Of a DNA stretch of 64,000 nucleotides, positions 1 through 64,000 are shown piece by piece. Below the pieces are notes generated by a model. It searched no databases. It was given only the letters and a program-made list of their open reading frames with translations, and was not told where the DNA came from. Position 1 is the stretch's first letter, and each line of letters starts with the position of its first letter. This stretch comes from Anaeropeptidivorans aminofermentans (GTDB lineage Bacteria > Bacillota > Clostridia > Lachnospirales > UBA5962): positions 1,550,001 to 1,614,000 of the forward strand of contig NZ_OW711693.1 in the NCBI RefSeq assembly GCF_940670685.1. The letters run 5' to 3'. A program made the translations under genes and the position numbers.

Positions 1-342
1 ACTCTTGGCGGTGCCAAAGCCCTTAAGCGAGACGACCTTGGACGCTTATGTGAAGGAGCGAAAGCCGATATTATTATCATTGATTTATCAGGCTATCATA
101 TAGGCGCTGTTGATGACCCCATACGTACTATGGGCATGTGCGCTGCAGGAAGGGACGTTGTAACAAGCATAATTAACGGCAGAGTCGTTATGAAAAACAG
201 AGTGATTCCCGGGTTCGATTATGAAACTGCACAGGTGAAAGCGCAGCAATATTATGATAAAATGAAAAAGGATTATTTAATGCGAAGCGGCAATAAAATT
301 AAGCCGGATGAAATGTTTCCGCCTACATTTAAAACCTGTTAA
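1..342 (+). CDS. TRZ/ATZ-type amidohydrolase, C-terminal part (cut by window edge)
   Basis: The open frame enters from the left edge and stops at 340-342, giving about 113 residues. It carries the C-terminal signature of the TRZ/ATZ amidohydrolase group (guanine deaminase and chlorohydrolase relatives): a GGAKAL.RDDLGRL segment, then GAKADIIIIDL and DPIRTMG, where the beta-sandwich domain closes. The metal-binding part lies outside the window. These enzymes are cytosolic metal-dependent hydrolases that deaminate or dechlorinate N-heterocycles. The next genes are a PucR regulator and an allantoin-pathway enzyme, so a purine-type substrate is inferred; the substrate itself cannot be read from this piece. 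Confidence 0.8.
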   Translation, partial: TLGGAKALKRDDLGRLCEGAKADIIIIDLSGYHIGAVDDPIRTMGMCAAGRDVVTSIINGRVVMKNRVIPGFDYETAQVKAQQYYDKMKKDYLMRSGNKIKPDEMFPPTFKTC

Positions 343-412
343 ATGCAGGTCTTGAATATTTTCCATAAAATAATGGGGCGGCGGTTTGGCAGATAAAAAC
401 AAGAGGTGTGCT

Positions 413-2068
413 ATGGAAATAACTATTAGGGATATCATGAAAATGCGATGTATGAAAGATGCAAAGCTAATTTCAGGTGCCAAAGGCTTTAACCGGATAG
501 TAAGCGGGGTTACTATTATAGAAGCTCCGGATATTCTGGATTTTGTTAAGGGCGGCGAGTTACTTTTGACGAGCTTTTATTCTTTTACGGAAATGAGCGA
601 TGAAAAACTTGAAAAACTGATAGAAGGTCTTTCAAAGAAATCTGCAGGATTGATTATAAAACTAAACCGTATATCGGAAGTTCCCAGTGTTATTATGGAT
701 GCAGCTGACAAACATGATTTTCCTGTTATACAGGTGCCGAAATCCGTTGCCCATGTGGATATAATGTATCCGATACTTCTTGAAATATTCGATAATCAGG
801 CGTATAAGCTGAATTTCTATAAAGAAGTACATAAGAAGTTGAACGCATTGGCCCTTACGGAACCGTCCATGGATACTATCATAAAAAATCTTGGCGATAT
901 TTTAAAGCATCCGGTTACACTATATGATAAGTACATGCGTAAAACCGTCGTTTCCCATCAGGACTATGGTGACTTTATTGTAATTGAGCCTCTTGAGAAA
1001 AATCATGAAAAGGCCGCTTTTCGATACTTTCGCCAGTATGTAAGTTATTATGATGGCGGCAAAGCTGAAAATCAAACCCTTGTACCAATTGAAAGCGTTA
1101 ACAACCTTATGGTATATCTTGGCATAGCGGAAGGCGATGAAGGCCTTACAGAGCTTGATTTTATTTCAATTGAAAATGCAATTACAATAATAAGCCTTGA
1201 GCTTATCCGCCAGCACACCGTATTGGAAGTAGAAAGAAAGTTCAAGATTGATTTGATTTCGGAACTTTTAAACGGAACAAATTTACCGAGGGAAGCTATT
1301 TATGAAAGGGCAAACCTTATAGGCTGGAAAATCTTGAAGCATTATGCCGTAGTAAAAATTGAAGCCGTTATGGATCCGTCAAAAAAAAGCTTTTACAGTA
1401 ATGATGAATATATGGCCGATATTGAAAATCTTCAGCCGACTGTGCTTGAAAATTTAAGTAATATGCTGCCAAAAAGCATTACTAAGTCTGATAATAATAT
1501 ATTTACCATATTGTGGCCCATTGAGGATTGTGCCGGAGAGAACTACCTGCCTCAGATAAAAGACACTCTTGAAAAGCTGGAGCAGAATATACGCATAAAG
1601 ACGCAATGTTCATACATAAACGCTGGGATAGGTAAAATTACTAATGATGTTAAGGAACTTGCCAAAAGTCAGTTTGAAGCAGAGGATGCGCTGAAATTCG
1701 GAAAAATTGCATTTGGGGAAAATAAATACGTAAGCTTTACGGAGCTTGGGGCCTACAGATTTTTATGCAGTTTTCCAGACCTTGACAGGCTCGGTGATTT
1801 TATGTCGGATAAGCTTAAGATATTGCTGGAATATGAGAAAAGTCATAACGGCCAACTGCTGGAAACACTGGAAATGTTTTTAAGGTGCAATCTAAATGCA
1901 AGCCGTACTGCGAAGGAAATGTATATCCATCACAAGTCCGTAGTGTACAGGCTGGAGAGAATAAAAACAATAGCAGGAATTGATTTTAACAGCAGCGAGG
2001 ATGTATTGGACATTCAGCTTAGCTTAAGGATACATCATTTTTTGAATGTGAGAATGAAAAGCCTTTAA
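413..2068 (+). CDS. PucR-family transcriptional regulator
   Basis: A 551-residue cytosolic activator. Residues 1-125 form the PucR N-terminal domain (starts ITIRDIMKMR), the middle resembles a GGDEF-like/CdaR region, and the C-terminus has the PucR helix-turn-helix with LRCNLNASRTAKEMYIHHKS followed by VYRLERI. I place the start at the ATG at 413 because AGAGGTG sits just upstream; an in-frame TTG at 386 has no ribosome site. PucR proteins regulate purine and allantoin catabolism in Bacillus, and here the gene lies between an amidohydrolase and allE, so it probably controls this locus. The downstream target genes are partly decayed, so its present regulon may be reduced. Confidence 0.88.
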   Translation: MEITIRDIMKMRCMKDAKLISGAKGFNRIVSGVTIIEAPDILDFVKGGELLLTSFYSFTEMSDEKLEKLIEGLSKKSAGLIIKLNRISEVPSVIMDAADKHDFPVIQVPKSVAHVDIMYPILLEIFDNQAYKLNFYKEVHKKLNALALTEPSMDTIIKNLGDILKHPVTLYDKYMRKTVVSHQDYGDFIVIEPLEKNHEKAAFRYFRQYVSYYDGGKAENQTLVPIESVNNLMVYLGIAEGDEGLTELDFISIENAITIISLELIRQHTVLEVERKFKIDLISELLNGTNLPREAIYERANLIGWKILKHYAVVKIEAVMDPSKKSFYSNDEYMADIENLQPTVLENLSNMLPKSITKSDNNIFTILWPIEDCAGENYLPQIKDTLEKLEQNIRIKTQCSYINAGIGKITNDVKELAKSQFEAEDALKFGKIAFGENKYVSFTELGAYRFLCSFPDLDRLGDFMSDKLKILLEYEKSHNGQLLETLEMFLRCNLNASRTAKEMYIHHKSVVYRLERIKTIAGIDFNSSEDVLDIQLSLRIHHFLNVRMKSL

Positions 2069-2140
2069 AGTATACATCTGTTTTAAATAAAACAAGGTTC
2101 GAGACTAAAAAATGTATAAAGACCTGAATTTACCTATCCA

Positions 2141-2260
2141 TGCTCAAATGATGTTAGAGTTATAATTTTTGTGCCGGGTATAAGGGGCATCAGCTACAGT
2201 CCCATACAGTCTCCAGAAAAATATAAGAAGATGTATATATATAAGATACTGAGGTTTTGA
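2141..2260 (+). pseudogene. Allantoate amidohydrolase-like M20 C-terminal remnant
   Basis: One frame here reads VIIFVPGIRGISYSP and then stops. It matches the C-terminal signature of M20 N-carbamoyl amino acid/allantoate amidohydrolases (family pattern: MIFVPS.NGISHSP.E). There is no start codon, no upstream domain and only about 39 codons, so it is a fragment. Its place directly upstream of allE, which acts on the product of allantoate amidohydrolase, supports the identity by context. It may instead come from another M20 hydrolase. Confidence 0.6.
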
Positions 2261-2403
2261 AGGCGGCTATTTATAAGCTGCGATTAATTAATTACAGGCT
2301 AGGCTGGGTGAAAACATGAATTCAGCAGAAATCACCACTGATAAAGTATCTTGGTAGATTCGGTTCTGGCGCTGTTTATTACCGGATTTATATGGGATTA
2401 AAC

Positions 2404-2635
2404 TAGGGTATTTCTGAAAGCCCCAAATTCTGGTCTGTTTTGTCATAAAAATGTGACTTTATCATCGAAAATCCTCAAAATGCGCTGTGCAGTTTTGACG
2501 TAAAATATCAAAATCTTACCCTCAACGTTTTTGCATAAAGAAAAATGCAAAGGCATGCTATTTCTCTGGTTTTCTCATAAAATTCACATTTTCTTGTAAA
2601 GTATTCATCGGTTTTCCAGGTTTTAGAAACTGCTT
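2404..2635. repeat. Degenerate family C repeat (copy C1)
   Basis: The left end reads AGGGTATTTCTGAAAG and the right end ends in TTTTAGAAACTGC, an imperfect inverted match. The interior shares GTCTGTTTTG.CATAAAAA, TCATCGAAAATCCTCAAAAT and a GCGCTG stretch with copies near 13.2 kb, 44.1 kb and 45.8 kb. Confidence 0.55.
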
Positions 2636-2742
2636 AATTCAAAAGTAATATTCTTTTAATTATAGGCGCTGTAATATTTTTTTGCGTGAATATCAAAATG
2701 AAAAGAATAAAGAAAAATAAAAAATGAAAGAGGTGTATATAA

Positions 2743-3528
2743 ATGGGGTATAGAAACAATGAGCTGGGCTATCCCAAAGATATACTTTCAACAAGAGCTG
2801 TCATTAAGAAAGGGAATTTTGCTCTTATACCGCCAAATGGTCTTGTGAAAAATGTTATTCCCGGATTTGAAGGCTGTGATATTACAATACTTTCATCCCC
2901 TAAATTAGGAGCGTCTTTTGTTGACTATCTAATTACTATGGGAAAAGACGGCAGAACCAGTAAAGGCTTTGGCGGCGGCGGCATTGAAACATTTGCCTAT
3001 GTTATTCATGGGAAAGTGTCCGCCACGGCAGGAGGTACGGAATATATCATGTCAAAAGGCGGATATATTTATTGCCCATCAACAGAAGAGCTGAATCTTA
3101 AAAATATGAATGGTCAGGAAAGTGAAATTTTTCTTTATAAGAGACGCTATATCCCTGCGGAAGGTTATACGCCGGAAATTGTATGCAAAAATATCGACGA
3201 AATAGCGCCGGTTAATTACGAGGACATGGATGATGTACTGTTTTATAACCTTTTGCCCAAGGATTTGGCATATGATATGAATTTCCATATTCTTTCATTT
3301 AAGCCGGGAGCCTCTCATGGCTATATTGAAACTCATGTTCAGGAACATGGTGCATATATACTTACGGGAGAAGGCATGTATAATCTTGATAATAACTGGA
3401 TGCCGGTTAAAAAAGGGGATTATATTTTTATGGGCGCCTATTCTTTGCAGGCCGCATACGCAATCGGGCGGGAAGAAAGCTTCTCATATATTTATTCAAA
3501 AGACTGCAACAGAGATGAGCTGATTTAA
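2743..3528 (+). CDS. allE: (S)-ureidoglycine aminohydrolase
   Basis: A 261-residue bicupin that converts (S)-ureidoglycine to (S)-ureidoglycolate plus ammonia after allantoate hydrolysis. The C-terminal cupin has E196, H198 and H202 in ETHVQEHGAY, and Q236 in SLQAAYAIG. This has exactly the spacing of the Mn-binding E235/H237/H241/Q275 set of the E. coli enzyme (YlbA). The length matches the family, and AGAGGTG precedes the ATG. It lies downstream of a decayed allantoate amidohydrolase-like fragment and upstream of a decayed ylbE-like gene, so the enzyme looks intact while its pathway neighbours do not. It is cytosolic and probably under the PucR regulator. Confidence 0.93.
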   Translation: MGYRNNELGYPKDILSTRAVIKKGNFALIPPNGLVKNVIPGFEGCDITILSSPKLGASFVDYLITMGKDGRTSKGFGGGGIETFAYVIHGKVSATAGGTEYIMSKGGYIYCPSTEELNLKNMNGQESEIFLYKRRYIPAEGYTPEIVCKNIDEIAPVNYEDMDDVLFYNLLPKDLAYDMNFHILSFKPGASHGYIETHVQEHGAYILTGEGMYNLDNNWMPVKKGDYIFMGAYSLQAAYAIGREESFSYIYSKDCNRDELI

Positions 3529-3621
3529 GGGAAGGCTATAAATGCTTTCAAACCGTAATAAAAAAATTTCTATCAAGATTCCATTTTTTTTATGGTATTA
3601 AGTAACAAGCTGAAATTTCCT

Positions 3622-4185
3622 TAATAATAACGATGGCAGCGGCAAAAACTGTTATGGACGGGGCAAGAACCATAGCCTCAGGCACTGTTGTTACAGCTAT
3701 GTGCAGAAAGGGGAAAGTTTCGGAATACGTATCAGCGAAATAGGTGAGTGATGAGTGGTTTACGGCCTCTGTAATACACCGGATGGACAGGCTATTCAAG
3801 TGATGATGCCAATCCTGATATAGGCGACAGCGCCATTACAGAAACTTGGCGTTGGAGGAATGGCAATGATTGCCGCCTGGCGGTAACTCGTTTTGCAGGT
3901 GTCGGCGGACTAAATACCAGTCATAAAATGAGGGAAATAGGTATAGGCCATAGCCCTAATTTCTCTATTCCAACATGGAACTTTAAAGGAATATGCTTAG
4001 AAATTGATTCGAGGCCTGCTGCGGAGAAGATAATTTTCATTATTAACGCAGGAATCAGTCAAATTGGTGCCGAAATCATAAGGCCGCCAATAGCTTATTT
4101 TGAAAAGGCCGTTGATGCGTATGCATTGAAGCTTGGTATAGTGAGGAATAAAGTCTCTATGATATATTTTTGGCATCATATATAA
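3622..4185 (+). pseudogene. DUF1116 family (YlbE-like) gene, multiply frameshifted
   Basis: Successive frames spell a DUF1116 C-terminal half: AAAKTVMDGARTIASGTVVTA, then FGIRISEIGE, EWFTASV, DDANPDIGDSAITET, GVGGMAMIAA and finally IPTWNFKGICLEID...IINAGISQIGAEIIRPP. The family equivalents are GTVVTAICRNG, DANPDIGDSAITET and INTGIAHK.AG.GQIGAG. At least four frame changes and several stops separate them, so it is not expressed as a protein. In E. coli ylbE lies beside the allantoin genes together with fdrA, and here it follows allE, so this is the relic of the same neighbourhood. Confidence 0.85.
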
Positions 4186-4222
4186 CAAAGCAGCTTTAAA
4201 TTCTAAATGCAAAGATGCAAAC

Positions 4223-4261
4223 AAAAGATGAGCTGCACCAGTTTGGTGCAGCTCATCTTTT
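4223..4261 (+). terminator. Rho-independent terminator
   Basis: An 18-base perfect stem (AAAAGATGAGCTGCACCA and its complement) with a three-base loop ends in TTTT. It closes the allantoin-locus transcript. Confidence 0.85.
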
Positions 4262-4264
4262 GCT

Positions 4265-4368
4265 GTAATAATATTGAAAAGAGATTTTCAGATATATTGA
4301 TCCCTTAATCTTTCCCCAAGCCCTCAATTAGGAGTAATAATATTGAAAAGAGATTTTCAGATATATTG
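4265..4368. repeat. 35-base direct repeat, two copies
   Basis: The 35 bases from 4265 (beginning GTAATAATATTGAAAAGAGA) recur identically at 4334-4368, spaced 34 bases apart. The repeat lies between the terminator and the signalling operon, in its likely promoter region. Each unit contains GAAAAGAGATTTTC, a partial palindrome. Confidence 0.8.
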
Positions 4369-4562
4369 GGATATTGTTTATGGCTTGAATAAAAAATTTA
4401 GATTGATACCGGAAAGGCAGGCTTTCTCGAAACAGACCAGTTTGGGATTTGAATAAAAAATGTTAATAACACTGCATTTTACATAATAAGTACATGGTTT
4501 TAACATCGGCAGTATATAATAAGGGCGCAGAAAGTTATACCTTAACGGAATGGAGGATTATT

Positions 4563-4961
4563 ATGAAAAGAATTATGATTGTTGACGATTCTCTTATTAT
4601 GCGAATAAACTTGAAAAAAATTTTTGAGAAACAAGGTCATCAGGTTGTCGCAGAAGCGTCTAACGGTCAGGAGGCTGTTGAGAAATATATGAGCGCTCAC
4701 CCGGATTTGGTAACCATGGATATCACCATGCCGCAACTTGACGGAATATCTGCTTTGCAAAAAATCCATACGCTGGATAAAAATGCATGTGTTGTTATGA
4801 TTTCCGCCCTAGGTCAGGAAATAAAAATTATTGAAGCAATAAACAAAGGCGCCAAGCATTATATCATTAAGCCCTTTAAGGAAGATACTGTCGTGAATAT
4901 CATCAACACTGTTCTTGATGCCGAAGCGGGGGAGCGCGAAAATGCCTATGATGCAGGATAG
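4563..4961 (+). CDS. CheY-like response regulator (receiver only)
   Basis: A 132-residue single-domain receiver. The acidic pocket is D8-D9 in MIVDDS, the phospho-acceptor is D53 in TMDITMP, with S81 and K103 (KPF) as the switch residues; all are intact. I start at the ATG at 4563 because GGAGG lies just upstream. There is no output domain, so it must act by protein contact, as CheY does at the motor switch. Its last 20 bases overlap the CheA-like kinase gene, which is the likely phosphodonor, and a CheX phosphatase follows, completing a phosphorelay cassette. No flagellar genes are visible, so the target is unknown. Confidence 0.9.
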   Translation: MKRIMIVDDSLIMRINLKKIFEKQGHQVVAEASNGQEAVEKYMSAHPDLVTMDITMPQLDGISALQKIHTLDKNACVVMISALGQEIKIIEAINKGAKHYIIKPFKEDTVVNIINTVLDAEAGERENAYDAG

Positions 4962-6921
4962 TAACTTTAACGTGTTTGACAGCGAAAGCGGCCTGGAGCA
5001 GTTTGTCATACAAACACCGACTGTGGAATCTTCCGCTTATGGAGAAACTGTTAAAGCATTGTTTGAAGATAACAGCGACGCCGAAGGCGTTGTGATTACA
5101 GAGAACGGTTCTCCGGTGGGGCTTGTGATGCGGGCAGACTTTTTTCAGAAAATGGGAACATACTATGGGAATTCCCTTTATATGAAACGCCCCGCCAGCC
5201 TTTTGATGGATACGGATATTATGAAAGCCGATGTAAATGACAGTATATCCAGAGTCAGCATTCAAGCTATGCACCGGGAGCAGAGCAAATTATATGATTA
5301 CATAATTGTTTACAAAAATAATGCCTATATAGGGGTTGTCAGTATCCAGCTGTTTCTGATTGAGCTTTCTAAACGGAACGAAGCACAGATTAGCGTTTTA
5401 AAAAATCAGCAGCAAAAACTGATGACTGCCCATGAGCAGGAAAAGTTAATACGGCAAAACCTTGAATATCAGTCAGCTGCCGTAAGAAACTTGCTTGATC
5501 ATGCGGATCAGGGCTTTTTATGGTTCGGCAGGGATTTAATTATAAAAAATGAATTTAGTTATAAATGTGTAAGCATCTTTGGCCAGAGTATCGGTATGCT
5601 TGCATATATAAATTTAGTAACACCTTATTTCGGTGACGATGCGAGGAGTATCTTTCAAATAGCCTTCGAGAGCTATTTTAAGAATAATTCTCCCGTAACG
5701 GATAATGTATATTTAATGCTTTTGCCGGCTGATTGTATCATCAACGGTAAAAATATCCGCTTTGAATATCGCCGAATAGAAAGCGACGGGCAAAAAGCCG
5801 TTATGGTTATATTAAATGATATTACGGAAAAAATTAATCTGGAAAGAGCCATGGCTAACGATCAAAATAAACAGCGGCTTTTAATAAAAGCCTTTAGCCG
5901 TCAAGGTCAGATAAAACAGATGCTGGATGAATTCCGTGAGATTTTTTCCGGCGGATACCGCAGTTATTTCAATGATACTGATTGTTTTTCAGACAATCTG
6001 AATGAACTGTTCCGTGCTGTTCATACATTCAAAGGGGACTTTGCGCAATACGGGTTTATCTCTGCATCGGATAAGCTGCATGAATTTGAAGACGCCTTGC
6101 TGCAGCTCATCAATAAAGGAAAGGATATCACCATATCCCATGTAGAGCATGTTATGGCAGACTGCGACCCGGAAAAAATATTAAAAGACGATTTGAATAT
6201 TATTTATGAGGTTATGGGAAGCTCTTATTTTGATGGAAGCGAAATTATTTCTTTCCCAAAAGCTAAGCTTACGGAAATAGAAGACAGGGTTCGCTCAGCT
6301 GAAGGTTCTCTTACCCCAACGGCTGTAATCGGGCTCATCGAAGAACTAAAGTGGAAGAATATTAAGATCTTTTTGGAGCAATACCGGGACTATTTGCAGT
6401 ATCTGGCAAATCGTGTTATGAAGAATATGCCCTTTTATCTGGTTGAGGGAGACGACATTGCCATCAATGAAGAACAGTATAATGACTTCTTAAAAACACT
6501 CGTTCATATTTTCCGCAATGCTATGGACCACGGAATTGAAACGGACGAGGAGCGCCTTTCCTGCGGCAAGGACGAGAGAGGGCTTGTGGAATGCCGCATT
6601 TCTCGATTAGATGCTCAATGGTTCACCCTTACCATATCGGATGACGGACGGGGTCTCGATTTAAACAAAATAAAAGAAAAAGCATTGCAAAACGGCCTAT
6701 ATACCAGTGAAGCGTTGGAAAAGATGTCCAAAAACGAAATTTGCAATCTGATTTTTGCCGACCATTTTTCCACAAAGGCCTGTACAGATTCCCTTTCCGG
6801 CAGGGGGTTGGGAATGGCGGCAATCCAAAAAGCATGCATAAGCCTTGGAGGTACACTGGAAGTTTTAACGGAAGAAAACAAGGGTACGTCTTTCCTGTTC
6901 AGACTGCCTTATATCGCTTAA
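4942..6921 (+). CDS. CheA-like histidine kinase with N-terminal CBS domains
   Basis: A 659-residue cytosolic protein with no membrane span. Residues about 15-150 look like a CBS pair (EGVVITENGSPVGLVMRADFF, then YDYIIVYKNNAYIGVVS), followed by a coiled coil (150-185) and a PAS-like stretch (190-300). An Hpt-type helical domain has H361 in AVHTFKGDF, the HxxKG phosphosite of CheA P1. A HATPase domain has N526 in NAMDHG and GRGL boxes. Unlike CheA there is no CheW-like tail, no obvious P3 dimerisation domain and no receptor nearby, so the CBS or PAS part is probably the sensor (inference). The start at 4942 follows GGGGGAG; an in-frame ATG at 4915 lacks a site. Translation is coupled to the receiver gene. 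Confidence 0.85.
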   Translation: MPMMQDSNFNVFDSESGLEQFVIQTPTVESSAYGETVKALFEDNSDAEGVVITENGSPVGLVMRADFFQKMGTYYGNSLYMKRPASLLMDTDIMKADVNDSISRVSIQAMHREQSKLYDYIIVYKNNAYIGVVSIQLFLIELSKRNEAQISVLKNQQQKLMTAHEQEKLIRQNLEYQSAAVRNLLDHADQGFLWFGRDLIIKNEFSYKCVSIFGQSIGMLAYINLVTPYFGDDARSIFQIAFESYFKNNSPVTDNVYLMLLPADCIINGKNIRFEYRRIESDGQKAVMVILNDITEKINLERAMANDQNKQRLLIKAFSRQGQIKQMLDEFREIFSGGYRSYFNDTDCFSDNLNELFRAVHTFKGDFAQYGFISASDKLHEFEDALLQLINKGKDITISHVEHVMADCDPEKILKDDLNIIYEVMGSSYFDGSEIISFPKAKLTEIEDRVRSAEGSLTPTAVIGLIEELKWKNIKIFLEQYRDYLQYLANRVMKNMPFYLVEGDDIAINEEQYNDFLKTLVHIFRNAMDHGIETDEERLSCGKDERGLVECRISRLDAQWFTLTISDDGRGLDLNKIKEKALQNGLYTSEALEKMSKNEICNLIFADHFSTKACTDSLSGRGLGMAAIQKACISLGGTLEVLTEENKGTSFLFRLPYIA

Positions 6922-6936
6922 GAAGGAGACACTAAA

Positions 6937-7401
6937 ATGGAAAACAAATACGCTGATATTTTTATCAATGCCTGGCATACGGTATTGGAATCTTTTTCTA
7001 CAAAACAAATTACACTTGCGGAGATTCATTCTTCTAAAAACCCTGTTGATAATCGTGATATTTTGGTATTTATGGGAATTATCGGCGCTGTAAGCGGACA
7101 AGTGGCCATATCGATGGACGTCAATACAGGCAAAATACTTGCATCGGAAATGCTCGGCGGCATGGAGGTTACGGATGCGGATGAACTGGTTACAAGTGCC
7201 GTCGGCGAAATATGCAATATGATTATGGGTAACGCCTGCTTGCACATCAGCTCAGCAGAAACCGGTGTGGATATTACACCGCCTACCGTAATTTGCAATG
7301 AAACAGCTCCCCAGATACTCATTAGTCCCTCTTATAAAATTTCTTTACACCTTGAGGATTTGGACGAGATCGATTTTAATGTTGAAATTGCGACGGCTTG
7401 A
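6937..7401 (+). CDS. CheX-type phosphatase of CheY-P
   Basis: A 154-residue protein of the CheX/CheC family, full family length. The catalytic ExxN motif is present in VGEICNMIMGNA; in CheX this Glu/Asn pair dephosphorylates CheY-P. AGAAGGAGA sits seven bases before the ATG and only 15 bases separate it from the kinase gene, so all three genes form one operon. It would reset the receiver encoded first in the operon. It is cytosolic and probably acts as a dimer, as known CheX proteins do. Confidence 0.88.
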   Translation: MENKYADIFINAWHTVLESFSTKQITLAEIHSSKNPVDNRDILVFMGIIGAVSGQVAISMDVNTGKILASEMLGGMEVTDADELVTSAVGEICNMIMGNACLHISSAETGVDITPPTVICNETAPQILISPSYKISLHLEDLDEIDFNVEIATA

Positions 7402-7404
7402 TTC

Positions 7405-7451
7405 AAAGCCATCGCCTTTTTTAGGCAATCTTTTGCCAGACGATGGCTTTT
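7405..7451 (+). terminator. Terminator of the signalling operon
   Basis: The stem AAAGCCATCG pairs with CGATGGCTTT, followed by TT. It begins three bases after the CheX stop codon. Confidence 0.75.
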
Positions 7452-7460
7452 GCTGTATTA

Positions 7461-7536
7461 TATAGTAAATTTACTTTTCTTCCGCAGTAAGTAACGGGCT
7501 GAAAGAAGGCATAAAATCAAGGAAAAGTAAATTTAC
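7461..7536. repeat. Short inverted repeat, possible family A relative (A1)
   Basis: It begins TATAGTAAATTTAC and ends GGAAAAGTAAATTTAC, giving an 18-base near-perfect inverted repeat around a 40-base centre. The left end is identical to family A, but the right end lacks the TATA flank, so membership is uncertain. Confidence 0.5.
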
Positions 7537-7998
7537 AACACTGCTGTTTTACATTTATTTGAGTATCTGCCGAAAAAGATAAAGGACTACTTATTTCCTC
7601 CTTTTTCTATAAATAGGCGGTCTGCAAAACAGTTAAGGGCAATTTCTAAGACAGGTAAAATTATTGTTTATTTGCGTCATTTGGAGGCAATCAATATGTA
7701 CAGCCAGTTAAAGATTTTTGTATGAACTGATAAATCTCTATATAAAAGTATAGGTTGGCACTTGAGAAAAATAGCCCTTGTTTTACTTACGCTATAATAC
7801 AATTCAGGTCTTTTGTTTTAACAGGAGGCCTTTTATAATTGATTTTTATGCTTGAGTCCTTAAAATAGGATTTATTTTTAAATTTTGATTCAAATAATTT
7901 AGTTGTATTCTTTTTAAAAAATAAGAGTTATAGGTATTCGGCAGATAATCTGTTTTTGGTGTAAAATTCTTCTGTAAAATAATGATATAAGCTTCTCT

Positions 7999-8036
7999 AA
8001 TAATAAAAGCCCTTTAATTAAAGGGCTTTTATTATT
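7999..8036 (-). terminator. Terminator of the M28 peptidase gene
   Basis: A 38-base perfect palindrome containing AAAAGCCCTTT and AAAGGGCTTTT. It starts nine bases beyond the stop codon of the minus-strand peptidase gene. Confidence 0.85.
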
Positions 8037-8045
8037 AATATAATA

Positions 8046-10376
8046 TTATTTGAAAATATTGCTGTAATCCGTATTTATTTTTATTATTTTTTCTGTTAAA
8101 AGCCTAATATCCGCTTCTTCTTTACTATAGCTTTCCATTAAATAGCCTTTTTGGTTTTCTAAAGCTTTCTTCATTGCAGTAATTTCTGCTGAAAAATCAG
8201 TGTCGCCTTTTGCTGTTTTTTCATTTAAGCTTTTAATAACATCATATAAATCCTCATTTGGTTTTTCCACAAGACCTTCTCCAAAAGTGCCTTTTGCATT
8301 TTGCCTATATTGGTTGGTAAAGTAGTCGTAGGCTTCTTTTGACCAATCGTAAGCATACCAATTATAATCTATATTGTAGAAATGTTCGTCTAAAGCCGTT
8401 TGAGCATCTCCTGATTTTAATAAATCTATGATTTGCTCAATTTCAGTAATATTGTCTTGGGCATTTACATGGGGGGCAATTTTATTTTCTGCCCAGCCCA
8501 GCTTCACGAAGCTTTGCTGCATAAATTTAAAAATTTTATATAAATCTTTGTTTAAAGATACGATTTCTAACTTTAATTGTGCGGCTTCTTCGTTTTTAGC
8601 ATTTGCTGTAAGTGAAACATATTCTTCATTTAAGCGATTGATATTTTTTGTTAAAGAAGAAATTGCTTCTTCTGCCTTTGCAAATTCAGCATAGAGAGAT
8701 TCGGGCGTATAGCTTTCATCAAATGTAGATTTAATATATTCCATATGACTATTGAAATTAAGCGGTTTTAAAGGCAATTGATCAAATGACATTGCCATAT
8801 TCAGGAAGAATGCGGAGGAATACTTTGAATATTCTTCATTAAAGCCTAATTTTTTATTATCGGCAGAGCTGTGGTATGCGCCGTCTCTGTAAACAGAATT
8901 GCTTTTGTCATGGAAGGAAACAGCCGCTATTACTGGTACACCGTTTTGTGAATATATAAAATCCTCTGTGCCGGTTGTAGGCGGGGTAGAGTTATATATT
9001 TCTATTTTGCCGTTTGTAGCAGGTACGGTTGTGATGTATTTATCGGCAAAGTCCTTTAATTCATAATTTGATCTTATGGCTAAAACATTTTCATCTATCA
9101 ATGGGTAGCAGCCGTCTATGTTAATCATAGCAAAGGCATTTTCGGCCCATTCAGGATGGATATTCATAATTTGGTTATATGCGCCGATGCTCCAGTCATA
9201 AGCTGAATCGGTTTTGCCCCATTCTTCAGCACCGTGGGTTACGAAACGTATGGTCTTTTCAGGCATATAGCCGCTTTCATTAATGGCTTTTGCAATAGTA
9301 AGTATAGATGCTACACCGGAAGCGTCATCAAAAGCAGAGTGGTAGTAACCGTCATAATGAGCGATAAAATAAATGACTTCATCGGTTTTGCCGGGAATTT
9401 CACCCCATACATTTTGTGAAATGGCTGAGCCCTTTGTAATGGTGCTTTTTGCGTTGAAAGTTACTTCTATTTCCTTATTTTCGGATTTTTCTATTAAGTC
9501 TTTTAATTTATTGGCATTGTTTTTGCTGATTGCCATAGCTTTTGCATATTCCGGCCCGCAGATATCCTGTGACCCTATAGTATCGTCATCATATTGGGCA
9601 TAGCTTGCAATATTTACAGCAATTACACCGTAGGCGCCCTTTAAATAAGCTTCATAGGCAGGCCAGTTGATCCACCATTCATTATGTTGGTCGATATCAA
9701 CTAGAACTAATTTGCCTTTAACATCTAATTTAGCTAAATCGGCTTGGGTGCCTTTATTTGCATATACGAGCTTAAGCTTTTCATCATTGGCATTAATTTC
9801 TGTAGCGTATCCGCCTAAGTGAATTATTTCTTCGCCGTTTTCACCGGCGATTTTTATATTTGCGCCGTTAAAAGTCCAGCCGTCAGCTTTAAATTCATCT
9901 ATAGTAATGTTTTTAAGTCCGACTTCTTCCATTTTTGAATATATGTAATTTGCCGTTTCTTTTTCGGCCTTTGAACCGGAGCTTCTGTTGCCTGTTGCAG
10001 GGTCGTCGCCGAAATCACTTATGGTAAACATAACATCTTTCGTAAATGCAGTATCAATTAAATCACCTGTTTTGATTTTACCGGTTTCTATGTTCTTAAC
10101 TGTATCCTTAATCTCCTCGGTATTCTCGGTTTTTTCGATTTCAGCGGCGATAGAGGTTTCGGTAATCTCTTTATCTGGAAGAATTAAGGTTTGTCCTGTA
10201 TAGATTAAACGAGGGTTTTTGATATTATTTGTTTTAACAACCTCATCAATATTAAAATTATATTGTTTGGAAAGTCTCCACAAATTATCTCCCTTCTTTA
10301 CAGTATACTCCATACCTTGAACAGGTACGCTTATTGCAAAGGACAATATTAAAGCTAAAAACATTTTTCTTTTCAT
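8046..10376 (-). CDS. Secreted LysM-containing M28 family aminopeptidase
   Basis: A 776-residue secreted protein. An N-terminal signal peptide (residues 1-21, MKRKMFLALILSFAISVPVQ) is followed by one LysM domain (about 23-68: YTVKKGDNLWRLSKQYN...GQTLILP), which binds peptidoglycan. A PA-like insert precedes a zinc M28 peptidase core: HYDGYYHSAFDDASG (His and Asp ligands), THGAEEWG (Glu base/ligand), MINIDG, and a late AYHSSADN (His ligand). The C-terminal 250 residues are helical with coiled-coil character. It likely trims peptides at the cell wall. GGGAGTGG precedes the ATG. It stands alone, with a terminator on its 3' side. Confidence 0.88.
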   Translation of the reverse strand: MKRKMFLALILSFAISVPVQGMEYTVKKGDNLWRLSKQYNFNIDEVVKTNNIKNPRLIYTGQTLILPDKEITETSIAAEIEKTENTEEIKDTVKNIETGKIKTGDLIDTAFTKDVMFTISDFGDDPATGNRSSGSKAEKETANYIYSKMEEVGLKNITIDEFKADGWTFNGANIKIAGENGEEIIHLGGYATEINANDEKLKLVYANKGTQADLAKLDVKGKLVLVDIDQHNEWWINWPAYEAYLKGAYGVIAVNIASYAQYDDDTIGSQDICGPEYAKAMAISKNNANKLKDLIEKSENKEIEVTFNAKSTITKGSAISQNVWGEIPGKTDEVIYFIAHYDGYYHSAFDDASGVASILTIAKAINESGYMPEKTIRFVTHGAEEWGKTDSAYDWSIGAYNQIMNIHPEWAENAFAMINIDGCYPLIDENVLAIRSNYELKDFADKYITTVPATNGKIEIYNSTPPTTGTEDFIYSQNGVPVIAAVSFHDKSNSVYRDGAYHSSADNKKLGFNEEYSKYSSAFFLNMAMSFDQLPLKPLNFNSHMEYIKSTFDESYTPESLYAEFAKAEEAISSLTKNINRLNEEYVSLTANAKNEEAAQLKLEIVSLNKDLYKIFKFMQQSFVKLGWAENKIAPHVNAQDNITEIEQIIDLLKSGDAQTALDEHFYNIDYNWYAYDWSKEAYDYFTNQYRQNAKGTFGEGLVEKPNEDLYDVIKSLNEKTAKGDTDFSAEITAMKKALENQKGYLMESYSKEEADIRLLTEKIIKINTDYSNIFK

Positions 10377-10525
10377 TGTTCCACTCCCGATTTAATATTT
10401 TATTATTCTGTAATCCAAATACAATAACGACTACATTATAAAAATTATATTATTGAAAGCAAAAAAACACAATAAAAATATTTACAGTAAATTTAATTGG
10501 CAATCTTTGTTTGACGATGGTTTTC

Positions 10526-11095
10526 CTATGGCTTAAAAGTAAAATTGCAATAGTTCAAATCTTCATGAATGATTTGCTTTATTTTTTCGTGAAGCTCCGG
10601 AAGGGAGTGGATTCTCCTTCCGCTGCAATATTTGGCGTAATTATTGCATATAAGGCATTTTCTTTCTGCTGCATTTACATCTTTTCTGCTTACGGCAGTA
10701 ATATTTTCTTTATCTAATGTATAAACATCGGCGTCATATAAAGGGCCTAAGGGATTATTTTCAAGCTGAATAAAAGCTTTTTTTACCGCGAAGGAATCAT
10801 TTTTATAGATAATATAAATTTCCGGCCCTGTTTTTAAATTTTCTTCTTCTGAGAAAATTCGATTTAAATGGTATGCCTTTTCTGTTTCTTCAATTTGATT
10901 TAACCCATATTTAAATAAATGATATATCCTATCATTATTTTTTACGGCACCGGGGATATTCAACTTAAATGCAACCACAGTATTTTGATATTGATTGAGT
11001 AGCGAATTTATTTTAAAAACCCTTTCTTCACGGTGATTTAAAACTTCCTCTAAAGTAGGAATATCACCGTAATGAAACATATTATTGATATTCAT
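10526..11095 (-). CDS. citX: Holo-ACP synthase CitX (apo-citrate lyase phosphoribosyl-dephospho-CoA transferase)
   Basis: A 189-residue CitX. It transfers the 2'-(5''-triphosphoribosyl)-3'-dephospho-CoA prosthetic group onto the CitD acyl carrier protein. The family signature is visible at the C-terminal half: GPLYDADVYT, ISR-like AVSRKDV, then RKCLICNNYAKYCSGRRIHS. Its ATG directly abuts the citC stop codon and GGGAGGT lies inside the end of citC, so the two genes are translationally coupled. The substrate protein CitD is encoded 13 kb away at 24.5 kb. Confidence 0.88.
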   Translation of the reverse strand: MNINNMFHYGDIPTLEEVLNHREERVFKINSLLNQYQNTVVAFKLNIPGAVKNNDRIYHLFKYGLNQIEETEKAYHLNRIFSEEENLKTGPEIYIIYKNDSFAVKKAFIQLENNPLGPLYDADVYTLDKENITAVSRKDVNAAERKCLICNNYAKYCSGRRIHSLPELHEKIKQIIHEDLNYCNFTFKP

Positions 11096-12109
11096 CTAAT
11101 GACCTCCCAAGAGCTTCCCCGCTTCGGAAATAATAAATTCAAAGGTTGGGGGAGGGACAAGCTTTTTGATTGCTTCATAATCATTTTCTATCATTAAAGC
11201 CCTTACCCTTGAAGCGGAAATAATTTCTTTATCCGCTTCCAATCGAGAAATAATTTTCAAATCTATTTCAGGACAGAATACCTCCGCCATGGTTTTATTA
11301 TAAATATCTGTTGCTACGGAAAGGGGCTCTTCTCCAACGAATCGGGTTTTAATGTTTAATGCTTCTGCAATATAATTTTTAAAAATAACAGCGTCCAGCT
11401 TAGCATGAATTTTAGTTATATCTGCATCATTTTTAAGAAAATAGGAAGGAAAGGTTTTTGAAGATACCATATAATCTCCGGTTTCATGTATTTTTATGTT
11501 TTTAAACTTGGCTGTACCTTTTTTTACAAGGTCAAGCCTTATATCCTTTGGAAAGAGAGACAAATCTTCCGAAAGCACAAATAAATGGAGAAAATCACAT
11601 TCCCTTAAGGCCTGTTGGATTAAATACTGATGCCCTAAAGTAAAAGGGTTGGCATTCATCACAATAGCGGCTGTATTTTTATTTTTTACAGAATTATTTC
11701 TTAAAGAATCAATAAAGCTTTTAAAGCCATCGGCGTTTCTTTCTAAAAAGATTAAATCGGAATCCACTCTTGCGATTTCAGTAAAGCCTAAATTGATAAA
11801 GGAACCCAGGCTTTCAAGCTTCGTATAAACAAATGAATTGCCGTAGCCTAAAGCGTAGATTTCATTTAATAAATGGGTTAAAATTTTGTTTATAATATCG
11901 CCGCCTTTATATTCCTCTTTTACGGCAACGCATTTAATAATATTATTAAATAAAGAGCCCGTACCGACTAATTTATCTGAATCATAAATGCCTATGGTAT
12001 AATTGACGGCATTATCTTTTTTTATGCCTTGGGATATTAAAAATTCTTCCCACAGTTGTTTTTGATTAATGCTTTTCTCTATCCAAAGTCTTTTAATGGT
12101 GTAATACAT
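11096..12109 (-). CDS. citC: [Citrate (pro-3S)-lyase] ligase
   Basis: A 337-residue enzyme that acetylates the prosthetic group of CitD with acetate and ATP, activating citrate lyase. Residues 1-125 form a GNAT-like domain. Residues 140-330 form a nucleotidyltransferase domain with MNANPFTLGHQYLI (HxGH-type ATP motif) and a late SASRVRALM (ISxxR-type motif). The length is that of the family. It lies head to head with citG across a 135-base shared promoter region and is followed without a gap by citX. Confidence 0.93.
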   Translation of the reverse strand: MYYTIKRLWIEKSINQKQLWEEFLISQGIKKDNAVNYTIGIYDSDKLVGTGSLFNNIIKCVAVKEEYKGGDIINKILTHLLNEIYALGYGNSFVYTKLESLGSFINLGFTEIARVDSDLIFLERNADGFKSFIDSLRNNSVKNKNTAAIVMNANPFTLGHQYLIQQALRECDFLHLFVLSEDLSLFPKDIRLDLVKKGTAKFKNIKIHETGDYMVSSKTFPSYFLKNDADITKIHAKLDAVIFKNYIAEALNIKTRFVGEEPLSVATDIYNKTMAEVFCPEIDLKIISRLEADKEIISASRVRALMIENDYEAIKKLVPPPTFEFIISEAGKLLGGH

Positions 12110-12244
12110 GTTTTTCCCCTTTGAAATTTCTGCTTACCTGTTATAATTATAATGAGTATTGAATAAAAATATTTTTCAGTATTTACTTTATTATAGTATG
12201 GGTTGGTTTCTGATGCAATTCAATAAAGAACCTCAGGAGAACAG

Positions 12245-13114
12245 ATGGAAAATTTAATTCATTATTATGCAAGTTCAAGTGTAAGCGCCATTATAGAAGA
12301 AGCAGAATTATCCCCGAAACCGGGGCTTGTAGATCGATACGATCAAGGTGCCCATAAGGATATGGATATAAACCTAATGATAAAATCAGCCAATGCTTTA
12401 TTAAGCGGCTTTTATTCTTATTTAGAAACGGGGCTTAATCATATAGGAACATTAGCGGATTTATTTTCAGCCGTTAGAAAAATAGGGCTCGAAGCCGAAA
12501 AGGATATGTTTAAGGCAACCAATGGAATCAATACCCATAAGGGTGCGAATTTTTCCTTTGGGCTTATCCTTAGCGCGCTGGGCTATTATCTGCAGAATAC
12601 AGGTTTAAAAAGCAATTTAACCACTAACGATATAAATAATATTTTTAAAATCGTAAAGCAAATGGCTGAAAACCTTGTAGAAATCGATTTTAAAAATATT
12701 AGGAATAAAACAAATTTAACAAACGGTGAAAAATTATATCTTCAATATAACCACGGCGGAATCAGGAAAGAAGCAGAAGAAGGCTATAAAATAATAACAG
12801 AAACTGCGCTGCCGGAGCTTATGAGGCTGAATCATAAAAATATTGATAACAGCCGAAAATATTTGCATATATTATTCTTGATCATATCTGTCTGCGATGA
12901 TACAAATATTTTAACAAGAGGCGGCCTTAATGCTCTTCGATATGTGAAAGAAACCGGAAAATACCTTTTTGAAAACAATATTGTTTTTAAAGATAATTAT
13001 ATCAATATCATTGAAGAAACAAATAAAGATTTTATAAAAAGAAATCTAAGCTCCGGAGGGAGCGCAGATTTACTCAGCATCGTAATTTTCTTGGATAAAG
13101 TAATGCACATATGA
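12245..13114 (+). CDS. citG: Triphosphoribosyl-dephospho-CoA synthase
   Basis: A 289-residue CitG, which makes the citrate lyase prosthetic-group precursor from ATP and dephospho-CoA. Diagnostic motifs are LSPKPGLVDRYDQGAHKDMD near residue 22, THKGANFSFG near 98 and NTLT-like DTNILTRGG near 219. CCTCAGGAGA sits before the ATG. It is divergent from citC-citX, so the three maturation genes share one control region while the structural citDEF genes are elsewhere. Confidence 0.92.
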   Translation: MENLIHYYASSSVSAIIEEAELSPKPGLVDRYDQGAHKDMDINLMIKSANALLSGFYSYLETGLNHIGTLADLFSAVRKIGLEAEKDMFKATNGINTHKGANFSFGLILSALGYYLQNTGLKSNLTTNDINNIFKIVKQMAENLVEIDFKNIRNKTNLTNGEKLYLQYNHGGIRKEAEEGYKIITETALPELMRLNHKNIDNSRKYLHILFLIISVCDDTNILTRGGLNALRYVKETGKYLFENNIVFKDNYINIIEETNKDFIKRNLSSGGSADLLSIVIFLDKVMHI

Positions 13115-13138
13115 CAATTAAAATCTCTATAAATGTAT

Positions 13139-13486
13139 ATAGGGTGTGTTCCCACGAATCTAAGCAAGCATCTAAAAAGGCGCTATTACGCCATACTATG
13201 TCAGCGTTTCCTAGGGATTGTTTATAAAATCAAAACTCTAGTCTATTTTGCCTAAAAATACGACTTCTTCGTCAAAAATCCTCAAGATAGCGCTGCTATC
13301 TCTGCGGTTTTTTCCTCGAATTCGCTTTTTTAGGCAAAACATTCGTCGGTTTTTCTATTTATAAACAAGGCCTAGCAGGCTCCTTCCAATATGCGTCGTC
13401 AACAGGATACAAACGCATGAAGCGTTTGTATTTGTTTGGCTAAATACCGCCCATTTTATCTGCATATTTATATAGTGGCACGCCCT
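13139..13486. repeat. Family C repeat with a nested palindromic element (C2)
   Basis: The outer ends AGGGTGTGTTCCCAC and GTGGCACGCCCT are inverted matches. Inside, 13210-13370 has its own inverted ends (CCTAGGGATTGTTTATAAA against TTTATAAACAAGGCCTAG). The interior carries the core shared with the other family C copies: GTCTATTTTGCC, GACTTCTTCGTCAAAAATCC and a GCGCTGCTATCTCTGCGG stretch. Confidence 0.65.
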
Positions 13487-13620
13487 AGTAAATTTAAAAT
13501 TAAACAGCAGCAAAACCATATATTATCATAGGTTTAAAATGTACCGTTTCCGAAGGAAATTTATGTTTTGGGCCTGTAGTGAACGAGTTTTGGTTACTTC
13601 TTTTGAAAAATTTACTATAA
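13485..13620. repeat. Family A inverted-repeat element (A2)
   Basis: It begins CTAGTAAATTTAAAATTAAA and ends AAAAATTTACTATAA; the ends are inverted matches to each other and to the other family A copies. It abuts the right end of the family C element. Confidence 0.7.
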
Positions 13621-13721
13621 CAAATGCTCTGCTGATTTCTAACAGGCAAGAAAAAAATACTCCCTTCGGGCTTGAATTATAATTTTTAATTCTTGCCTTT
13701 AGGAAGTTTCTTATAAATCTA

Positions 13722-13949
13722 TTAAATTAAAAAATCTTTGATATCTTTTTCAAAATTTTCCGTATCGTCACTATAGGCTTTAATAATTAATTCCTTTGAT
13801 ATATCAAGGCTGAAGATGCCCATGATGCTTTTTGCATCAATAACATATCTGTTTGAGCAAATATCGATTTCAAAAGGGTAGGCTGAAGTAATATTTACAA
13901 AGCTTTTTACTTTTTCAACGGTATCTAGTTTAATTTTAAATTCTTTCAT
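13722..13949 (-). CDS. HPr-like protein without the catalytic histidine (Crh-like)
   Basis: A 75-residue protein with the HPr fold pattern. The segment DAKSIMGIFSLDISKEL aligns with HPr DAKSIMGVLSLG, so S41 corresponds to the HPr kinase site Ser46. The place of His15 (GLHARPA in HPr) reads VEKVKSFVNIT, with no histidine. This is the condition of Bacillus Crh, which signals carbon state but does not carry phosphate. The start follows GGGGGT; a longer start 18 codons upstream lacks a site. It is transcribed behind an MsmX-like ATPase gene, so a link to sugar uptake control is inferred. Confidence 0.75.
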   Translation of the reverse strand: MKEFKIKLDTVEKVKSFVNITSAYPFEIDICSNRYVIDAKSIMGIFSLDISKELIIKAYSDDTENFEKDIKDFLI

Positions 13950-13992
13950 AATTACCCCCTTAATATACTGTGCGCTGAAAATTGTAACATGG

Positions 13993-15111
13993 TTATTCAT
14001 CAAAAACGATATTTTTTTCTGTTTCTGTATCGAAAATGTGCATTTTTGTACAATCCAAAGCTACCTGTAATTTTTCCCCTTGCTTTGGAACATATCTTGC
14101 CGGTACTTTTGAAATAAAATTATTTCCTTCCGTATTTAAATATAAATAAAGCTCGGAACCCATAAGCTCAACTAAATCTAAATCTGCTTCAAAAACGCCT
14201 ACGGATTTTTGCTCCATATATACAGGCTCTATATGTAAATCTTCCGGCCTTATGCCTAAGATTACTTCTTTGCCGAGGAAAGGGGCTATTTTTTCTTTTT
14301 CTATTCTGCTTTCAAGAACAGGGAATTTTGCATTGCAGGAGGATACAAAATAATCGTCCTTTTCTTTTTCAACTTTTGCTTTTAAAAAGTTCATTGGAGG
14401 TGTACCGATAAAACCTGCAACAAATAAATTGCAAGGCTTATTATATAAGTTTTGGGGGGTATTCACCTGTTGAATAAAGCCGTCCTTCATTACAACAATT
14501 CTATCGCCCATGGTCATAGCTTCTATTTGGTCGTGGGTAACATAAATAAAGGTCGTCTCAAGCTTTTTATGAAGCTTTGATATTTCCGAACGCATGGTGG
14601 TACGAAGCTTTGCATCTAAGTTTGAAAGGGGCTCATCAAGTAAAAATACCGCCGGATTTCGAACCATGGCACGGCCCAAGGCAACTCTCTGTCTTTGACC
14701 GCCGGATAATGCTTTTGGCTTTCTGTTTAAATATTCTTCAAGGTGAAGGATTTTCGCCGCTTCCTTTATTTTTTCATCAATTTGAGCCTTTGGAACCTTT
14801 TTAAGCTTCAAGCCGAAGGCCATATTTTCATATACACTCATATGGGGATAAAGGGCATAGTTTTGAAAAACCATTGCAATATCCCTATCTTTTGGCGCAA
14901 CATCATTTACTAATTTGTCACCGATATAGAGTTCACCTTCTGTAATTTCTTCAAGCCCTGCAATCATTCTTAAAGTAGTTGATTTACCGCAGCCAGAGGG
15001 ACCTACAAACACAATAAACTCTTTATCATGAATTTCCAAATTAAAATCATGTACAGCAGTAACGTCGCCGGGATAGACTTTAAATATATTTTTTAAAGAT
15101 ATAGCTGCCAT
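13993..15111 (-). CDS. Sugar ABC transporter ATPase (MsmX/UgpC type)
   Basis: A 372-residue ATPase of carbohydrate importers. Walker A is GPSGCGKST (37-45), the signature is [14 protein letters not shown], Walker B is VFLLDEPLSNLDAKL, and the switch is VTHDQIEAMTMGDRI. The C-terminal 130 residues form the regulatory TOBE/MOP domain with GIRPEDLH. GGAGG fixes the start at 15111. The two permeases at 19.6-21.5 kb have no ATPase of their own, so this protein is the likely energiser, as MsmX is for several importers. It may also serve other sugar systems. Confidence 0.92.
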   Translation of the reverse strand: MAAISLKNIFKVYPGDVTAVHDFNLEIHDKEFIVFVGPSGCGKSTTLRMIAGLEEITEGELYIGDKLVNDVAPKDRDIAMVFQNYALYPHMSVYENMAFGLKLKKVPKAQIDEKIKEAAKILHLEEYLNRKPKALSGGQRQRVALGRAMVRNPAVFLLDEPLSNLDAKLRTTMRSEISKLHKKLETTFIYVTHDQIEAMTMGDRIVVMKDGFIQQVNTPQNLYNKPCNLFVAGFIGTPPMNFLKAKVEKEKDDYFVSSCNAKFPVLESRIEKEKIAPFLGKEVILGIRPEDLHIEPVYMEQKSVGVFEADLDLVELMGSELYLYLNTEGNNFISKVPARYVPKQGEKLQVALDCTKMHIFDTETEKNIVFDE

Positions 15112-15132
15112 TTTTACCTCCACAGTTTATGT

Positions 15133-15273
15133 TATAGTAAATTTCTCATAAAGAAGTAACAAAAGCCTATTCCTCTAAAGACTCAAAAGCACGGGTTTTC
15201 CTTAGAAACAGTATGTTTTTGAGCTTGTGTGAATATATGGTTTTGTTACTATTGAACTTTAAATTTTCGATAG
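15133..15273. repeat. Family A inverted-repeat element (A3)
   Basis: The left end TATAGTAAATTTCTCATAAA is matched by the inverted right end (TTTAAATTTTCGATAG). Inner arms are AAGAAGTAACAAAAGCC and its partner GGTTTTGTTACTA. It lies between the ATPase and glycohydrolase genes. Confidence 0.7.
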
Positions 15274-15275
15274 TT

Positions 15276-15317
15276 CCATTATAAAGGTGAAAATAAAGAT
15301 TTTCACCTTTATAATGG
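15276..15317 (-). terminator. Stem-loop after the glycohydrolase gene
   Basis: A 19-base perfect stem (CCATTATAAAGGTGAAAAT and complement) with a four-base loop lies 43 bases beyond the stop of the minus-strand glycohydrolase. No long T run follows, so termination may be partial. Confidence 0.6.
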
Positions 15318-15359
15318 AGGCTCATAAGAGCCGCCATTGGTAAAGTTATTTAAAGATTA

Positions 15360-17456
15360 TTATATTTCTTTTACGGCAAAATTTCCATATAATCCTCTTG
15401 CGATAGATAAAGAACCAAAACCGTACATACCGTATTCATAAGCAGTGTCTTCAACTGTTATAATTTCTTTATCATCAATCATACAGGTAAAGGTATTGCC
15501 CTTTGCAATGATTTTTACAGTGTATTCTTTATCGGCTTCCCAATTAAAACCGGCGGTTTTTAATGGCGTATAGCCGAAGCTGTTTTTGTAGAAAGTTACA
15601 GTGTTGTTTTCGCTGAAGCCAAAGCCGTAGCCTCTCATGGCCCCTTGGGCTCTTACTAAAACAAGGTGGCTGCCGCCGTTTAAAGGCGTTAGATTTGCTG
15701 TAAATTCGTAATCCTTGCTGTAATAGTTACCGGCATAAGCAAAAGAAGGCTCGCAGCTCATAAGCTCTATTTTATCTTGAACTTTACTCCATGCACCGTG
15801 GTCTACTGCAAAAGGTGTTATGGAACCGAGTTCTTTTCTTTGCTTTGTTACGTCGATGGTATATTGAGATTTTCCTGTGATAGAAAAATCATCTAAATAA
15901 ATCATACCGAGAGTTTTTGATTTTCCAGGGGAATAGCCTTCTATTACAATACCAACTTCGTCTACCACATCGCCATTGGTGTCCGGTATGGTAAATTCAA
16001 CATCAATCCAGCTATCTTGAACTAATTTCACATAGCCTTGCAAATGGTCTTTTTTATCGTTTGCTGTACGTACATAAGGTGCGATACCTACGGTTTCCCA
16101 GCCGTTCCACTGGTCTAATTTAAGCTTTAATTTTACCGTTTGGCCGGAGTAGACTGTAGGTGAAAATACAGGGCTGTAACGTTCGTCTGAAAACTCATCT
16201 CTTCTATAGAAGGGTTTATAATAAACCTTGCATTGATCCCCGCGAACCATTCTGTCTACCAATATTTCTATACAGCCGCTGTTATCTATGCCTTTACCGT
16301 CGGCGTGCTGTAATCTGCAGAAAAACGGATCGGAAATCCTAAAATTATGGGTAGAAGTAGGTAAGTTAAAATCAAATTGGATTTCACCGAAGTTTACATA
16401 TAAATCTTCCGGTGCTTTTTCTCCTGCAAGCTTATAACCAAGGAGTGCAAGCTCTTTCGCATAGGTAGGAATGTCAAGAATATTTAAATAACCGGAAATA
16501 CCGGATAATACAACGCTGTCATTCATTGGCTTTAAGTAATGCTCCGGTAAACCGTCTATGCCTGTGGCAACACCTAAAATTGTACCTACATTACCGGCAT
16601 TGCAGTCTGTATCCCAGCCTGCCATGGTTGCGATTTCAATAGTTCTTGAGAAATCGCCTTTACCATAAACCATACTCATAATGCATACGCCGGCATTGGG
16701 GATAATATGGCAAACACCGCCGTATTTATCATAGCCCCATTCTTCGTGAAGCATTTCTAAGCATGCTCTCCAGTCATCAGGGTTTTTCTTATAAAAATCA
16801 ATGACCGCCGTAGAAACCTTATGATATAAAGAATCAGAAGGGATATGTGAAAGCCCTGTGTCAATAATATCATAAATATCAGCCGTATCAAAGGCACGAG
16901 AAATACAGGCGCACATGAATTTTGCCCCTAAAATACCTTCACCGTCATGGGATACGCTTGCTGCAATACCGCCGTATTCCGCTGCCAGGGCAGGGTTTGA
17001 AGGAAGAACAAGGCCCCATGTATCGATAAAAATTTGACCGCCGATTTGCTCTGCCAAGATAATGCCGTTTTGCTTAATGGAACCGGATTGGGGAGCGGGA
17101 ATACCCATTTTCAAGTTTAAATAAGCAGTATGCTCTGTGCTTGTACCGTAACCGCCCCACCAGAACATGCCTACGCCTTCTCGTGCATAGTTAAGCCATG
17201 CATTGGCAACGTCTTGAGGCTCTAATTTTCTATCTTTAGCATCATCGTAAAGAGCTCTTAAAAAGTAGAACGGGCCGTTTACATCATCGTCTGCTGCAAA
17301 GTTTTTAAAATCCTTTACATAATCTGTTATTTCTCCGTAGGTATTACGGATACGCTCATAAGTCCATATAGTAGGTTCAACGGGAGCGCCCAATCGAATA
17401 CCGATGTTCATACCTAAAAAGCCGGCATAAACTTTTTCTAAATAGCTTTTAACCAA
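15360..17456 (-). CDS. ADP-ribosylglycohydrolase-family protein with C-terminal beta-sandwich domain
   Basis: A 698-residue protein without a signal peptide. Residues 1-340 form the all-helical ADP-ribosylglycohydrolase (ARH) fold: AADDDVNGPF at 55-63 replaces the usual S/TDDT metal motif, and AGWDTDCNAGNVG near 284 is the second acidic motif. Residues about 350-540 are beta-rich, and 545-698 resemble a concanavalin/DUF1080-like sandwich (TVKIIAKGNTFTCMIDDKEI). ARH enzymes cleave N- or O-glycosidic ribose bonds with two Mg ions; a carbohydrate-type C-terminal domain suggests a sugar conjugate rather than a protein substrate (inference). The start is TTG after GGAG. CCGG-centred operators upstream match those of the neighbouring LacI regulon. 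Confidence 0.82.
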   Translation of the reverse strand: MVKSYLEKVYAGFLGMNIGIRLGAPVEPTIWTYERIRNTYGEITDYVKDFKNFAADDDVNGPFYFLRALYDDAKDRKLEPQDVANAWLNYAREGVGMFWWGGYGTSTEHTAYLNLKMGIPAPQSGSIKQNGIILAEQIGGQIFIDTWGLVLPSNPALAAEYGGIAASVSHDGEGILGAKFMCACISRAFDTADIYDIIDTGLSHIPSDSLYHKVSTAVIDFYKKNPDDWRACLEMLHEEWGYDKYGGVCHIIPNAGVCIMSMVYGKGDFSRTIEIATMAGWDTDCNAGNVGTILGVATGIDGLPEHYLKPMNDSVVLSGISGYLNILDIPTYAKELALLGYKLAGEKAPEDLYVNFGEIQFDFNLPTSTHNFRISDPFFCRLQHADGKGIDNSGCIEILVDRMVRGDQCKVYYKPFYRRDEFSDERYSPVFSPTVYSGQTVKLKLKLDQWNGWETVGIAPYVRTANDKKDHLQGYVKLVQDSWIDVEFTIPDTNGDVVDEVGIVIEGYSPGKSKTLGMIYLDDFSITGKSQYTIDVTKQRKELGSITPFAVDHGAWSKVQDKIELMSCEPSFAYAGNYYSKDYEFTANLTPLNGGSHLVLVRAQGAMRGYGFGFSENNTVTFYKNSFGYTPLKTAGFNWEADKEYTVKIIAKGNTFTCMIDDKEIITVEDTAYEYGMYGFGSLSIARGLYGNFAVKEI

Positions 17457-17609
17457 TTTGATCTTCTCCTTTATGTTAGGGTAATGTGGGTTTAAGACTA
17501 AAAGTCAAATTTTAAAACATAAAAAATATCCTTACTATAATAAACATCTTTTAATGGTTAATAATGAAGGAACACAATGAAGTAATTCCATTTTAAAAAC
17601 TTATCGGCC

Positions 17610-17643
17610 AAACCGGTTTTTTAAATATACGAAACCGGTTGCG
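17610..17643. promoter_or_regulatory. Two LacI-type operator candidates
   Basis: AAACCGGTTTT at 17610-17620 and GAAACCGGTTGCG at 17631-17643 are palindromes centred on CCGG, 21 bases apart. The same core recurs before the ABC permease gene (19441). They lie upstream of the minus-strand glycohydrolase gene. Confidence 0.7.
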
Positions 17644-17883
17644 TTATAAAACGATTATACTTTATTTCTTATAGATGTTGCAATACATTAAATAAACAAA
17701 AGAGAAGGTCTATTTTTAGTTATATTTTTCTAAAATAAAGATGAATTCAAGAGAAATGCATAGGAATTAACTTATTTTATACTGAAATTCAATAGTATAT
17801 ACAGGAAATTCCTATCTGCTAAGAAATATTAAGAAACAAAAGAGAAATATATTTTAAATTCTACAAAATAACAGAAAAAGTTT

Positions 17884-17903
17884 TACGAAACCATGTTGCG
17901 TAA
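17884..17903. promoter_or_regulatory. Variant LacI-type operator candidate
   Basis: TACGAAACCATGTTGCGTAA resembles TACGAAACCGGTTGCGTTA at 17629-17647, with a changed centre. It lies 250 bases before the LacI gene, so it may serve autoregulation. Confidence 0.45.
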
Positions 17904-18156
17904 ATGCCATAATAAATATATAATAGATTTACTAACGTATTTAAAAAATGATTTTACTTATACTGGGATAATTTTTAAACTTGAGTAAAATACCGTATTT
18001 CCTTACTTATTTAAAATAAAACAGTATATGCCAAAAGCAAATCTCTGTAGGTTTATATATTTAAAACTTATGTTTTCTCATGGTTTTAGAATTATGATTG
18101 ATTTAAAAAGGTTTTCAAATAGATAGAATGAATTCAAATGAAAAGGAGGCCTTGTA

Positions 18157-19170
18157 TTGTCGAACTATACTATTTCGGATATTGCAAAAATATGCGGTGT
18201 CTCTAAATCTACAGTTTCGAGGGTTATTAATGATAAACCCGACGGGGTAAGCGAAAAAACGAAAAAAAAGATATTAAAAGTGATTGAAGAGCTTAATTAT
18301 AGACCAAGTTCTCTTGCCAGAAGTGTTGCAACAAGTCATTCGGGGCTTATTGGGCTTATTATACCTGATACTTCAAGTTTGTTTTACCCGGAAATTATAC
18401 ACGGTGTTTCAACTTATCTTTCAAGCCATGGTTATTCAATGATTTTAGGGGATTCTCAATATAATCCGGATATTGAAAAGGAGCTTCTGCTTACCATGGT
18501 TGATAAAAGGGTGGATGGGGTTATCCTTTGTTCCGGTGTAAGCAATGAGGAGTTTTTAAAGGAATACCGCTCTTATAATATCCCCCTTGCATCTATCGGA
18601 AGAATGTATGATAACTATTTATGTGATTTAAGTATAAGCGGCGATAATGTAAAAGGCGCAAGGCTTGCCACGCAAAAACTTATAGAAACAGGAAATAAAA
18701 GAATAGCTTTATTAAGCGGTCATGCAGATGTTGCGGGAACGAAACAAAGAATAGAAGGCTATAAGATTGCCTTAAATGAAGCAGGTATAGAATTTGATGA
18801 AAATTTAATTATAAACGGAGAATACACCATAGAATCCGGAACAAAAATGGCTGAAAAGCTGATTGAATCGGAAACTAAATTTACTGCTGTAATCGGCGGA
18901 AGCGATTTAATTGCTATTGGTGCAATCAGGGCCATAAAAAAAGCAGGCTTTAAAATACCAAAGGATATTGAAGTAATGGGTTTTGATAACATTTACTTAT
19001 CGGAAGTTTTTGAACCAAGCCTTTCAACTGTATCAAAGCCGCATCATTATATGGCCATTGAAATATCAAGAAAGTTAATTTCATTAATAAACGGTAAAAA
19101 TGATATTATTTCTCATTTTGTTGTAGAACCGCAAATTGTAATCAGAGAAACTACGAAAAATCTCCAATGA
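18157..19170 (+). CDS. LacI-family transcriptional repressor
   Basis: A 337-residue regulator with the LacI helix-turn-helix and hinge at residues 1-60 (TISDIAKICGVSKSTVSRVI, then YRPSSLARSVAT) and a periplasmic-binding-like effector domain. The start is TTG with GGAGG seven bases upstream; no ATG fits. Its hinge helix predicts binding to CG-centred palindromes, and AAACCGGTTT sites occur before the glycohydrolase and ABC permease genes on both sides. The effector is probably a sugar or nucleoside-derived ligand of this regulon (inference). Confidence 0.92.
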   Translation: MSNYTISDIAKICGVSKSTVSRVINDKPDGVSEKTKKKILKVIEELNYRPSSLARSVATSHSGLIGLIIPDTSSLFYPEIIHGVSTYLSSHGYSMILGDSQYNPDIEKELLLTMVDKRVDGVILCSGVSNEEFLKEYRSYNIPLASIGRMYDNYLCDLSISGDNVKGARLATQKLIETGNKRIALLSGHADVAGTKQRIEGYKIALNEAGIEFDENLIINGEYTIESGTKMAEKLIESETKFTAVIGGSDLIAIGAIRAIKKAGFKIPKDIEVMGFDNIYLSEVFEPSLSTVSKPHHYMAIEISRKLISLINGKNDIISHFVVEPQIVIRETTKNLQ

Positions 19171-19189
19171 AATGAAATTTTTTGCTGCC

Positions 19190-19238
19190 AGGGCGTATTT
19201 GAAAACAGATTATGAGATTATATTTTTCAACACGCCCT
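19190..19238. repeat. Minimal family C palindrome (C4)
   Basis: The ends AGGGCGTATTTGAAAA and TTTTTCAACACGCCCT face each other across a 16-base centre. It consists almost only of the terminal repeats of the larger family C copies. Confidence 0.6.
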
Positions 19239-19385
19239 AAAATAATTTATAAAAGATTTGTATACTACCTATATTATTGCTATTTGATAGGGACCGGTTT
19301 TCTGATTTTATTTATACAAAATAACTATAGATAATACATTTTGACAATGTTGTTGTAAGAACTTACAAAAATATTGTCTTATTTA

Positions 19386-19414
19386 TTGCAATTTGTACAT
19401 TGAAACAATATAAA
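19386..19414 (+). promoter_or_regulatory. SigA-type promoter of the ABC importer operon
   Basis: TTGCAA and TATAAA are separated by 17 bases. The operator at 19441 follows about 20 bases after the predicted start, a usual position for repression. Confidence 0.6.
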
Positions 19415-19440
19415 CTTTAGGTTAAACTGAAAACAATTAA

Positions 19441-19452
19441 GAAACCGGTTTG
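19441..19452. promoter_or_regulatory. LacI-type operator
   Basis: GAAACCGGTTTG shares the AAACCGGTT core with the sites at 17610 and 17631, which links the importer to the same repressor. Confidence 0.7.
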
Positions 19453-19587
19453 TTAAAGGTTTTGCGAAATAAAACCTGAAAGGGTTTATTACTCTATATT
19501 TTATGAATTTTACTTATTTTATTTCATAAATTATTTAGATAAAAATTATTTGATTACAGGTATTTTGGGGCAGAGAGGAGCTATAAA

Positions 19588-20520
19588 TTGAGAGAGATTG
19601 TATCGGCAGTTAAAAAGAAAAAGAAAAAATCCAAACTTAAATCCATATGGGAAAATAAAATGCTGTATTTAATGCTTTTTCCAACGATACTTTATTTTAT
19701 TATATTTAGAGTGTGGCCAATAATTAATATGCGGCTTGCTTTTTTTGATTATAAATCTAAAGGTCCTTGGGTATATGCAGGTTTAAAGTATTTTGAAATG
19801 ATATTTAAAACACCGACCTTTATGAATATTTTAAAAAATACGTTGATTATAAGCTTTATGAAATACATTCTGCTTTTTCCGTTTTTTGTTATATTTGCAA
19901 TTCTTTTAAACGAAATCAGGAGCTCAAAATTCAGGCAAACGGTTCAAGTTGTATCCTACCTTCCGCATTTTCTGTCATGGGTAGTAATTGCAGGAGTTTG
20001 GATTGCCGCATTAAAGCTTGATGGCGGTATCGTTAATGAGGTTTTAGGTATATTTAATATTCCCGGCAGGGACTTTATGAAGGATAAAGAATCTATCAGA
20101 TGGGTTCTATTTTTTTCAGAAGCATGGAGAAGCATAGGTTGGGATTCCATTGTGTTTTTTACTGCCATATTAAATATAGATAAATCGTTATATGAAGCGG
20201 CTACCGTAGACGGTGCCAGCAGAATGCATATTATCAGATATATCATACTGCCGGCTTTGGTTGTTCCCATGACTACGGTATTTATATTAAACTTAGGATT
20301 TTTTATGACAGCAGGCTTTGACCAGGTGTTTAACTTTACAAATGATGCGGTAAACAGCCGTATTGATATATTGGATACTTATATTTACCGCTTGGGTATT
20401 GACGGCGGCCAATATTCCCTTTCCAGTGCCGTAAGTTTGTTAAAGGGAACGGTTGGGATGTTCCTTGTATTTATAACCCATTTAATTTCTAAAAAGCTCA
20501 CAGGTAAAGGTGTATGGTAA
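19588..20520 (+). CDS. ABC sugar transporter permease, LplB type
   Basis: A 310-residue inner-membrane permease with about six membrane spans and the EAA loop YEAATVDGASRMHIIRYIILP, the contact with the ATPase. It resembles the LplB/UgpA group used for oligosaccharides. The start is TTG after GAGAGGAG. It is first in an operon with a second permease, a lipoprotein and an ARH enzyme. There is no ATPase gene in the operon; the MsmX-like ATPase at 14 kb is the likely partner. Confidence 0.9.
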   Translation: MREIVSAVKKKKKKSKLKSIWENKMLYLMLFPTILYFIIFRVWPIINMRLAFFDYKSKGPWVYAGLKYFEMIFKTPTFMNILKNTLIISFMKYILLFPFFVIFAILLNEIRSSKFRQTVQVVSYLPHFLSWVVIAGVWIAALKLDGGIVNEVLGIFNIPGRDFMKDKESIRWVLFFSEAWRSIGWDSIVFFTAILNIDKSLYEAATVDGASRMHIIRYIILPALVVPMTTVFILNLGFFMTAGFDQVFNFTNDAVNSRIDILDTYIYRLGIDGGQYSLSSAVSLLKGTVGMFLVFITHLISKKLTGKGVW

Positions 20521-20617
20521 AAACAATTTTTTGTATTGATAACAGTGATTTCATAATGAATCAACTAGAGCGCAGTCTTAATTGGAATTACGATAAGCTA
20601 AAGGAGGTAAGGAAGAA

Positions 20618-21523
20618 ATGGAATACAAACCTTCCGCTAAAAGAAAAAAAGCACTTTCAATATCTCAAATTATAATTGCAGCAATTATGATTTTTGTTAT
20701 GTTTACCATAATAGTACCTTTATTAAATATAGTAGCAAGGTCTTTTTCAGACCCGGAATTAAGTCAGACCATGACAGGGCTTGATATTATACCGAAGGGT
20801 TTTAGCTTGGTAAACTATAAAATTATTTTTAGTAATCCGGTTATTATTCCGTCTATACTTACTTCTATTTTTATAACGGTAGTGGGTACAGCGCTGAATA
20901 TATTGCTTACAATTGTTGCAGCTTACGCTCTCACAAGGCCCAATCTTCCGGGGAAAAGCCTGATTATGGGATTTTTAATTATTATGATGCTTTTTGATCC
21001 CGGCTTAGTGCCAGAGTATTTAGTTGTAAAGGAATTAGGGCTTCTTGGGTCAAAATGGTCTGTAATACTTTCCATGGCAGTTAATGTCTATTACTTAATT
21101 ATCATGATGCGGTATTTTGAAGACGTTCCCACTTCTCTTTATGAAGCGGCTACCATAGATGGGGCAGGGCATTTTAGAACATTATTCAGTGTGGCAGCTC
21201 CGTTATGTAAACCGGGTATTGCAACTTTAACCATGTTTTACGGCGTATTAAGATGGAATGAGTATGTTCGTTCCGGCGCTTATATCACAACATTAAAAAA
21301 CAGCCCGTTACAGGTAGTTTTACGTAAGTTTCTCGTAGAGGGGGATACGACTTCTCTTATCGGGGCTCAAAATCTGCTGAATTACAGTGAACTTGCAAAA
21401 ATCGATTACACAGCTTTAACTTACGCGACTATTGTAATCGCTGTTACCCCTATTTTAATCTGCTATCCATTTGTGCTTAAGTTTTATACCAAGGGCATTA
21501 TGGAAGGCGGCGTAAAAGAATAA
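20618..21523 (+). CDS. ABC sugar transporter permease, LplC/YtcP type
   Basis: A 301-residue permease with six predicted spans and the EAA loop YEAATIDGAGHFRTLFSVAAP. The ATG follows AAAGGAGG. It pairs with the preceding permease to form the heterodimeric channel of a carbohydrate importer, acting in the cytoplasmic membrane. A weak stem-loop (21528-21562) separates it from the lipoprotein gene, which is usual where the binding protein is made in excess. Confidence 0.9.
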   Translation: MEYKPSAKRKKALSISQIIIAAIMIFVMFTIIVPLLNIVARSFSDPELSQTMTGLDIIPKGFSLVNYKIIFSNPVIIPSILTSIFITVVGTALNILLTIVAAYALTRPNLPGKSLIMGFLIIMMLFDPGLVPEYLVVKELGLLGSKWSVILSMAVNVYYLIIMMRYFEDVPTSLYEAATIDGAGHFRTLFSVAAPLCKPGIATLTMFYGVLRWNEYVRSGAYITTLKNSPLQVVLRKFLVEGDTTSLIGAQNLLNYSELAKIDYTALTYATIVIAVTPILICYPFVLKFYTKGIMEGGVKE

Positions 21524-21610
21524 CAATAGATACTTTTAAATAAAAGATTATTTATAGTATCTTTTAAAAATAAACCAATTAAACAAAATTCTAATATGTA
21601 GGAGGAAGTT

Positions 21611-23158
21611 ATGAAGAGATTATTAACGCTAGCACTTGGGCTTACATTAATTGTAGGTACCTTATCCGGCTGCAGCAAAACAGAGCCTAATTCAGGGCAA
21701 AACGAAGCAAAGCCTGAAACCAAAACCGAAGCACCTGCCGGAGAGGATAAAAAAGAAGAAACACCGGCAGAAAACGATGGCTGGCAAGCTATAGGCACAG
21801 CAGATTCTCCCGTACAGGTAAAGATTGTCATTAAAGACGTTTTACCAGATGAAGAAGACGTTTTATTAATGGAAGAAGTAATTGAAAGCAAAATGGCGGC
21901 TCACGGACAATATATTGATTTAGTAATAGCTGAACCGCCGGCAGGTTCTTATGCTTCGGCTTTACCTTTGGCTTTTAGAGGCGGAGAAGTAGACGCTGAT
22001 ATTATTTATTTCCAAGGCGGAGATACACCCATTACACAAGAGGGGCTTTTGTTAGACCTTACAGATTATATCAATAATTCCACATATGTTAAATCTATTA
22101 TGGAACCGGCAGGTACTGCACGTATAGCCAATTATCCATATTTATTATGGCTTGCACCTGCAAGGGTTAGCGTACCTGTAATCCGTAAAGACTGGACAGA
22201 AAAATTAACTACTTATGAAACCCTTATGGCAGACCCGACAATTGACAACTACTACAATTTCTTTAAGGAAATTAAAGAAAGCGGCTTAGCAACTTATGCG
22301 CTTACAGCAGACGGCGGTTTCAGCAGATGGGATTCCGTATTTAATCAGGCCTTTGGCGTAACGGCTACAATCGTGCAGGATGAAAACGGAAAATATGTAT
22401 TTTCTAAATCTACCGATGCCGAGAAAAATAAATTGGCCTGGTATGCTAAGTTATATGCAGAAGGCTTGATTGACCCGGATTATTTAACAAATTCTTGGGA
22501 TATTGCAGAACAAAAATTTTATGAAGGCAAAGTTGGTATTTATGTAGGTACAAATGGTGCAACTGTAAAAATATATAATGATAAAATGGTTTCTGTACAT
22601 GGTAACGAAGCGGAACTTGTAGTTTTACCGCCGGCGAAAGGTGTAGGCTTTGCTTATGCTGCCGTTGATACAACAAAAGAGCCTCGCGGTTTTGGTATCA
22701 ATGCAGATTCTAAAAATCCGGATGCAGCATTTGCTTTCCTTGACTTTATGGCAAGCCCGGAAGGCCGTATGATTGATAAATTAGGTATTGAAGGCACTCA
22801 TTATACCGTGGAAAACAATAAAATTGTATTTACAGATAAATTCCCCAACTGGTGGAGCCGTATTTGGGAAACAACTTATGGCTTTGAACCTGAAATGGAA
22901 TTGGCGCAGCCTTTATACCCGCAGGCAGCAGAAGATTCTTTAACGATGGCTGATGAATACTATGCCGAAGACAGAAACATCCTTACACCGGAAGAATTAT
23001 TACCGGTTTATGACGGTATGAATACCATTTATTTAGAATATGCTACCGATATTATTACAGGAAACATAGCACCGGAAGCTTTTGATGAATTTAAAACAAA
23101 ATGGGAAGAAGCAGGAGCGGATATGTTCACCTCCTATTTTGAGGAAGCTTTTAAATAA
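21611..23158 (+). CDS. Solute-binding lipoprotein of the ABC importer
   Basis: A 515-residue lipoprotein of the large family-1 (LipO-like) binding proteins. The signal peptide ends in the lipobox LSGC, with Cys about residue 21, followed by an acidic, low-complexity linker (EAKPETKTEAPAGEDKK). The mature domain has the family's C-terminal region with FLDFMASPEGRMID. GGAGG precedes the ATG. It captures the substrate outside the cell for the two permeases. The family binds oligosaccharides or glycoconjugates; the ligand here is unknown. Confidence 0.9.
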   Translation: MKRLLTLALGLTLIVGTLSGCSKTEPNSGQNEAKPETKTEAPAGEDKKEETPAENDGWQAIGTADSPVQVKIVIKDVLPDEEDVLLMEEVIESKMAAHGQYIDLVIAEPPAGSYASALPLAFRGGEVDADIIYFQGGDTPITQEGLLLDLTDYINNSTYVKSIMEPAGTARIANYPYLLWLAPARVSVPVIRKDWTEKLTTYETLMADPTIDNYYNFFKEIKESGLATYALTADGGFSRWDSVFNQAFGVTATIVQDENGKYVFSKSTDAEKNKLAWYAKLYAEGLIDPDYLTNSWDIAEQKFYEGKVGIYVGTNGATVKIYNDKMVSVHGNEAELVVLPPAKGVGFAYAAVDTTKEPRGFGINADSKNPDAAFAFLDFMASPEGRMIDKLGIEGTHYTVENNKIVFTDKFPNWWSRIWETTYGFEPEMELAQPLYPQAAEDSLTMADEYYAEDRNILTPEELLPVYDGMNTIYLEYATDIITGNIAPEAFDEFKTKWEEAGADMFTSYFEEAFK

Positions 23159-23190
23159 GCCTGCGAAGCTTAAAAACAAGACATCAAGGG

Positions 23191-23237
23191 GTGCTTAAAA
23201 ACCAGAGGATTGTTTTCAGTATATGGTTTTTAAGCAC
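23191..23237 (+). terminator. Intercistronic hairpin after the binding-protein gene
   Basis: GTGCTTAAAAACCA pairs perfectly with TGGTTTTTAAGCAC. It lies between the lipoprotein and ARH genes and may lower downstream expression or protect the 3' end. Confidence 0.55.
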
Positions 23238-23271
23238 AGATTTAATAAAATACAAAGACGGAGATAGAATA

Positions 23272-24258
23272 ATGATAAATAGAAATGATTTAATAAACAA
23301 TCCAGATTTAGCTTTTGAAAAGGCCTATGGGGCTTTAGCAGGCTTAGCAATAGGCGACTCTTTAGGGGATGCCGCAAGAAAACCTGAGAATCGTGCAAAC
23401 TATGGTGTAACAACAGATTTTAACAAAGGGGCTTCTTGGAGTACAGATGATACGGAATTTGCCCTTTTAACAGCAAAAATCCTTATTAACTGCGGCGGCA
23501 ATTTAACAACTGATGCAGTAGTAAAGGGCTGGATGGAAGACGTTGTTGTTCAAGATGAGTTTAGACGAGGCGGCGCCAGTGAAGTGGAGGCCGCAAACAA
23601 TTTAAGAAAAGGCATCATGCCCCCCTTATCCGGTAAATTTAATGCCTTCCACATGAGCGACGGCTCCGCTATGAGAATAGGACCTGTTGGTATTGTTTGT
23701 GCAGGTGACCCTGAAAGAGCTGCAAAAATGGCAGAAATTGATGCCTCTTTAAGCCACTACAGAGATGGTATCTGGGGCGCTCAGGCAGTTGCGGCGGCAG
23801 TATCCGTTGCTATGGTAGACGGAACAATGGACGAAATCATTGATGCTGCGATGAAAGTGATTCCTACGGATTCCTGGTTCTATTTTGCGATGAACAGAGT
23901 ATTTGAAATCATTGAAAAAGCCAACTATTCAATCCTTGATACATGGATGCCAATTCATGATGAGCTTATCACAACTTCATGGGCTACAACAGCAGAAGCC
24001 TTACCTTCCGCTTTTGCCTGCTTAAAGCTTATGAATGAAGATTTTAAAAAAGGCGTAATCCTTGCTTCTAACTTTGCAAGAGATGCAGATACTATAGGTG
24101 CTGTTGCAGGTGCGATTTTAGGTGCTAAATACGGTATTTCCGGTATTCCTGCTCATTGGGCAGAAAAAGTACGCTATCCAAGCGGTACCTGCTTACAGTT
24201 TACAAAAGGTTTAGATATTAAAGAGATGGCCGGTAAATTGGCTAATCTTATTAAATAA
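23272..24258 (+). CDS. ADP-ribosylglycohydrolase-family protein (canonical)
   Basis: A 328-residue cytosolic ARH with both metal motifs intact: GLAIGDSLGDA near 25-33, WSTDDTEFAL at 56-65 and FARDADTIGAVAG near 284. It is unrelated in length and motif detail to the 698-residue ARH at 15.4 kb, so the two probably act on different bonds or steps. ATG at 23272 follows CGGAGA; a longer reading frame begins inside the hairpin and has no site. Its place behind an importer suggests that it splits the imported compound, releasing a ribose-type sugar that the nearby ribokinase could phosphorylate (inference). Confidence 0.88.
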   Translation: MINRNDLINNPDLAFEKAYGALAGLAIGDSLGDAARKPENRANYGVTTDFNKGASWSTDDTEFALLTAKILINCGGNLTTDAVVKGWMEDVVVQDEFRRGGASEVEAANNLRKGIMPPLSGKFNAFHMSDGSAMRIGPVGIVCAGDPERAAKMAEIDASLSHYRDGIWGAQAVAAAVSVAMVDGTMDEIIDAAMKVIPTDSWFYFAMNRVFEIIEKANYSILDTWMPIHDELITTSWATTAEALPSAFACLKLMNEDFKKGVILASNFARDADTIGAVAGAILGAKYGISGIPAHWAEKVRYPSGTCLQFTKGLDIKEMAGKLANLIK

Positions 24259-24408
24259 CGCAAGAACCTGTATTCTAAGTTGAGGGATTAAAAAGTAAAT
24301 TTTGAAACCTTTATAGATTTAATATTTTTATACAAAAGGTGTGAAAAGTTTTGCTTTTTGCTTACTCAAGCTTTGCCTGCGGCAAACTTACATTATATAA
24401 TTAAATAT

Positions 24409-24456
24409 AAAAAGGGCCGTAATAAAGGAATATTGCATTTTATTACGGCCCTTTTT
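24409..24456 (+). terminator. Terminator or attenuator before citD
   Basis: An 18-base stem (AAAAAGGGCCGTAATAAA and complement) ends in TTTTT, 150 bases after the ARH stop and 22 bases before citD. It either ends the importer operon or, being this near to citD, attenuates it. Confidence 0.8.
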
Positions 24457-24478
24457 CTTCATGAACAGGAGGTAAAAA

Positions 24479-24757
24479 ATGGAACAATTAAAAGCTTCAA
24501 CTGCCGGAACTTTAGAATCCAGTGATGTTTATATAGTTTTAGAACCCAATTCAGATTCTTCTGTAAATATAAAGCTAGATAGCGTAGTAGAAAAGCAGTT
24601 TGGCGATGAAATCAGAAAATTAGTTTATGCCACATTGGAAAAATATAATGTAAAAGGTATAAATTTAGATATAACAGATAAAGGTGCATTGGATTGCACT
24701 ATTTTAGCAAGACTTACGACAGTGTTAAAAAGGGCAGGTGTTCCTATTGAGCAATAA
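24479..24757 (+). CDS. citD: Citrate lyase acyl carrier protein (gamma subunit)
   Basis: A 92-residue acyl carrier subunit of the citrate lyase complex. The prosthetic-group serine lies in AGTLESSDV (S14 or S15), the conserved site modified by CitX. ACAGGAGGT precedes the ATG. Its end overlaps citE, and citF follows, so the order is the standard citDEF. Citrate lyase splits citrate to oxaloacetate and acetate in anaerobic citrate fermentation. Confidence 0.93.
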   Translation: MEQLKASTAGTLESSDVYIVLEPNSDSSVNIKLDSVVEKQFGDEIRKLVYATLEKYNVKGINLDITDKGALDCTILARLTTVLKRAGVPIEQ

Positions 24758-25643
24758 ATTAAGGCGTTCTCTTTTATATGTTCCGGGGAATAATCCTGCT
24801 ATGATACAAAATGCTTATATTTACGGCAGTGACGGAATTGTTCTCGACTTGGAGGATTCCGTATCTATTAATGAAAAAGATGCGGCAAGGGACTTAGTTT
24901 TTCATGCCTTAAATACAATAGACTTTTTAGACGCGGAGCTTCTTGTAAGGGTAAATGACCCTCACACTGAAACAGGGAAAAAGGATATTGAAATGGTGGT
25001 AAAAACCGGCAAGGCCTCTGTAAGGCTTCCAAAGGCCGAATCCAAGGAAGATATATATCTTTGCCATGAGCTTATCACAGGATTTGAAAATAAATTTGGT
25101 TTGGAAGAAAATTCTACAAAAATGATGGCCGCTATTGAAACGGCAAAAGGGATTGCAAATGTGAATGAAATTGCTTTAGCAAGCGAAAGGCTTACAGGAA
25201 TTTCTTTAGGGGCAGAGGATTTTGTTACGGATTTAGGTACTAAAAGAAGCAGCGGCGGAGAAGAACTGCTTTTTGCAAGAAGTGCCATTGTAATTGCTGC
25301 CAAAATGGCAGGCATTGACCCCATAGATACAGTTTACTCAGATGTTTCAAATGAGGAAGGGTTTATAAAGGAAGTGAAGCTTATAAAACAACTGGGTTTT
25401 GTAGGTAAATCCGTCATTAACCCTAAACAAATAAGAAAGCTCCATGAAATATTTAACCCCACTCAGGAAGAAATTGACCATGCCTTAAATGTTATGTATG
25501 CAATTGAAGAGGCAGAGAAAAAAGGCTCTGGGGTTATCGCTTTAGACGGAAAAATGATAGATAAGCCTATTGTATTAAGGGCAAAGCATATGCTGAGGCT
25601 TGCGAAGGTTTCAGGGCTTATAAAGGAGGGTTATGATGAATAG
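24747..25643 (+). CDS. citE: Citrate lyase beta subunit (citryl-ACP lyase)
   Basis: A 298-residue TIM-barrel subunit that cleaves citryl-ACP to oxaloacetate and acetyl-ACP. Diagnostic segments are RRSLLYVPGNNPAM at the N-terminus, GIVLDLEDSV, IETAKGI and GKSVINPKQI. I place the start at TTG 24747 with AGGTG six bases upstream, because (M)SNKLRRSL matches the family start; GTG 24738 is the alternative. It overlaps citD by 11 bases and citF by 8, so translation is coupled. Confidence 0.92.
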   Translation: MSNKLRRSLLYVPGNNPAMIQNAYIYGSDGIVLDLEDSVSINEKDAARDLVFHALNTIDFLDAELLVRVNDPHTETGKKDIEMVVKTGKASVRLPKAESKEDIYLCHELITGFENKFGLEENSTKMMAAIETAKGIANVNEIALASERLTGISLGAEDFVTDLGTKRSSGGEELLFARSAIVIAAKMAGIDPIDTVYSDVSNEEGFIKEVKLIKQLGFVGKSVINPKQIRKLHEIFNPTQEEIDHALNVMYAIEEAEKKGSGVIALDGKMIDKPIVLRAKHMLRLAKVSGLIKEGYDE

Positions 25644-27144
25644 GGACAATCCTTATAATTCGGAGGAATTTAATCAAGACAGTATTCTTAAAAATACTCT
25701 GCCTTTACCCCAAAAAAACAGCGAAAGCAGAAAGCTGGTTAAGGATTTAAAAGAAGCCGTAAAATTATCCGGCCTTGAAGACGGCATGACCATATCCTTC
25801 CATCACCATTTTAGAGATGGGGATCATGTAGTCAATATGGTCTTGGATTTGCTTTCCGAAATGGGCTTTAAAAATCTGGGTTTAAATGCTTCTTCCTTAA
25901 CGGGAGGGCAAAAAAACCTCGTAAAGCATATAGAAAGCGGTTTAATCACGAGGATTGAGGCAAGCGGTATTCATGGCGCCTTAGGGGAATATGTTTCAAC
26001 AGGCAATATGGAGATGCCTGTCATATTTCGTTCCCACGGCGGCAGAGCTTATGCTATAGCAAAGGGAGAAGCAAAAATAGACGTTGCCTTTTTAGGGGCG
26101 CCGTCTTCCGATGCTTTCGGCAATGCCCTTGGATATGTAAAGAGCGAGAATAACGATTTAATGTGCGGTTCTTTGGGCTATGCCATGGTTGACGCCATGT
26201 ATGCAAAGAAAACCATTATCATCACAAATAACCTTGTAAATTACCCCAATACACCTTTCAGCATACCGGAACATCATGTGGACTATGTTGTATATACGGA
26301 TAAACCTGTGGGCAATCCATCGGGCATAAAAAGCGGCACTACCCGCTCTAATTTTAATGTGCGTGAAGATTTAATCGGTGAAAAATGTGCAGAAATCATT
26401 GAAGCAAGCGGGTACTTGGAAAACGGATTTTCAATGCAAATGGGTTCCGGCGGTGCTTCATTGGCTGTTGCAGGATATATTCGGGAAGGAATGATAAAAA
26501 AAAGTATAAAAGCCGCTTTTGCATTGGGCGGGATAACGGCAGCAACTGTAAAAATGCATGAAGAAGGGCTTATTGAAAGGCTTCTTGATGTTCAATCCTT
26601 TGATTTGGAGGCGGCCCGTTCTATAAAAGAAAATAAGTTTCATCAGGAAATAAGCGCCATACAGTATGCAAGCATTGGAAATAAATCCTCAGCAGTAGAA
26701 AAACTGGATTTTGTGGTCCTTTCCGGCCTTGAGGTAGACGTTGATTTTAACGTAAATGCCTTAACCGGTTCAGATGGGCTGATTATGGGGGCTTTAGGGG
26801 GGCACCCGGATACAGCGGCAGGGGCTTCTTTAACCATCATTGCAATCCCTCTTACAAGAGGCAGAATCCCTTGTGTAGTTAATAAGGTTCTTACAGTAGT
26901 AACCCCGGGGAATACAGTAGATGTTATTGTAACGGACCATGGAATAGCGGTGAATCCCCTTAGGAAAGATTTAACAGCAAAATTAAAAGACAGCGGTATT
27001 AAACTAACGCCTATTGAAGAATTAAAATATAAAGCTGAAAAAATAACAGGAAAACCAAAGCCAATAGAATTTAAAGAAAAAATAGTGGGTATTGTTAATT
27101 ATAGAGACAATTCTATTATTGACAGGATTAAGCAGGTCAAATAA
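25636..27144 (+). CDS. citF: Citrate lyase alpha subunit (citrate:acetyl-ACP transferase)
   Basis: A 502-residue CoA-transferase-fold subunit that exchanges acetyl for citryl on CitD. Visible motifs are GMTISFHHHFRDGDHVVN near the N-terminus, GALGEYVSTGNMEMPV, FQMGSGGASL-type SMQMGSGGASLAVAG, and VTDHGIAVNP near the C-terminus. Full family length. The ATG at 25636 has GGAGGG six bases upstream; the ATG three bases earlier is possible. No citrate transporter or CitAB regulator is seen next to it. Confidence 0.93.
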   Translation: MNRDNPYNSEEFNQDSILKNTLPLPQKNSESRKLVKDLKEAVKLSGLEDGMTISFHHHFRDGDHVVNMVLDLLSEMGFKNLGLNASSLTGGQKNLVKHIESGLITRIEASGIHGALGEYVSTGNMEMPVIFRSHGGRAYAIAKGEAKIDVAFLGAPSSDAFGNALGYVKSENNDLMCGSLGYAMVDAMYAKKTIIITNNLVNYPNTPFSIPEHHVDYVVYTDKPVGNPSGIKSGTTRSNFNVREDLIGEKCAEIIEASGYLENGFSMQMGSGGASLAVAGYIREGMIKKSIKAAFALGGITAATVKMHEEGLIERLLDVQSFDLEAARSIKENKFHQEISAIQYASIGNKSSAVEKLDFVVLSGLEVDVDFNVNALTGSDGLIMGALGGHPDTAAGASLTIIAIPLTRGRIPCVVNKVLTVVTPGNTVDVIVTDHGIAVNPLRKDLTAKLKDSGIKLTPIEELKYKAEKITGKPKPIEFKEKIVGIVNYRDNSIIDRIKQVK

Positions 27145-27148
27145 ATAC

Positions 27149-27260
27149 TATAGTCGAATAAAATATGAAACAGTAGCATAATCCATTTGTTTTTTTCTTG
27201 TTTTAAGTTATCTAAAGCTTAGTGTGCACTTGGGGATAAAAGCAAATGGATTATACTGTA
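27149..27260. repeat. Family B inverted-repeat element (B1)
   Basis: It begins TATAGTCGAATAAAATATGA and ends in ATAAAAGCAAATGGATTATA followed by CTGTA. The arms GCATAATCCATTTGTTTTT and AAAAGCAAATGGATTATAC pair. The centre TCTTGTTTTAAGTTATCTAA is shared with the other family B copies. Confidence 0.75.
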
Positions 27261-27279
27261 ATTATAAAGGGGCAATTAT

Positions 27280-28191
27280 ATGAAAAAAATAGCTGTTATC
27301 GGCAGTTTAAATATGGATTTAGTAATAACTACAGACAGGCTCCCGAATATGGGGGAAACGATTACAGGCAAAAACTTTAGTCAAATCCCAGGGGGGAAAG
27401 GTGCAAATCAGGGCGTTGCCTGCGGCAGGTTAGGGGGCAATACAAGATTTTTAGGCAAAGTCGGAAACGATAGTTATGGCAATACATTAATAGAAAGCCT
27501 GAAAAATGCTGGTGTAGATACAAATTTTATTATTCAAGACAGCAGCGAAACTACAGGCATTGCAATGATTACCGTGTGTAACGGTGAAAATATGATTATA
27601 CTGAATCCCGGTGCAAACGGCAAAGTCACTTGTGAAGATATCGAGAGCAATATCGATGTTTTAGAAGAAGCAGACATCCTTATGATGCAGCTTGAAATAC
27701 CTTTTGAAACAGTAGAATACATAATAAATAAATATAAAGGCAGTAAAACCATAATTCTTGATCCGGCACCATTTATTCCATTGGAAAAGGAATTATTAAA
27801 GGGCATTGATTATATAACACCAAATGAATATGAAGCAGGGCTTCTTTGCAATATCAATACGGAAACAGAAAAGGGAATTCTTGAGGCTTTAGATGCATTA
27901 AAAGAGATAGGCGTAAAATACCCAATCATAACCTTAGGAAGCAAAGGCATTGCTTTTTATAACGGTACTGAAAATAAAATAATGCCGGGCTTTAAAGTAA
28001 ATGCAGTAGATACAACTGCCGCAGGCGATACCTTTGCAGGGGCTTTTGCCGTAGCAATGTCAAAAGGTGAAACCATGGAAAACGCCCTCCTATTTGCACA
28101 AAAGGCGGCGGCAATTGCAACTACAAAATTTGGGGCACAAAGTTCTATACCCTCATTTGAAGAAGTTGAAAAGTATTTGCTTCAAATATAA
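27280..28191 (+). CDS. rbsK: Ribokinase (PfkB family)
   Basis: A 303-residue sugar kinase. The N-terminal signature is GSLNMDLV, followed by PGGKGANQGVACGRLGG, and the C-terminal active-site motif is DTTAAGDTFAGAFA with the catalytic Asp; these are typical of ribokinase rather than fructokinase. It phosphorylates D-ribose at O5 with ATP in the cytosol. AAAGGGG precedes the ATG. Separated from citF by one family B repeat, it fits the ARH genes upstream, which could liberate ribose. Confidence 0.88.
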   Translation: MKKIAVIGSLNMDLVITTDRLPNMGETITGKNFSQIPGGKGANQGVACGRLGGNTRFLGKVGNDSYGNTLIESLKNAGVDTNFIIQDSSETTGIAMITVCNGENMIILNPGANGKVTCEDIESNIDVLEEADILMMQLEIPFETVEYIINKYKGSKTIILDPAPFIPLEKELLKGIDYITPNEYEAGLLCNINTETEKGILEALDALKEIGVKYPIITLGSKGIAFYNGTENKIMPGFKVNAVDTTAAGDTFAGAFAVAMSKGETMENALLFAQKAAAIATTKFGAQSSIPSFEEVEKYLLQI

Positions 28192-28238
28192 AAAATATAG
28201 CTCCGAAAACATTCCTGTTTCTTAATAATTTATACAGT

Positions 28239-28365
28239 TATAGTAAAACAAGCTTAAGGCAGGAACAAAAAGCCATTTTTCATAAACGTCTTAAAATATA
28301 GAATCTCTATTTTAAGCCGTTTGAAATATACGATTTTTGTTACGCTAATTCATTGTTTTGCTATA
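28239..28365. repeat. Family A inverted-repeat element (A4)
   Basis: The ends TATAGTAAAACAAGC and CATTGTTTTGCTATA are inverted matches. Inner arms are AGGCAGGAACAAAAAGCC, CTTAAAATATAGA and ATTTTAAGCCGTTTGAAATA. Confidence 0.7.
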
Positions 28366-28510
28366 GGTAAATTTATTGTAAAACAAAATACTTATTCCTC
28401 TAGCTGTCAGGATTTAAGAATTTATTGACTTTTCAGTTAACATATGGTAACATTTATAAAACATTACGAAATTGACATTCGGAAACTTATATAGAAAGGG
28501 TGATAAAATC

Positions 28511-29281
28511 ATGAGTCTTTTCGATTTAACAGGTAAAGTAGCAGTTGTAACGGGAGCTTCTTCCGGACTTGGTGTTCAGTTTGCCCATGCCCTTGCAGAA
28601 CAAGGTGCAAGCCTTGCTTTGGTAGCAAGAAGAAAGGACAGGCTTGATAAGCTTGCTGAAGAATTTAACAATAAAGGCACAAAAGCTATAGCAGTTAAAT
28701 GCGATGCTTCCAAGGAAGAAGAAATTATTGCCGCTGTTAAAGAAATCAAGAATCATTTCGGAAGAATTGATATTCTTGTAAACAATGCAGGCGTAGGACT
28801 CGTTGACAAAGCCGAAAACCAGTCCAAAGAGCTTTGGGATACGGTTATAGGTATAAATCTTACTGGTGTTTTCTTATTTTCCAGAGAGGTTGCAAAGGTA
28901 ATGATTCCTCAAAAATACGGTAAAATTATTAATCTTGGCTCCCTTCACAGCAATACTGCTATCAGTGCCGCTGTTAATTCCGTATCTGCTTACTGCGCAT
29001 CAAAAGGCGGAGTACAGATGCTTACTAAATCTCTTGCGGCAGAATGGGCACAGCATAATATTACTGTAAATGCCATTGGGCCTGCATATTTCCCATCTGA
29101 AATGACTGACAGCGCAGTTAGCAACGAAGGCTTTAAACAGTTTGTTGAAGCCCGTTGTCCGATGGGCCGCTTTGGCCGTGACGGCGAGCTGAACGGAGCA
29201 TTGATTTATTTCGCTTCTGACGCTTCCTCTTATACAACCGGACAACTCTTAAACATAGACGGCGGCTGGAATACCATATAA
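28511..29281 (+). CDS. SDR oxidoreductase, gluconate 5-dehydrogenase-like
   Basis: A 256-residue classical short-chain dehydrogenase. The cofactor motif is TGASSGLGVQFA, then NNAGVG, a catalytic Ser in LGSLHSN, YCASKGG (Tyr and Lys) and GPAYFPSEMT. The R-rich VARRKDR after the second strand suggests NADP. It resembles gluconate 5-dehydrogenase and other sugar-alcohol dehydrogenases. The ATG at 28511 follows AAAGGGTG; an upstream in-frame start has no site. It is a single-gene unit between a family A repeat and a terminator. Confidence 0.85.
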   Translation: MSLFDLTGKVAVVTGASSGLGVQFAHALAEQGASLALVARRKDRLDKLAEEFNNKGTKAIAVKCDASKEEEIIAAVKEIKNHFGRIDILVNNAGVGLVDKAENQSKELWDTVIGINLTGVFLFSREVAKVMIPQKYGKIINLGSLHSNTAISAAVNSVSAYCASKGGVQMLTKSLAAEWAQHNITVNAIGPAYFPSEMTDSAVSNEGFKQFVEARCPMGRFGRDGELNGALIYFASDASSYTTGQLLNIDGGWNTI

Positions 29282-29317
29282 TAGGATTTCTATATCCACA
29301 TCTGGAATGATGCATAT

Positions 29318-29357
29318 AAAGCGGCACAGCAGTTAAACCCAACTGCTGTGCTGCTTT
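29318..29357 (+). terminator. Terminator of the SDR gene
   Basis: AAAGCGGCACAGCAGTT pairs with AACTGCTGTGCTGCTTT (one mismatch) and a T follows. It lies 37 bases after the stop codon. Confidence 0.85.
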
Positions 29358-29498
29358 TAATATGGGATTAAAATATTTTATAATAAAAGCCTATAGATGG
29401 TTCTTTTTATATGAGGCTTTATACTTTATTTTTAGAAGAATACACGGCTTATAATAAGAACAGCAATATTTTGGGTGAAATTGTTTACCAAATGAGAA

Positions 29499-29627
29499 TA
29501 TAGTAATATAGCTTTAAGGTAGTAACAAAAACCTATTTTTCATAAACGGCGTCATCTATAGAAGTACTTAAATGAAGCCATTCAAAATATACGCTTGTTG
29601 TTACCCTATTTAAGGTATATCATTATA
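29499..29627. repeat. Family A inverted-repeat element (A5)
   Basis: It begins TATAGTAATATAGC and ends GGTATATCATTATA, an imperfect inverted match. It contains the family segments GTAGTAACAAAAACCTATTT and TTTCATAAACGGCG. Confidence 0.65.
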
Positions 29628-29769
29628 CATAAGCGTTAAGTTCAGAATAAAAAGAAAAGTTAGAGAACATATAAGAATAAAAGACAATAGGATTTTATTC
29701 TTATAATAAATGATACTTTACTAATTTATTACAGTTTAAATACGAAATCCGTACAAATCCAAGGAATCA

Positions 29770-29798
29770 TTGAACTTTTAACTGCATAATAGTAAAAT
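29770..29798 (+). promoter_or_regulatory. SigA-type promoter of a small transcript
   Basis: TTGAAC and TAAAAT are separated by exactly 17 bases. A ribosome site, a very short reading frame and a terminator follow within 140 bases. Confidence 0.6.
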
Positions 29799-29804
29799 AG
29801 GCAG

Positions 29805-29936
29805 GAAAGTATAAATAGAGGAGCAAAATTATGAAGACAACAATTATGGTGAAAATCAAATAATCCTTATTTTTAGTAGCGCTTTTATATATTTGAATAT
29901 ATTTACTGCGGTACTTTTGCCGCAGTTTTTTTATGT
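29805..29936 (+). ncRNA. Candidate small RNA of about 130 bases with a 10-codon frame
   Basis: A promoter (29770-29798) and an intrinsic terminator (29905-29936) bracket this unit. Inside, AGAGGAG at 29817-29823 precedes ATG 29831, and the frame MKTTIMVKIK stops at 29861-29863. No gene follows before the terminator, so this is not an ordinary leader of the RNA ligase gene 400 bases downstream. It may be a regulatory RNA, a dual-function RNA or a remnant leader. The antisense frame encodes a hydrophobic segment but lacks a ribosome site. Confidence 0.45.
29905..29936 (+). terminator. Terminator of the small transcript
   Basis: ACTGCGG pairs with CCGCAGT across an eight-base loop, followed by a run of T residues. 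Confidence 0.8.
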
Positions 29937-29970
29937 TCTTTTGTAGATGCCTTCTAATAGGACGGGAATT

Positions 29971-30080
29971 TATACTCGAATAAATATGAAACAAGTATTG
30001 TTAATTTGATTTTTTTCTTATTTTAAGCTATCTAAGACCTAATATTACTTTGGAATAAAAACAAATTGACTATATGTTAA
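29971..30080. repeat. Family B inverted-repeat element (B2)
   Basis: It begins TATACTCGAATAAATATGAA and ends GGAATAAAAACAAATTGACT followed by ATATGTTAA. The TTAATTTGATTTTTTTC arm pairs with AAAAACAAATTGAC, and the centre TTATTTTAAGCTATCTAA is the family hallmark. Confidence 0.75.
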
Positions 30081-30102
30081 AAATAATTTATCAAATTAAA
30101 GT

Positions 30103-30239
30103 TATAGTAAATTTCTTACAAAGAAGTAACAAAAGCCGATATACCACGGCCTTAAAACACAGATTTTCTTCGGAAATAGTATATTTTTATGTCAAAGTGA
30201 GTGTGCGGCTTTGTTATTGTTTTATTTTAAATTTACTAT
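30103..30239. repeat. Family A inverted-repeat element (A6)
   Basis: The ends TATAGTAAATTT and AAATTTACTATA are perfect inverted repeats. The inner segment AAAGAAGTAACAAAAGCC matches copy A3. Confidence 0.8.
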
Positions 30240-30339
30240 AAAACAGCACTTAAGCATCATTAAGCGTTTTGGAGAATTAAGTCTCTCAGATTTACTTTCT
30301 GCTGTTCTTACTTAATGAGCTTTATTGGAGCGTGATTTT

Positions 30340-31128
30340 ATGCAAAACGAATTATATAAATATCCGCGGACGGCCCATATCATAGGCTCCCGTTTGCAGG
30401 CAGGAGATGAGGATTTAAAATCCATCTCCTTGGACATACTAAAAGATAAATACTTGGTAATAGAAGAAAAGATAGACGGTGCCAATTGCGGCATATCCTT
30501 TGGTAAAGGCGATGAATTGCTTTTGCAAAGCAGGGGGCATTTTCTGACAGGCGGTTATAGAGAGCGGCATTTTAATATGCTGAAAACATGGGCCATGGTT
30601 TACCGTGAACAATTATTCCAATTGTTGGGGAACCGATATATTCTCTATGGTGAGTGGATGTATGCAAAGCATACGATTTATTATGATAAGCTGCCCCATT
30701 ATTTTATGGAGTTTGATGTTTTTGACAAACAGGATAACGTGTTTTTATCTACCTATAAGCGGCAGGAGAAGTTAAAAAATTATCCTTTCATACATTCTGT
30801 TCCTGTTCTTAAAACAGGCAGAATAAAGGATATGGAAGAATTGAGCGGACTGATACAAAAATCTCTGTATAAGTCGGAGCATTGGCTGGAAAATTTAAAA
30901 GAAATCTGCAAAAGGAATCTGGATTTTGAGATGGTATTGGGCCAAACCGATAGGTCCGACCTAGCGGAAGGCTTGTATATTAAATGGGAAGAAGACAGTC
31001 AGGTAAAGGGGCGGTATAAATATGTCCGAGCTGAATTTGTGGCTCAGATACTTTCTGCTGATGACCATTGGCTGGAGCGGCCTATTATCCCAAACGGCCT
31101 TGAAAGGGGTGAGATGGAATGGATATAA
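30340..31128 (+). CDS. RNA ligase of a bacterial RNA-repair pair
   Basis: A 262-residue ATP-dependent RNA ligase. The adenylated lysine is K44 in EEKIDGANCG (motif I, KxDGxN). Further nucleotidyltransferase motifs are LLLQSRG, YGEWMYAKHTI, FMEFDVFD (motif IIIa), EGLYIKWEE (motif IV) and RYKYVR (motif V). It seals 5'-phosphate and 3'-hydroxyl RNA ends. The ATG at 30340 follows TTGGAG; an in-frame TTG 15 bases earlier is possible. It overlaps the HD-Pnk gene by ten bases, so sealing and end-healing enzymes are co-translated. Confidence 0.88.
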   Translation: MQNELYKYPRTAHIIGSRLQAGDEDLKSISLDILKDKYLVIEEKIDGANCGISFGKGDELLLQSRGHFLTGGYRERHFNMLKTWAMVYREQLFQLLGNRYILYGEWMYAKHTIYYDKLPHYFMEFDVFDKQDNVFLSTYKRQEKLKNYPFIHSVPVLKTGRIKDMEELSGLIQKSLYKSEHWLENLKEICKRNLDFEMVLGQTDRSDLAEGLYIKWEEDSQVKGRYKYVRAEFVAQILSADDHWLERPIIPNGLERGEMEWI

Positions 31129-32243
31129 TAAAACAGATTATAAATTATAAAACGCCTGCTTATAACTGGCAGGAGCGAATGAGAAAAACGCCTCAAAGTC
31201 CAAAATACCATGGGGAAGGTGATGTTTTTACCCATACCATAAAAGTTGTAGAAAGCTTATTAAGTGATGATGAATATAATAGCTTAGATGAAAATGACAA
31301 GAGACTTCTATTATATGCAGCAATTCTGCATGATATCGCCAAGCCATTTTGTACTAAAATAGAGCATGGCATGATAAGTTCTCCCAATCATGCAGTTAAG
31401 GGCGGCATTGAAGCCCGATGGCTGCTTTATCAGTATGGGTTTATGGCTGATTTACTGGGGGACTTAACCTTTTTTGAACGGGAAACGGTTTGTGCTTTGG
31501 TGCGATATCACGGGCTGCCCTTATTTTTCATGAATAAGCGTCACTTGGAGCGGGATATCTATAAAGCTTCCCTGGAAGTAAATTTGTATCACTTAAGTAT
31601 ATTGGCGAAAGCAGATGTAAACGGGCGTATATCCAATGACCATGAAGGATTAATGGAGCGGATTAGGCTGTTTCGGGAAACCTGTGAAGAATTTGGCTGT
31701 CTGCATAAGCCGAAAGAATTTATCAGCCGAAAAAGTATGGTGAAATACTTCAGCCGAAGTGAGCAATATCTATATTATGAGCCCTATGCAAATAGGCCCA
31801 AGGTTTATTTGATGAGCGGTTTGCCGGCCTCCGGAAAAGATACGTATATTAAAGAAAATTTATCCCATATGGACTTGGTTTCTCTGGATGGAATCAGGGA
31901 AAGGTTAAAGGTCAGCCCAATCGAAAATCAGGGTAAGGTAGTAAATGAAGCCAAGGCCATGGGAAAACAGTTTATGGCAAAGGATAAAGAATTTGTATGG
32001 AATGCTACAAATCTGACTTTGACAATGAGGGCTTCATTAATTGATTTATTCAGGCAATATGATTATGAAGTAAGTATTATATATTGTGAAGTTCCGTTTA
32101 ATTTACTTTTGGAGCGGAACGAAAGAAGAGAGCGGCCTGTGACGGAGCAGGCGATAGACCGTATGGTAAAAACTTTAGATGTGCCTAAGACATGGGAGGC
32201 AGAGGAGATTATATATCATGTGGAGGATAATCGGGAAGGATAG
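31119..32243 (+). CDS. HD-Pnk: HD phosphohydrolase fused to polynucleotide 5'-kinase
   Basis: A 374-residue bifunctional end-healing enzyme. The N-terminal HD domain (about 1-200) has H39 in FTHT, H71-D72 in ILHDIAKPF and D166 in ILAKADVNGR, the metal-binding set that removes 2',3'-cyclic or 2'-phosphates. The C-terminal kinase (about 225-374) has the P-loop GLPASGKDT (234-242), D257 in SLDGIRERL as the likely general base, and an arginine-rich lid (LLERNERRERPV). The arrangement matches the characterised HD-Pnk of Runella slithyformis. With the overlapping ligase gene it forms a complete heal-and-seal pathway for broken tRNA or other RNA. Confidence 0.88.
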   Translation: MDIIKQIINYKTPAYNWQERMRKTPQSPKYHGEGDVFTHTIKVVESLLSDDEYNSLDENDKRLLLYAAILHDIAKPFCTKIEHGMISSPNHAVKGGIEARWLLYQYGFMADLLGDLTFFERETVCALVRYHGLPLFFMNKRHLERDIYKASLEVNLYHLSILAKADVNGRISNDHEGLMERIRLFRETCEEFGCLHKPKEFISRKSMVKYFSRSEQYLYYEPYANRPKVYLMSGLPASGKDTYIKENLSHMDLVSLDGIRERLKVSPIENQGKVVNEAKAMGKQFMAKDKEFVWNATNLTLTMRASLIDLFRQYDYEVSIIYCEVPFNLLLERNERRERPVTEQAIDRMVKTLDVPKTWEAEEIIYHVEDNREG

Positions 32244-32254
32244 GCTTGAATTAA

Positions 32255-32350
32255 TATAAAATAGCAGAGCAGTCAATTTGCTTTTTTCTTATTTTATATC
32301 CTGTAAGGCAAATATTTATAGCAGAATAAAAGTAAATCGGCTGTAGACCA
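32255..32350. repeat. Degenerate family B element (B3)
   Basis: AGTCAATTTGCTTTTTTCTT and TTTTATATCC in the centre, and AGAATAAAAGTAAATCGGCT at the right, match the family; the left end is lost. Confidence 0.6.
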
Positions 32351-32384
32351 TAAGCAAAGCTAATCCTTAAGAAAGATAATAGCA

Positions 32385-32420
32385 AATGAAAAAAGCTGGA
32401 GGATTTCAGCTTTTTTCATT
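32385..32420 (+). terminator. Terminator of the RNA-repair operon
   Basis: AATGAAAAAAGCTG pairs with CAGCTTTTTTCATT, with the T run inside the stem. It lies 140 bases after the HD-Pnk stop. Confidence 0.75.
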
Positions 32421-32463
32421 GATACAAGAAGGTACTTTGCTTAGAGAGACAGCTTCTTTCAAT

Positions 32464-32652
32464 TATAGTAAATTTCAACTTAAACAGTAATAAAAATCGT
32501 ATATTTTATGCTTAGTGAACCTGGAAACACTTACAGGGAAACTGTTAAAGTGTTTTCAGGCGAACGCCCCTTATAGCCAACAAAGATATTTTAATCTTTG
32601 TTGGCTATGAATGGCTTAAACATAGGGAGTTTTATATGTTTAAGCCGTTTAA
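32464..32652. repeat. Long structured family A element, right end missing (A7)
   Basis: It begins TATAGTAAATTTCAACTTAA and is nearly identical to the reverse complement of copy A8, including the hairpins AGCCAACAAAGAT/ATCTTTGTTGGCT and GGCTTAAACATA/TATGTTTAAGCC. It stops after CCGTTTA, so the right terminal repeat is lost. Confidence 0.8.
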
Positions 32653-33104
32653 CTGTGAACTTAGGAGGGATTCGGTTGTGATTTATATAAATAAATCCAT
32701 ATTTGCAAGGCAGAGCTATAGTTTGTAAAAGTTTTGAAATTTTAAAGTGGTCTATCAGTGCTTTAAATCAGGCATAAGCCAGTCTTTGCCGCAGAAAAAG
32801 AGACCTTCTCTTCATATCAAAACGGTATGAGCATAAGTGTTGTTTATTTGTGCTATTTGATTTTGCCGCCATTATTAGATAAACCCATAAGTACCACTCT
32901 TTAATCAGGCAGCACCGGAAAAACCGGAGGTAGGTTTTGAAAACAAATGGATTGCAATTTGCTTTCGGTGCCGTTTTCACTGAAGATGAAAATATTGAAA
33001 TTTTCTTATATTATTATATATAGAGCCTTATTATATAATGGCAGGACTGTTACATCTGTGTTATGATATTTGTGCGGTACAGTGCTTTAATTCTGGGAGG
33101 ATTT

Positions 33105-33488
33105 ATGCTGGAGATTAAACGATACAATAAAATAGACGATGCAGTTAATCTATATAAACTCATGAAAAATGAGGGAAATGAATGGATTGATTACTGGGGC
33201 AGTGAAAAATATAAAAGGGCTCTGGATAATTCTATTGTATATGTGGCTTATGACGGTGATGTTTTATGCGGCTATGTAAGATGCAAAGACGATGATGGCT
33301 TTGGCATATATATTTATGACCTGCTGGTTGATAAAAGCCACCGCGGAAACAAGTATGGTTTTATGCTGATGCAAAAGATATGTGATACCTTTCCGGATAA
33401 TACGGTATATGTCATGAGTGATGTTGACCTGTATTACGAAAAGCAGGGTTTTAAGCGGGAAGGCAGTATATTTATTGTTAATGAATAG
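33105..33488 (+). CDS. GNAT-family acetyltransferase
   Basis: A 127-residue GNAT N-acetyltransferase. The acetyl-CoA pyrophosphate loop lies in LLVDKSHRGNKYGFMLMQKI (RGNKYG matches the Q/RxxGxG/A pattern), after the strand VLCGYVRCKDD. The C-terminal DLYYEKQGFKREG is the usual GNAT end. GGGAGG fixes the start at 33105. The acceptor is unknown. It is followed 42 bases later by a phosphotransferase-fold gene, a combination often seen among resistance-type modifying enzymes, though no drug specificity can be read. Confidence 0.85.
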   Translation: MLEIKRYNKIDDAVNLYKLMKNEGNEWIDYWGSEKYKRALDNSIVYVAYDGDVLCGYVRCKDDDGFGIYIYDLLVDKSHRGNKYGFMLMQKICDTFPDNTVYVMSDVDLYYEKQGFKREGSIFIVNE

Positions 33489-33530
33489 AAATTCTGTATA
33501 TGCCATTTTATTTTGAGAATGGAGACGAAT

Positions 33531-34514
33531 ATGCTGAAAGAAGCGTATGATTATTTTAATCAAGATGTTTTGAATGAGTTTCTAGACAGGTATGGGGCAG
33601 AGAAAGAAAGCATAAAAAACTTAAATGGTTTTGAAAGTTTTGTTTATGAGATACGTAATAAACAGGGAGAGTATGTCTTAAAGATATCCTATAGTTTAGA
33701 GGAAGCTGAACGTAAGCTTCAATCGGAAATCCAGTTTATAGATTACTTATTTGCCAACGGCGTATCGGTTTCAACCTGTATTAATTCCATATATGGCAAT
33801 AAAATTGAAAAGCGCCAAGAAGGTAACGGCAGTTTCTATTGCAGGGTTTATACAAAGGCCTTAGGCAAAAAAGTATCTAAAGAGCAATGGAATGATAAGC
33901 TTTTTAAGGATTGGGGCCGTGTAATGGGGAAGATGCACCGACTTGCCAAGGCGTTTACTCCTTCTGAAAACTTCTATAGGCACCACTGGAATGAAATAGA
34001 CAGGCTGAATCTTGAAAAATACCTGCCTGCCGGTAATGATATAATTATTCAGAAAATGGATAAGCTTATGCTTCATTTAAATGCAATCAAACGAACGGAT
34101 GAAAATTACGGGCTGATACACAGTGATTTACATCATGGCAATTTCTTTATGCATGACAATAAGATGACTGTGTTTGACTTTGACGATATTGAATATTCAT
34201 GGTTTATAAATGATATTGCGATTGTATTGTTTTATGCCGTTTACTGGAGTCCGCTTGCTAAAGATATTGAAGATTATCCTAAATATTTCTTTGATAATTT
34301 TATCACAGGTTATGTTCAAGAATGTTCTATAGATGAGAACTTATTTAAAGAAATCCCGTATTTTCTTAAGTTCAGGCAAATTATTTTGTATGTGGCTCTT
34401 TGCGAGGCCTTTGATTTTAATAATTTAAAAGAGGATCAGAGGGATTTATTAAATAAATTTAAATATGAAATTGAACATGATATCCAGCTGATTAATTTGG
34501 CTGAATTATACTGA
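33531..34514 (+). CDS. Aminoglycoside phosphotransferase-fold kinase
   Basis: A 327-residue small-molecule kinase of the APH/choline kinase superfamily. The catalytic loop is GLIHSDLHHGNFF (Brenner motif HxDxxxxN), followed by the metal-binding VFDFDDIEYSW. A VLKISY segment supplies the ATP-binding lysine. I place the start at ATG 33531, six bases after GGAG. Substrates of this fold range from antibiotics to homoserine and choline, and nothing here decides between them. It is cytosolic and likely co-transcribed with the GNAT gene. Confidence 0.85.
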   Translation: MLKEAYDYFNQDVLNEFLDRYGAEKESIKNLNGFESFVYEIRNKQGEYVLKISYSLEEAERKLQSEIQFIDYLFANGVSVSTCINSIYGNKIEKRQEGNGSFYCRVYTKALGKKVSKEQWNDKLFKDWGRVMGKMHRLAKAFTPSENFYRHHWNEIDRLNLEKYLPAGNDIIIQKMDKLMLHLNAIKRTDENYGLIHSDLHHGNFFMHDNKMTVFDFDDIEYSWFINDIAIVLFYAVYWSPLAKDIEDYPKYFFDNFITGYVQECSIDENLFKEIPYFLKFRQIILYVALCEAFDFNNLKEDQRDLLNKFKYEIEHDIQLINLAELY

Positions 34515-34994
34515 TAGCAAACGGCGAATACAATGTAGTTTTTTATTCCATAAAAAGAAAAAGATAATTTATAATGAGTGAAAACCCTTCATATGTGTTA
34601 AAAAGAAGAGATTGCTGGAGAGATAGTCATATAACGGAGGTATCGATTTGCTGAATAGAACAATATTTAAGAAGGTGTAAACTGGCAGGAACACTGACCG
34701 GCTCCGGCGGCAAAGGTATAGCAGTAAAGGTTTTTGGTTTTGCCGCACATTAAGATTTGGGACTATTTTTTGATAAAGATATGAAAAGCAGGACATGAGT
34801 ATACAATTCATAAAACAAAGGCCCAAGGTTTAATCCTGTTTCCATAGTTTGAAAAGCCAATAAACTTAAGGGTTTGATGGCTTTTTGTCATTCATATTTT
34901 TATAAGCTTTAAATACATAAAGCCTATTATTAAAGAGTTTTACTATTTACATTTTATAGAATATTGATATAATTCTTGAAAAGGGGGGAGTGAA
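34515..34994. other. Intergenic region without a gene
   Basis: The region is AT-rich. An AAAAGCCA...TGGCTTTTT hairpin near 34851-34888 may be a weak terminator. No intact gene or family repeat is visible. Confidence 0.5.
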
Positions 34995-35864
34995 ATGCCT
35001 GTAAAGCAAAAAATAAGGGAAAAGTACAATTTACTGAGTAAAAAGCAAAAAGTAATAGCAGATTATTTTTTAGAAAACAAATCATCTCTATGTTCTAAAA
35101 CTCTTCGGCAAATCAGCATAGAAACAAAGGTTACCGAGCTTACAATCATTAATTTCTGCAAGAAGCTGAATTTTAATGGCTTTGGTGAGTTTAAAGAAGA
35201 GTATGACCATGACATAAAAATAAACAACAGCCAATTAAAAAAGGTGTTTAGAAACGACACAAAAAAAGTTGAATATGATGCGCTTTTCAAATTAATTATA
35301 AACCATCAAATAAATAGTCATAACAATACGCTTAATAATTTAAACGAAAAATCCATCATGGAAACCATTGAGCTCATCAATAAATCTAAAAAGATATTCA
35401 TATTCTGCGAAGGTTACTCTAACTTTGTCGGCAGTTATCTAAAGGCCATGTTTGATACCCTTGCACTAGAAACAGAAATAGTAAATTTCACCCGCTTCGA
35501 CCTTCAGTTCTTAATGAAATTTCTTAGTTTTACGCCCCAAGATTTATATTTTACAATCTCTTATCCTACTTATACCAGTTTAATTGTAAAAATAGGTGAA
35601 TATCTTTTCGGCAATGGTTTTAATGTAATTTCTTTTACAGATAAGCCCGATTCTCCGCTAACTAAAAATTCCAATATAACATTTTATTCACACAATGATT
35701 CTATTACATTATATAATTCTTTTCATTCTTCCATAAGCATTATTGAAGTCATAATGACTTTACTGAGCAAGAGCAGGGAAGGCAAGATTTTACATATGAA
35801 CAACAGCGCCGAAAAAATAGAAAACTTTTTTGCCGGATTTAGGCCCATGGTTCAGGATTTATAA
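34995..35864 (+). CDS. RpiR/MurR-family regulator with SIS domain
   Basis: A 289-residue regulator. The N-terminal RpiR helix-turn-helix (1-75) includes LSKKQKVIADYFLEN and TLRQISIETKVTELTIINFC; the C-terminal SIS domain (about 125-260) has IFIFCEGYSNFVGSYL and the PTYTSLIVKIGEYL segment, and would bind a phosphosugar or related effector. A GGGGGGAG ribosome site precedes the ATG. It stands alone between repeats, 500 bases from the convergent oligopeptide importer operon, which it could regulate; no operator evidence decides this. Confidence 0.85.
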   Translation: MPVKQKIREKYNLLSKKQKVIADYFLENKSSLCSKTLRQISIETKVTELTIINFCKKLNFNGFGEFKEEYDHDIKINNSQLKKVFRNDTKKVEYDALFKLIINHQINSHNNTLNNLNEKSIMETIELINKSKKIFIFCEGYSNFVGSYLKAMFDTLALETEIVNFTRFDLQFLMKFLSFTPQDLYFTISYPTYTSLIVKIGEYLFGNGFNVISFTDKPDSPLTKNSNITFYSHNDSITLYNSFHSSISIIEVIMTLLSKSREGKILHMNNSAEKIENFFAGFRPMVQDL

Positions 35865-35867
35865 ATT

Positions 35868-36085
35868 TATAGTAAATTTAACTGAAGGATGTAATAAAAA
35901 TCTATTTTTCATAAACGGCTTAAACATATGAAAGTCCTATATTTAAGCCATTCATAGCCAACAAAGATTAAAATATCTTTGTTGGCTGTAAGGGGGCGTT
36001 CGCCTGAAAACACTTTAACAGTTTCTAGGTTCACTAAGCATAAAATATACGGTTTTTATTATTGTTTCATTTGAAATTTACTATA
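35868..36085. repeat. Full-length structured family A element (A8)
   Basis: The perfect terminal repeats TATAGTAAATTT and AAATTTACTATA enclose 218 bases with three internal hairpins: GGCTTAAACATATG/TATATTTAAGCC, AGCCAACAAAGAT/ATCTTTGTTGGCT and an AACACTTTAACAGTTT arm. Copies A7 and A9 are its inverted relatives; A9 lacks the two inner hairpins. Confidence 0.85.
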
Positions 36086-36156
36086 ATTGCCGTAATAAAA
36101 ATTCCAAAGTTTTATATTGCAGTTTACTTTGGAATCTTATCATAAGTTTAAATATT

Positions 36157-36321
36157 AGGGCATATTCACACGAAATAAATATCTGTGTAAAAATAAGATT
36201 GACCGATGGTTTCTATCGGTTCGTGCTTTCTTAATTGTAGGGAAAAGACATATATTAAATACTTGGAGGTATTGTTATATAATGCTTCAGATATTTCTTA
36301 GCCTATGTGAATATGCCCGTA
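36157..36321. repeat. Family C inverted-repeat element (C5)
   Basis: The ends TAGGGCATATTCACAC and GTGAATATGCCCGTA are inverted matches with a variant sequence. The interior has a small GACCGATGG...TCGGT hairpin and does not share the family C core, so it may be a separate lineage with similar ends. Confidence 0.55.
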
Positions 36322-36357
36322 TAAAATAGATAATTGAAACAAGATATAAAAATTATT

Positions 36358-37332
36358 TTAATTAAAGTGGCAGGCAGAAAAATGGCCGCTTTCTTTTCTT
36401 TGTTTAAGCTCGGGTTCTTCTTTTCTGCAAATATCCGTAACGTAAGGGCATCTTGTGTGAAAGCGGCAGCCCTTGGGAATATTTCCCGCGCCGGGAATCT
36501 CCCCTTTAAGCAGAATCCTTTCTCCTCGTTTTTCCTCAGATATTAAAGGAGCGGCGGAAAGCAAGGCTTTTGTATAAGGGTGCAGGGGATTATTGAATAA
36601 ATCTTCTGTTTTAGCGATTTCAACAAATTTTCCAAGATACATAACGGCTACTCTGTCACTGATATGCTCAACAACATTCAGAGCATGAGATATAAAAAGA
36701 TATGTTATATCTTTATATTCCTTTTTCAAGTCCATCAGAAGATTGATGATCTGGGACTGAATGGAGACATCGAGGGCTGAAACCGCTTCGTCGCAAACAA
36801 GAAACTTAGGATTCAATGCAATTGCTTTGGCTATGGCAACCCTCTGTCTTTGGCCTCCGGAAAACTCATGGGGATATCTTTCTGCATAAACGGGGCTTAA
36901 GCCTACCTGCTGAAGCAAGGAAGAGGTTTTCTTTAAAGATGCCTCCTTGCTTAAGCCCATTTGTATAGTAAGGACCTCCCCTAAAAGCCTTTTTATGGTT
37001 TTTCTAGGATTCAGAGAAGAATAAGGGTCCTGAAATATAATCTGCACTTTTTTTCTCAGATCTCTAAGGTCTTTGCCCTTTTTATCAAATATATCCTGAT
37101 TTTCAAAAAATATGTTTCCGCCTGCCGGCTCATTCAGTCTTACGATAGAGCGGCCTATGGTGGTCTTTCCGCAGCCGGATTCGCCTACAAGGCCAAGAGT
37201 TTCTCCGTGCATCACACGAAAGCTTACGCCGTCAACTGCCTTGATATAACCTGAGGTCCTTCTAAGAACTCCTGATTTCACGGGAAAATATACCTTTAAG
37301 TCCTTCACTTCTAAAATAGTGTTACTTTCCAT
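36358..37332 (-). CDS. Oligopeptide-type ABC transporter ATPase (OppF/DppF)
   Basis: A 324-residue ATPase with Walker [10 protein letters not shown], signature [14 protein letters not shown], Walker [13 protein letters not shown] and the OppF-type C-terminal iron-sulfur-like region [21 protein letters not shown] precedes the ATG. It overlaps the preceding OppD gene by 11 bases and is last in the operon. With OppD it powers import of a peptide or related compound at the cytoplasmic membrane. Confidence 0.92.
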
Positions 37333-38305
37333 AGCAGTCCCCCCTTAAAAAGCAGCAAACTCTCCGGTTTCCTATAACAGTTTCTTCGGGTTCCTTTTCT
37401 CGGCATATATCCATAGCTTCAGGGCATCTCGTATGAAAACGGCAGCCTTCGGGGAATTTAAGAGGGTTTGGAACATTGCCCCGAATAGCCTCAAGCCTTC
37501 CTCCGCGTTTCACCTTAATGCCGGGTATGGACATGATAAGGAGCCTTGTATAAGGGTGCAGCGGATCGTGAAAGACTTCCTTGGCAGGCCCTTCTTCGAT
37601 GATTTTTCCTGCATACATCACGGCGACTCTTTGAGCGATTTGAGATACGACGCCAAAATCATGAGTGATTAATAATATACTCATGCCTGTTTCCCTTTGG
37701 AGTTCTTTTAAAAGCTCTATGATTTGGGCTTGTATGGTTACGTCAAGGGCTGTTGTAGGCTCATCGGCTATTACTAAATCCGGGCTTGCGGCAAGAGATA
37801 TGGCTATCATTACTCTTTGCCTTAATCCTCCTGAAAGCTGATGAGGATATACATTTATTCTTTCTTCAGGATTGGGAACACCTGTCTTTTTAAGCATTTC
37901 AATGGACGCTAAGTATATTTCTTTATTGGTCATATGAGGAAAATGCGTTTTATAAACCTCTCCTATCTGCTTTTTAATTTTATAGCTGGGATCAAGAGAA
38001 GTCATGGGTTCCTGAAAAATCATGGATATTTTTCTGCCTCTTATTTTTCGTATTTCTTCATCTGAGGCATCTTTAATATCCTTCCCTTCAATTGATATGG
38101 AATCCGCCGTCATTTTTGCATTTTCAGAAAGGAGCCGTATAAGAGAAAGGCTGGTTACAGTTTTTCCGCAGCCGGATTCGCCCACAAGGGCAAGGGTTTC
38201 GCCTTTATTTATATTGAAACTTACACCGTCAACAGATTTAGCCACACCTTCAGGCGTATGAAAATAAGTCTTTAAATTATTAACCTCTAAATATAAACTG
38301 TTCAT
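37322..38305 (-). CDS. Oligopeptide-type ABC transporter ATPase (OppD/DppD)
   Basis: A 327-residue ATPase with Walker [10 protein letters not shown], signature LSGGLRQRVMIAIS, Walker B LVIADEPTTALD and the C-terminal [15 protein letters not shown] cysteine motif typical of OppD. AGGTG lies before the ATG and eight bases separate it from the OppC-type permease gene. It is the partner of the OppF-type ATPase. Confidence 0.92.
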   Translation of the reverse strand: MNSLYLEVNNLKTYFHTPEGVAKSVDGVSFNINKGETLALVGESGCGKTVTSLSLIRLLSENAKMTADSISIEGKDIKDASDEEIRKIRGRKISMIFQEPMTSLDPSYKIKKQIGEVYKTHFPHMTNKEIYLASIEMLKKTGVPNPEERINVYPHQLSGGLRQRVMIAISLAASPDLVIADEPTTALDVTIQAQIIELLKELQRETGMSILLITHDFGVVSQIAQRVAVMYAGKIIEEGPAKEVFHDPLHPYTRLLIMSIPGIKVKRGGRLEAIRGNVPNPLKFPEGCRFHTRCPEAMDICREKEPEETVIGNRRVCCFLRGDCYGK

Positions 38306-38313
38306 AAAAACAC

Positions 38314-39222
38314 CTACTTTCTCATTCTCGGGTCAAAGGCATCCCGAAGTCCGTCACCAAGCCAGTTAACTGAAAGCACCGTAAGAGAGATGGCGATGCC
38401 CGGCACTGTAGTAAGGTAAGATGCTGTTTGAAGATAATTTCTGCCTTGGTTAAGCATTACACCCCATTCGGGGAGGGTAGAGTCTATGCCCATGCCGAGA
38501 AAATTAAGGCTTGCTGCGGAAAGTATGGCATTGCCTACGGATAAGGTAGCCTGAACAATAATAGGGGCCATACAATTAGGCAAGATATGGCTAAACATTA
38601 TCCTGAAATGGGAAAATCCGGCCACAATGGCAGATTCGATGTATTCCTGCCTTTTTATGCTTAAAACCTGGCCTCTTGTAAGTCTTGCAAAGGGAGGCCA
38701 GCTGATTATGGCAAGCGCGATGACTACATTGCGCTGGCTTGCGCCTAAAGCCGCCATAATGGCGATGGCTATTATTAAAAAAGGAAACGAAAGCATAATA
38801 TCTGTAAAGCGCATTAAAAGGGCATCTATTTTTCCGCCGCAGTATCCGCTGATACAGCCGATAAAAACACCGGCGGCAGCAGCTATAAGGCTTACGGAAA
38901 GACCTGTTACAACAGATGTGCGCCCCCCGTATAAAAGCCTGGCCCATATGTCCCTGCCGTAATCGTCGGTTCCAAGAACATGGCCCGGTGAACCGGGAGG
39001 AAGAAGCTTATCCTTTAAATTCATATCAAGGACGGGGTCATATCTGGAAAAAAGAGGGGCTCCTATACATAAAATAAGGATGATTAAAAGCATAACAAGC
39101 CCTGTTACCGCAAGCCTGTTTTTCTTAAAGTTTCTTAAGATGTCCTGCCAATATGTTGTTGTGGAAAGGCTTTCTTCACCGATTAATTCATTTTCAAAAG
39201 AAACGTTTGTATTATTATCCAT
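38314..39222 (-). CDS. Oligopeptide-type ABC permease (OppC/DppC)
   Basis: A 302-residue membrane protein with the OppC N-terminal domain (FKKNRLAVTGLVMLL), about six spans, the LGTDDYGRDIWARLLYGGR motif and the EAA-type loop SAIVAGFSHFRIMFSHILPN. GGGAGGTGA sets the start at 39222, nine codons inside the longest frame. It is co-transcribed with the OppB-type permease, 13 bases upstream. Confidence 0.92.
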   Translation of the reverse strand: MDNNTNVSFENELIGEESLSTTTYWQDILRNFKKNRLAVTGLVMLLIILILCIGAPLFSRYDPVLDMNLKDKLLPPGSPGHVLGTDDYGRDIWARLLYGGRTSVVTGLSVSLIAAAAGVFIGCISGYCGGKIDALLMRFTDIMLSFPFLIIAIAIMAALGASQRNVVIALAIISWPPFARLTRGQVLSIKRQEYIESAIVAGFSHFRIMFSHILPNCMAPIIVQATLSVGNAILSAASLNFLGMGIDSTLPEWGVMLNQGRNYLQTASYLTTVPGIAISLTVLSVNWLGDGLRDAFDPRMRK

Positions 39223-39235
39223 GCTGTCACCTCCC

Positions 39236-40198
39236 TTAATTCTCTTCAATTCTTATTTTAGGATTGATTAGGGCATAGCATAAATCCACAATAAGATTAA
39301 TAGCAAGGAAAGTTACGCATAAAACCAAGGTCGCTCCTTGTATAGTAGGATAGTCTCTTCTGCCGATGGCATTTACAATAAGCCTTCCTACTCCTGGCCA
39401 CGCAAAAATAGTTTCCGTTACTACGGCTCCCCCTAAAAGGCTGCCTAATTCAGAGCCTAAAACCGTTATGACGGGTATCATAGAATTTTTAAGGGCATGG
39501 CCCAAAATAACCGCTTTCTCCTTAAGTCCTTTGCTTCTTGCGAATTTAATATAGTCCTGATTCAAAACCTCCAGCATACTGGAGCGGATCATTCTTGTCT
39601 GGGTTGCCGCAAGGCCTAACGCAAGAGATGAGGCAGGGAGAATAAGGTGAGCAATTACTGAGGAAAAGCCGTCACTCATATAACCTATTCCCTTACTTGG
39701 AAGAAAGCCTAAATTGAGAGAAAAAACGATTATAAGTACCAGAGCAAACCAGAACTTAGGTAAAGATACGCCGATGGTTGCAAGCATGGTAAATAAATTA
39801 TCCCATATGCTATTATGCTTAAAAGCCGCAAGGATTCCTAAGGGCATTGATATGCATATGGAAAGAAGCATTGCCGCAAAGGTCAGCTGCAAGGTTGCAG
39901 GCATTCTTGCTTTAATTTCATCAAAAACATCATTTTTAGTAATATAAGAAATACCTAAGTCTCCTTTAGCCGCCTTTAAGATAAAATTCATGTATCTTTC
40001 CCCAAAAGGCTTGTCTAAACCTAAATCCTGCCGTACCTTTTCATAGGTTTCAGGGGATATGGTCTGAGTATCGCTTACCCCCAGTGCAAGAGAAACCGGA
40101 TCCCCGGGAGTTATGTATAAAAGGCTGAATATCATAAACGAAATTACAAGCAAAGTCGGTATCATCTGTAAAAGTCTTCTGACGATATAAGATGTCAT
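39236..40198 (-). CDS. Oligopeptide-type ABC permease (OppB/DppB)
   Basis: A 320-residue permease with the typical start TSYIVRRLLQMIPTLLVIS, YITPGDPV, the EAA-type loop ARSKGLKEKAVILGHALKNS and VVTETIFAWPGVGRL. GGGGG precedes the ATG. It opens the second part of the importer operon; a 306-base gap with a family B repeat separates it from the binding-protein gene. Confidence 0.92.
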   Translation of the reverse strand: MTSYIVRRLLQMIPTLLVISFMIFSLLYITPGDPVSLALGVSDTQTISPETYEKVRQDLGLDKPFGERYMNFILKAAKGDLGISYITKNDVFDEIKARMPATLQLTFAAMLLSICISMPLGILAAFKHNSIWDNLFTMLATIGVSLPKFWFALVLIIVFSLNLGFLPSKGIGYMSDGFSSVIAHLILPASSLALGLAATQTRMIRSSMLEVLNQDYIKFARSKGLKEKAVILGHALKNSMIPVITVLGSELGSLLGGAVVTETIFAWPGVGRLIVNAIGRRDYPTIQGATLVLCVTFLAINLIVDLCYALINPKIRIEEN

Positions 40199-40240
40199 TT
40201 TATCCCCCCTGAGAAAAAGCTAAAAGCCTTTTCCATAAAA

Positions 40241-40348
40241 TATATAGTCCATTTGCTTTTATTCCAAAGCGTGTTTTTGGATTGAGACGACTTTAAATAA
40301 GCGAAAAGCAAACGGACAATGATACTATTTCATATTTAATCAAGTATA
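40241..40348. repeat. Family B inverted-repeat element (B4, reverse orientation)
   Basis: The reverse strand begins TATACTTGATTAAATATGAA and ends GGAATAAAAGCAAATGGACT followed by ATATA, matching copies B1 and B5. Confidence 0.75.
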
Positions 40349-40463
40349 CGCTAAATAAAAAAGACATGACAAAGCCCCACGAATGCCGTAAGTAGAAGGC
40401 TTGAAATTATTTGACTTAATATATGGAATAAAGAATGAATCTTTCATGAACAATTCTTATATG

Positions 40464-40495
40464 AATACAGCCCGCTCAAATGAACAGGCTGTATT
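40464..40495 (-). terminator. Hairpin after the binding-protein gene
   Basis: AATACAGCC pairs with GGCTGTATT ten bases beyond the stop codon. There is no T run, so it is more likely an mRNA 3'-end protector or partial terminator. Confidence 0.5.
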
Positions 40496-40504
40496 GGATT
40501 TATA

Positions 40505-42187
40505 TTATTCGACTGTAACATTTCTGGTAGGCCCTGCCAAACCGTACCATAGAGTAGGGGCCTTGTCAAAATCCTTAACTTTTTTATTCATTCCTATTTG
40601 AACATATTCAAAATACCCGCCGGCGTGAACCCTGTTTTCAAGAGCCCTTAGCGCGGCTTCTTCAAGCTGCTTGATTCTTTCATCGGTATCAACGTTTGAA
40701 TAAGCATCGTCAAGCATTTTATCAAGCTCAGGATCATTATAAAACACATTATGAGAGCCTGTGGAAGAAAGCACCGAATGGAACAGCATATTCAGGCCGC
40801 CCACGGTGCTGCCGCCGCCCATAATGAAAAGCTCCGTATTTCCTGATTTGATGTCTTCAAGCATCGTTGCCCATTCTGTTGGCTGAGAAGCTGCATCAAT
40901 CCCTATGGTCTTAAGGAAGGTAGCGGCCATATCGCCCATTTTCATTCTGTTTTGATCAGAGGTAGGCGTTTTTATTGCGAATTTAAGCTTTTGGCCATCT
41001 TTTTCAAAGATGCTGTCAGAGCCTTTTTTCCAGCCGGCCTCTTCAAGCAATGCGGCTGCCTTTTCAGGATTATATTCATAGTGCTTTTTCCATTCCTCCA
41101 CATTTGATCCTTCAAATTCCAGAGGTACAGCGCCGCCGTAGGAGTTTACTGCAAGCATTGCCCCAAAATCGTTATCAAAGATAGACGATACGATTCCCTC
41201 GAAATCAATTGCCAAGGAAATGGCCTGCCTTACTTTTATATCCTGGAATATTGGCTTAGAGCAGTTTATGCCTATGTATCTATACCAGCCCACAGAGTTA
41301 GGCACAAGCATAAGGTCATCTCTTGAGGCAACTGCTTCAAGATCTGTATTTAAAAGCTGAGGAACAATATCAATTTCATTATTTTGAAGAGATATGGCAG
41401 CAACAGCCTTATCAGGAATTATTTGAAACTCTACCTTATCAAGCCCGGGACTGATATAGTAATCTGTATTCTTTTCAAGGATTACTTTATCATCTGTTCT
41501 GTACTCTACAAATTTATAAGGACCGCTCCCAACAGGAAACTTGGCAAGGTCGTACCCTTTTTCCATAGCTTCCACCGGGAAGATGAGCACGTCGCTAAGT
41601 TCCTTTAATATAAGGGCTGAAGGGAAATTTGAAGTAACGATAAGGGTAGTATCATCGGTAGCTTCAAAGCTTTTGAAATATTTAACCGCATCAGCGTAGT
41701 GATAGGACTTATTGTTTTCGTCCATTACGAAATTAAAAGCGTCTGCTATGGACTGAGCCGTAAGCTTTATCTTTTCATCTCCAAATAATTCATTTCCTGT
41801 CTGCCAGTAAGCATTATCTCTTATTTTAAGGGTATAGGTTATATTGTCGTCGGCGATTTCCCAGCTTTCTGCAAGGCATGGATAAAGCTTTCCGCCGTCA
41901 CTTGAAATGAGCGTTTCATAAATATTTGCTATGACGTACCTATCGCCGTCCGATGTAGTAAGGTATGGATTAAATGTGTCTATTGTATAAGGCGTGCCTA
42001 TTTTCAATACTTTCCCTTCAGAAGAAGCATTGGAATCTTTTTTCGGTTCAGAAGCCTGGTCTTCTTTTTTCGTATCGGCATTTGATTTCGTGTCTGCGGC
42101 CTTGTTGTTATTTCCGCATGAGCTTAATAAAAACGAGATTATCAGCATACAAGCAAGAATAAACACAAGTCGATTTTTCTTTTTCAT
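40505..42187 (-). CDS. Family-5 solute-binding lipoprotein
   Basis: A 560-residue lipoprotein. The signal peptide MKKKNRLVFILACMLIISF ends in lipobox LLSSC (Cys about residue 24), followed by a low-complexity linker (NKAADTKSNADTKKEDQ). The mature part is a DppA/OppA-type domain (KIGTPYTIDTFNPYLTT, YTLKIRDNAYWQTG, FPVGSGPYKFVEY). GGGGG sets the start at 42187. It binds the substrate for the OppBCDF-like importer and follows an amidohydrolase gene by 62 bases, so the ligand is probably an amide or dipeptide that this enzyme hydrolyses (inference). Confidence 0.92.
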   Translation of the reverse strand: MKKKNRLVFILACMLIISFLLSSCGNNNKAADTKSNADTKKEDQASEPKKDSNASSEGKVLKIGTPYTIDTFNPYLTTSDGDRYVIANIYETLISSDGGKLYPCLAESWEIADDNITYTLKIRDNAYWQTGNELFGDEKIKLTAQSIADAFNFVMDENNKSYHYADAVKYFKSFEATDDTTLIVTSNFPSALILKELSDVLIFPVEAMEKGYDLAKFPVGSGPYKFVEYRTDDKVILEKNTDYYISPGLDKVEFQIIPDKAVAAISLQNNEIDIVPQLLNTDLEAVASRDDLMLVPNSVGWYRYIGINCSKPIFQDIKVRQAISLAIDFEGIVSSIFDNDFGAMLAVNSYGGAVPLEFEGSNVEEWKKHYEYNPEKAAALLEEAGWKKGSDSIFEKDGQKLKFAIKTPTSDQNRMKMGDMAATFLKTIGIDAASQPTEWATMLEDIKSGNTELFIMGGGSTVGGLNMLFHSVLSSTGSHNVFYNDPELDKMLDDAYSNVDTDERIKQLEEAALRALENRVHAGGYFEYVQIGMNKKVKDFDKAPTLWYGLAGPTRNVTVE

Positions 42188-42249
42188 GTAATTTACCCCC
42201 TTATTCGCTTTAAAAACGAGCATTGCAGAACTATTGAACTGTATAAAAG

Positions 42250-43410
42250 TTATAAGGTTTTATGACAAATCTCCCCATTAATCATAGTTAAAACGCAGTT
42301 CGTCATGTTTGAAAATGGATGACCATCGAATACAGAAATATCGGCGTCTTTTCCTTCCTTTAAAGAGCCTAACCTGTTTTCAAGCCCCAATGCCTTTGCG
42401 GCATTTATGGTTACTGCTTCAAAAGCTGCCTGTTCAGGAAGGCCGTTTTTTATCATAATACCTACATGAACAGGAAGAAATTTTGTGCCTTCTCCCTCGT
42501 CTGCCGTTAAACATATGCTTACGCCGGCTTCATAAAGCTTTGCCGGGGTATCCAGCCTTAATCCCCAAACTTCTCTTTTAAGATGGTTTAAAAGGAGAGG
42601 GCCTATAATGCAAGTTACGCCTTCATTTTTTAAAATATCAGAAATTAAATATCCTTCCGTAGCATGCTCCAGGGTATAGTCAAGATGGAACTCTTTTCCT
42701 ATTCTTATGGCCGTCATAATGTCATCGGCCCTATGACAGTGTATTTTGCACCTTTTTTCTCCTCTTACAACAGGGACGAGAGCATGAAGCTTACAATCGT
42801 ATTTAGGCTTTTCTTTGCCTTCCTCTTCGCTTTGCTTTAATTTCTCAGCGTATTCCACGGCCTCTTTCAAAGTGTTCCTGAGAAGTGCAGCGGTGCCCAT
42901 TCTGGTAATAGGAGCCTTTTCTTTCATTCCGAAAAATCTTTTTGGATTCTCTCCTAAAGCAAATTTCATCTGCTCAGTATTTTTTATTTTCATTTCTTCC
43001 AAAGTTCTTCCCCTTAGTTTAAAGGCGAAGCCTGAACCTCCGATAACGTTTGCCGAACCCGGACCGGTATAACATGTGGTAAAGCCCGCTTTCATAGCTT
43101 CCGCGATCCCCTCATCAAAGGGATTAAAAGCATCAGAAGCTTCCACCTGAGGGGTCACAGGGTCGCAGTGTTCGTTATAGTCTTGGATAGGAGGCAATGT
43201 GTTATAGGCTACCATTAAGGATAAATGGGTATGGCAGTCTATTAGGCCGGGGATAATATATCCACCTTTAGCATCGATAACTTGGCAATCTTTAGGAATG
43301 CTTATGTTATTGCCTACACCGATGATTTTACCGTTTTCAACTAGTATGGTTCCGTTTTCGTAATTCTTTTCTTCCATGGTTATAATTTTTCCGTTTGTAA
43401 TAGCTTTCAT
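42250..43410 (-). CDS. Metal-dependent amidohydrolase (imidazolonepropionase-like)
   Basis: A 386-residue amidohydrolase of the HutI/COG1228 type. Ligands are H60 and H62 in GLIDCHTHL, His residues in KIHCHRADDI and LEHATEGY, and the final Asp in CLTADEGEG; the C-terminal NAAKALGLENRLGSLKEGKDADI is typical. It is first in the oligopeptide importer operon, and its promoter has an operator-like palindrome. A second enzyme of the same type lies at 54.7 kb and shares long segments (GENPK, ITRMG, TEGH). The substrate is unknown; cyclic or N-acyl amino acid derivatives are candidates. Confidence 0.85.
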   Translation of the reverse strand: MKAITNGKIITMEEKNYENGTILVENGKIIGVGNNISIPKDCQVIDAKGGYIIPGLIDCHTHLSLMVAYNTLPPIQDYNEHCDPVTPQVEASDAFNPFDEGIAEAMKAGFTTCYTGPGSANVIGGSGFAFKLRGRTLEEMKIKNTEQMKFALGENPKRFFGMKEKAPITRMGTAALLRNTLKEAVEYAEKLKQSEEEGKEKPKYDCKLHALVPVVRGEKRCKIHCHRADDIMTAIRIGKEFHLDYTLEHATEGYLISDILKNEGVTCIIGPLLLNHLKREVWGLRLDTPAKLYEAGVSICLTADEGEGTKFLPVHVGIMIKNGLPEQAAFEAVTINAAKALGLENRLGSLKEGKDADISVFDGHPFSNMTNCVLTMINGEICHKTL

Positions 43411-43577
43411 TGATTCCTCCTTTAAAACATATATTTAGCTTCCGAGAAGCCACAGTACAATATTATTTGCTGCAGGTGCGCTTACTTTTGAATATATGCA
43501 GGTAAAGAAACAAGGCCTGATATTATAAACGACAGTTACTGCTCATACATTTCTCTTTATGCAATGTATTTGTGAAT

Positions 43578-43598
43578 AAATCAAGCTCTGCTTGATTT
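43578..43598. promoter_or_regulatory. Operator-like palindrome of the importer operon
   Basis: AAATCAAGC, TCT and GCTTGATTT form a 21-base perfect inverted repeat. It lies just downstream of the -10 box at 43606-43611 on the minus strand, a repressor-like position. Confidence 0.6.
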
Positions 43599-43605
43599 TA
43601 CTTGC

Positions 43606-43611
43606 ATTATA
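43606..43611 (-). promoter_or_regulatory. Promoter -10 box of the amidohydrolase-importer operon
   Basis: On the minus strand it reads TGGTATAATGC, an extended consensus -10. No clear -35 box stands at 17 bases. Confidence 0.55.
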
Positions 43612-44109
43612 CCACACTCTATTTTAAGGAAAAACAAAAAGCAATAGGCGTAAATTTAATTTGTGACTTTTCATAATAATCTCAATATAAATTTAAAATA
43701 TAAATGTTGAACTTGTATTAAAAAGTATTTTTATACTTTTTAATAGATAAATTTATCCTAAAAATATTATATTTTTTATTTAAAAAAACATATATTATTA
43801 TTTAATATTTACATTAATTGTTTTTGATAGTAAGACTTATATGTTAAAATATATAAAAAATATATTTTGATAAATAATTTTTATAATTTTAATACATATT
43901 TTTATATCGGTTGATGATTGGTTAAAAAAGTAATCAAATTTTAAATATAGTTTCATTTAAGAACAAGTAAAGTACAATTTTATAAAAATACTGTTTGCTT
44001 TATATGCTGAAGGACCATAAAAAGAGTATAGAAAAACTACAATTGCGATTAGAGAAAAAGCTTCCACAATTCGCTGCAGATGAAGATTATAGGGCATACT
44101 AAATCCGAA

Positions 44110-44251
44110 TAGCCGAAGGCTGGATTTTGGGAAGCGAAATTTCTGAAAAAAACACAGAAATAGTGGAACTATTTTGAGTATTTTTTATGAAGAAGTCACA
44201 TTTCTATGGTAAAATAAACTTTTGTTTGGACTTTTTAGATACACCCTAAGA
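44110..44251. repeat. Family C fragment in reverse orientation (C6)
   Basis: It ends TTTTTAGATACACCCTAA, the inverted family C terminus. Inside, the reverse strand has GTGACTTCTTCATAAAAAAT and CTCAAAATAG...CTATTTCTGTG, matching the core of copies C1 and C2. Confidence 0.6.
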
Positions 44252-44310
44252 AAGCAGATATAGTATTAGATACCTTTGATTTTCGAAATTTAAAAATTAA
44301 TTTAAGCATT

Positions 44311-44350
44311 AAAAAGGCTGATAATCCTATTTGAGGTTATCAGCCTTTTT
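44311..44350 (-). terminator. Terminator of the YIEGIA operon
   Basis: AAAAAGGCTGATAA pairs with TTATCAGCCTTTTT. It lies 120 bases beyond the stop of the minus-strand pair. Confidence 0.75.
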
Positions 44351-44469
44351 AAATATTATCCTAAACATTAATATAGTTACTTCTCACGTATACTAATCCT
44401 GGATTGGATATTTTTTTGTATTACAGTATCTTAAGCTATTTTAATATAGCTATATTTACCTTTAAGGCA

Positions 44470-44661
44470 TTATCTACAGATTAACACATGATCCCCGTTT
44501 TTTAGCTGAACCACGTCTGCATGCAGGGCTATCCCAAGATCCCGAAGAATATCACGGCGTTCTTCTTCATTAGGAATATATAAGGTTAAGGGATCGCCTG
44601 ATATAATACGTTCTTTATTATCGGTTATATAAACTAAAATTTCAGGCTTATCTTTAGCCAT
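44470..44661 (-). CDS. Capping-complex subunit-like small partner of YIEGIA protein
   Basis: A 63-residue soluble protein (MAKDKPEILVYITDNKERII at the start). GGAGGG fixes the start at 44661, overlapping the YIEGIA gene end by eight bases, so translation is coupled. From memory, small proteins of this kind are annotated as capping-complex subunits for YIEGIA in spore-forming Firmicutes; the identification rests mainly on the neighbouring gene and size. Function beyond a complex with the membrane protein is not established here. Confidence 0.7.
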   Translation of the reverse strand: MAKDKPEILVYITDNKERIISGDPLTLYIPNEEERRDILRDLGIALHADVVQLKNGDHVLICR

Positions 44662-45568
44662 TTGTATTCCCTCCAATTTTCGTATCCATAATTGTGTGAA
44701 TTTTTCTGCTGCTTTCCAAAACAGGTGTAGATTTAATGACTCTTATAGTTGCTTCAGCATTGTAGATTATAGGCACAAAGGCTATCATAAGTTTTCCTTC
44801 CGAAAAGCTCCTTCTTGAAAAGCTGAATCTTTTTACGCCGAACGTTCGAGTAGCTTCAAAAACCATAGCTTGTCTTTGGCCTGGATTTTCGATAGTAAGT
44901 CTGAATTTATCATTTTTAGGTTCTATAACAATACCGATACCTTCTCTGAGAAAAAGCTCTCTGCTTCTTTCTGTACCAAGAAAATTAGTCACAAACATGC
45001 CGTCTACAAATAATTCGGATTGTTCTATGGTTATTTTTCCAAGCTTAACATTACAAATATCACCGATGCTTTTACCTTTTGTAAATAAATGCAGCATATA
45101 AATCGTAAAAGTACCGATTATGAAAGAGATTATTATGTTTATTAAAATGCTTTCTGAGTCGGCTATTTTTAAAGACATGACAACAAAGAGTGCTGTAAGC
45201 ATAGATAGATAATTTCTGGATTCATATGTTTTTGATATTCCGTCAATATAGGCTGCTCCTCTTTTTGCATACTCGGCACCTTCCAGTTTTTCCAGGCTTT
45301 CTTTTTCCGATTTTCTTATATCTCTGAAATGCTGTATAGCTAATGCAATAAAGGTTACGGCTGTAAATTCCTTTGATAATAATGCCGGAATTGCAACGGC
45401 ACCCAGTGCGGAAGCGACACTTCCTATTACGATATTAATAAAATAACCGGTTGGGTAGCTTGGATTTTGCCGTGTATCTATACGGAGCGTTACAAGACGC
45501 GCTATAGTCCCCATTCCTATCCCAAGCAATATAATTATTAAGCTGTTAAAATCTAAGGATTTTTCCAT
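44654..45568 (-). CDS. YIEGIA-domain membrane protein
   Basis: A 304-residue integral membrane protein. The name-giving motif appears as AAYIDGISKTYESRN near residue 110, between two hydrophobic helix pairs (about 10-30 and 45-80; 120-165). The C-terminal 120 residues are soluble and beta-rich (LFVDGMFVTNFLGTERSRE). The family (Pfam YIEGIA) is found in endospore formers and is poorly characterised. GGAGG sets the start at 45568. It forms a two-gene operon with the small partner. I infer a spore-envelope role from family distribution only. Confidence 0.82.
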   Translation of the reverse strand: MEKSLDFNSLIIILLGIGMGTIARLVTLRIDTRQNPSYPTGYFINIVIGSVASALGAVAIPALLSKEFTAVTFIALAIQHFRDIRKSEKESLEKLEGAEYAKRGAAYIDGISKTYESRNYLSMLTALFVVMSLKIADSESILINIIISFIIGTFTIYMLHLFTKGKSIGDICNVKLGKITIEQSELFVDGMFVTNFLGTERSRELFLREGIGIVIEPKNDKFRLTIENPGQRQAMVFEATRTFGVKRFSFSRRSFSEGKLMIAFVPIIYNAEATIRVIKSTPVLESSRKIHTIMDTKIGGNTNG

Positions 45569-46048
45569 CTGAGCCTCCATATAAATAATTTGCTTATGGC
45601 TTATCTTCTAATTATTTCCTATTATGTTTAAATTATGCGTTTAATTGGCATAGCAGGCAGGCTGTAAATAAAGTATTCTATGGCTTTGGAAAAGGGCTTT
45701 GTTTAATTCATCTTTCACATAATTACTATATACAAGCTGCATAATATTAAAATATTAATATTATAAAACAGAATAAATTCTTGAGGTTTTTATTAGGGCG
45801 TGTCTGAAAAGTCTAAACAAAAGTCTGTTTTGCCATAAGTCAAGGCTTCATCATCGAAAAGGGATTTTTGCTTTGCGAAAACTGTATTTTATGTATTCGG
45901 ATTTCTTTCCGATTCTACTCGAATTCATGTTTTCCTGCAAATAATACTTTTTCAGCTTTAAAGCTTATAAAGGTATTTTATATTCTTGTAGGTTTGACTA
46001 TTTTCAGACACTGTCTAATTGAATATTATTTATAAGGAGATATCTACT
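45569..46048. other. Intergenic region with a family C element
   Basis: Divergent promoter region for the YIEGIA pair and the SDR gene; nearly half of it is family C copy C3 (45794-46018). The SDR ribosome site starts 15 bases after the repeat. Confidence 0.6.
45794..46018. repeat. Family C element (C3)
   Basis: The ends TAGGGCGTGTCTGAAAA and TTTTCAGACACTGTCTAA are inverted matches. The interior has GTCTGTTTTGCCATAAGTCA and TTCATCATCGAAAAGGGATT, shared with copies C1 and C2. Confidence 0.75.
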
Positions 46049-46951
46049 ATGTATCCACAATATCCAAATTATTCGTCTAAAGAAGTTTGTAAAGAAGTTA
46101 CTCTTAGCTTCCCGCCCCAGCATCAGGAAAGACAACCGGGGCTTGAGTATTTAATGGACCCTTTACCTATTTTTGATAATCCTAATTATAAAGGTAAGAG
46201 GAAACTCAAAGGAAAAACCGCCATTATATCAGGCGGTGACAGTGGTATAGGCAGAGCCGTAGCCGTGGCATTTGCCAAAGAGGGCGCCAATGTGTCTATT
46301 GCTTATCTTTATGAGAAAAAAGATGCGGAAGAAACAAAGTGCTGGGTAGAGCATTACGGCGGAAAATGCCTTTTGCTGGCAGGCGACTTAAGAAATCCTA
46401 AAACATCAGAAACCGTTGTTAATAAGACATGCGATGTTTTCGGAAACCATATTAATATCTTAATAAACAATTGCGGGGTGCAATTTCCCCAAGATTCTAT
46501 ATTGGATATAAGCGATGAGCAGCTTCTTAATACGTATGCAACTAATATTTTTTCCTATTTTTATATGACTAAGGCTGTATTGCCTTATATGAAAAATGGA
46601 GGCAGCATTATTAATACAGCTTCTGTTACCGCCTATGAAGGCCACAAAACATTAATAGACTATTCTTCCACTAAAGGTGCAGTCGTATCCTTTACCAGGT
46701 CCCTGTCATTAAATCTTGCCGAATCAGGAATAAGAGTGAATGCCGTAGCCCCCGGTCCTATTTGGACGCCTTTAATACCCTCAAGCTTCGATGCTCAAAC
46801 GGTTTCCACTTTCGGTACGAATACGCCCATGGGACGAGCAGGACAGCCCTTTGAGCTTGCTCCAACATATGTGTATCTTGCTTCTGACGATTCTCGCTAT
46901 GTGTCAGGGCAGGTTCTTCATGTAAACGGCGGTGTTATTGTAGAATCCTAG
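46049..46951 (+). CDS. SDR oxidoreductase, general-stress type (YhxC/YdaD-like)
   Basis: A 300-residue short-chain dehydrogenase with the extra N-terminal extension (MYPQYPNYSS...QHQERQPGLE) of the stress/spore-associated SDR group. The cofactor motif is SGGDSGIGRAVA, with NNCGVQ, catalytic Ser in INTASVT and YSSTKGA (Tyr and Lys), then PGPIWTPL. AAGGAGA sits before ATG 46049, while the in-frame start at 46019 has no site. It probably reduces aldehydes or sugars with NADPH. It starts immediately after a family C repeat, so its promoter may lie inside that repeat. Confidence 0.88.
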   Translation: MYPQYPNYSSKEVCKEVTLSFPPQHQERQPGLEYLMDPLPIFDNPNYKGKRKLKGKTAIISGGDSGIGRAVAVAFAKEGANVSIAYLYEKKDAEETKCWVEHYGGKCLLLAGDLRNPKTSETVVNKTCDVFGNHINILINNCGVQFPQDSILDISDEQLLNTYATNIFSYFYMTKAVLPYMKNGGSIINTASVTAYEGHKTLIDYSSTKGAVVSFTRSLSLNLAESGIRVNAVAPGPIWTPLIPSSFDAQTVSTFGTNTPMGRAGQPFELAPTYVYLASDDSRYVSGQVLHVNGGVIVES

Positions 46952-47017
46952 AAAAGCAGAAATTATTTATTAAGAAGCAAAACTTTAATATTATTATTGA
47001 TGCTTATAAAATTTATT

Positions 47018-47128
47018 TATACTTGATTCCATATGAAATAGAATCATTGTCAAATTGCTTCTCTCTTATTTTAAGCTGCCTTAATTCCAATATTCATTTC
47101 AGAATAAAAGCAGATTGACTATACTATA
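47018..47128. repeat. Family B inverted-repeat element (B5)
   Basis: It begins TATACTTGATTCCATATGAA and ends AGAATAAAAGCAGATTGACT followed by ATACTATAA. The arm GTCAAATTGCTTCTC and the centre TTATTTTAAGCTGCCTTAA match the other copies. Confidence 0.75.
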
Positions 47129-47169
47129 AAATGTAAAAAACCAAACTTAGTTTGGTTTTTTACATTTTA
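47127..47169 (+). terminator. Terminator of the SDR gene
   Basis: A 20-base perfect stem (TAAAATGTAAAAAACCAAAC and complement) with loop TTA contains a TTTTTT run. It overlaps the end of family B copy B5. Confidence 0.8.
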
Positions 47170-47209
47170 TATCTTATAAATTCATACAATTAAAAAGGAG
47201 GTGCTGTAT

Positions 47210-48001
47210 ATGGGAAAAAATCTGCCGGATAAAGAAACGTTTGAATTACCTATAAAAGAAAGCTGCAATTCATCTGATTTCACCGGGCATAAAGCTAGTG
47301 ATTCCAAAACGCAATTTCAGACACAAATTTTCTTTCATATTCTTTTTTGGGGATTTCTATGGGGAATCTTTGAATCAACAGCAGGATACTTGCTTCACCT
47401 GCTGCCCTTTAGCGTTGGGTGGCTGGTATGGTATCCTGTAGCCTGTTTTTTCATGTTTAATGTGTATAAAAGAACTCAAAAGATAAGTACGGTTTTAGCA
47501 GTTGCTGTTTTGGCAGCCTCTATGAAAATGGTAAATTTATTCCTACCGGGAAGTATAGACAGGGTAATAAATCCTGCCATATCTATTATATTTGAGGCTC
47601 TTTCTATGATGGGCGTTCTTTGGGTTATTAAATATCATTTAGGCGAAAACTTAAAGAAACCATTGACCAAGGCACTTGCTTTATTTAGTATGAATACTGG
47701 TTGGCGCATATTATATATAATGTATCTTCTGTTTTTAGTGCCGGATTGGATAAGGGACGTTTCCGTAATTAGCAGCGCAGATAAATTTATTGTGTTTTTT
47801 GCCGTACATAATCTATTTACCACGATTGCTTTATTTGCAGGCTCTCTATTATTAGCATATATATCTAAGCCTTTTAACATAATTGAGCATAAAGTATCTC
47901 TTATATTTTCCATGGTGCCAGTGCGCTTTATTCCCGCTGCAAAAGCAATACTGTTTTCTTTTCTTCTTTGTATAACCTTAGCTCTTGAGCTGATGCTTTG
48001 A
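47210..48001 (+). CDS. Integral membrane protein of unknown function
   Basis: A 263-residue protein that I do not recognise. A polar 40-residue N-terminus precedes about six or seven hydrophobic segments (near 42-62, 65-85, 95-110, 120-140, 165-185, 195-220 and 235-260). Notable are aromatic-rich FWGFLWGIFESTAGYLLHLL and short loops with no enzymatic motif. GGAGG sits eight bases before the ATG; GTG three codons upstream overlaps that site. A strong terminator lies on each side, so it is a single-gene unit between a stress SDR and a ferritin-like gene. A transporter-like or structural role is possible. Confidence 0.7.
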   Translation: MGKNLPDKETFELPIKESCNSSDFTGHKASDSKTQFQTQIFFHILFWGFLWGIFESTAGYLLHLLPFSVGWLVWYPVACFFMFNVYKRTQKISTVLAVAVLAASMKMVNLFLPGSIDRVINPAISIIFEALSMMGVLWVIKYHLGENLKKPLTKALALFSMNTGWRILYIMYLLFLVPDWIRDVSVISSADKFIVFFAVHNLFTTIALFAGSLLLAYISKPFNIIEHKVSLIFSMVPVRFIPAAKAILFSFLLCITLALELML

Positions 48002-48018
48002 AATAATGAATTAGAATA

Positions 48019-48076
48019 AAAAATGCCATCTGATGTATATTATGAAACTTGGAATATACATTCAGATGGTATTTTT
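48019..48076. terminator. Bidirectional terminator
   Basis: AAAATGCCATCTGA and TCAGATGGTATTTTT, extended by TGTATATT/AATATACA, form a long hairpin between two convergent genes, with A and T runs on either side. Confidence 0.85.
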
Positions 48077-48084
48077 ATTATGGT

Positions 48085-49320
48085 TTAACGGGCGATTTCC
48101 GTATTGTCCTTTGTACGGTCTCTAAGGTCTTCTACGGGGTTTTCCTGAGCCTCTGCCCTATAGTCTATATTATATTTTTCCTGATGCTTTGCGATTACAT
48201 TATGGCTTGCCACCATATTTACATCATGATTAACTTTATTTTGATAAAAGAAGAATTCATGATCCTTCGGTAGCTCATTGACAGGGCAGTATTGTTCTCT
48301 GTCAGCCGTAAGTAAAATCTGCTGGCCTAGTATATTTCTTACATATTCACGGGTATCATGAAATTGAAGAAGCTTTGGAAATTCTCCTCCGGGAATAACC
48401 TGCTGCCAGTCTTTGTTCTCATATTTCTGTAAAAGATGAACTGCCTGATGGAGATGCGCAATCTCCTGATTAAGATGCATTTCCCAAATGCCTTTCACGT
48501 TTGCGTCAAGTTCGTCTTGATAAAAAGAATAATAAAGATAGCATTCCATATATTCATGGAGCAAAAGGTTTTCAAGCCATGTGCATGTCGGATCCAATAG
48601 AGAGCCGTAATGGCTTACATGCTGTTCTTCTATCATGGCAATTTCCAGATATAGCTGGCGGCCCAAATCGTTATAATATGTGTTGCCGAGATTCATATAG
48701 AAATTCATGGTTTGCTGTTCGCCTGCGGTAATAATAAGCGTGTTTAATTTCGTGCGGATATCCGCCGTTTTGAAATCTACGGGATTCTTTACGGATTCGA
48801 AGGGGAAGCGGTGTTCTGCAATTGTTGGTCTGCCCGGCGTAATATCTACATAGCTTTTGACCAGCTGCTGGGCAGGAATTTGAGCATCTAAATCCAATAA
48901 ATTTGAATATCTGTACAGATGGTCAAAATCTTCTAAAAGGGCAAAATCCAAGGCCTGCTTTACATAGGGATTCGGCTCATTCTGAGCTAGCCATGCAGTT
49001 AAGTCGACTGCTACATGCTCGTAGCCGATGGTGGTTTCAAGCTGGGTTTCATCAATAGGTTTAAGCCAGTTAATATGCTTTTGCTGCTGCTGTTCTATAC
49101 GCCGGGATAAGGCAATCTGCCTGCGGATATCATTATTAGAGCAGTTGCGGTGGAATTGATGCTTAAATAGTGTCGATTCCACTTCAATGCCGTTCATTAA
49201 GATAATTCTAACTTTTGTATAAGGGTCAACGGTCATTTTATCATAAGGTTTTGGATATATGGTGGCCCAATCCATAATACCGTCTTCTACCTTATGTGCC
49301 TTCAGTTCAAACGGATTCAT
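48085..49320 (-). CDS. Ferritin-like domain protein
   Basis: A 411-residue helical protein without a signal peptide. The central part carries carboxylate/His motifs typical of di-iron ferritin-like bundles: YEHVAVDL near residue 97, LEDFDHLYRY near 129, IAMIEEQHVSHYG near 228, LHEYMECYLYYSFY near 253 and LNQEIAHLHQ near 283. It resembles uncharacterised Firmicute proteins, sometimes spore-associated. AAAGGAG precedes the ATG. Possible roles include iron binding, oxygen or peroxide handling, or coat structure; none is proven. It is transcribed alone. Confidence 0.75.
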   Translation of the reverse strand: MNPFELKAHKVEDGIMDWATIYPKPYDKMTVDPYTKVRIILMNGIEVESTLFKHQFHRNCSNNDIRRQIALSRRIEQQQQKHINWLKPIDETQLETTIGYEHVAVDLTAWLAQNEPNPYVKQALDFALLEDFDHLYRYSNLLDLDAQIPAQQLVKSYVDITPGRPTIAEHRFPFESVKNPVDFKTADIRTKLNTLIITAGEQQTMNFYMNLGNTYYNDLGRQLYLEIAMIEEQHVSHYGSLLDPTCTWLENLLLHEYMECYLYYSFYQDELDANVKGIWEMHLNQEIAHLHQAVHLLQKYENKDWQQVIPGGEFPKLLQFHDTREYVRNILGQQILLTADREQYCPVNELPKDHEFFFYQNKVNHDVNMVASHNVIAKHQEKYNIDYRAEAQENPVEDLRDRTKDNTEIAR

Positions 49321-49462
49321 TATAAAACTCCTTTATTTTTTATTATTTACATATATTTCAAGCTTATACATTAAAACCAAATGCCTATGCTTAGGAATGT
49401 ATAATATATGAAAAGTTGGTAAATTTAATAAGATGAAAGAAGCTGAAAGAGAGGCGAGCCTA

Positions 49463-51802
49463 ATGAATTTTGCCGTTAACAGAAGTATTGAGCGTAAAGA
49501 AGCATGGGATAAGGTAACAGGAAAAGCACAATATACAGATGATTTTCCCCAAACAGGTATATTATATGGAAGCCTGCTTACAAGCACATATGCACACGCG
49601 AAGATTATACGGATTGATATTTCAAAGGCCGTTAAAATTAAAGGAGTAAAATCCATATTAACAGGAGAACAATATACGGAATTATTCGGTCCCCTTTTGC
49701 TGGATAGGCCTGCCTTAGCAAGAGATGTTGTAAGATATGCAGGAGAACCGGTAGCTTTGGTGATTGCGCAAAATGAGTATACGGCAGAGCTTGCAGCAAG
49801 GCTTATTGAAGTAGAATACGAACCTCTACCGGTTATTTTGACGCCTTCGGAAGCATTGGCTGAAGGGGCGGTATTGATTCATCATAAAACAAATGGATAT
49901 AAAAGGTCTATGGAGGACGTTTATCCCATAGAGGGAACAAATATTGCAAGCAGTTATCAAATAAGAAAAGGAAATATATTAGAAGCCTTTGAGGAGTGCG
50001 ACATTATTATAAGACAGAAGTTTTCTTTGCCGCCTTCGGACCACATTGCCATGGAGGTAAGAGCTGCTCAGGCTGAAATATCTCCAGACGGAAAGGTATT
50101 GATTACAGCATCATCTCAGGCGCCTTATGTGGTAAGAAAAATGATTTCAGACATGTTTTTAATTCCTGCAGGCAAAATAGAGGTGAAAACACCCTTTCTG
50201 GGAGGAGGATTTGGCGGGAAGGCTCCGGTTTTTCTTGAGATTCTTGCTTTTATTGCCTCAAAAAGCGTTGGAGGAAAGCCGGTCCGTCTTACAATTCCCC
50301 GGGAGCTGGATATGGCGTCGGCACCGTGCCGGTTAGGCCTTGAAGCAGATATTAAAATCGGTTCCCATAAAGACGGGATAATTAAGGCTGCTGAAATGAC
50401 ATATTGGCTGGATTGCGGTGCATATACGGATATCTCTCCTTATATGGCGAAAGCCATTGCCGTTGATTGTACGGGACCCTATCATATTGAAAATCTTCTG
50501 TGCAATTCCTTATGCGTATATACAAATCATACTTATGCAACCTCATACCGAGGATTTGCCCATGAATCCTTCACCTTTTGCGTTGAGCGGGTTATGGATA
50601 TGATAGCGCTAAAATGCGGTATAGACCCCCTTGAATTAAGAATAAAAAATGCAATCGGCCAGGGGAGCAGTACCCCCACACAGGTGCCCTATACGTACAG
50701 TCTGGTAGGCGATTTGAAAAAATGTTTGAAAAAGATAAAAACTCTATCCCAATGGGATAAGGGAAAGCCTGTGCAGATTAAAGAAAATACATTTAAGGCA
50801 AAGGGGATTGCCTGCTTCTGGAAAACTGAAAATCCTCCTACAAACGCAATTTCCGGAGCATTAATAACTTTTAACCCTGACGGCAGCGTTAATTTGAATA
50901 CGGGAGTTGTAGAAATGGGCTCAGGAGGGCAAACCCATCTGGCTCAGATTTTAGCTGAGAGATTGGGTATAGATCCCGGGCAGGTGCATGTTGTAATGTC
51001 TGTGGATACCCGTACAGCGCCGGAACATTGGAAAACAGTTGCAAGCTTAACTGAATATATGGCCGGTTATGCGGTTATTCGTGCGGCAGACGATTTGATT
51101 TCTCAGCTTCGTGTTAACGGTTCCAAGGCATTAGGCTGTTCGGAGAAAGAAATAGAAATTGCCAACGGGAGCGTATTTTCCAGAAAGAATCCTGAGCGGT
51201 TTATTGTCTTTAAAGATATTGTTCAGGGGTATCAATCCAAGAAAGGAGAGTCCATAGGCGAGCCTGCAATTGGCAGGGGAGCCTTTATGCTTAAAGGCCT
51301 TAGTCTTCTTGATAAGGAAACAGGGAAGGGGAAAACAGGACCCTCCTGGACTTTAGGCGCTCAGGTTGTGGAGGTGGAGGCAGATTTAAAAACCTATACC
51401 TATAGAATCATTTCTGCTTCTACCGTTATGGACGTCGGAAAAGTTATTAATCCCGAGCTTATGCGTTCCGTAATAGCAGGCGGAATGGCTATGGGCATCA
51501 GCATGTCCAGCAGAGAAAACTTTGCCTATGATAATAGAGGGATTCCCCAATTTCCGAATTTGCGGACATATAAGCTGATGCATATAGGCCAGGAGCCGGA
51601 TTATCGTGTAGATTTTGTTGAGACTCCTGAAGAGGAATCCCCTTATAGTGTAAGAAGCTATGCGGAGCATGGCATAATAGGCATTCCGGCGGCCCTTGGA
51701 AATGCGCTTTCTTCAGCATTCGGAACAGAGCTTTCATTTTTACCGCTTACCCCTGAAGGGATATGGCGCAAAATAAAGGAGGATGCAAATGATTCCTTTT
51801 AA
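49463..51802 (+). CDS. Molybdenum hydroxylase large (Mo-binding) subunit, xanthine dehydrogenase type
   Basis: A 779-residue molybdopterin subunit of the xanthine oxidase family. Visible segments are GKAQYTDDFP at the N-terminus, TPFLGGGFGGKAP, SYRGFAHESF (substrate-pocket Arg region), GVVEMGSGGQTHLAQ and, near the C-terminus, AEHGIIGIPAALGNA, in which Glu is the likely active-site base (equivalent to the GEPP Glu of xanthine dehydrogenase). The Glu is present. It forms an operon with FAD and iron-sulfur subunits. Possible substrates are purines, nicotinate or aldehydes; the allantoin relic favours purine but does not prove it. ATG 49463 follows GAGAGGCG. Confidence 0.9.
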   Translation: MNFAVNRSIERKEAWDKVTGKAQYTDDFPQTGILYGSLLTSTYAHAKIIRIDISKAVKIKGVKSILTGEQYTELFGPLLLDRPALARDVVRYAGEPVALVIAQNEYTAELAARLIEVEYEPLPVILTPSEALAEGAVLIHHKTNGYKRSMEDVYPIEGTNIASSYQIRKGNILEAFEECDIIIRQKFSLPPSDHIAMEVRAAQAEISPDGKVLITASSQAPYVVRKMISDMFLIPAGKIEVKTPFLGGGFGGKAPVFLEILAFIASKSVGGKPVRLTIPRELDMASAPCRLGLEADIKIGSHKDGIIKAAEMTYWLDCGAYTDISPYMAKAIAVDCTGPYHIENLLCNSLCVYTNHTYATSYRGFAHESFTFCVERVMDMIALKCGIDPLELRIKNAIGQGSSTPTQVPYTYSLVGDLKKCLKKIKTLSQWDKGKPVQIKENTFKAKGIACFWKTENPPTNAISGALITFNPDGSVNLNTGVVEMGSGGQTHLAQILAERLGIDPGQVHVVMSVDTRTAPEHWKTVASLTEYMAGYAVIRAADDLISQLRVNGSKALGCSEKEIEIANGSVFSRKNPERFIVFKDIVQGYQSKKGESIGEPAIGRGAFMLKGLSLLDKETGKGKTGPSWTLGAQVVEVEADLKTYTYRIISASTVMDVGKVINPELMRSVIAGGMAMGISMSSRENFAYDNRGIPQFPNLRTYKLMHIGQEPDYRVDFVETPEEESPYSVRSYAEHGIIGIPAALGNALSSAFGTELSFLPLTPEGIWRKIKEDANDSF

Positions 51803-52628
51803 CTTTATTTATTGCCGCCCTGAAAGCCTTAAAGAAGCGGCAGATATATTTTGCCGGCTGAAAGATGAAGGGAAAAACCCGCTTTATTATGGCGGAGGAA
51901 GTGAAATTATTACGATGTCGAGAGCGGGGGCCATACATCCGGGAGCCGTAATTGATATAAAGAATATCCCCGAATGCACAATATTAAATATAGATAATGA
52001 TTGGCTTAATATCGGCGCATGCTGTACCTTAAATCAAGTTAAAGAATCGAAGCTTTTTCCTTTGCTTGGTCTGGCTATAGGAAGGATTGCAGACCATACA
52101 AATCAATGCAGAATTACATTAGGCGGAAATTTATGCGGTACAATCATTTATCGTGAATCAAGCCTTCCTTTGCTGCTTTCAGATGCTGAAATTACTTTTA
52201 ACGGAAAAAGCGGTTTGCGTACAGAGGCATTGGAGACTGTTTTCAATAAAAAGATACAGATGAATCCTGATGAATTTATAGTAAATATACATGTTCCAAA
52301 GTGGTCATTAAATGCAAAGCACTTTCATGTTAAGAGGACAAGAAATGAGAAAATTGACTATCCCCTTGTAAGCGTAGCAGCAATCATTAAGGATAATTAT
52401 TTACGGACGGCTTTTTCGGGAATATGCTCTTATCCCTTTCGCAGTAAGCAAATAGAAGCGATATTAAATGACAAATCAAAGCCATGCAGTGAAAGGGTCC
52501 ATAAGGCGGCAGAACTTCTGCCTGAACCGCCCCATAGTGATGGGGAAGGCTCAGGGGAATATAGGTTATTTGTTTTTAAAAATACGTTGCAGGCTCTTTT
52601 GGAGGAATGGGAAAATGGTAAGGTATGA
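51789..52628 (+). CDS. Molybdenum hydroxylase FAD-binding subunit
   Basis: A 279-residue subunit of the CoxM/XdhB group. The FAD-binding loops are YYGGGSEIITMSRAG and TLGGNLCGTIIYRESS. The latter has the conserved TxGGN start, but GTIIYRESSLPLLL replaces the usual A.P.SD, as in related Clostridial hydroxylases. GGAGG precedes ATG 51789, and the gene overlaps the end of the Mo subunit gene by 14 bases. It passes electrons from the iron-sulfur subunit to NAD or another acceptor. Confidence 0.87.
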   Translation: MIPFNFIYCRPESLKEAADIFCRLKDEGKNPLYYGGGSEIITMSRAGAIHPGAVIDIKNIPECTILNIDNDWLNIGACCTLNQVKESKLFPLLGLAIGRIADHTNQCRITLGGNLCGTIIYRESSLPLLLSDAEITFNGKSGLRTEALETVFNKKIQMNPDEFIVNIHVPKWSLNAKHFHVKRTRNEKIDYPLVSVAAIIKDNYLRTAFSGICSYPFRSKQIEAILNDKSKPCSERVHKAAELLPEPPHSDGEGSGEYRLFVFKNTLQALLEEWENGKV

Positions 52629-53097
52629 GGATAAAGCATTAATATCACTTAATATTAATGGAGATATGCATGAATTGGCAGTGAGGCCGTCGGATTTGCT
52701 GTTGGACATTCTAAGAAAACAGCTGGGCTTGACTGCCGCCAAGCCAGGCTGCAGAAACGGAGACTGCGGTGCATGCACTGTTATGATGGACGGCTGGCCG
52801 GTAAAATCATGCCTTATTCTTGCTGTTGAAGCAGAGGGGCATAGTATATTAACAGTAGAGGGGCTGGAGGGAAAGGCAAAGGCACAGCAGTCATTTGTAG
52901 AGGCAAGCGCTTTTCAGTGCGGATACTGTACATCAGGATTTTTAATGGTTTGTCATGCCCTTAAGGCCCAATATCCTGTTATGCCGGAAGAATATATCAT
53001 TGAAGATTGGCTTCAGTCCAATCTGTGCCGCTGTACAAGCTATAAAGAAATCAGAAAAGCCGTTGATTTAATGTATCATGATTCATGCTCCTGTTGA
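52615..53097 (+). CDS. Molybdenum hydroxylase [2Fe-2S] subunit
   Basis: A 160-residue subunit with two [2Fe-2S] clusters. The plant-ferredoxin-type cluster uses C46, C51, C54 and C66 (GCRNGDCGACTV and KSCL). The helical cluster uses C102, C105, C138 and C140 (QCGYCTSGF and LCRCTSY). GGAGG sits nine bases before ATG 52615, inside the end of the FAD subunit gene (14-base overlap), so all three subunits are coupled. The longer frame upstream is an overlap artefact. Confidence 0.92.
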   Translation: MVRYEDKALISLNINGDMHELAVRPSDLLLDILRKQLGLTAAKPGCRNGDCGACTVMMDGWPVKSCLILAVEAEGHSILTVEGLEGKAKAQQSFVEASAFQCGYCTSGFLMVCHALKAQYPVMPEEYIIEDWLQSNLCRCTSYKEIRKAVDLMYHDSCSC

Positions 53098-53213
53098 AAG
53101 GAAAGCAAATGTCTGCGGTAGTTCAAATAGATTGCTAAATTTAGAAAATCAGCAGAAAATTTCAATCTTCCGGGATTATTCACTTAAAGATTAAAAGACA
53201 TAAAAGAAAGAGG

Positions 53214-54353
53214 GTGTTTGCTATAAAAGCAATGGTTTATAAAGGAATTAAGAATATCAGATTATCTGATGCCAAAGACCCTATTATTGAAAATTACGAA
53301 GATATTATTATTAAAGTGACGTCAACTTCTATATGCGGTTCGGACCTGCATTTACTCCACGGTTTTATCCCTAATTTGCAGATGGGCACCGTTATAGGAC
53401 ACGAAGCTATGGGGATTGTAGAAGAAACAGGAAAAAGAGTAACTAAAATAAAAAAAGGAGACAGGGTAATTGTTCCCTTTCCGGTATCCTGCGGCCATTG
53501 CTGGTTTTGTAAACATGATTTATCAAGCCAATGCGATAATTCCAATGATTTCGGTGAAAGCGGAGGGGTTTTTGGATACGGTGACACTTTCGGCGGCTAT
53601 GACGGCGGGCAGGCTGAATATTTAAGAGTGCCTTACGCTAATTTCGGACCGAGAATCATAGAGGAATCTCTTACAGATGAGCAAGTGCTCTTTGCTACGG
53701 ATATTCTGCCGACGGCCTATTGGGGAATAGAATCTGCGGGTGTTAAGCAGGGGGATACAGTTGTGGTTCTGGGCTGCGGCCCTGTAGGGCAATTGGCGCA
53801 GAAATTCGCCTGGCTAAAAGGGGCTGAAAGGGTCATAGCCGTTGATAATATACCTTATAGGCTCCAGCATGCCCAAAAATATAATAAAGCAGAAGTAATT
53901 AATTTCGATGATTATGATAATACAGGAGCATATATAAAAGAAATAACCAAAGGCGGAGCAGATGCGGTGATAGACTGTGTAGGCATGGAAGGAAAGATGA
54001 CTGCAGTTGAGAAGATTGAAACCGTCCTGAGGCTTCAAGGTGGGTCAAAATCAGCTATTGAGATTGCCTCTCTATGTGTCAGAAAGGGCGGCACGATTAT
54101 GCTTGTAGGAGTTTACGGGGCAAAATATAATGCCTTTCCTTTAGGAGAATTGTTTTCGAGAAATATAACCTTAAAAATGGGTCAGTGCCCTGCGCACTCT
54201 TATGTTGACCCTGTTTTAAAAATGATAGAAGATAGAAAAATTGACGCTACAGATATTATTACCCATACCATGCCTTTATCAGATGGGGATAAAGCATATG
54301 ATATTTTTGAAAAAAGGCAGGATAACTGTATTAAAGTAATTTTAAAGCCATAG
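53214..54353 (+). CDS. Zinc-dependent alcohol dehydrogenase family protein
   Basis: A 379-residue MDR enzyme. The catalytic zinc set is C41 in SICGSDLH and H63-E64 in GHEAMG; the structural zinc loop is CGHCWFCKHDLSSQC; NAD binding is VVLGCGPVGQLAQ. It resembles the formaldehyde dehydrogenase/sorbitol dehydrogenase group. The start is unusual: family members begin M-K-A-M-V, but here that first codon is ATA at 53223, seven bases after AGAGGGTG. I therefore give the GTG at 53214 as a formal start; the ATG at 53232 is 16 bases from the site. It lies 116 bases after the hydroxylase operon and may oxidise a product alcohol or aldehyde. Confidence 0.85.
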   Translation: MFAIKAMVYKGIKNIRLSDAKDPIIENYEDIIIKVTSTSICGSDLHLLHGFIPNLQMGTVIGHEAMGIVEETGKRVTKIKKGDRVIVPFPVSCGHCWFCKHDLSSQCDNSNDFGESGGVFGYGDTFGGYDGGQAEYLRVPYANFGPRIIEESLTDEQVLFATDILPTAYWGIESAGVKQGDTVVVLGCGPVGQLAQKFAWLKGAERVIAVDNIPYRLQHAQKYNKAEVINFDDYDNTGAYIKEITKGGADAVIDCVGMEGKMTAVEKIETVLRLQGGSKSAIEIASLCVRKGGTIMLVGVYGAKYNAFPLGELFSRNITLKMGQCPAHSYVDPVLKMIEDRKIDATDIITHTMPLSDGDKAYDIFEKRQDNCIKVILKP

Positions 54354-54386
54354 ATTAATATAATTAAATCTTCAGGATTAAGAGAT

Positions 54387-54434
54387 AAAAAGCAAGATGA
54401 AACCTAAATTCATATCAGGTTTATCTTGCTTTTT
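54387..54434 (+). terminator. Terminator of the alcohol dehydrogenase gene
   Basis: AAAAAGCAAGATGAAACCT pairs with AGGTTTATCTTGCTTTTT (one bulge), with the T run at the end. It may act in both directions and also serve the small minus-strand gene. Confidence 0.8.
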
Positions 54435-54473
54435 ACATGATTTTACAACCTAAATGAGTTCAATTAAGAAAAA

Positions 54474-54584
54474 TTATCTTTCTTGTTCATTTTGGTTCTT
54501 ATTGCTCTGCTGATTCTGCTGGTTCTGTTGCTTCTGCTTATTCTGCTGATTTTGCTTATTCTGCTGATTTTGTTTATTTTCCAT
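54474..54584 (-). CDS. Small Gln/Asn/Lys-rich protein (36 residues)
   Basis: Too short for usual gene finding, but it has a strong ribosome site: GTTAGGAGGGTTAAAAGA precedes ATG (54582-54584). The product begins MENKQNQQNKQNQQNK, is built from N-K-Q/N-Q-Q units and is almost free of hydrophobic residues. Such composition recalls gamma-type small acid-soluble spore proteins and other small Q/N-rich spore proteins, but it lacks a clear repeat motif of SASP-gamma, so the match is by composition only. The spaced QQN units suggest growth by slippage. It would probably be disordered. Confidence 0.65.
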   Translation of the reverse strand: MENKQNQQNKQNQQNKQKQQNQQNQQSNKNQNEQER

Positions 54585-54722
54585 TCTTTTAACCCTCCTA
54601 ACCTAAGTCATTTGCAATAATAGTTTGTACATAAAAACAGGGTTTTATACACTTTTCTATTTTTTGAATAAAAATAACTATTAAATAGCAAAATATTGGC
54701 ATGTTAAAAATGGAGGGCGCCT

Positions 54723-55889
54723 ATGCTTTTAATAAAAAACGGAAGAGTTCACACAATGTGCAAAGAAGGAACGGAAAAATGCGATATTTTAATCAATGAA
54801 GGAAAGTTTATAAAAATAGCAAAAAACATCAGTATTTCCGGTGAAGAATTAGAAACAATCGATGCGTCGGGCCTTAATATATATCCCGGATTTGTAGAGG
54901 CCCATAGCCATATAGGAATATCCGAAGAAAAGATAGGGATTGCGGGTAATGACTGCAACGAGTCTACGAACCCCATTACGCCAAAATTAAGAGCCATTGA
55001 TGCTATAAATCCGATGGACAGTGCTTTTCATTCAGCTCTTTCTGTCGGCATCACTACGGTTATGACCGGCCCCGGAAGCTCTAATCCCATCGGCGGACAA
55101 TTTGCCTGCATAAAAACAGACGGCAGAAGGATTGATGATATGATTGTAAAGGCGCCTGCGGCAATGAAAATTGCATTTGGTGAAAATCCAAAAACTGCTT
55201 ACGGAGATAATGGAAACACGCCTATAACTCGAATGGGTATCGCATCTTTAATACGGGAAGAACTGCAAAAGGCCATGGATTATTATCATGAAAAAAACAG
55301 TGACAATGGTGATTTTAAAATAGATTATAATTATGAGCCGTATCTTCCGCTGTTTTCACAAGATATGCCTTTAAAAGCCCATGTCCATAGGCTTGATGAT
55401 ATTTTTACGGCTATCCGTATTGCGAAAGAATTTAATTTGTTATTAACATTAGATCATTGCACCGAAGGCCATTTAGACGCTGAAGAGATTGCTCAATCAG
55501 GTTTTCCGGCAATTGTAGGGCCGTCATTATCTTCCCGCAGTAAACTGGAAATTGAAAACGGAGACTTTAAAACACCGGGGGTGCTTAAAAAGGCGGGGGT
55601 TCGCGTGGCTATTACAACGGATCACCCTGTTACCCGGATTCAATATCTTCCCATTTGTGCAGGATTAGCGGCTAAAGAGGGATTAGGAAGAGAAAATGCC
55701 CTTCGGGCAATTACAATAGATGCCGCAATCATTTTAGGGATTTCAGACCGTGTAGGCAGTATTGAAGTAGGAAAAGATGCTGATTTAGTAATTTATAAAG
55801 GGGATCCGTTAGAAATTATGGGCAGTGCGGTCTGTACGGTTATAAACGGGAAAATTGCTTTCAATAAATTAAATCATAATGAGGATTAA
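54723..55889 (+). CDS. Metal-dependent amidohydrolase (second copy)
   Basis: A 388-residue amidohydrolase of the same HutI/COG1228 type as the gene at 42.3-43.4 kb. Ligands are H61 and H63 in GFVEAHSHIG, His in KAHVHRLDDI and LDHCTEGH, and Asp in AITTDHPVTR; IDAAIILGISDRVGSIEVGKDADL closes the barrel. GGAGGG precedes the ATG. It is a single-gene unit between the alcohol dehydrogenase and a convergent HAD gene, with no transporter of its own. The sequence differs enough from its relative for a different substrate, which is unknown. Confidence 0.85.
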   Translation: MLLIKNGRVHTMCKEGTEKCDILINEGKFIKIAKNISISGEELETIDASGLNIYPGFVEAHSHIGISEEKIGIAGNDCNESTNPITPKLRAIDAINPMDSAFHSALSVGITTVMTGPGSSNPIGGQFACIKTDGRRIDDMIVKAPAAMKIAFGENPKTAYGDNGNTPITRMGIASLIREELQKAMDYYHEKNSDNGDFKIDYNYEPYLPLFSQDMPLKAHVHRLDDIFTAIRIAKEFNLLLTLDHCTEGHLDAEEIAQSGFPAIVGPSLSSRSKLEIENGDFKTPGVLKKAGVRVAITTDHPVTRIQYLPICAGLAAKEGLGRENALRAITIDAAIILGISDRVGSIEVGKDADLVIYKGDPLEIMGSAVCTVINGKIAFNKLNHNED

Positions 55890-55995
55890 TAAAATCATTC
55901 AGGCAGCAGTTTTAATATGAATAGCTATATTCTTATTTCATAGTTTGCAGAAGGATTAAGCAGGTTTTTAATGTAACCATAGTCCGCTATGCCTG

Positions 55996-56649
55996 TTAGG
56001 TATTTGCTATATAATCTTTAACGGAGAATAAGCTTTCCATTCGGCCTATTAAATAAGGAGAAGATATATGACTGAGTTCTTGCATATCAGGGATAGCAAT
56101 TACATTAATTTGAGCTGCTTCACATGCTCTTATGCCGTTTACGGAGTCTTCAAGGGCAATGCATCTTTCTTTGTTTAAATTGCCTTTTTCTAAGGCCTCA
56201 TTATATAAATCAGGTGCCGGCTTTCCTTTTTTATAAGATGCGCCGGCTATGATATCTTCAAAGCGTTCAAATAAACCTGCCCTTTTAAGAAAGAGATGAG
56301 CTCTTTCCTCATAAGTTGAAGTAACAACAAACTTTCTTATGGCTTTTTTATCAAGAAAGTCTAAGAGCTCTATTGCACCGGGCTTTATGAGTATGCCTTT
56401 TTCATCAATATACCGTTTAAATATTTTATTTTTTTCGGCCATAAGAAGGTCAAAATCAGCATCTTCGCCGTATATTTTCTTTAAAACAAGCCTGGTTTCT
56501 CCGCCGGAACCGCAGACGGTTGATTTAAATCCTTCTATATCCATTTGTTTATTATCCCGTTTGATTTTTTCTTCCCAGCATTTTATATGTAAACGTTCAG
56601 TATCAAGAAGCAATCCGTCCATATCGAATAATACCGCCTGCAATTTCAT
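55996..56649 (-). CDS. HAD-family phosphatase, beta-phosphoglucomutase-like
   Basis: A 217-residue HAD hydrolase. The nucleophile Asp is in VLFDMDGLLLDTERLH, with motif II VVTSTYEER, the Lys in KKGKPAPDLYNEA and the acidic motif IV in IALEDSVNGIRAC. The helical cap lies between motifs I and II. AAGGACGGA fixes the start at 56649. It is downstream of the PTS operon in the same direction, with a terminator between them, and may dephosphorylate a sugar phosphate from that pathway. Confidence 0.87.
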   Translation of the reverse strand: MKLQAVLFDMDGLLLDTERLHIKCWEEKIKRDNKQMDIEGFKSTVCGSGGETRLVLKKIYGEDADFDLLMAEKNKIFKRYIDEKGILIKPGAIELLDFLDKKAIRKFVVTSTYEERAHLFLKRAGLFERFEDIIAGASYKKGKPAPDLYNEALEKGNLNKERCIALEDSVNGIRACEAAQINVIAIPDMQELSHISSPYLIGRMESLFSVKDYIANT

Positions 56650-56696
56650 ATAAATCCGTCCTTTCACAAAAATTGTTGTAAGTATCATTAAATTTT

Positions 56697-56727
56697 AAAG
56701 CGCCTCCGGTTAAGCCAAAGGCGCTTA
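56697..56727 (-). terminator. Terminator between the PTS operon and the HAD gene
   Basis: AAGCGCCT and AAGGCGCTT pair across a 13-base loop just past the IID stop; on the minus strand a weak T-rich tail follows. Confidence 0.65.
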
Positions 56728-56733
56728 AAATAT

Positions 56734-57567
56734 CTATCCCAACGGAGGGAACATGCCCTCAAGCCATGCAAGAACAAAGGCCATTACAAACAGAATAATC
56801 ATTACGGTTGTAGTTTTCTTTCCTTTTCTGACAAAGGAAAAGCATAAAAATGCAAGACCGAGGGGAAGAAGGTTTGGCGCTATCTGGTCAAATATAGACT
56901 GAATTGATAAAGTCTGGTGATTGCCAAGGTCAAAGGTTAGGGTGGTGGAGAACTTTATCATTGCAGAAATCATGCACCCAACTACCGTTGCTCCAAGGAT
57001 TTTTGCGGCTGTAGTAAAATTATCTAAAAGACCGCCTTCGGTAGCGCTTTCCATAAAGGATAAACCTTGGGTATATCCGATTTTAAGACCGTGATATCGA
57101 ACCAGCCAGTGAGGAATATTATGTATCAGAAGAAAGAATATAGGGCCTAAAATATTGCCCTGCATACAGAAGGCTAAACCGATACCTAGACCGATGGTTC
57201 TTAATGTTCCCCAGAATATGGAATCGCCGATGCCGGAGAGGGGCCCCATCAGAGCTGTTTTAACCGCATTGATGGAGGAAGTGTCAAATTCCTTGTGGGC
57301 GGCGGCTTCTTCTTCCATGGAAACGACAATGCCTTGAACAAAGGTTGTACATTGCGGTGTTATATTATAAAAAGTAACGTGGCGTTTAAGCGCTTCTTTA
57401 TATCCTTCAGGGTCATCTTTGTATATTCTTTTAAGATGGGGAATCATTGAAAAGCCGAAACCGATTCCCTGCTGCCTTTCATAATTAAAGCAGCCCTGTA
57501 AACCGCATGAGCGCCAGAAACCGCTCATAAATTCCTTTTTATCCATGTTGCCTATAAAATTACCCAT
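56734..57567 (-). CDS. Mannose-family PTS, component IID
   Basis: A 277-residue EIID. The family features are the N-terminal SGFWRSCGLQGCFNYERQQGIGF, MIPHLKRIY, MGPLSGIGDSIFWGTLR and four membrane segments toward the C-terminus. It forms the membrane channel with IIC. GGGG precedes the ATG, and 16 bases separate it from IIC. Order in the operon is SIS-IIA-IIB-IIC-IID. Confidence 0.93.
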   Translation of the reverse strand: MGNFIGNMDKKEFMSGFWRSCGLQGCFNYERQQGIGFGFSMIPHLKRIYKDDPEGYKEALKRHVTFYNITPQCTTFVQGIVVSMEEEAAAHKEFDTSSINAVKTALMGPLSGIGDSIFWGTLRTIGLGIGLAFCMQGNILGPIFFLLIHNIPHWLVRYHGLKIGYTQGLSFMESATEGGLLDNFTTAAKILGATVVGCMISAMIKFSTTLTFDLGNHQTLSIQSIFDQIAPNLLPLGLAFLCFSFVRKGKKTTTVMIILFVMAFVLAWLEGMFPPLG

Positions 57568-57583
57568 TCATATCACCCCTTCT

Positions 57584-58324
57584 TTATGCGGATTGCTTTT
57601 TACGAACAGTGTTATAGTAGATGACTGCAATGATTAAACCAATTGCTGCAACACCCAGTGAATTCAGACCTAAATATGCCGCAAGTACAAAGCCCAAGAA
57701 CATATACGGCATACTTTCGCCGTCTATAATATAGTTCATTAAAAGGGCGATACCTAAAGCCGGAAGCATACTGGAGGCTTTATTAAGACCGTTAAGCACA
57801 ACAGGAGGAATCCAGTTGATAATGGCTTCAACAGGGCCTTGTCCGTAATATGTTGCAAGAAACATAGGAACGAAATATACAATAAAGAACATAAAAATAC
57901 CGTACCAGAAATATCTGTCGATTGCCTTGGCGTCTCCCCTTTCAGCAGCCGCATCACAGCGAGGGTTGAAAATATTATTAATAATACGGGGAATAATACC
58001 GCAAGGCTGGAATAAAAGCGCTATGGGCATGGAAAGGGCGATTGCTGCCTCAGGCTCGAGATTTGAACTGATTGCAAAGAACACTGCGAGAATGGTACCA
58101 GCCGAAGAGTTTGGAAGACTGGTTGCGCCGATACCTACAAACCCCATAAATATGAGCTGTAAAGTTGCCCCCATAATAAGCCCTGTCTGCAAATCACCCA
58201 TAATAAGGCCAACCAGTGCAGCTTCAACAATAGGCGTATTCATTAAGTTCTGACCGAAAAGGCGGCCGTCGATAATACCTAAAACATGAACTAAAGCCAC
58301 GAAAATACATTGAATTGCGTGCAT
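57584..58324 (-). CDS. Mannose-family PTS, component IIC
   Basis: A 246-residue membrane protein with about seven hydrophobic segments and the IIC signature GLIMGDLQTGLIMGATLQLIFMG. It determines sugar specificity together with IID. GGTG precedes the ATG. It is followed by IID. Confidence 0.93.
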   Translation of the reverse strand: MHAIQCIFVALVHVLGIIDGRLFGQNLMNTPIVEAALVGLIMGDLQTGLIMGATLQLIFMGFVGIGATSLPNSSAGTILAVFFAISSNLEPEAAIALSMPIALLFQPCGIIPRIINNIFNPRCDAAAERGDAKAIDRYFWYGIFMFFIVYFVPMFLATYYGQGPVEAIINWIPPVVLNGLNKASSMLPALGIALLMNYIIDGESMPYMFLGFVLAAYLGLNSLGVAAIGLIIAVIYYNTVRKKQSA

Positions 58325-58346
58325 ATCTTCACCATCCTTTTAAAGG

Positions 58347-58838
58347 CTATTTATTTTTCTCATAGGTTTGTTTTATTTCTGTAAAACTCATTTTGTCTTT
58401 GCTGGGTATATCCTGTGAAAATACGTTCTTTCCGCTGTTATGCATCTCTTCCAGAGATAAAATATCTGCTTCCTCAACAAAAATCTGCCTTGAAATAGAT
58501 ACCTTTCCTTCTGCATGGCGTATTCCGCCTAAATTAATATCGGATACACTGTCGCAGGCTTTTGCAATTTGAGCGGCATTTTGGCAGTTGGCGGTAACAA
58601 TCATAATCTTTTTCTTACTGTTTGCAGGATTATTTACATAGGCAATAGCATTTTCAACAGTGAGAACTTCCATAGAAACGCCGGAAGGCTTTCCTACATT
58701 TAGTGTCATTTTGAGCATTGCATTGCCGGCATGCTTATCATCAGCCACAACAATGGTGTCTGATTCAACTGCCTTTACCCAATACACGGCCACCTGACCA
58801 TGTATGAGTCTATCGTCAATTCTCAGCAATTTTACCAT
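58347..58838 (-). CDS. Mannose-family PTS, component IIB
   Basis: A 163-residue cytosolic IIB. The phosphorylated histidine is H13 in LRIDDRLIHGQVAVYW, the fixed motif of this family. It receives phosphate from IIA and passes it to the incoming sugar. Full length and intact. Confidence 0.93.
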   Translation of the reverse strand: MVKLLRIDDRLIHGQVAVYWVKAVESDTIVVADDKHAGNAMLKMTLNVGKPSGVSMEVLTVENAIAYVNNPANSKKKIMIVTANCQNAAQIAKACDSVSDINLGGIRHAEGKVSISRQIFVEEADILSLEEMHNSGKNVFSQDIPSKDKMSFTEIKQTYEKNK

Positions 58839-58878
58839 AACATCTCTCCCCTCAATAAATATTATATTATTATGACCT

Positions 58879-59283
58879 TTACATACTCTCTAAAAGGTCA
58901 TTCATATACTGAATTGTCTGGGCACTTTGCTGAAGGGCAAATCTAATCGCATCCTTCGGGTTTTCTTCCATGGGATTCATCATGATTTCAAGCAGAAGAG
59001 CAAAGTTTACACCGCTTATAACATGCAGGTTTTTATACTCCTCCATAAAGGGTATTGCCGCCTGTGTGGTGCTTCCTGCGGGAATGTCCGTCATTAAAAT
59101 AATAATATCTTCAGGATTTGCCTTATCAAGTTCAGCTTTGATTTTACCTTTCACTGTTTCAACAGAATCTGCCGGATACATGGGAATTGCTGAAAAAGCC
59201 TTATCGTCTCCGCAGATGACATCATATGCCGACTGAAACCCTATGCAAAGTTCCCCATGGGTAAGCATCATTACTCTTTTCAT
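58879..59283 (-). CDS. Mannose-family PTS, component IIA
   Basis: A 134-residue IIA. The phosphorylated histidine is H9 in MLTHGEL, and the IILMTDIPAGSTTQAAI segment is typical. The ATG at 59283 lies six bases after GGTGAG; a TTG immediately upstream is less likely. It accepts phosphate from HPr; a His-containing HPr must lie outside the window, since the HPr-like protein here lacks that residue. Confidence 0.9.
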   Translation of the reverse strand: MKRVMMLTHGELCIGFQSAYDVICGDDKAFSAIPMYPADSVETVKGKIKAELDKANPEDIIILMTDIPAGSTTQAAIPFMEEYKNLHVISGVNFALLLEIMMNPMEENPKDAIRFALQQSAQTIQYMNDLLESM

Positions 59284-59300
59284 CAACAGCTCACCGCCTT

Positions 59301-60374
59301 CTAAGCTTTTGTTTTTACGATTTGCGAAAATCTATGGTTATATACGGTAATAGCGGTAATTCTTAAATCATCGCATACGAAGCTTGAAATAAACTGAAAA
59401 GGAATTACAAATAACATGGGAAGGAGAAAAGAACAGGCTTTAAAATCTATATTTAATACATTTTTTCCTGAATATCCCGGAGAATTTGTTATTAAGTAGA
59501 CCCTGTCGGTAAGTTCCTTTGTAGCCTCATATATCTGCATATTTCTGTCATGCATTATATGATCAAGGTCAACAATGAAAACGGCATGGTCTTTTTTCAC
59601 TTCATAAACCGGTCCGTGCAGAAATTCTTCTGTTTCGTAAGAGTTAGAAGGAATGCCGATAGTTTCCTCAATTTTAAGGGCGCCTTCCGTAGCAACGCCA
59701 TAGGCGGGGCCTATGCCTGTTGTCATAACACGCTTCATTGAGTAAAAGTCTTCTTTATTTGCTTCGTAAAAAGCTTTGCATTTTTCTCTTACGATAGGCA
59801 TCTCATCAATAAGCCTATCGATTTCAGCCATTCTTTTATCATATTTATCCTGGGGATAAGTTCCGCTTTTTAATCCTGCCTCTAAAGCAAAGAGGATAAA
59901 GAAAAGGGTTGACGAGGGAACGCCCCTGCAAACAAAAACATCATCTCCCGGGCCATATGTACCGTACTCAAGAACATTTTCACAGTATTGGCTTATGGGG
60001 CTTCCCGGATGCATGGATATTGCCACTACATCATTTCCCCATTCCTTAGCCTTTTTCACTGCGTCAATTGTATTGGTGCTTTTACCGCTTTGAGACATAC
60101 AGATAATTAGAGCATCCTCATGGAATTTATAGTCGTATTTTGCATAGGTAACTGAATTAATACAGGTAACTCTTACATTTAAGTAAGCTTCCATAGCGTA
60201 TTTTGAGCAGCTGGCAATATTAAAAGAAGAACCGGAAGCAACCATTACAATTTCCTTATAGGGCTTTGCCAAATAAATATCTGTTAGCTTGCTTACATAT
60301 TTGTCACGCTTTTCATAAAGATTTCTGCAGGTTTCAGGTGCTTCCATGATGCTGTCAATCATCCACTTTTTCAA
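59301..60374 (-). CDS. SIS-domain sugar-phosphate deglycase/isomerase (FrlB/GfrF-like)
   Basis: A 357-residue protein with two SIS domains. The first has MVASGSSFNIASCSKYAMEA and CMSQSGKSTNTIDAVKKA, and the second has TGIGPAYGVATEGALKIEETIGIPSNSYETEEFLHGPVYEV, the Glu/His pattern of GlmS isomerase and fructosamine-6-phosphate deglycases. No N-terminal glutaminase domain is present. It is the first gene of a mannose-family PTS operon, the arrangement of glucoselysine/fructoselysine (gfr-type) pathways, so cleavage of an imported phosphorylated Amadori compound or amino sugar is the best guess. The start is TTG after GGAGATGA. Confidence 0.85.
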   Translation of the reverse strand: MKKWMIDSIMEAPETCRNLYEKRDKYVSKLTDIYLAKPYKEIVMVASGSSFNIASCSKYAMEAYLNVRVTCINSVTYAKYDYKFHEDALIICMSQSGKSTNTIDAVKKAKEWGNDVVAISMHPGSPISQYCENVLEYGTYGPGDDVFVCRGVPSSTLFFILFALEAGLKSGTYPQDKYDKRMAEIDRLIDEMPIVREKCKAFYEANKEDFYSMKRVMTTGIGPAYGVATEGALKIEETIGIPSNSYETEEFLHGPVYEVKKDHAVFIVDLDHIMHDRNMQIYEATKELTDRVYLITNSPGYSGKNVLNIDFKACSFLLPMLFVIPFQFISSFVCDDLRITAITVYNHRFSQIVKTKA

Positions 60375-60529
60375 ATAATCATCTCCTTATTGATATACAT
60401 ATACATATTTTAATAATGCATATACTTTATGAATACATTATATACTATATTTCGATTAATTCAATATGTATCCGCATTATTTGTCAATATGACATATTTA
60501 TCGACAAACTTAAGTATCAAGCCAAAATA

Positions 60530-60564
60530 AAACCCAGCTAAATCAAATAGATTCAGCTGGGTTT
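60530..60564 (-). terminator. Terminator of the GntR gene
   Basis: AAACCCAGCTAAATC and GATTCAGCTGGGTTT pair with one mismatch; on the minus strand TTTTATTTT follows. Confidence 0.8.
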
Positions 60565-60597
60565 ATGCTAATTGCAATATTTGCTTTTTTGTAAATA

Positions 60598-61365
60598 TTA
60601 TATAAAAGGCGTCTCTGTATCTGCCGATATACAGCCTACATTAAATGTATAGGCAAACTTAGAACTTATATAGTATGTTTCTACATATTCAAAAGCCAGT
60701 TTTTCAGATGTATAAGAAACATGGGCATTTCTGAGTAAAGCAATATTGTTAATGCCAAGCAGTTCTTTTTGTGTATCATCTGGGATATGGGCCGTCATTT
60801 TATGGGCCGCTCCGTCGTTTCTTATACCTAATGACTCAAGGTATTCTGCCAAGGAATTGTTAAGTGCATTAATATCCATTGCCGGGACAATCTTTGTCGG
60901 TATATATGTATAGCTTAACGCTATAGGGTCACCGTCTCCCGTTCTAAGCCGTATAAAAAAATGTATAAAGTCTTCATCATCAAGATTAAGGTATTTTGCA
61001 ATGGTAGGAACTTCTTTTCCGGTTATTACTTTATACTCAATTAGCTTTGAACCGGGCTTCATACCGGCAGAAAGCATGTCTCTGCTGAAGCTTCTCCTTG
61101 CAGCTATGCTTTTTACAACAACATTGGTCTTTACAAAGGAACCCTTTCCCGGTATACGCTCTATATATCCTTCCTGGGCCAGATTAATAAGTGCTTTACT
61201 AACCGTAAGACGGCCGATATTAAACTTCTCGCTTAGCTGAATTTCTGTTTCTATCTGATCCCCCCGTTTTAACTTGCCTGATTTTATACCGTCCAATATA
61301 TAATTTTCTATGACTTTATATTTTGGAATCTCTTTTATTATTTCCTTTTCATCTTTTATATCCAT
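60598..61365 (-). CDS. GntR/HutC-family regulator with UTRA domain
   Basis: A 255-residue repressor. The winged helix (residues about 15-85) has YKVIENYILDGIKSG, QLSEKFNIGRLTVSKALINL and the wing YIERIPGKGSFVK; the UTRA domain follows (RSFSRDMLSAGMKPGSKLI and IALSYTYIP). The ATG at 61365 follows GGAG by eight bases. It lies directly upstream of the PTS operon, so it probably controls it, with the phosphorylated sugar as effector. AT-rich ATATGTATATGTATAT segments before the SIS gene and near its own start are operator candidates. Confidence 0.9.
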   Translation of the reverse strand: MDIKDEKEIIKEIPKYKVIENYILDGIKSGKLKRGDQIETEIQLSEKFNIGRLTVSKALINLAQEGYIERIPGKGSFVKTNVVVKSIAARRSFSRDMLSAGMKPGSKLIEYKVITGKEVPTIAKYLNLDDEDFIHFFIRLRTGDGDPIALSYTYIPTKIVPAMDINALNNSLAEYLESLGIRNDGAAHKMTAHIPDDTQKELLGINNIALLRNAHVSYTSEKLAFEYVETYYISSKFAYTFNVGCISADTETPFI

Positions 61366-61520
61366 ATACAAATCTCCTTAAATATATATATGTAATACCA
61401 GTTTAACAATTTATTTGTATTATTACAATAGTCTAAAGATATGAATTACTAAAATTATTATGGTCATCTGTGTGTTTAATTAAGAGTTTAACTTACATTT
61501 ATTTATAGTTCAGCAAATGA

Positions 61521-61546
61521 AAAACGCCTTGAATGAAAGGCGTTTT
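61521..61546. terminator. Orphan terminator-like hairpin
   Basis: AAAACGCCTT pairs with AAAGGCGTTTT across a five-base loop. No gene ends near it on either strand. Confidence 0.55.
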
Positions 61547-62046
61547 AAGAATAATTATTTATATTAAGCAAGTCTTAAAATGATACAAATGAAAGCTATA
61601 TAAGCGACAGCTTATAAATTATAAATTTTAGCTTCTACACTGATGCATGATTTTCAGAAGAAAGGTAGTATCATTATCAATTATATGATGCACATTATAA
61701 TTTATTATTCCATGGCGCCTATATTCAGATTGATTTTATTAACAGTGTACTATAATTATTTTTAAATTATAACATATATATAAATAATTAACAAGAAATG
61801 TAAAAACACAGCATTTTGTGTCATTATAGAAATCATAATTTTTGATAATAGATTGAAAAAAATCTGCTTACAGAAAAGGGGCAGAGGAAAATCTGCCACT
61901 GCCCGAAATCCGGCGGCGACAATCACAGAAATAGGAAAGCAGACGGATGCAGTATGCTGCGCCTAAAGGCAGATTCCATTCGATGTGTCATCAGCCATAG
62001 AATCTTACTGTGTTGGAGAATCTAAAAAGAAGGAATTTTATTAAAA

Positions 62047-62076
62047 AACCTGCTGAATTCACAGCTTCAGCAGGTT
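62047..62076 (-). terminator. Terminator of the right-hand RpiR gene
   Basis: AACCTGCTGAA and TTCAGCAGGTT pair; the minus strand continues TTTTTTAAT. It lies 143 bases past the RpiR stop. Confidence 0.75.
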
Positions 62077-62218
62077 AATTACAATTTTTATTATAGGCAG
62101 ACTTCATTGCTTATGTTTTATGTCCTAAATGAACGATTGTCACCAAATGAGCTGTTTTCTAAATCCTATAAAAATATAGGTCTGATACGCGTCCTTAAAA
62201 AGATTCATCTTACGATAT

Positions 62219-63079
62219 TTACACCCCTAAATAAAATCCGTCGGATAAAACACGCTCTATTTCTGAGACAATTTCCATAGCCTTATCCCTGTCGCTTTGA
62301 ATTACTTCCTCTACAATATAGTTAATAAGGCTCATGGGGGCCACAAAGGAATCTTTGAATGTTACGCTGTTTATCTGGCATTTAAGTATAATGTCTGCAT
62401 AAATTTCTATCTGTTTAAAGGAAGGGGAGGTTATAAGTATGTTTTTAACGCCTTTTTCCTTCATGCTGGAGAGCAAGGAAATAGTGGTGCGGGGATACCG
62501 GGGAAATAAAAAAGCGATGCATACGTCATCTTTTTCTGCACTTATGATTTCTTCCGGATATAGTGAACCAATAGCTTGAACCAGATGAACATTTTTACGT
62601 ATTTGGGAAAGCCTTGACATTAAATAATGGGAAATAGAGAAAGACCCTCGAAGCCCCAAAATATACACATTTTTTGCTTTACTGATCATAGAAACACATT
62701 TTTTTAAATCCTCCTCTGAAAGCATAGAGAGGGTTTCCATGATGTTATTCATATCTGTTTCAAAAGTAGATTTGAGCAGGCCGCTTCCTGCTTTATTTTT
62801 ATGGGAACGAGAGAGCCTTTCAGGAAGTCCTACCTTTTTTGTAAGATTATTTTGAATATTTTGCTGGAATTCAGAGTAACTGGAAAAGCCCAAAATTTTA
62901 GCAACCCGAATAATAGAAGTAGTGCTTACGCCTATTTCAAGAGCCAGGCTATCCAGTGTCTGAAAGGCAATTCTATTTAAATTTGCCAGCAGAAAATCCG
63001 CTACCTTCCTTTGGGTATTTGAAAGGGAAGCATATATTGAATTGATTTTAGCTAGAACATCAACTTCTTTATTTTCCAT
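62219..63079 (-). CDS. RpiR/MurR-family regulator with SIS domain
   Basis: A 286-residue regulator. The helix-turn-helix (about 10-85) has LSNTQRKVADFLLAN and LALEIGVSTTSIIRVAKILGFSSYSEF; the SIS domain (about 125-255) has KNVYILGLRGSFSISHYLMSRL. The nearest ribosome-like GGAG is 14 bases from ATG 63079, longer than ideal; a GTG five codons upstream is an alternative. It lies divergent to the broken nhaC gene and convergent to nothing. The effector is unknown. Confidence 0.87.
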   Translation of the reverse strand: MENKEVDVLAKINSIYASLSNTQRKVADFLLANLNRIAFQTLDSLALEIGVSTTSIIRVAKILGFSSYSEFQQNIQNNLTKKVGLPERLSRSHKNKAGSGLLKSTFETDMNNIMETLSMLSEEDLKKCVSMISKAKNVYILGLRGSFSISHYLMSRLSQIRKNVHLVQAIGSLYPEEIISAEKDDVCIAFLFPRYPRTTISLLSSMKEKGVKNILITSPSFKQIEIYADIILKCQINSVTFKDSFVAPMSLINYIVEEVIQSDRDKAMEIVSEIERVLSDGFYLGV

Positions 63080-63729
63080 TTTTAATGAGAACACTCCTTA
63101 AAGAAACATTTACTGTAAAGCAGCGAACAAAATACAAGTTTTTTACTAATACTACTATAACATAGTCTTTTAAAAAAAATATAGAAAACTATAAATATTT
63201 GTGTTTTTTAATAAAAATAACAGCGTATGGATATCATTACTCTATGATAAATTTATGCTAAACTCACAAAACCATGTAAATCCAAAATAATTCATTGACA
63301 CAATATAAAAAGTAAAATATACTTTATGTATTATTTAATTTTTTATAAAAGCTTCTGTTTCAATCATAAATCAATAAACATGCCTGAGAAAGTCTACCTA
63401 ATACAGCTATAGTAAATTTCAAATTAAACAGTAATAAAAATCGTATGCTTTGAATGGCTTAAACATAGGGGTTTTATATGTTTAAGCCGTTTATGAAAAA
63501 TAGATTTTTATTACATCCTTCTGTGAAATTTACTATATTATGCAGGGCTTTCCTGTATAAAAATACAGTTGCAAAGGGTTATAGGTTACCTTTATAAACC
63601 TAAATATACAATATGAAGGAGGCAAAAACATTTTACGGTTTTCATTTGCAAATGAGCTTGCAGGATACAAAGCTTATGCAAAACTCTTTTTAATTTTACC
63701 GCAATACTTATAAATTAGGAGGTTTATAA
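63080..63729. other. Intergenic region with a family A element
   Basis: It contains family A copy A9 (63408-63537). The rest is the AT-rich promoter space of the RpiR gene and the nhaC-like gene, with no further gene. Confidence 0.55.
63408..63537. repeat. Compact family A element (A9)
   Basis: The perfect ends TATAGTAAATTTCA and TGAAATTTACTATA enclose 130 bases with one hairpin (GGCTTAAACATAGGGG paired with TATGTTTAAGCC). It equals copy A8 reversed, without the 90-base two-hairpin insert. Confidence 0.85.
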
Positions 63730-64000
63730 ATGGCAGACAACAATCAAGCAACAAAATTAAAGAAAAGACCGTCATGGATGTTTTCCTTTATTATTCTTGT
63801 ATTGGTAGCATTATACCTTTTTTATACGCCTTCATCACAGAAACCAGCTGGGGCTCTATGGGTACGGTAGGCATTGCCATGATGGCAGTTGGCGCAGGCC
63901 TTGGGGCAAATCCTGCAATGACGGCAGGCGCAATCGTAAGCGGTGCATTTTTAGGAGACGGCTGGACCCCCATATCAGATACTCTTCTTGTTAATACCGC
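63730..64000 (+). pseudogene. nhaC: NhaC-type Na+/H+ antiporter gene, internally deleted and frameshifted (cut by window edge)
   Basis: After AGGAGG, ATG opens a frame that begins MADNNQATKLKKRPSWMFSF, continues into one hydrophobic span and stops at 63868. One frame over, from about 63821, the sequence reads FITETSWGSMGTVGIAMM and AGAIVSGAFLGDGWTPISD, matching NhaC TGTSWGTFGTIGVALM and GAIISGAYFGDKMSPLSD. In intact NhaC about 100 residues with several spans lie between these two parts. So the gene has lost that stretch and is out of frame. The 3' part continues past the window; it is non-functional unless a programmed frameshift and shortened topology are assumed. Confidence 0.75.

Follow-up and report, generated by a model that had tools for sequence, protein, structure and literature searches.

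In the window—by which we mean the whole 64,000-nt stretch of DNA that was analysed—one tight operon at positions 4563-7401 encodes a CheY, a kinase, and a CheX, as read from the ORF list, the sequence, and Pfam searches (Table 1). A sequence-only reading had placed these genes in overlapping or nearly overlapping positions, which the ORFs and sequence bear out: the kinase, starting at an ATG at 4942 (alternatives at 4948 and 4951), overlaps the end of the CheY gene by about 20 nt, and 15 nt separate its stop codon from the CheX ATG. This arrangement is not due to chance, since the cluster recurs in other genomes. The hairpin that closes the operon is absent from the output of a simple terminator scanner. 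Further upstream (window 1-3528 and locus L154) lie ureide/purine-degradation-like genes, including PucR and an (S)-ureidoglycine aminohydrolase (TIGR03214, E 3.3e-99); between these genes and the operon is a perfect 19-nt inverted repeat, a hairpin (4222-4262), and a 35-nt exact direct repeat (4265-4299 and 4334-4368, 69 nt apart) also lies upstream of the operon. A secreted-type protein with LysM and M28 peptidase domains is encoded on the minus strand at 8046-10376.

Table 1 Coordinates of the operon and its domains in the window, and of CheX proteins with an additional N-terminal part at four related loci
Feature	Coordinates	Strand	Evidence
CheY, stand-alone receiver, 132 aa	4563..4961	+	PF00072 E 1e-28
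Kinase CBS-PAS-Hpt-P3-like-P4, about 659 aa	4942..6921	+	Pfam, structure, PDB profile matches
CBS pair, residues 15-149 (numbered from 4945)	4987..5391	+	AcuB match, PDB profile matches
Long helix bridging CBS pair and PAS, residues 134-186	5344..5502	+	Model secondary structure
PAS domain, about residues 187-293	5503..5823	+	Model strands/helices, FixL match, kept in relatives
Hpt (P1-like) domain	5872..6240	+	PF01627 E 4.7e-5, slightly below Pfam cut-off; 1tqg match
P3-like dimerisation + P4 ATPase region, residues 420-656	6202..6912	+	4xiv match; HATPase_c 518-655
CheX phosphatase, 154 aa	6937..7401	+	PF13690 E 9.4e-16; 1squ match
Likely intrinsic terminator, hairpin + T run, closing the operon	7390..7422	+	Sequence reading; fold z -3.19
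CheX with repeat-rich N-terminal part, L181	7877-8773		
CheX with repeat-rich N-terminal part, L182	7543-8553		
CheX with repeat-rich N-terminal part, L183	6715-7629		
CheX with repeat-rich N-terminal part, L193	3560-4456		

For the kinase, the earlier reading had proposed a CBS pair, a PAS-like part, an Hpt domain, and a HATPase, all of which were recovered by profile searches and a predicted structure. Pfam finds HATPase_c at E 1.6e-15 and CBS at E 3.6e-4, the latter below its cut-off. A profile of the N-terminal half (A4, 7 sequences) matches CBS proteins of the PDB, the best single stretch being 2ef7 (E 2.5e-4, both repeats), and an AlphaFold2 model of residues 1-309 (seven sequences; mean pLDDT 79.9, pTM 0.45) shows a CBS pair, a 53-residue helix, and a PAS fold. 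The top Foldseek matches of this model are CBS pairs, AcuB first, with a FixL PAS dimer at rank 40, and VIA-align gives Z 14.9 against AcuB over 127 residues at 3.0 Å (range 15-149). Profile matches and the structural model thus confirm the tandem CBS fold and the PAS, and the outcome named beforehand as fatal to the assignment—HMM searches without a CBS fold—did not occur. One alignment (A3) was set aside for two misplaced CBS-only rows.

In the C-terminal half, the Hpt profile (A2) matches CheA P1 (1tqg, E 2.2e-6), and the putative phosphorylated histidine, H360 (codon 6022-6024, motif HTFKG), is invariant in alignments A1 and A2. Residues 420-656 match CheA P3-P4 (4xiv, E 6.3e-29 by phmmer); the P3 part is read from this alignment to CheA constructs, the Pfam H-kinase_dim model having given no reported match. 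The kinase thus holds both a CheA-type Hpt (P1) domain with its phospho-His and a HATPase_c (P4) domain. The CheW-like domain said to be missing is indeed not detected: Pfam finds no CheW family in the window kinase at E<=1, and no CheW domain in any of the 14 Pfam-scanned members, this one included, of the family defined below.

The CheY is a receiver alone with the Asp pocket of a single-domain response regulator, comprising an acidic pair (D8/D9), the phosphoacceptor D53, S81, and K103. The acidic pair and phosphoacceptor Asp are kept in all 21 aligned partner CheYs of the family, and the residues fixed in 13/13 flagellar CheYs are absent from the partners, the window CheY included. An unrooted tree of 34 rows splits the 21 partner CheYs from the 13 flagellar ones (99/98), groups together the partners of CBS kinases (89/82), and does not group the window CheY with the CheYs of fliM/fliY operons. 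Given this separate lineage and the missing residues, the window CheY is no duplicate of the flagellar one. The third gene had been called a CheX phosphatase, and this too held: beyond the Pfam match, its catalytic E-x-x-N is intact (GEICN), it matches Thermotoga maritima CheX (1squ) at E 5.5e-13, and the motif E/D-xx-N is present in 20 of 20 aligned proteins (19 E, 1 D), among them the genome's second CheX.

The host genome (3.76 Mb) encodes a separate CheA with a CheW domain, plus CheW, at sites away from the operon, as well as FliM and FliY in a flagellar operon that includes a CheY of its own; the further CheX adjoins a hemerythrin gene. With a separate CheA/CheW and flagellar CheY in the host, the operon is additional to another chemotaxis set. 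Single-sequence models detected neither chemoreceptor (MCP) nor CheW genes across the 64-kb window and the 12 kb preceding it, so the kinase does not have beside it the receptor and CheW genes of the classical pathway. This agrees with the prior claim that a receptor is lacking and supports its reading of the operon as a receptor-independent relay.

A search with the kinase across 392 genomes of its order recovered longer relatives in at least nine other genomes, the remaining matches listed being CheA or short Hpt-HATPase proteins. Some of these short proteins (about 340-370 aa; L047-L050, L052, L053) are encoded in a conserved gene neighbourhood found in a different taxonomic family of that order, with no CheY detected near their genes. 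Across the phylum, the PAS-Hpt profile A2 hit 18 of 398 genomes at E<=1e-12—12 with a full PAS-Hpt (the window's own genome included), one with a weaker full match, and five with PAS alone—and in a named collection the matches listed included Syntrophomonas palmitatica, an Arcobacter MAG, a Campylobacteraceae MAG, a proteobacterial MAG, and others. We defined the family as the 32 kinases whose PAS-Hpt core matched strongly, keeping out the weaker matches L190, L083, L096, and L111. The neighbourhood survey that the earlier reading had proposed, run here on PAS-Hpt-HATPase relatives, found both CheY and CheX beside 25 of the 32, CheY only beside three, and neither beside four, counts that are not independent given near-copy loci (L042-L045, L178-L180, L176/L177, L175/L191). 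An adjacency rule alone gave CheY in 25, CheX in 22, and both in 19; correction by hand, for CheYs two genes off (L036, L056, L057) and for CheX within proteins of ~300 aa (L181, L183, L193), raised these to 28, 25, and 25.

Half of the family (16/32) has CheX fused to the kinase C-terminus, confirmed by Pfam where scanned and sub-threshold in L054 and L063; standing beside a CheY, such fusions serve as Rosetta stones for the partnership. The N-terminal sensors vary, from a CBS pair to dCache-HAMP (L175), 7TM + PAS (L054), a receiver (L063), and an [FeFe]-hydrogenase-like domain with 4Fe-4S fused to PAS-Hpt-HATPase-CheX (L174 5156-8536, L176 3990-7367). In a core tree of 27 rows, L036 being partial, all six CBS kinases fall into a single clade (100/100), and this clade, together with the grouping and split of the CheYs, suggests that kinase and CheY have travelled together. 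At four CBS loci, CheX makes up the C-terminal end of a longer protein (about 300-336 aa; Table 1), that of L183 being weak in Pfam (E 0.0069); the repeat-rich N-terminal parts give weak DUF4388 matches in three of the four and resemble MshEN/GspE N-terminal repeats by eye.

The sequence-only reading had also named, as a finding that would speak against it, homologues always standing beside chemoreceptors. This is not so in three of the six CBS loci; in the other three (L181, L183, L193) an MCP-domain gene lies within 2.5 kb, directly adjacent in L181 and L193, and a receptor link in those species is therefore possible. Over the whole family, MCP neighbours occur at 4/32 loci vs 19/69 controls (p 0.13), the controls being other loci with a CheA-type ATPase among the matches listed in the named-collection scan.

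The usual ribose motif of CBS domains is G-h-x-T/S-x-x-D/N. In the CBS kinases this motif is degenerate: the T/S place of CBS1 holds M in 6/6, and the D/N end of CBS2 is kept in 1/6. The host's EAL-CBS-GGDEF protein (L003), the nearest CBS paralogue in the genome, with a CBS pair 33% identical to that of the kinase, keeps the motif T and D in CBS2. The adenosyl or nucleotide ligand proposed for the CBS pair is weakened by this degeneracy and finds no support here; the pair possibly binds a ligand other than a nucleotide, or no ligand.

The operon is real, intact, and recurrent, a minimal chemotaxis-like relay whose kinase, for want of a CheW domain, is not a CheA, and we consider it probable that it works as a self-contained phosphorelay in the cytosol, chemotactic by descent. 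The phosphotransfer steps that we infer would begin with homodimerisation of the kinase, whose P4 ATPase would phosphorylate H360 of its own Hpt domain at a rate that the CBS pair and PAS would set by way of the long helix joining them, these domains taking the role that receptors, CheW, and P5 occupy in CheA. The phosphoryl group would then pass to D53 of the co-encoded CheY, which would act in trans on a protein encoded outside the operon until CheX strips the phosphoryl group again, making for a fast reversible signal. Of the original interpretation, the domains, the missing CheW, the lack of a local receptor, and the receptor-independent relay stand, and the adenosyl ligand does not. Counting against a self-contained relay are the four family kinases without both partners nearby, the three without CheX, and the MCP genes adjoining the CBS-kinase loci L181 and L193.

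As to what the relay acts on, relatives' CheYs offer some indication. Nine have a C-terminal extension that we read as STAS-like, using a home-made profile from five of the nine; Pfam places STAS there below threshold in three of six scanned (E 0.024-0.095), the best PDB match of an eight-extension profile is SpoIIAA (E 0.038), a predicted model (mean pLDDT 75.1) shows the strand-helix order of STAS, and the PDB fold lists for it are filled by receivers. The partner in L174 is a CheY fused to GGDEF (E 3.8e-51), an arrangement seen once only. Because relatives' CheYs carry STAS-like or GGDEF parts and partner CheYs are separate from flagellar CheY, a non-flagellar output exerted in trans is probable, and a regulatory protein, perhaps one of c-di-GMP control, is a likelier target than the flagellar switch. 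A narrower form of the relay would have CheY-P activate or inhibit a partner encoded elsewhere, be it a diguanylate cyclase, a phosphodiesterase, or a STAS protein, and c-di-GMP is the likeliest single output, although we would put it well short of an even chance. Besides the L174 fusion, it draws on L040 and L041, where HD-GYP genes directly follow that of CheY, on PilZ, HD-GYP, and EAL-CBS-GGDEF around the L183 operon, on L003 as the nearest CBS paralogue, and on the kinase's PAS type, which also heads GGDEF-HD-GYP proteins at six loci (L184-L189) beside SiaB/SiaC/SiaA-like genes (by Pfam, SiaC, DUF6272, and SpoIIE phosphatase genes at L184; L186 was Pfam-checked in part). Resting on that one fusion and a few neighbourhoods, the idea has to reckon with sub-threshold STAS calls, with a window in which no c-di-GMP genes were detected, and with an enrichment of such genes that is not significant (5/32 family loci vs 4/69 controls among the matches listed, p 0.14).

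The kinase might instead feed a second CheY at the flagellar switch, an accessory chemotaxis branch through which an internal metabolic signal would bias swimming beside CheA. The species is flagellated, so a flagellar output is conceivable: the host has FliM, FliY, CheA, and CheW, FlhA is found in 13/14 and FliM in 19/20 family genomes, and MCP genes adjoin L181 and L193. FlhA is, however, common in the phylum sample (326/398), a background from which 12/12 would be expected with p about 0.09, and we dropped the flagellar association as evidence for this reason; moreover, one genome with three family kinases (G006, 80% complete) yielded neither FliM nor FlhA, and the window CheY belongs to the lineage without the flagellar residues. 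We therefore regard such a branch as unlikely. It is very improbable that these genes are what is left, decayed or idle, of a chemosensory operon whose CheA lost P5: the operon's closest operon relative is visibly degraded (L036 3953-6350, with the kinase in two reading frames and CheX shortened), but here every reading frame is intact and no catalytic residue is missing, and the architecture without P5 is shared by relatives in several phyla, their partners retained.

The self-contained relay belongs to a scattered, apparently undescribed group of such relays that lack the chemotaxis domain for coupling to receptors; our literature search, which covered open-access sources, found no description of the architecture. 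At rather less than even confidence, we suggest a widespread unnamed class of CheW-less, receptor-less relays, in which a sensor-PAS-Hpt-P3-P4 kinase acts with a dedicated CheY lineage and a CheX that is often kinase-fused, and interchangeable sensors (CBS pair, [FeFe]-hydrogenase-like) feed outputs other than the flagellum, for example a diguanylate cyclase or STAS. In anaerobes the group may couple the sensing of hydrogen, energy state, or metabolites to outputs in c-di-GMP or stress; the hydrogenase-like kinase of L174 with its CheY-GGDEF partner is a possible hydrogen-to-c-di-GMP relay. What appears to be the catalytic core of CheA, here with sensors built in and a CheY and CheX to itself, offers an array-free route to the study of CheA catalysis, and the modular set makes the relation between CheA-type and sensor-kinase-type control directly testable.

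CheA is usually described as a histidine kinase without its own sensor, dependent on receptors and CheW. Like CheA (P1-P5), the window kinase has Hpt and P4 domains and, by alignment, a P3-like region, its nearest structures are CheA P3-P4 and P1, and its partners are CheY and CheX; unlike CheA, it has no detected P2, no P5/CheW, and N-terminal CBS and PAS sensors of its own. A survey of CheA architectures reports CheW in 100% of 13,673 CheA sequences, so that the P5-less group falls outside that survey set, and describes CheC/CheX fusions with F1 CheAs of Leptospirae (PMC10542144). Those fusions resemble many relatives in carrying the CheY phosphatase on the kinase's own chain, but those F1 CheAs carry CheW, whereas the window kinase lacks it and its CheX is separate (PMC10542144). 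With the regulators AcuB, DarB, and EAL-CBS-GGDEF the kinase shares the CBS pair fold, yet its output is an Hpt kinase and its ribose motif is degenerate. The window CheX, finally, is of the same family as the Thermotoga and Borrelia CheX proteins and has their E-xx-N motif but, unlike them, is encoded with a CheY of a lineage separate from flagellar CheY, under a P5-less kinase.

Follow-up and report, generated by a model that had tools for sequence, protein, structure and literature searches.

Does a short run of expression signals in repeat-filled intergenic DNA amount to a working small RNA? The locus at positions 29770–29936 of the window (the whole 64,000-nucleotide stretch of Anaeropeptidivorans aminofermentans DNA that we analyzed) poses this question. 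There, a promoter-like pair, a ribosome site, a ten-codon frame and a terminator follow one another on the plus strand (Table 1). We favor, at about even odds (probability roughly 0.5), a short lineage-specific intergenic transcription unit with no conserved function, which would be transcribed, translated and dispensable.

Table 1. Features of the unit and its surroundings (window coordinates; SD, Shine-Dalgarno; R1 and R2, two families of dispersed repeats)
Feature	Position	Strand	Details
Promoter-like pair TTGAAC-17-TAAAAT	29770–29798	+	TTGAAC 29770–29775, TAAAAT 29793–29798; 9/12 consensus bases
SD-like AGAGGAG	29817–29823	+	7 bases 5′ of ATG 29831
Ten-codon frame MKTTIMVKIK + TAA	29831–29863	+	ATG 29831, stop 29861–29863; without homologue
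In-frame continuation SLFLVALLYI, then TGA	29864–29896	+	possible gene remnant; ends 8 bases before terminator stem
Intrinsic terminator	29905–29933	+	9-pair stem, 5 G-C, 4-base loop, T7
75-codon frame with hydrophobic stretch	29767–29994	−	TTG start (29994–29767), no SD; judged chance
RNA ligase gene, then overlapping HD + AAA_33 (Pnkp-like kinase) gene	30341–32243	+ (same as unit)	RNA-repair-like pair
R1 copies	29497–29633, 30092–30251, 13484–13628, 15123–15278, 28234–28381, 63402–63543		
R1 parts	at 32455, 35861, 36045		
R2 copies	29963–30095, 7458–7571, 27141–27263, 32242–32362, 40242–40354, 47005–47128		

Sequence signals of the unit

The terminator is the clearest of the unit's parts and is convincing. 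Its hairpin, ACTGCGGTA-CTTT-TGCCGCAGT at 29905–29926, runs into the T tract TTTTTTTA. Only eight hairpins on the two strands of the 64 kb meet strict criteria, and this one, which has the longest T tract, is among them. It stays intact in the predicted fold of the transcript, where it is the most stable element, and the folding z-score of the unit is a modest −1.9. Read on the minus strand, the hairpin has no T run. Among codirectional genes of 100 codons or more, the nearest encodes an SDR oxidoreductase and ends at 29281, 623 bases 5′ of the terminator, with a hairpin of its own in between (29318–29357).

The ribosome site is good, and such sites are uncommon in local intergenic DNA. SD-preceded short frames number five in the window's 14 kb of intergenic DNA and seven in ~84 kb of intergenic DNA elsewhere in the genome. 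The T-tailed terminator, the AGAGGAG and the frame MKTTIMVKIK had all been proposed in a first-pass annotation of this DNA, and each was found in place.

The promoter match is not distinguishable from chance and does not by itself assure transcription. The first-pass annotation had described a consensus promoter with 17-base spacing; the pair and the spacing are there, but "consensus" overstates a 9/12 match whose −35 element has four of six consensus bases. Sites of this grade occur at chance frequency: 4 kb of sequence contains 18, where shuffled DNA gives 14.9 ± 3.9. When the 271 bases preceding the terminator are shuffled, at least one as good appears in 64% of cases. Three 9/12 matches on the minus strand at 29786–29855 are likewise at chance level.

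The arrangement as a whole is rarer than its promoter. Shuffling the same 271 bases placed an SD and short open reading frame above the terminator in 2% of cases and added a promoter in 0.6% (P ~0.006 per terminator), and none of 60 shuffles of all window intergenic DNA produced the full promoter–SD-frame–terminator combination. The triple is seen once in the window's 14 kb of intergenic sequence, and a genome-wide sample of ~84 kb of intergenic DNA yielded no other, while re-finding the one at 29770–29936. Because the unit was picked post hoc, after the whole 64 kb had been read, the rarity, which is somewhat beyond chance, counts as moderate evidence that the locus is a transcription unit. 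A self-contained unit, as had been proposed, is plausible because it has a terminator and a ribosome site and no nearby gene up- or downstream to serve.

Searches for relatives

The unit is single-copy, and its sequence has no relative in the collections searched. Genome search returned no second copy. DNA search covered 57 relatives and 392 genomes from the order without finding a relative; the matches listed were scattered stretches of 20–50 bases (E > 1e-4) covering differing parts of the query. Encoded as a degenerate DNA pattern, the peptide was absent from ~85,000 species genomes and from IMG/VR viral contigs. No Rfam family reached its gathering score, and phage and plasmid collections gave no DNA match to the unit.

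These searches have a defined reach. BLAST would miss homologues diverged beyond ~70% DNA identity, and the six nearest genomes compared, though from the same family, represent other genera; conservation within the genus alone would therefore escape. The first-pass annotation had asked for conservation in relatives and had named its absence beyond the strain, together with absence of a transcript, as counting against the idea; no conservation was found, as far as other-genus genomes can tell.

Several candidate identities were set aside. Weak matches to Ref84 and rseX in a permissive Rfam scan fell below half of their respective cut-offs. A repeated element was rejected for a single-copy sequence, whose 19-base matches at 29862–29880 are chance matches to 16S rRNA. 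Phage or plasmid origin was rejected in view of the absence of DNA matches in phages, plasmids and viral contigs. The upstream SDR gene gave no usable synteny anchor, its relatives being sporadic in the order.

Downstream RNA-repair-like genes

The unit looks unconnected with the RNA-repair-like genes downstream. The RNA ligase matches Pfam RNA_ligase (E 1.1e-36), the second protein combines HD and AAA_33 and is a relative of Pnkp-type kinases, and PADLOC gave no match for the pair. A leader peptide and attenuator of these genes, later parted from them by repeat insertions, would account for the order of promoter, short peptide and terminator, which is that of leader-peptide attenuators, and for the shared strand. 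With the repeats at ~29963–30095 and 30096–30241 taken out, only ~145 bases would separate the terminator from the point where the RNA ligase starts.

We nevertheless rejected this very improbable reading. By inspection, 29799–29904 contains no complement of ACTGCGGTA and hence no antiterminator that could compete with the intact terminator hairpin; known leader-peptide attenuators have such an alternative, and here the next gene is also ~400 bases off, behind two repeats. The unit resembles none of the upstream regions of ~85 RNA-ligase homologues, so neither an adjacent regulated gene nor an arrangement common to the homologues was found. The RNA ligase itself is absent from all six same-family genomes and sporadic elsewhere. 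The ligase is scattered over Spirochaetes, Bacteroidota, Clostridia, Actinobacteria and some viral contigs.

Weighing the alternatives

A functional regulatory or dual-function RNA that works both through base pairing and via its peptide is unlikely. The unit shares with the Gram-positive RNAs SR1/SR1P and RNAIII/hld a short independent layout with a ribosome site, a small frame and its own intrinsic terminator, and it differs from them in being unconserved, having no known target, spanning only ten codons and being a predicted transcript. Neither a conserved peptide (species genomes and viral contigs) nor a conserved RNA sequence or structure (Rfam and the 392 order genomes, none of the same genus) emerged, and neither a z-score of −1.9 with the terminator as the most stable element nor the chance-level promoter adds positive support to the first-pass idea of an sRNA or dual-function RNA. 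To our knowledge, the peptides of known dual-function RNAs are all longer than ten residues. The peptide VcdP has 29 (PMC8672173). We see a slender chance that a genus-specific small RNA or very short translated peptide has a real regulatory role, which would stay invisible because close relatives are absent from the collections.

The hydrophobic stretches invite comparison with type I toxin–antitoxin systems, in which a small frame likewise lies beside a hydrophobic stretch with frames on both strands. Here the plus-strand hydrophobic segment lies past the stop, the frame before it is basic, and the minus-strand frame has no ribosome site, as the first-pass annotation had correctly remarked; no hydrophobic frame with a ribosome site was found. 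As candidate antisense signals, the minus strand shows the three chance-level promoter matches and a hairpin lacking a T run. The reverse-strand hydrophobicity follows from the T-rich complement of A/T-rich DNA. A reverse-strand protein was rejected, with a Pfam YukC match of 20.5 bits falling below the cut-off of 27.4.

The plus-strand continuation raises the doubtful but possible alternative that the locus is what is left of a gene for a small membrane protein or signal peptide, interrupted by an in-frame stop before SLFLVALLYI. Promoter, ribosome site, basic start and terminator would all persist, and MKTTIMVKIK joined to the ten hydrophobic residues after the TAA would resemble a small membrane peptide or signal sequence whose end has a natural spacing from the terminator stem. 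Only 4.7% of shuffles of 29864–29896 are open and as hydrophobic. However, hydrophobic codons come cheaply in so T-rich a stretch, and no intact relative was found: the read-through peptide MKTTIMVKIK-X-SLFLVALLYI had no credible homologue in 295 genomes, and its best match (E = 0.14) did not fall in the reading frame of any similar small gene.

Chance could also have assembled a terminator-like hairpin and a ribosome-like site that are never transcribed, and to this we give about as little credence as to a dual-function RNA. The chance-level promoter, the post hoc choice from 64 kb and the lack of conservation speak for it; a nine-pair hairpin with T7 that ranks among the window's best, and an ordered promoter, SD and frame above it in only 0.6% of shuffles, speak against it.

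Under the favored reading of a lineage-specific unit without conserved function, RNA polymerase would start a few bases past the weak −10, at ~29805. A ribosome would load at AGAGGAG and make a peptide of at most ten residues, and transcription would halt at the T-tailed hairpin to leave an RNA of ~130 bases. The mini-frame would be either fortuitous or the leftover of a small gene that has decayed, and the RNA itself is probably without a dedicated target. Most annotated bacterial sRNAs contain short open reading frames, often newly arisen, and the authors of a survey regard many of them as transient and of little functional consequence (PMC5521070). MKTTIMVKIK fits this picture of short-lived frames. 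Like the orphan frames of that survey, which are common and often recent (PMC5521070), it is short and sits within a putative small transcript. If real, the unit would add one more lineage-specific short transcript to a Clostridia-like genome and leave the general view unchanged. The locus also illustrates how repeat-filled intergenic DNA can harbor a convincing terminator and ribosome site where no gene is recognizable.

Repeats around the unit

The unit is flanked by repeats of two MITE-like families, which may prove more interesting than the unit itself. R1 lies upstream (29497–29633), and R2 then R1 lie between the terminator and the RNA ligase gene. R1 is a repeat of ~140 bases with the terminal inverted repeats TATAGTAAATTT/AAATTTACTATA; in the genome search, essentially all of the best 40 of 502 first-look candidates were full-length. 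R2 is ~110 bases long with the inner inverted repeat GTCAATTTGCTTTT/AAAAGCAAATTGAC, and its 40 scored copies are the best 40 of 218 first-look candidates. The two families probably number in the hundreds genome-wide, as does R1 by itself, an estimate from sequence searches rather than a full genome scan. A perfect 13-base inverted repeat, TATAAGAATAAAA/TTTTATTCTTATA, lies upstream of the unit at 29670–29705 and is single-copy.
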